NCBI GenBank assembly: GCA_013362835.1
Contig: JABFVJ010000269.1
Span: 1 to 9,193, forward strand
Length of the DNA: 9,193 bases
Direction: 5' to 3'
From: Nonomuraea sp.
GTDB taxonomy: Bacteria; Actinomycetota; Actinomycetes; Streptosporangiales; Streptosporangiaceae
In this document: positions 1 through 9,193 of the stretch, one piece after another
Position numbering within the stretch: position 1 is the stretch's first letter
How the letters are laid out: each line of letters begins with the position of its first letter
Notes under the pieces: generated by a model
Seen by the model: the letters and a program-made list of their open reading frames with translations, nothing else
The model's database searches: none
What the model was told of the DNA's origin: nothing
Translations under genes and position numbers: made by a program

Positions 1-363
1 CGGCAGCCCATGGTGCAGCCCTACCTCGACATGGTGGAGTCGGAGGGCGAGACCTCGCTCCTCTACTTCAACCGCCGCCTCAGCCACGCCGTCCGGCGCA
101 ACCCGATGCTCGCGCCGGGCATGACCTTCACCGACAACGCGCGGGCCGAGCTCCGCACCCCGGCCCCGGACCAGGTCGACCTGGCAGAGAAGGTGCTCGC
201 AGCCATTCCCCACGCCCTTCTCTACGCCAGGATCGACCTGGTCCGGCTGCCCGACGGCACTCCGGTCGTCATCGAGCTGGAGCTGACCGAGCCGTACCTG
301 TTCCTGCGTTACGCGCCGGACGCGGCGGCGAACTTCGCCAAGGCCCTGACCGAGCTGGTCTGA
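1..363 (+). CDS. ATP-grasp domain ligase, C-terminal part (5' end outside window)
   Basis: The frame is open from base 1 and ends at TGA 361-363, so about 120 residues of the C-terminus are seen. The tail carries YARIDLVRLPDG followed by IELELTEPYLFL. This is the last ATP-grasp block (acidic and Asn/Glu metal and nucleotide ligands) and resembles the ELELIEPSLFL block of the RimK/DcsG-like ATP-grasp ligases that join a carboxylate to an amine or close a ring with ATP. The substrate cannot be told from this fragment. The N-terminal and central ATP-binding domains must lie upstream. It converges on the SDR gene with no spacer: TGA and the complement of the next stop form TGATCA at 361-366. It is unrelated in sequence to the other ATP-grasp-like protein further right. 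Family assignment is fairly sure; function is not. Confidence 0.75.
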   Translation, partial: RQPMVQPYLDMVESEGETSLLYFNRRLSHAVRRNPMLAPGMTFTDNARAELRTPAPDQVDLAEKVLAAIPHALLYARIDLVRLPDGTPVVIELELTEPYLFLRYAPDAAANFAKALTELV

Positions 364-1110
364 TCAGCAGGAGATCCCGCCGTCCACCGGGATGACCGTG
401 CCCGTCAGGTACGCCCCCGCCCGCGAGGACAGGAAGATGGCCGCGCCCGCCATGTCGTCCGGCCGGCCGATCCTGCCCAGGGGCACGTTCGAGGCGATGG
501 CCGCCCGGGTGGACGGGTCGTCCAGCGCGAACGCCATCATCTTGGAGTCGAACGGCCCAGGCGCGATGGCGTTGACCGTGATGTGCTCCTTGGCGAGCTG
601 CTTGGCCAGGTGGCGGGTCAGCATGTGCACGGCCGACTTGGTCGAGGAGTAGGCGTAGCTCTCCAGGGAGGGCACCTTGATGCCGTCGATCGAGCCCACG
701 TTGATCACGCGGGCCGGGTCGTCGGCGTCGGCGGCCGCCCTGAGCTGCGGCAGGAACCTCTGGGTCAGGTAGAACACGCCCTTGACGTTGATGTCCCAGA
801 GCTTGTCGAAGGCGTGCTCCGGATACTCCTCAAGCGGCGCGCCCCAGGTCGCGCCCGCGTTGTTGACCAGCACGTCCAGCGGGCCCTCCACCGCCGAGAC
901 CAGCTTGTCCAGCCCTTCCGGCGTCGACAGGTCGGCCTGGACGGCCGTGCAGCCGAGCTCGGCGGCGGTCTTCTCGACCTCGGCCGTCTTGCGCGCGGAG
1001 ATGTGGACGGTCGCGCCCGCCTCGACGAAGCCGGCCGCGATCATGCGCCCGATGCCGCGCGAACCGCCGGTCACGACGACCGTCTTGCCTTCCACGGAGA
1101 ACAGAGTCAT
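364..1110 (-). CDS. Short-chain dehydrogenase/reductase (SDR), RhlG/FabG-like
   Basis: A 248-residue classical SDR, presumably a soluble NAD(P)-dependent oxidoreductase. It shows the Rossmann motif TGGSRGIG (14-21), NNAG (83-86), Asn108, catalytic Ser140, the YxxxK pair Tyr154/Lys158, and the C-terminal PVDGG. Arg18 in the glycine loop favours NADP(H). The substrate is unknown; 3-oxoacyl-ACP reductases of the RhlG type are the nearest group I recognise. I chose ATG 1110 because MTLFSVEGKTVVVTGG is the usual family beginning. An in-frame ATG at 1128 would add six residues, and neither start has a good ribosome site. The ATP-grasp gene on the same strand stops at 1145, only 34 bases upstream, and a 14-base palindrome fills most of that gap. 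The SDR may therefore be co-transcribed with it, separately controlled, or both. Its stop abuts the stop of the convergent ATP-grasp ligase. Confidence 0.85.
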   Translation of the reverse strand: MTLFSVEGKTVVVTGGSRGIGRMIAAGFVEAGATVHISARKTAEVEKTAAELGCTAVQADLSTPEGLDKLVSAVEGPLDVLVNNAGATWGAPLEEYPEHAFDKLWDINVKGVFYLTQRFLPQLRAAADADDPARVINVGSIDGIKVPSLESYAYSSTKSAVHMLTRHLAKQLAKEHITVNAIAPGPFDSKMMAFALDDPSTRAAIASNVPLGRIGRPDDMAGAAIFLSSRAGAYLTGTVIPVDGGISC

Positions 1111-1128
1111 GTTCCGGAAGCATGCCAT

Positions 1129-1142
1129 ACCGACTGGTCGGT
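1129..1142. promoter_or_regulatory. TetR-type palindromic operator candidate upstream of the SDR gene
   Basis: ACCGACTGGTCGGT has perfect 6-base arms (ACCGAC/GTCGGT) around TG. It lies between the stop of the ATP-grasp gene and the SDR start, 18 bases from ATG 1110. Size and symmetry are typical of TetR-family operators in actinomycetes. A 6-bp stem with a 2-base centre and no following T-run is a poor terminator. No convincing -35/-10 pair is visible around it and no regulator is encoded nearby, so the role is inferred. Confidence 0.45.
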
Positions 1143-1144
1143 TG

Positions 1145-2350
1145 CTAGCTGCCCGCGTCCTTCACCCAGAGTCGCAGCAGCCCCCTGAAGTGCTCGGTGA
1201 ACCGCTCGCGCTCGCCCTCCGGGTACGTCGCCGCCACGGTCTCGACCAGCAGCCGGTCGAACTCCGGCCCGGCGACCCACTCCAGGACGACCTCGTCGAC
1301 GTGCCCCAGCCGGCTCGCGCAGAACTCCTCGTACCGCTCGACCTCGAAGTACCGGTCGGCCAGCCGCCGGTACTGGGCCAGCCGCTCCTCGTAGGAGCCC
1401 TCGACGGCGAAGTAGTCGCGGGTCTCCAGGTCGATCCGCGGCCTGCGCCGGGTGGCCACGCAGAACACGCTCCACTTCACCAGCGCCTTGATCGCCCAGG
1501 GGAAGTAGTAGTGCAGGCTGGTCAGGGCCACGTCGGGGCAGGCGTTGGCGTAGTCGATCGGGTGCACGTCGGCGCCCTTGACCAGGGTCTCGCAGGAGTT
1601 GAACTCCCATCGGAAGAACGCGTTCACCAGCCGCCCGACCGTGACGACCTCTTCGCCGACCGACGGCGAGAGGAACGCGTGGTCGACCGCGTACCGGTCG
1701 TGCATCGGCTCGTCGGGGCGGAAGCGCATGACCATGGTCTCCGCGCCGATCGACAGTGACCTGGCGAACGCGTCGTAGCCCTCGACGGACTGCTGGAGGT
1801 GCATGAGCATCTCGCCGCTCTGGTCGTAGGCGCGGTGCAGCTCGTCCCGGTCGCGTACGCGGGAGACGCCCCGCCAGGCGCCGCCGTCGTACGGCTTCAT
1901 GAACAGCGGGTAGCCGATGCCCTCGGCGACGGCGTCGAGGTCGAAGGACCGGTTGTAACGCTCGGCCGTGTAGGCGTACCGGGCGTTGTCCACCGGGTTC
2001 TTGTACGGCACCAGCACCGTCTCCGGCACCTTCAGCCCGAGCCGCATCATCGCGCAGTAGGCCGCGTGCTTCTCCATCGACTGGAACGTGAACGGGCTGT
2101 TCAGCAGGTAGACGTCGTCCATCATGGAGATCTTCTTGAGCCACTCGCGCGGGTGGTAGTACCAGTACGCCAGCCGGTCGATCACCAGGTCGTGACGCGG
2201 CCTGGCCCGCAGGTCGAACGGCTCGATCGTGATGCGCTCGACGTCGAACCGCCCCACCCCCTCGATCGGCCCTAACCGGCGCAGCACGGTCTCGAACGCC
2301 GACGGCCAGTCCTCCTCGGTCCCCAGCAGCAGCCCAATGAGATGACGCAC
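1145..2350 (-). CDS. Uncharacterised ATP-grasp-like protein
   Basis: A 401-residue protein from GTG 2350, which has GGAGGA six bases upstream. A longer frame from GTG 2386 would overlap the DUF2252 stop as GTGA but has no ribosome site. Recognisable pieces are SMEKHAAYCAMMRLGLKVPET (91-111), like the Lys-containing helix that opens the central ATP-grasp subdomain; YPLFMKPYDGGAWRGVSRV (147-165), with Lys152 and a glycine turn like the nucleotide-binding strand and loop; and an acidic stretch GADVHPIDYANACPD (259-273) in the place of the metal-binding Asp/Asn block. No membrane segment is seen. The order and spacing fit an ATP-dependent carboxylate ligase fold, but the final block differs from the standard ExN motif, so activity is uncertain. 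It is second in a minus-strand set after the DUF2252 gene. I do not recognise a characterised homologue. Confidence 0.7.
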   Translation of the reverse strand: MRHLIGLLLGTEEDWPSAFETVLRRLGPIEGVGRFDVERITIEPFDLRARPRHDLVIDRLAYWYYHPREWLKKISMMDDVYLLNSPFTFQSMEKHAAYCAMMRLGLKVPETVLVPYKNPVDNARYAYTAERYNRSFDLDAVAEGIGYPLFMKPYDGGAWRGVSRVRDRDELHRAYDQSGEMLMHLQQSVEGYDAFARSLSIGAETMVMRFRPDEPMHDRYAVDHAFLSPSVGEEVVTVGRLVNAFFRWEFNSCETLVKGADVHPIDYANACPDVALTSLHYYFPWAIKALVKWSVFCVATRRRPRIDLETRDYFAVEGSYEERLAQYRRLADRYFEVERYEEFCASRLGHVDEVVLEWVAGPEFDRLLVETVAATYPEGERERFTEHFRGLLRLWVKDAGS

Positions 2351-2382
2351 GCTCGCTCCTCCGGCGGTCGCCGCGCGGGGGC

Positions 2383-3678
2383 TCACACGCCGGGCAGGCG
2401 ACCGTTCCTGAACAGGTCGACGAACCGTTGATGGTCTTCACGAGCCTGTGCCCCGTAACGGTGCGCGAAATCCACCAACATGGCGATGAATCCGTCGGTG
2501 TCGCCGTCGATGACCGCCACGATGGCCTCCTCGGTCGAGAAGTCCACCAGGTCGTGGCTCGACTCGTCGTCGGCCACCGAGTGCATGCGCGCCACCGCGC
2601 GCCCGAGGTCGCGCACGATCGACCGCAGCTCGTCGGGCTCGTTCACGTCGTCCCAGTCCAGGTCCGCCGAGTACGGCGACACCTCGGCCACGAGCTGCCC
2701 CACCCCGCCCAGCGTCGTGTACCCGAGCCACGGATCGGCGTACGCCTGCAGCGCCCGCTGCGACTCGGCCGTGCGGTGCCCCTGGTGCAGGAAGTAGGAG
2801 GCGGCCTTCTCGTTGGCGACGTAACGCGCCACGGCCGGTACCTGGGCCTGTTTCATGTAGAGGATGACGTCGTTCTCCAGCGCCTGCGAACGCCCCTCCA
2901 GCAGCAGGTTGTACGACGGGAGCCCCGCCGACCCGATGCCCACGCCCTTGCGCAGCGCCACGTCCTTGACCACGTGCTCCACCGGCCCGGACGGCGTGGG
3001 CAGCGTCGCCAGGTAGTCCTCGAACGCCGCGAGCACCGCCTGCCGCGTCCCGTCGTCCACCTCCTCGCGCCCGTCCATGATCGCGAAGCGCCGGTCGTAG
3101 TCGTCGATCACGGTCTCGACGTCGAGCATCGCGACCCGCGTGCTGAGCCGCGCGGTCTGCAGCACCCGGTGCAGCACCCCGCCCGTGGTGTCCAGCGTGA
3201 GCGACCCGATCGCGTCGTCGCCCCCGGTCGCGATCCCGTGCAGCTCGGTCAGGTACGCCCGCCCGAACTCGCCCACCAGCGTGCTGATCGTCTCGTCCGA
3301 CAGCGCCTTGGCGTAGCCGATCAGCGCCACGCTCGCGGCGAAGCGCTTGAGGTCCCAGACGTACGGGCCGACGTACGCCTCGTCGAAGTCGTTGACGTTG
3401 AAGACCAGTACCCCGGAGGCGTTCATGTACGTGCCGAAGTTCTCCGCGTGCAGGTCGCCGTGGATCCACACCCGGCCGGTGGGCTCGTCCAGGTAGGAGT
3501 CGTCGGCGAAGTCGCCGGTCAGGTCGGCGTAGAAGAGGCTGGCGCTGCCCCGGTAGAAGGCGAACGGGGAGGCCGCCATCTTGCGGAACTTGCGCCTGAA
3601 GGCGGCCGGGTCCCGCCGGATCGACTCGCCGAACTCGGTGATCAGGACGTCGAGCAGGAAGGAGGAGCGTGTGCCCAT
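2383..3678 (-). CDS. DUF2252 family protein (kinase-like, phosphotransferase fold)
   Basis: A 431-residue protein of the DUF2252 family, near normal family length. Conserved blocks in order: SPFAFYRGSASLFYADL (37-53); HGDLHAEN (73-80), which looks like the catalytic loop of aminoglycoside-phosphotransferase-type kinases; NDFDE (96-100), a DFD-like metal site; YVWDLKRFAAS (106-116); a glycine loop GVGIGSAG (245-252); and Lys276 in YMKQA, like the ATP-binding lysine. The glycine loop and lysine come after the catalytic loop, the reverse of ordinary kinases. Phosphotransfer is inferred from these motifs; the family has no settled substrate. ATG 3678 has no close ribosome site, but a TACTGT box 7 bases upstream suggests a leaderless transcript. 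Its stop (2383-2385) lies 32 bases before the start of the ATP-grasp gene, so the two probably form an operon. Confidence 0.85.
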   Translation of the reverse strand: MGTRSSFLLDVLITEFGESIRRDPAAFRRKFRKMAASPFAFYRGSASLFYADLTGDFADDSYLDEPTGRVWIHGDLHAENFGTYMNASGVLVFNVNDFDEAYVGPYVWDLKRFAASVALIGYAKALSDETISTLVGEFGRAYLTELHGIATGGDDAIGSLTLDTTGGVLHRVLQTARLSTRVAMLDVETVIDDYDRRFAIMDGREEVDDGTRQAVLAAFEDYLATLPTPSGPVEHVVKDVALRKGVGIGSAGLPSYNLLLEGRSQALENDVILYMKQAQVPAVARYVANEKAASYFLHQGHRTAESQRALQAYADPWLGYTTLGGVGQLVAEVSPYSADLDWDDVNEPDELRSIVRDLGRAVARMHSVADDESSHDLVDFSTEEAIVAVIDGDTDGFIAMLVDFAHRYGAQAREDHQRFVDLFRNGRLPGV

Positions 3679-3685
3679 GACACGG

Positions 3686-3691
3686 ACAGTA
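3686..3691 (-). promoter_or_regulatory. Candidate -10 box for the DUF2252 set
   Basis: Read on the minus strand this is TACTGT, ending exactly 7 bases before the ATG at 3678, so transcription would begin at or next to the start codon. Leaderless messages are common in actinomycetes. No convincing -35 hexamer is found 17-18 bases upstream, and a GGAGGG at 3696-3701 is too far from the ATG to be its ribosome site. Confidence 0.35.
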
Positions 3692-3725
3692 GCTCCCTCC
3701 GGCCTTGCCGCCTACCCCGAGATTT

Positions 3726-3747
3726 CCCTGACCGGGCCAGGTCAGGG
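3726..3747 (-). terminator. Hairpin at the end of the fadE30-ipdF operon
   Basis: CCCTGACC (3726-3733) and GGTCAGGG (3740-3747) form a perfect 8-bp stem with a 6-base loop. It spans the ipdF stop codon and ends the minus-strand operon 48 bases before the DUF2252 start. No U-run follows, as is usual for actinomycete hairpin terminators. Translation up to the stop codon would compete with folding. Confidence 0.5.
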
Positions 3748-4515
3748 GTGCTGCGAGGAGACCGAGACGGCCTCTCCCGTCATGTACGAGGAGTAGTCGC
3801 TCGCCAGGAAGACGATCACGTTGGCCACCTCCCACGGCTCGGCCGACCGCCCGAACGCCTCCTTGGCCGCCAGCTCCGCCAGCAGTTCCTCGCTCGTCAC
3901 CTTCGCCAGGAAGGGGTGCACGGCCAGTGACGGCGCCACGGCGTTGACCCGGATGCCGTGCTCGGCCACCTCCATCGCGACGCACCTCGTCAGCGCCATC
4001 ACCCCGGCCTTGGCCGCCGCGTAGTGCGCCTGCCCGCGCTGGGCCCGCCAGCCGGCCACCGAGGCGTTGTTCACGATCACGCCGGAGCCCTGGCCGATCA
4101 TGTGCCGGAGCGCGGCCCTGGTGCAGCGCATGGTGCCGTTGAGCGTGACGTCGACGACCGCGTGCCACTGCTCGTCGGTCATCTCCGTGAGCTCGGCCGT
4201 GCCGCCGAGGCCGGCGTTGTTGACCACGACGTCGAGCCGGCCGTGCGCCTCCACCACCGCGTCGAAGAGCGCCAGCACCTGCGCCTCCGACGTCACGTCG
4301 CACGGCACGGCGAGCGGCTTGACGCCGGTCAGCTCGGTCAGGGCGTCGGCGGCGGCGCTCAGGCGGCGCTCGTGCCGGTCGGAGACGACGATCGTGGCCC
4401 CCTCCTCGGCGCAGCGCCTGGCGGTCGCGTAGCCGATGCCCGCGCCGGCGGCCGCGGTCACCAGCGTGACCTTGCCGTCGAGCAGGCCGTGCGACTTCGG
4501 GTAGGGCGGGGCCAT
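3742..4515 (-). CDS. ipdF: IpdF, SDR of steroid C/D-ring (HIP) degradation
   Basis: A 257-residue SDR that matches mycobacterial IpdF (Rv3559c) as I remember it, along its whole length and beyond the generic SDR signature: GHGLLDGKV-like start (SHGLLDGKV, 8-16), TAAAGAGIG dinucleotide loop (20-28), NNAGLGG (99-105), NNASVAGWRAQ (149-159) with catalytic Ser152, HYAAAKAGVMALTRC (164-178) with Tyr165/Lys169, EAFGRSAEPWEVA (219-231), and the unusual tail LASDYSSYMTGE...SVSSQHP. IpdF interconverts the 5-hydroxy and 5-oxo forms of the CoA-linked methylhydrindane during catabolism of HIP, the product left after rings A and B of cholesterol-type steroids are removed. ATG 4515 has GGAG five bases upstream and lies 11 bases after the fadE30 stop, so the two are co-translated. 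In mycobacteria ipdF and fadE30 are also adjacent in the KstR2 regulon, which supports the call. Confidence 0.88.
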   Translation of the reverse strand: MAPPYPKSHGLLDGKVTLVTAAAGAGIGYATARRCAEEGATIVVSDRHERRLSAAADALTELTGVKPLAVPCDVTSEAQVLALFDAVVEAHGRLDVVVNNAGLGGTAELTEMTDEQWHAVVDVTLNGTMRCTRAALRHMIGQGSGVIVNNASVAGWRAQRGQAHYAAAKAGVMALTRCVAMEVAEHGIRVNAVAPSLAVHPFLAKVTSEELLAELAAKEAFGRSAEPWEVANVIVFLASDYSSYMTGEAVSVSSQHP

Positions 4516-4526
4516 CCGTGCTCCAA

Positions 4527-5648
4527 TCAGCGGGGGAGTCCCAGAGTGCGCTCGGCGATGATGTTCCGCTGGATCTCACTCGATCCGGCATAGATCGTGT
4601 CCGCCCTGCTGAACAAATACAAGCGCTGCAGCTCGTTCAGCCCGCCGTCCGCCACGAGCCCCGCCTTTCCCTGGACGTCCCGCGCCAGCTCGCCCAGCCT
4701 GCGGTGCCACTCCGACCAGTACAGCTTGGCGATCGACACCTCCGGGCCCGGGTCGGGGCCGAGCATGCGCAGGGCGTTCATGCGCATGATCTCCAGCTCC
4801 AGCCACGACCTGACGATCCGGTCGCGCAGCACGGGGTCGCCGGCCGCGCCGGTGCGCCGGGCCGTCTCGATCACCTTCGCGAGCTCGCGCCTGAACCCGA
4901 TCTGCTGGCCGAGCGTGGACGCGCCGCGCTCGTGGCCCAGCGTGGCCATCGCGACCCGCCAGCCGTCGCCGGGCGCCCCGAGGACGTTGCCCGCCGCCGT
5001 GCGCGCGCCGTCGAAGAACACCTCGTTGAACTCCGAGGTGCCGGTGAGCTGCCTGATCGGGCGTACGGTGACGCCCGGCCCGCGCATCGGCACCAGCAGG
5101 TACGACAGCCCGTGATGCCGCTGCGAGCCCTCCTCCGTACGGCACAGGACGAAGCACCAGTCGGCGACGTGCGCCAGCGACGTCCACACCTTCTGCCCGG
5201 AGATCACCCACTCGTCGCCTTCGAGGTACGCCCTGGTCCGGACGTTGGCCAGGTCGGAACCGGCCTCGGGCTCGGAGTAGCCCTGGCACCACAGCTCCTC
5301 GCCGCGCTGGATCGGGGGGAGGAAACGGTCCTTCTGCTCGTCGGTGCCGAATTCGAGGATGGTCGGGCCGATGAGGCCCTCGCCGACGAGACCCACTCTG
5401 GCGGGGGCGTCGGCTCGCGCGTACTCCTCGTAGAAGGCCACCTGGTCGTCGAGGGAGGCGGCGCGGCCGCCGTAGCGACCGGGCCAGCTCAGGCAGGTCC
5501 AGCCGGCCTCGCCGAGGTGGCGTTCCCAGGCCAGGCGCAGGTCGTGGCCCTCGTGCTCCCTGCCGGGGCCGCCGAGCCCGCGGGCGCCGGCGAACTCGCC
5601 CGACAGGCTCTCCTCCAGCCAGGCGCGGGCCTCCTCACGAAGGCTCAA
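4527..5648 (-). CDS. fadE30: FadE30-type acyl-CoA dehydrogenase for HIP-CoA
   Basis: A 373-residue acyl-CoA dehydrogenase, matching mycobacterial FadE30 (Rv3560c) from recall in many specific stretches: GLGGPGREHE (24-33), FYEEYARADAP (72-82), ELWCQGYSEPEAGSDLA (118-134, FAD/substrate block), GQKVWTSLAH (151-160), RVAMATL..ERG (231-242) and IQRNIIAERTLGLPR at the end. FadE30 introduces the first double bond into the propionyl-CoA side chain of HIP-CoA, passing electrons through FAD. The motif that carries the catalytic Glu in MCAD-type enzymes reads YAGSSEIQ, with Ala for Glu; Glu240 (HERGAS) sits where isovaleryl-CoA dehydrogenase has its base and is the likely substitute. I chose TTG 5648 (MSLREEARAW), with GGAGG five bases upstream. 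It overlaps the reductase gene by 14 bases, implying translational coupling. ATG 5690 would overlap by 56 bases. Confidence 0.87.
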   Translation of the reverse strand: MSLREEARAWLEESLSGEFAGARGLGGPGREHEGHDLRLAWERHLGEAGWTCLSWPGRYGGRAASLDDQVAFYEEYARADAPARVGLVGEGLIGPTILEFGTDEQKDRFLPPIQRGEELWCQGYSEPEAGSDLANVRTRAYLEGDEWVISGQKVWTSLAHVADWCFVLCRTEEGSQRHHGLSYLLVPMRGPGVTVRPIRQLTGTSEFNEVFFDGARTAAGNVLGAPGDGWRVAMATLGHERGASTLGQQIGFRRELAKVIETARRTGAAGDPVLRDRIVRSWLELEIMRMNALRMLGPDPGPEVSIAKLYWSEWHRRLGELARDVQGKAGLVADGGLNELQRLYLFSRADTIYAGSSEIQRNIIAERTLGLPR

Positions 5649-6156
5649 AGAACCCTCCGTAGCCGCCCTGGAAGAACACCAGCGGGCCACCCTCGGCGTA
5701 CGTGTCCAGCTGCAGCACCCGGGCCACCACGATCATGTGGTCGCCCGCCGGGTGCTCGGCCTCGATCAGGCAGTCGATCCAGGCCAGGGCGCCTTCGAGC
5801 ACGGGGTTGCCGCCCGGTGAGCCGCTCCACTCCAGACCGGCGAACTTGTCGCCGCCCTTGGCCGCCATCTGCGCGCACACCGGCTGCTGGTGCTCGGCCA
5901 GCACGTTCACGGTGACGACCTTCGCGCCGCGCACCCGGGGCCAGCTCGTGCTCGTGTGCGCCACGCAGAAGGCCACCAGCGGCGGGTCGAGCGAGACCGA
6001 CGTGAAGGAGTTGGCGGCCAGGCCGCAGGGCTCGCTGTTGGCCGGGTCGAGCGCGGTGATCGCCACGACGCCGGTCGCGAACCTGCCGAGCACCTGACGG
6101 AAGCGCCGGCTGTCGAGGTGGCCGTTCCCGCTGTGCTGTGAAGGGCCGGGCGGCAT
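5635..6156 (-). CDS. HsaB-like flavin reductase (FMN-binding, flavin_reduct domain)
   Basis: 173 residues from ATG 6156 (GGAG five bases upstream). Family blocks: FRQVLGRFATGVVAIT (19-34), GLAANSFTSVSLDPPLVAFC (45-64), VNVLAEHQ (83-90), DKFAGLEW (103-110), GDHMIVVARV (138-147) and PLVFFQGGYG (158-167). This is the small NAD(P)H:flavin oxidoreductase type that supplies reduced flavin to a partner monooxygenase; HsaB of the steroid HsaAB hydroxylase is the closest I recognise. No oxygenase is encoded in the window. It is first in the operon with fadE30 and ipdF and overlaps fadE30. An in-frame ATG at 6249 with a stronger ribosome site (GAGGAGG, eight bases away) would add 31 residues, but that stretch has about 77% G/C at third positions (hand count), lower than the gene body, and reads as disordered, so I keep the short form. 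HsaB itself has only a short lead before PRTFR. Confidence 0.83.
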   Translation of the reverse strand: MPPGPSQHSGNGHLDSRRFRQVLGRFATGVVAITALDPANSEPCGLAANSFTSVSLDPPLVAFCVAHTSTSWPRVRGAKVVTVNVLAEHQQPVCAQMAAKGGDKFAGLEWSGSPGGNPVLEGALAWIDCLIEAEHPAGDHMIVVARVLQLDTYAEGGPLVFFQGGYGGFFEPS

Positions 6157-6257
6157 GGCGGCTCCGTTGCGAATCCTGCTGCGCTGTTGGGGCGTCGGAA
6201 GGCCGCGACAGCCGTCCGGCGCGATCAGCCGGGCAGCGTGTGTGCTCATGGGGTCCG

Positions 6258-6264
6258 CCTCCTC
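6258..6264 (-). promoter_or_regulatory. Strong Shine-Dalgarno for the alternative reductase start
   Basis: GAGGAGG on the minus strand lies eight bases before ATG 6249, in frame with the flavin reductase and about 32 bases after the predicted transcription start. It is stronger than the GGAG before ATG 6156, so the longer protein form cannot be excluded. Confidence 0.5.
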
Positions 6265-6285
6265 GTCACCGACTGCGCCAATCAT

Positions 6286-6299
6286 ACCAAGCGCTTGCT
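6286..6299. promoter_or_regulatory. KstR2-type operator 1 (perfect match)
   Basis: ACCAAGCGCTTGCT matches AnCAAGnnCTTGnT, the 14-base operator of the TetR-family repressor KstR2, at all ten fixed positions; its core CAAGCGCTTG is a perfect palindrome. It covers the predicted start site of the minus-strand operon (about -3 to +11). A 15-base exact copy (CCAAGCGCTTGCTTG, 6287-6301) recurs 132 bases away in operator 2. In mycobacteria KstR2 is released by HIP-CoA, which fits the fadE30 and ipdF genes controlled here. Confidence 0.8.
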
Positions 6300-6302
6300 T
6301 GG

Positions 6303-6332
6303 ACAGTAGGTCCATTCCGAAAATCCTGTCAA
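6303..6332 (-). promoter_or_regulatory. Promoter of the reductase-fadE30-ipdF operon
   Basis: On the minus strand TTGACA (6332-6327) and TACTGT (6308-6303) are separated by 18 bases. The predicted start is near 6296, inside operator 1, so a bound repressor would block initiation directly. A second -10-like TATGAT (6286-6281) lacks a -35 box. Confidence 0.65.
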
Positions 6333-6377
6333 CCCGCCGCACGTGGCCGAGCCGGGCGCGACGCGCACGACGCCCGG

Positions 6378-6407
6378 TTGACATGGGCGAAAACCGCGAC
6401 ATAGCGT
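6378..6407 (+). promoter_or_regulatory. Promoter of the thiolase-DUF35 operon
   Basis: TTGACA (6378-6383) and TAGCGT (6402-6407) are separated by 18 bases, placing the start near 6414, one base before GTG 6415. The -10 box covers the in-frame GTG at 6406, so that codon cannot be the start for this transcript. Operator 2 begins four bases further on. Confidence 0.65.
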
Positions 6408-6414
6408 GAGGTAC

Positions 6415-7587
6415 GTGCCCAAGCGCTTGCTTGATTTCCGGGACGTCACCGCCGTCGCGGGCATCGGCTACACCCCCTTCACCAAGAACTCGGGCGTCAG
6501 CACCCTCACCCTGGCCTGCCGCGCCGTCCTGGCCGCCCTGGAGGACGCCGGCCTCGGACCGGACGCCGTCGACGGCCTGGCCACCCACCGAGTCGGCGAC
6601 TCCGCCCCGCCCACCCTCGTGGCCCCCGCCCTGGGCATGAACGACCTCACCTGGCACCTCGACCAGTTCGGCGGCGGCAGCGTCTCGCACGCCGTCGTCG
6701 GCCAGGCCGCCCTCGCCGTCGCGACCGGCATGGCCGAGACGGTCGTCTGCTACCGGGCGATCAACGCGCGCTCCGAGTTCCGCATGGGCGGCACCGGCCG
6801 CGGCGTCCCCGCCGGCCCGGAAGTCCAGTACCAGGCCCCGTACGGCTACGTCGCGCCCCCGCAGCAGTACGCCATGTACGCCCGCGCCCACATGCTCAAG
6901 TACGGCACCCGGCCCGAGCACTTCGGCCGCCTGGCGGTCACCCAGCGCGCCAACGCGGTCAAGAACCCGCGGGCGCTCATGCGTACCCCGATCACGCTGG
7001 AGGACTACCTGGCGAGCAGGTGGATCGCCGAGCCGTTCCGCCTCCTGGACTGCTGCCTGGAGACCGACGGCGCCTGCGCCCTCGTCGTCACCACCGCGGA
7101 ACGCGCCCGCGACCTGCGCAGGCGCCCGGTCCTGATCTCGGCGGCGGCCTGGGGCGGCGGCACCTCCCACCTGTCGGGGACCGGCCCCGCCGACCCTACG
7201 GTGACCGCCGCCGCCGAGCTGGCCCCCCGCCTGTACGCCCAGGCCGGCCTCGGCCCCTGCGACGTCGACGTGGCCGAGATCTACGACTGCTTCACGTACT
7301 CGGTGATCGTCCAGCTTGAGGACTACGGCTTCTGCGCCAAGGGCGAGGGCGGCCCGTACGTGGACTCGGGCGCGACGGCCCTGGACGGCGAGCTGCCCGT
7401 GAACACCCACGGGGGCTTCCTGTCGGAGGGCTACGTGCACGGCGTCAACCACATCGCCGAGGCGGTCGCGCAGCTCAGGGGCGAGGCGGGGGACCGGCAG
7501 GTCCGCGGCGCCGAGGTGGCGCTCTCGACCGCCCAGCCCGGCTACATCCTGCCCGCCACCTCCGCGCTGATCCTCAGGAGGTCGTGA
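6415..7587 (+). CDS. Thiolase-fold lipid-transfer protein, probable acyl-CoA retro-aldolase
   Basis: 390 residues from GTG 6415, giving a nearly leaderless start; TTG 6427 (MLDFRDVTAVAGIGY) is an alternative. It belongs to the SCP-x/Ltp branch of the thiolase superfamily: VTAVAGIGYTPF (11-22), FGGGSVSHAVVGQAALAV (85-102), LLDCCLETDGACALVV (210-225), EIYDCFTYSVIVQLEDYGF (288-306), NTHGGFLSEGYVHG (330-343) and the PGYILP end. The usual nucleophilic Cys and the GHP histidine are missing; Tyr340 stands where GH is expected and Tyr290 is another candidate. This pattern is that of Ltp2-type aldolases, which cleave beta-hydroxyacyl-CoA rather than perform thiolysis. It diverges from the reductase-fadE30-ipdF operon under a shared KstR2-like control and precedes a DUF35 gene, the usual partner. 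The substrate (hydroxylated HIP-CoA side chain) is inferred. Confidence 0.82.
   Translation: MPKRLLDFRDVTAVAGIGYTPFTKNSGVSTLTLACRAVLAALEDAGLGPDAVDGLATHRVGDSAPPTLVAPALGMNDLTWHLDQFGGGSVSHAVVGQAALAVATGMAETVVCYRAINARSEFRMGGTGRGVPAGPEVQYQAPYGYVAPPQQYAMYARAHMLKYGTRPEHFGRLAVTQRANAVKNPRALMRTPITLEDYLASRWIAEPFRLLDCCLETDGACALVVTTAERARDLRRRPVLISAAAWGGGTSHLSGTGPADPTVTAAAELAPRLYAQAGLGPCDVDVAEIYDCFTYSVIVQLEDYGFCAKGEGGPYVDSGATALDGELPVNTHGGFLSEGYVHGVNHIAEAVAQLRGEAGDRQVRGAEVALSTAQPGYILPATSALILRRS
6418..6431. promoter_or_regulatory. KstR2-type operator 2 (one mismatch)
   Basis: CCCAAGCGCTTGCT matches AnCAAGnnCTTGnT at nine of ten fixed positions (C for the first A). It lies at about +5 to +18 of the plus-strand promoter and inside the first codons of the thiolase gene, where a bound protein would act as a roadblock. 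It shares CCAAGCGCTTGCTTG with operator 1; conservation over 15 bases exceeds what the coding constraint requires. Confidence 0.72.
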
Positions 7588-7590
7588 CCC

Positions 7591-8016
7591 ATGCTCCTCG
7601 GTCCCCGCCCGGAACCCGACCGCGACTCCGCCGAGTGGTGGGAGCGCCTCGCGCGGGGGGAGTTCGCGGTGCAGCGCTGCGCGGGCTGCGGCACCGCGCG
7701 TTTCCCCGCGCGGGCCTTCTGCCCGTCCTGCCGGGGCGAGTCCTGGCACTGGGAACGGGCCGAGCCCGAGGGCGTGGTCGAGAGCTGGATCGTCAACCAC
7801 CAGCCCTTCCTGCCGGGCGCGGGCGAGCCGTACGTCGTCGTGACGGTCAGGCTGGACGCGGTCCCCGGCTGCCTCGTGCACGGGAACTGGCGCGGCGCCC
7901 CGCCGCAGCCGGCCCAGCGGGTACGCGGGGTCCGCAGGCGGATCGACGACCGGCTGACGCTCCTGGACTGGGAGCCGGTGGATGGTCATCCGTCCGGGCG
8001 TACGTCCTCGCGCTAG
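7591..8016 (+). CDS. DUF35 Zn-ribbon/OB-fold protein, partner of the thiolase-fold enzyme
   Basis: A 141-residue protein with a short N-terminal helix (AEWWERLARGEF, 14-25), a zinc ribbon with Cys30/Cys33 and Cys44/Cys47 (CAGC and CPSC), and an OB-fold from about 60 to 127 ending in LLDWEPV. Such proteins bind thiolase-fold lipid-transfer enzymes and are needed for their aldolase activity; in the cholesterol side-chain system the same domain is fused behind a MaoC hydratase in ChsH2, whereas here it stands alone with no hydratase domain. ATG 7591 follows the thiolase stop by three bases, and AGGAGG nine bases upstream lies inside the thiolase 3' end, so the two are translated in series as expected for a stable complex. 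Confidence 0.85.
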   Translation: MLLGPRPEPDRDSAEWWERLARGEFAVQRCAGCGTARFPARAFCPSCRGESWHWERAEPEGVVESWIVNHQPFLPGAGEPYVVVTVRLDAVPGCLVHGNWRGAPPQPAQRVRGVRRRIDDRLTLLDWEPVDGHPSGRTSSR

Positions 8017-8378
8017 GGCGGATCCGATTCGTACCAGGAATTCCCACCAGTCCCACCATTCCGAAGCTGCCCCCGGGCCGGGCCGCGAGGGCGGATGATG
8101 AGGCTGAGGCGTCACGGTGGACGCACCCCCGGAGTTGGCGGCAGACGTGTGCGGTAGGGACTCGGTGACAGGCGTGGCCCCGAGGTCACGGCCGATCGCT
8201 GCTGCCGCGGGCCCGGGCCTGAGCCGGGTGGCGCGCAGCCCCCCGCAGGGAGCGGATCGTCGGGAACGGGACGGACCCCCTTGGAGGAAGGCGCGCCCTG
8301 GCGGGCGTGGGGGACCCGCCAGGACGCGCTTCCTGCCCCGTGAGCGGCGGCGCCAGGACTCCGGCGAGGGATGGAGTC
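8017..8378. other. Intergenic gap without a credible gene
   Basis: Open frames here (for example 8117-8488 on the + strand) have low-complexity Arg/Pro/Gly translations, no ribosome site, and run across two hairpins, so I reject them. There is no tRNA-like or repeat signature. The only structures are the hairpins at 8285-8334 and 8355-8380. The stretch separates the plus-strand thiolase-DUF35 operon from the convergent hypothetical gene. Confidence 0.6.
8285..8334. terminator. Long GC-rich hairpin, probable bidirectional terminator
   Basis: The arm at 8285-8305 (AGGAAGG...CTGGCGGG) pairs with 8315-8334 (CCCGCCAGG...CTTCCT): about 19 pairs with one bulged G and one mismatch, 9-base loop. It lies between convergent genes and could stop transcription from both sides. 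No U-run follows on either strand. The length is unusual for a simple terminator; a structured RNA element is possible. Confidence 0.5.
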
Positions 8379-8380
8379 CT
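8355..8380 (-). terminator. Hairpin at the 3' end of the hypothetical gene
   Basis: AGGACTCC (8355-8362) pairs perfectly with GGAGTCCT (8373-8380) across a 10-base loop. The right arm overlaps the stop codon (8379-8381) of the minus-strand gene, so it is transcribed at the very end of that message, 20 bases before the larger hairpin. Confidence 0.4.
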
Positions 8381-8717
8381 AGACCGTGGATTCGCGCACG
8401 GAGTCGGTGGGGAGGAGGGGCACGCGCTGCCGGCGACGTGCGGCGATGCGTCGAGCTGCTCCGACCAGGTCATCGATGGGGTGCGTGACGGGGGCGCCAC
8501 CCTCCTCGTTCCAGACAAAGGATCCGTCTTCGCACCACACGGTCAGCTCAGTCGACACCGAAAGCACGGGCATTCCCTTGCCATCGCTCTGGTACGTGTG
8601 GGTGAACCCCTGGCGATGCAACGCGTAACGCAGTAAACGTGTTGCTTCGCGAGGGTCATGCCAGGGCAGGTACGGCGTACCCGTGCGGTCCGGCAACACT
8701 GGCCTCCACCCCCTCAC
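8379..8717 (-). CDS. Hypothetical protein, 112 residues, divergent from the GntR regulator
   Basis: Soluble-looking small protein with no signal or membrane segment. It has an N-terminal helix after WHDPREATRLLRYALHRQG, a middle that looks beta-rich (PVLSVSTELTVWCEDGSFVWNE), and a helical, basic C-terminal part (DDLVGAARRIAARRRQR). I do not recognise a characterised family. It looks coding because composition and secondary structure pattern are protein-like across the whole frame. About 27 of 112 codons end in A or T (hand count), far more than in the genes to the left, and codon 28 is the rare TTA (8634-8636). The start is uncertain: GTG 8717 has a weak AAAGG three bases away; GTG 8699 or TTG 8696, with GGAGG three or six bases upstream, are alternatives. 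It diverges from a GntR gene and shares an upstream element with it, so it is probably that regulator's target. Confidence 0.65.
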   Translation of the reverse strand: MRGWRPVLPDRTGTPYLPWHDPREATRLLRYALHRQGFTHTYQSDGKGMPVLSVSTELTVWCEDGSFVWNEEGGAPVTHPIDDLVGAARRIAARRRQRVPLLPTDSVRESTV

Positions 8718-8732
8718 CGGCCTTTAGATGGA

Positions 8733-8743
8733 TTTGTACCAAC
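8733..8743 (-). promoter_or_regulatory. Shared element GTTGGTACAAA upstream of the hypothetical gene
   Basis: On the minus strand GTTGGTACAAA, 15 bases before GTG 8717, differs at one base from GTTGGAACAAA upstream of the GntR gene. TACAAA within it could also serve as a -10 box, so a protein bound here would block the promoter. Candidate operator of the divergent GntR regulator. Confidence 0.45.
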
Positions 8744-8813
8744 GAATGGATGATGGGCCGGTCGAGGGGGTTCGGTCAAGGGGTTGTGGCCTGCTAGAAC
8801 CAGATCGTCTAAA

Positions 8814-8826
8814 TTGTTGGAACAAA
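8814..8826 (+). promoter_or_regulatory. Shared element / palindrome upstream of the GntR gene
   Basis: TTGTTGGAACAA (8814-8825) has 5-base arms around GG and contains GTTGGAACAAA (8816-8826), the counterpart of the element at 8733-8743. It sits ten bases before GTG 8837, next to the ribosome site AAGGGG, a typical position for autorepression. A weak promoter (TTGTGG at 8784, TCTAAA at 8808) lies just upstream. Confidence 0.45.
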
Positions 8827-8836
8827 AGGGGTGAAA

Positions 8837-9193
8837 GTGGCAAGGTCGGTGCTGTATCAGCAGGTGGCTTCGGAACTGCGTCGAGCCATCTACTCGGGTG
8901 TCCTCGGCCCCGGGGCGCAGCTTCCGACCGAGGCGCAGCTCATGGAAGACCATGGGGTGAGCAGGAACACCGTGCGGCTGGCCCTCGGGGAGCTCGTCAA
9001 CGAGGGGCTGGTCACGCGCACACCACGGCGCGGAACGGTGGTCAGGGACCGCAGGCCACTGCTGATCTATCCGCAGCGCGAGCTGGAGCCGCAGCCCACC
9101 GGGGAACTACGGGAGGCGTTCGCCTACGCCGTTGGCCAGGAAGGCCGCGCGCCCAGCCAGTACATTGAAGTGCTGACGGTTTCTCCCGTCGAG
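8837..9193 (+). CDS. GntR family (HutC-type) transcriptional regulator, N-terminal part
   Basis: The frame is open to the last base, so only the first 119 residues are seen. Residues 7-70 are a typical GntR winged helix: YQQVASELRRAIYSGVLGPG, the LPTEAQLMEDHGVSRNTVR recognition region (29-47), LALGELVNEGLV (48-59) and the wing RTPRRGTVV (61-69). The start of a UTRA-like effector domain, which would make it HutC subfamily, should follow after about residue 90 and is cut. I chose GTG 8837 because AAGGGG lies five bases upstream; GTG 8831 would have no spacing. It acts in the cytoplasm as a DNA-binding, probably ligand-responsive repressor. The palindromic element before it and the matching copy before the divergent 112-residue gene suggest it controls both. 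Codon use is less GC-biased than in the steroid genes. The ligand is unknown. Confidence 0.88.
   Translation, partial: MARSVLYQQVASELRRAIYSGVLGPGAQLPTEAQLMEDHGVSRNTVRLALGELVNEGLVTRTPRRGTVVRDRRPLLIYPQRELEPQPTGELREAFAYAVGQEGRAPSQYIEVLTVSPVE

Follow-up and report, generated by a model that had tools for sequence, protein, structure and literature searches.

Paired KstR2-type operators at divergent promoters of a Nonomuraea catabolic locus, and their probable control by a KstR2 paralogue

Nine KstR2 sites from mycobacteria and Rhodococcus, three of them EMSA-positive, are given in Kendall 2010 (PMC3068626). The operators described there have in common with the locus studied here the core CAAGnnCTTG, the location at divergent promoters and a fadE30-ipdF target. 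They differ in that one site serves each divergent pair, against two here; in the present locus, moreover, the motif is a 16-mer that is stricter and includes a third half-site, codons enclose one of the two sites, and the additional targets are a flavin reductase, an Ltp/DUF35 pair and luciferase-like enzymes. A second reference system is the KstR2 regulon of HIP catabolism, as described in PMC5380842: the corresponding cluster of the nearest genome examined (G001) contains orthologues of fadE30, ipdF, fadA6 and echA20 plus an ipdB-like gene, whereas in genomes of the family KstR scores below cut-off, KshA_C is absent or weak and HsaC is mostly absent. The DNA analysed here, referred to as the window, is a stretch of 9,193 nucleotides from Nonomuraea sp. 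(assembly GCA_013362835.1, contig JABFVJ010000269.1).

The initial annotation of this DNA reported a 15-base sequence, CCAAGCGCTTGCTTG, repeated 132 bases apart. Both copies were found, at 6287-6301 and 6419-6433 (start-to-start distance 132), as two exact matches in the window; with up to three mismatches, shuffled sequences gave a mean of 0.24 matches, and two or more in 5 of 200 shuffles. The fit to the published KstR2 consensus AnCAAGnnCTTGnT claimed for the two copies was confirmed by a mismatch scan, with no mismatch at 6286 (10 of 10 fixed positions) and one at 6418 (9 of 10). When up to two mismatches were allowed the window yielded six matches, against a shuffle mean of 1.02, and none of 200 shuffles reached six. 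Judged from the window by itself, the repeat is modestly above chance; it is convincing because it is conserved across genera. The reductase-side operator (6287..6302, minus strand; 16-mer CCAAGCGCTTGCTTGG in plus-strand letters) touches the minus-strand -10 element and spans the expected transcription start, as had been annotated. The thiolase-side operator, CCAAGCGCTTGCTTGA (6419..6434, plus strand), lies within codons 2-7 of the thiolase gene, and in this respect the earlier placement had to be amended, since this copy is inside the reading frame and not merely after the start.

The reductase-side operator precedes three minus-strand genes. These encode a HsaB/FerA-like flavin reductase (5644..6249), whose 176.6 bits are below the HsaB cut-off of 230; an acyl-CoA dehydrogenase orthologous to FadE30 (4527..5660), with 61.8% identity to the gene that occupies the FadE30 position in a mycobacterial genome (G101); and a short-chain dehydrogenase orthologous to IpdF (3742..4515; NF005880, 430 bits, over the cut-off), whose G001 counterpart shows 63.1% identity to the G101 gene. 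Gene order in G101 is fadA6-kstR2-ipdF-fadE30-operator-fadD3-like gene, the genes being named by position. That fadE30 and ipdF are known mycobacterial KstR2 targets, as previously stated, agrees with their being orthologues of genes beside kstR2 in G101, and the operator thus precedes orthologues of KstR2-regulon genes. On the plus strand, a probable retro-aldolase of the Ltp2-like thiolase fold (6415..7587) is followed by a DUF35/ChsH2-type partner (7591..8016). The best solved relatives of the two are chains A (305 bits) and B of the Ltp2-ChsH2(DUF35) complex 6ok1, which presents the same gene pair and originates from Thermomonospora curvata. In mycobacteria the Ltp2-ChsH2(DUF35) pair is regulated by KstR, whereas the window pair stands under a KstR2-type site. 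The genes of the two operons of this soil actinomycete probably serve to degrade steroid-like or fatty compounds. Elsewhere in the window, a perfect 14-base palindrome, ACCGACTGGTCGGT (1129-1142), precedes an SDR gene (364-1110, minus strand) and resembles another TetR-type operator. A 413-aa protein encoded at 1145-2386 (minus strand) had no Pfam match, and its gene overlaps a DUF2252 gene by 4 bases; a relative is present in 10 of 54 loci.

The 54 loci just mentioned (L020-L072 and L098) were taken from the best 80 of 583 loci in a thiolase scan and compared with the window at the divergent promoter. A flavin-reductase (FlvR) match was found beside the thiolase in 49, divergent in all but L042, and at the thresholds used FadE30 was found in 35 and IpdF in 22 of the 54. 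For operator counts, the 55 loci including the window were reduced to 47 paired ones by dropping five without a FlvR match, L042 (FlvR in the same direction), and L043 and L057 (a single site each). Two more loci, L073 and L082, were inspected and contained no operator site. On the reductase side, both palindromic cores of CCAAGCGCTTGCTTGG were exact in 46 of the 47 paired loci, the exception being L041, where the scanned stretch contained no genuine left site. Among the thiolase-side operators, the inner core was exact in 39 and the outer one in 28 of 47. The reductase-side 16-mer is almost invariant through Nonomuraea, Streptosporangium, Actinomadura and Nocardiopsis. In 100 genomes, 156 sites matched the 16-mer with at most one mismatch versus 26 for the reversed pattern, the genomes compared being related and the counts not independent. 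The nine sites of Kendall 2010 (PMC3068626) fit this 16-mer at 14-15 of 16 positions, and all nine carry G16, a position beyond the published 14-mer, although they are not independent, two M. tuberculosis sites being identical to those of M. smegmatis. The M. tuberculosis kstR2-gene site, EMSA-positive according to the same paper, differs from the left operator of the window at 1 base of 16. These matches suggest for KstR2 an operator that exceeds the published motif, with three half-sites in 16 bases.

Both operators are associated with promoters of the same form. TTGACA with 18-base spacing, noted at both promoters in the initial annotation, was seen on both strands: TTGACA-N18-TACTGT for the reductase-fadE30-ipdF operon (6303..6332, minus strand; TTGACA 6332-6327, TACTGT 6308-6303) and TTGACA-N18-TAGCGT for the thiolase-DUF35 operon (6378..6407, plus strand; TTGACA 6378-6383, TAGCGT 6402-6407), the latter with a GTG 7 nt past the -10 element. 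A strict sigma-70 scan of the window recovered neither of the two. Each -10 hexamer matches TATAAT at 3 of 6 positions and fits the form TAnnnT. Among the paired loci, TTGACn-N17-19-TAnnnT directly adjoins the reductase-side operator in 32 of 47 (gap 0 in 31, gap 4 in one) and lies upstream of the thiolase-side operator in 32 of 47, with a background of about 0.0003 per 9-nt slot; on either side, it was unrecognised in 15 of 47.

The search for the regulator covered G001 and its relatives. In G001 a TetR gene, hereafter class A, is situated about 18 kb away from the operator pair; it is preceded by a KstR2 consensus site and has a fadA6-like gene divergent to it. The top database match of the class A protein of G001, at 100% identity, possibly comes from the assembly to which the window belongs. 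Class A is 40% identical to mycobacterial KstR2 and carries the KstR2 recognition helix SGSLYHHF in all 30 rows; CAAGnnCTTG was found upstream of class A in 20 of 30 loci and was not present in the upstream stretch scanned of the other 10. Class A and one or more sites were present in each of the 23 genomes in which this thiolase occurs (E 1e-150 or better), and among 77 genomes without the thiolase class A was found in 41, a site in 17 and echA20 in 24. Since two or more sites were counted in only 29 of 64 class A genomes, many class A genes occur without this 16-mer.

KstR2 itself had been named as the regulator in the initial annotation. That the sites belong to a true KstR2 orthologue and answer to HIP-CoA would be consistent with the consensus match, with the orthology of fadE30 and ipdF, and with the position of class A, which adjoins fadA6 in G001 and G004. 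However, a second group of KstR2-like genes, class B, is closer to KstR2 (203.7 bits to the KstR2 structure 4w97, versus 173.1 for class A) and shows the order ipdF-classB-fadA6 in the 10 fetched regions that reach it, of 11 fetched. Its helix reads [GA]GSLYYHF in 15 of 15 distinct genes. In an outgroup-rooted tree, class A fell outside KstR2 plus class B with support 95/71, in one tree with three distant outgroup rows and very long branches, a feature that speaks for the orthologue; an earlier tree lacking an outgroup (22 rows, 26 of 46 loci missing) did not decide the position of class A. In view of the class B score, the outgroup tree and class B synteny, the identification of class A as the KstR2 orthologue was dropped.

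The promoters of class B regions point the same way. In the 11 class B regions (L163-L173), echA20 and ipdF are preceded by 20 TAACAAnnGTT sites in all, most of which read TAACAAnnGTTTGGTnG, whereas CAAGnnCTTG occurs only once in their 132.7 kb. The exact sequence TAACAAnnGTTnGGTnG was present in 11 of 11 class B genomes versus none of six others (five family genomes without class B, plus G101), and its reversed pattern gave one match in all tested genomes together. In addition, G001 and G004 have window-type sites, with neither a class B match nor a class B operator. Control of the window sites by a KstR2 orthologue responding to HIP-CoA is, on this evidence, distinctly unlikely. What stands of the earlier proposal is the KstR2-family motif, its position at the promoters, the orthology of FadE30 and IpdF and, in G001, a KstR2-like repressor with the same kind of site at its own gene; the repressor that co-varies with the sites is the sister paralogue class A, class B being the better KstR2 orthologue, with a different operator. 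The regulator of the window sites is probably a KstR2 paralogue and not KstR2 itself. Pairing of helices with operators predicts that class A would bind both window sites and CCAAGCGCTCGCTTGG, and class B only TAACAAATGTTTGGTGG. In another genome (G033), a KstR2-like protein (L148) was observed with the mixed helix SGSLYYHF and a nearby site, CCAAACGCTTGCTTGG, a possible intermediate between the operator codes.

The distribution of echA20, present in 23 of 23 genomes carrying this thiolase, was informative as to how the two regulators share their targets. Its promoter, read in 26 of 47 echA20 genomes, contains TAACAAnnGTT in 15 of 15 genomes with class B, and a CAAG-type site, for example CCTAACGCTTGCTTGG, 1-3 mismatches from the 16-mer, in 11 of 11 genomes without class B, absence being defined as no second match at E 1e-30, in most genomes among 29 scored candidates. 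In the 12 of 23 thiolase genomes with class B, echA20 lies within 60 kb of class B in 11 and of class A in none; in the 11 without a class B match, it lies within 60 kb of class A in nine and on another contig in two. Across these genomes, which share ancestry, the simplest reading would be a takeover of the C/D-ring genes by class A in lineages that lost class B. The idea that C/D-ring genes, absent from the class A cluster of Nocardiopsis, are missing from that genus was rejected, echA20 being located elsewhere, beside class B. These genomes offer a natural experiment on the partition of operators between paralogous repressors and on the transfer of a regulon from one repressor to the other.

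The operators of two luciferase-like monooxygenase genes read CCAAGCGYTCGCTTGG (26 and 5 rows, the 26 rows of the first gene including at least two double-counted records, L052/G053 and L072/G074). Position 10 is C in 30 of these 31 rows versus T in all 94 reductase- and thiolase-side rows, so that in the luciferase-like operators the inner half-site is broken. Such an outer-only form, together with sites at class A itself that are mostly inner only, could be explained by a composite site shared by two regulators, one on the inner CAAGnnCTTG and the other on the outer CCAAGCnnnnGCTTGG. Yet among the predicted KstR2 sites one, from R. jostii, likewise has the outer form only, and no second regulator tracking the outer form was found, in a search that was not systematic. 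We regard a site shared in this way as a minor possibility. In G001 the luciferase-like operators are located on contig C31 at 49188 and 105821 (L101 and L104) and are one conserved base off those of the window.

Codons 2-7, after an initial ATG or GTG, coincide in frame with the thiolase-side operator in all 20 sequences compared (the window, 17 from Nonomuraea, one from Thermoactinospora and one from Planotetraspora). These codons encode PKRLLD in the window and [PAV]KRLL in other Nonomuraea, and the constant frame would also be expected of a conserved N-terminal peptide whose codons happen to resemble an operator. However, rare leucine codons are retained: Leu5 is TTG in 20 of 20 and Leu6 is CTT in 17 of 20, versus 10 of 440 for TTG and 2 of 440 for CTT at 22 other invariant Leu columns of the same sequences. 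A single codon is used throughout in 8 of 155 invariant degenerate-residue columns, and three of those eight are operator codons 3-5. Moreover, Streptosporangium, Planobispora and Actinomadura keep the same operator upstream of the reading frame, with a different N-terminus. A mere peptide is therefore very improbable, and the copy is treated here as an operator. The start codon lies 6-7 nt past the -10 element in 16 of the 17 sequences with a recognised promoter; in L041, in-frame GTGs lie at 6 and 9 nt. In Nonomuraea the thiolase gene is probably leaderless, its mRNA starting at the start codon, so that the right operator would also be read as codons 2-7. In an operator that doubles as codons, coding and regulatory constraint would be separable through synonymous changes.

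Combined, the comparisons establish, at the level of sequence, the motif, the promoter geometry, deep conservation, the joint occurrence with class A and a switch of operator type at echA20 where class B was not found. We consider it quite likely that both sites serve a KstR2-family TetR repressor as operators, the class A paralogue being the strongest candidate. A class A dimer would cover the transcription start on the left and the first transcribed bases on the right, would block RNA polymerase at both divergent promoters and would be released by a CoA thioester derived from the pathway substrate. The left operon would then provide the flavin reductase (for FMNH2 supply), FadE30 and IpdF, and the right one the Ltp2-type aldolase and its DUF35 partner. 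We propose that FMNH2 from the reductase may feed monooxygenases, and that the pathway may deliver C/D-ring-like acids.

Candidates for such monooxygenases are encoded in the class A cluster of G001, which adds two luciferase-like monooxygenases, CoA ligases and an acyl-CoA dehydrogenase. In a structure-sequence search, the two luciferase-like proteins were nearer to FMN than to F420 enzymes; NCBIfam matches pointed to an FMN family for one and to an F420 family for the other, with scores below the cut-off in both cases. The class A regulon has a conserved core of flavin reductase, the Ltp/DUF35 pair and luciferase-like monooxygenases; KstR is lacking, as KshA and HsaC mostly are. KstR failed to reach the cut-off in any of the 10 family genomes tested; KshA_C was absent in six of 10 and weak in four (24 to 107 bits, versus 306 in G101); and HsaC had no match in 10 of 12 genomes searched, with matches of 35-41% in G001 and G028. 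As this core is not the cholesterol C/D-ring set, HIP-CoA is only a putative inducer. These data suggest a steroid-like catabolic pathway in organisms mostly without known upper steroid genes. Thermomonospora curvata belongs to this family. Since growth of T. curvata on cholate is reported in PMC4810484, bile-acid-like substrates are possible for the class A pathway. In the literature covered, which took in few subscription papers, no description was found of the class A regulon or of KstR2 paralogues in the genera compared.

A wider reading, put forward tentatively and at somewhat less than even confidence, would join these elements. Streptosporangiaceae would have two KstR2 paralogues with different operator codes (half-sites CCAAGC/GCTTGG versus CCAAAC/GTTTGG; helix changes S to G/A and H to Y), and class A would run an undescribed pathway of FMN monooxygenase and aldolase that bypasses the KstR/Ksh/Hsa route and supplies the HIP pathway with bicyclic, C/D-ring-like acids. 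Some genera, Nonomuraea among them, would have lost class B, with its genes re-wired to class A through operator change, and at one class A target the operator would have become part of a protein.

Two further observations concern individual genes. One SDR gene in the clusters compared is Rv3548c-like by position and is not IpdC. A gene for a sigma-70 family factor lies in the class A cluster of G001 at L102 8840-9346, between the operator pair and echA20.
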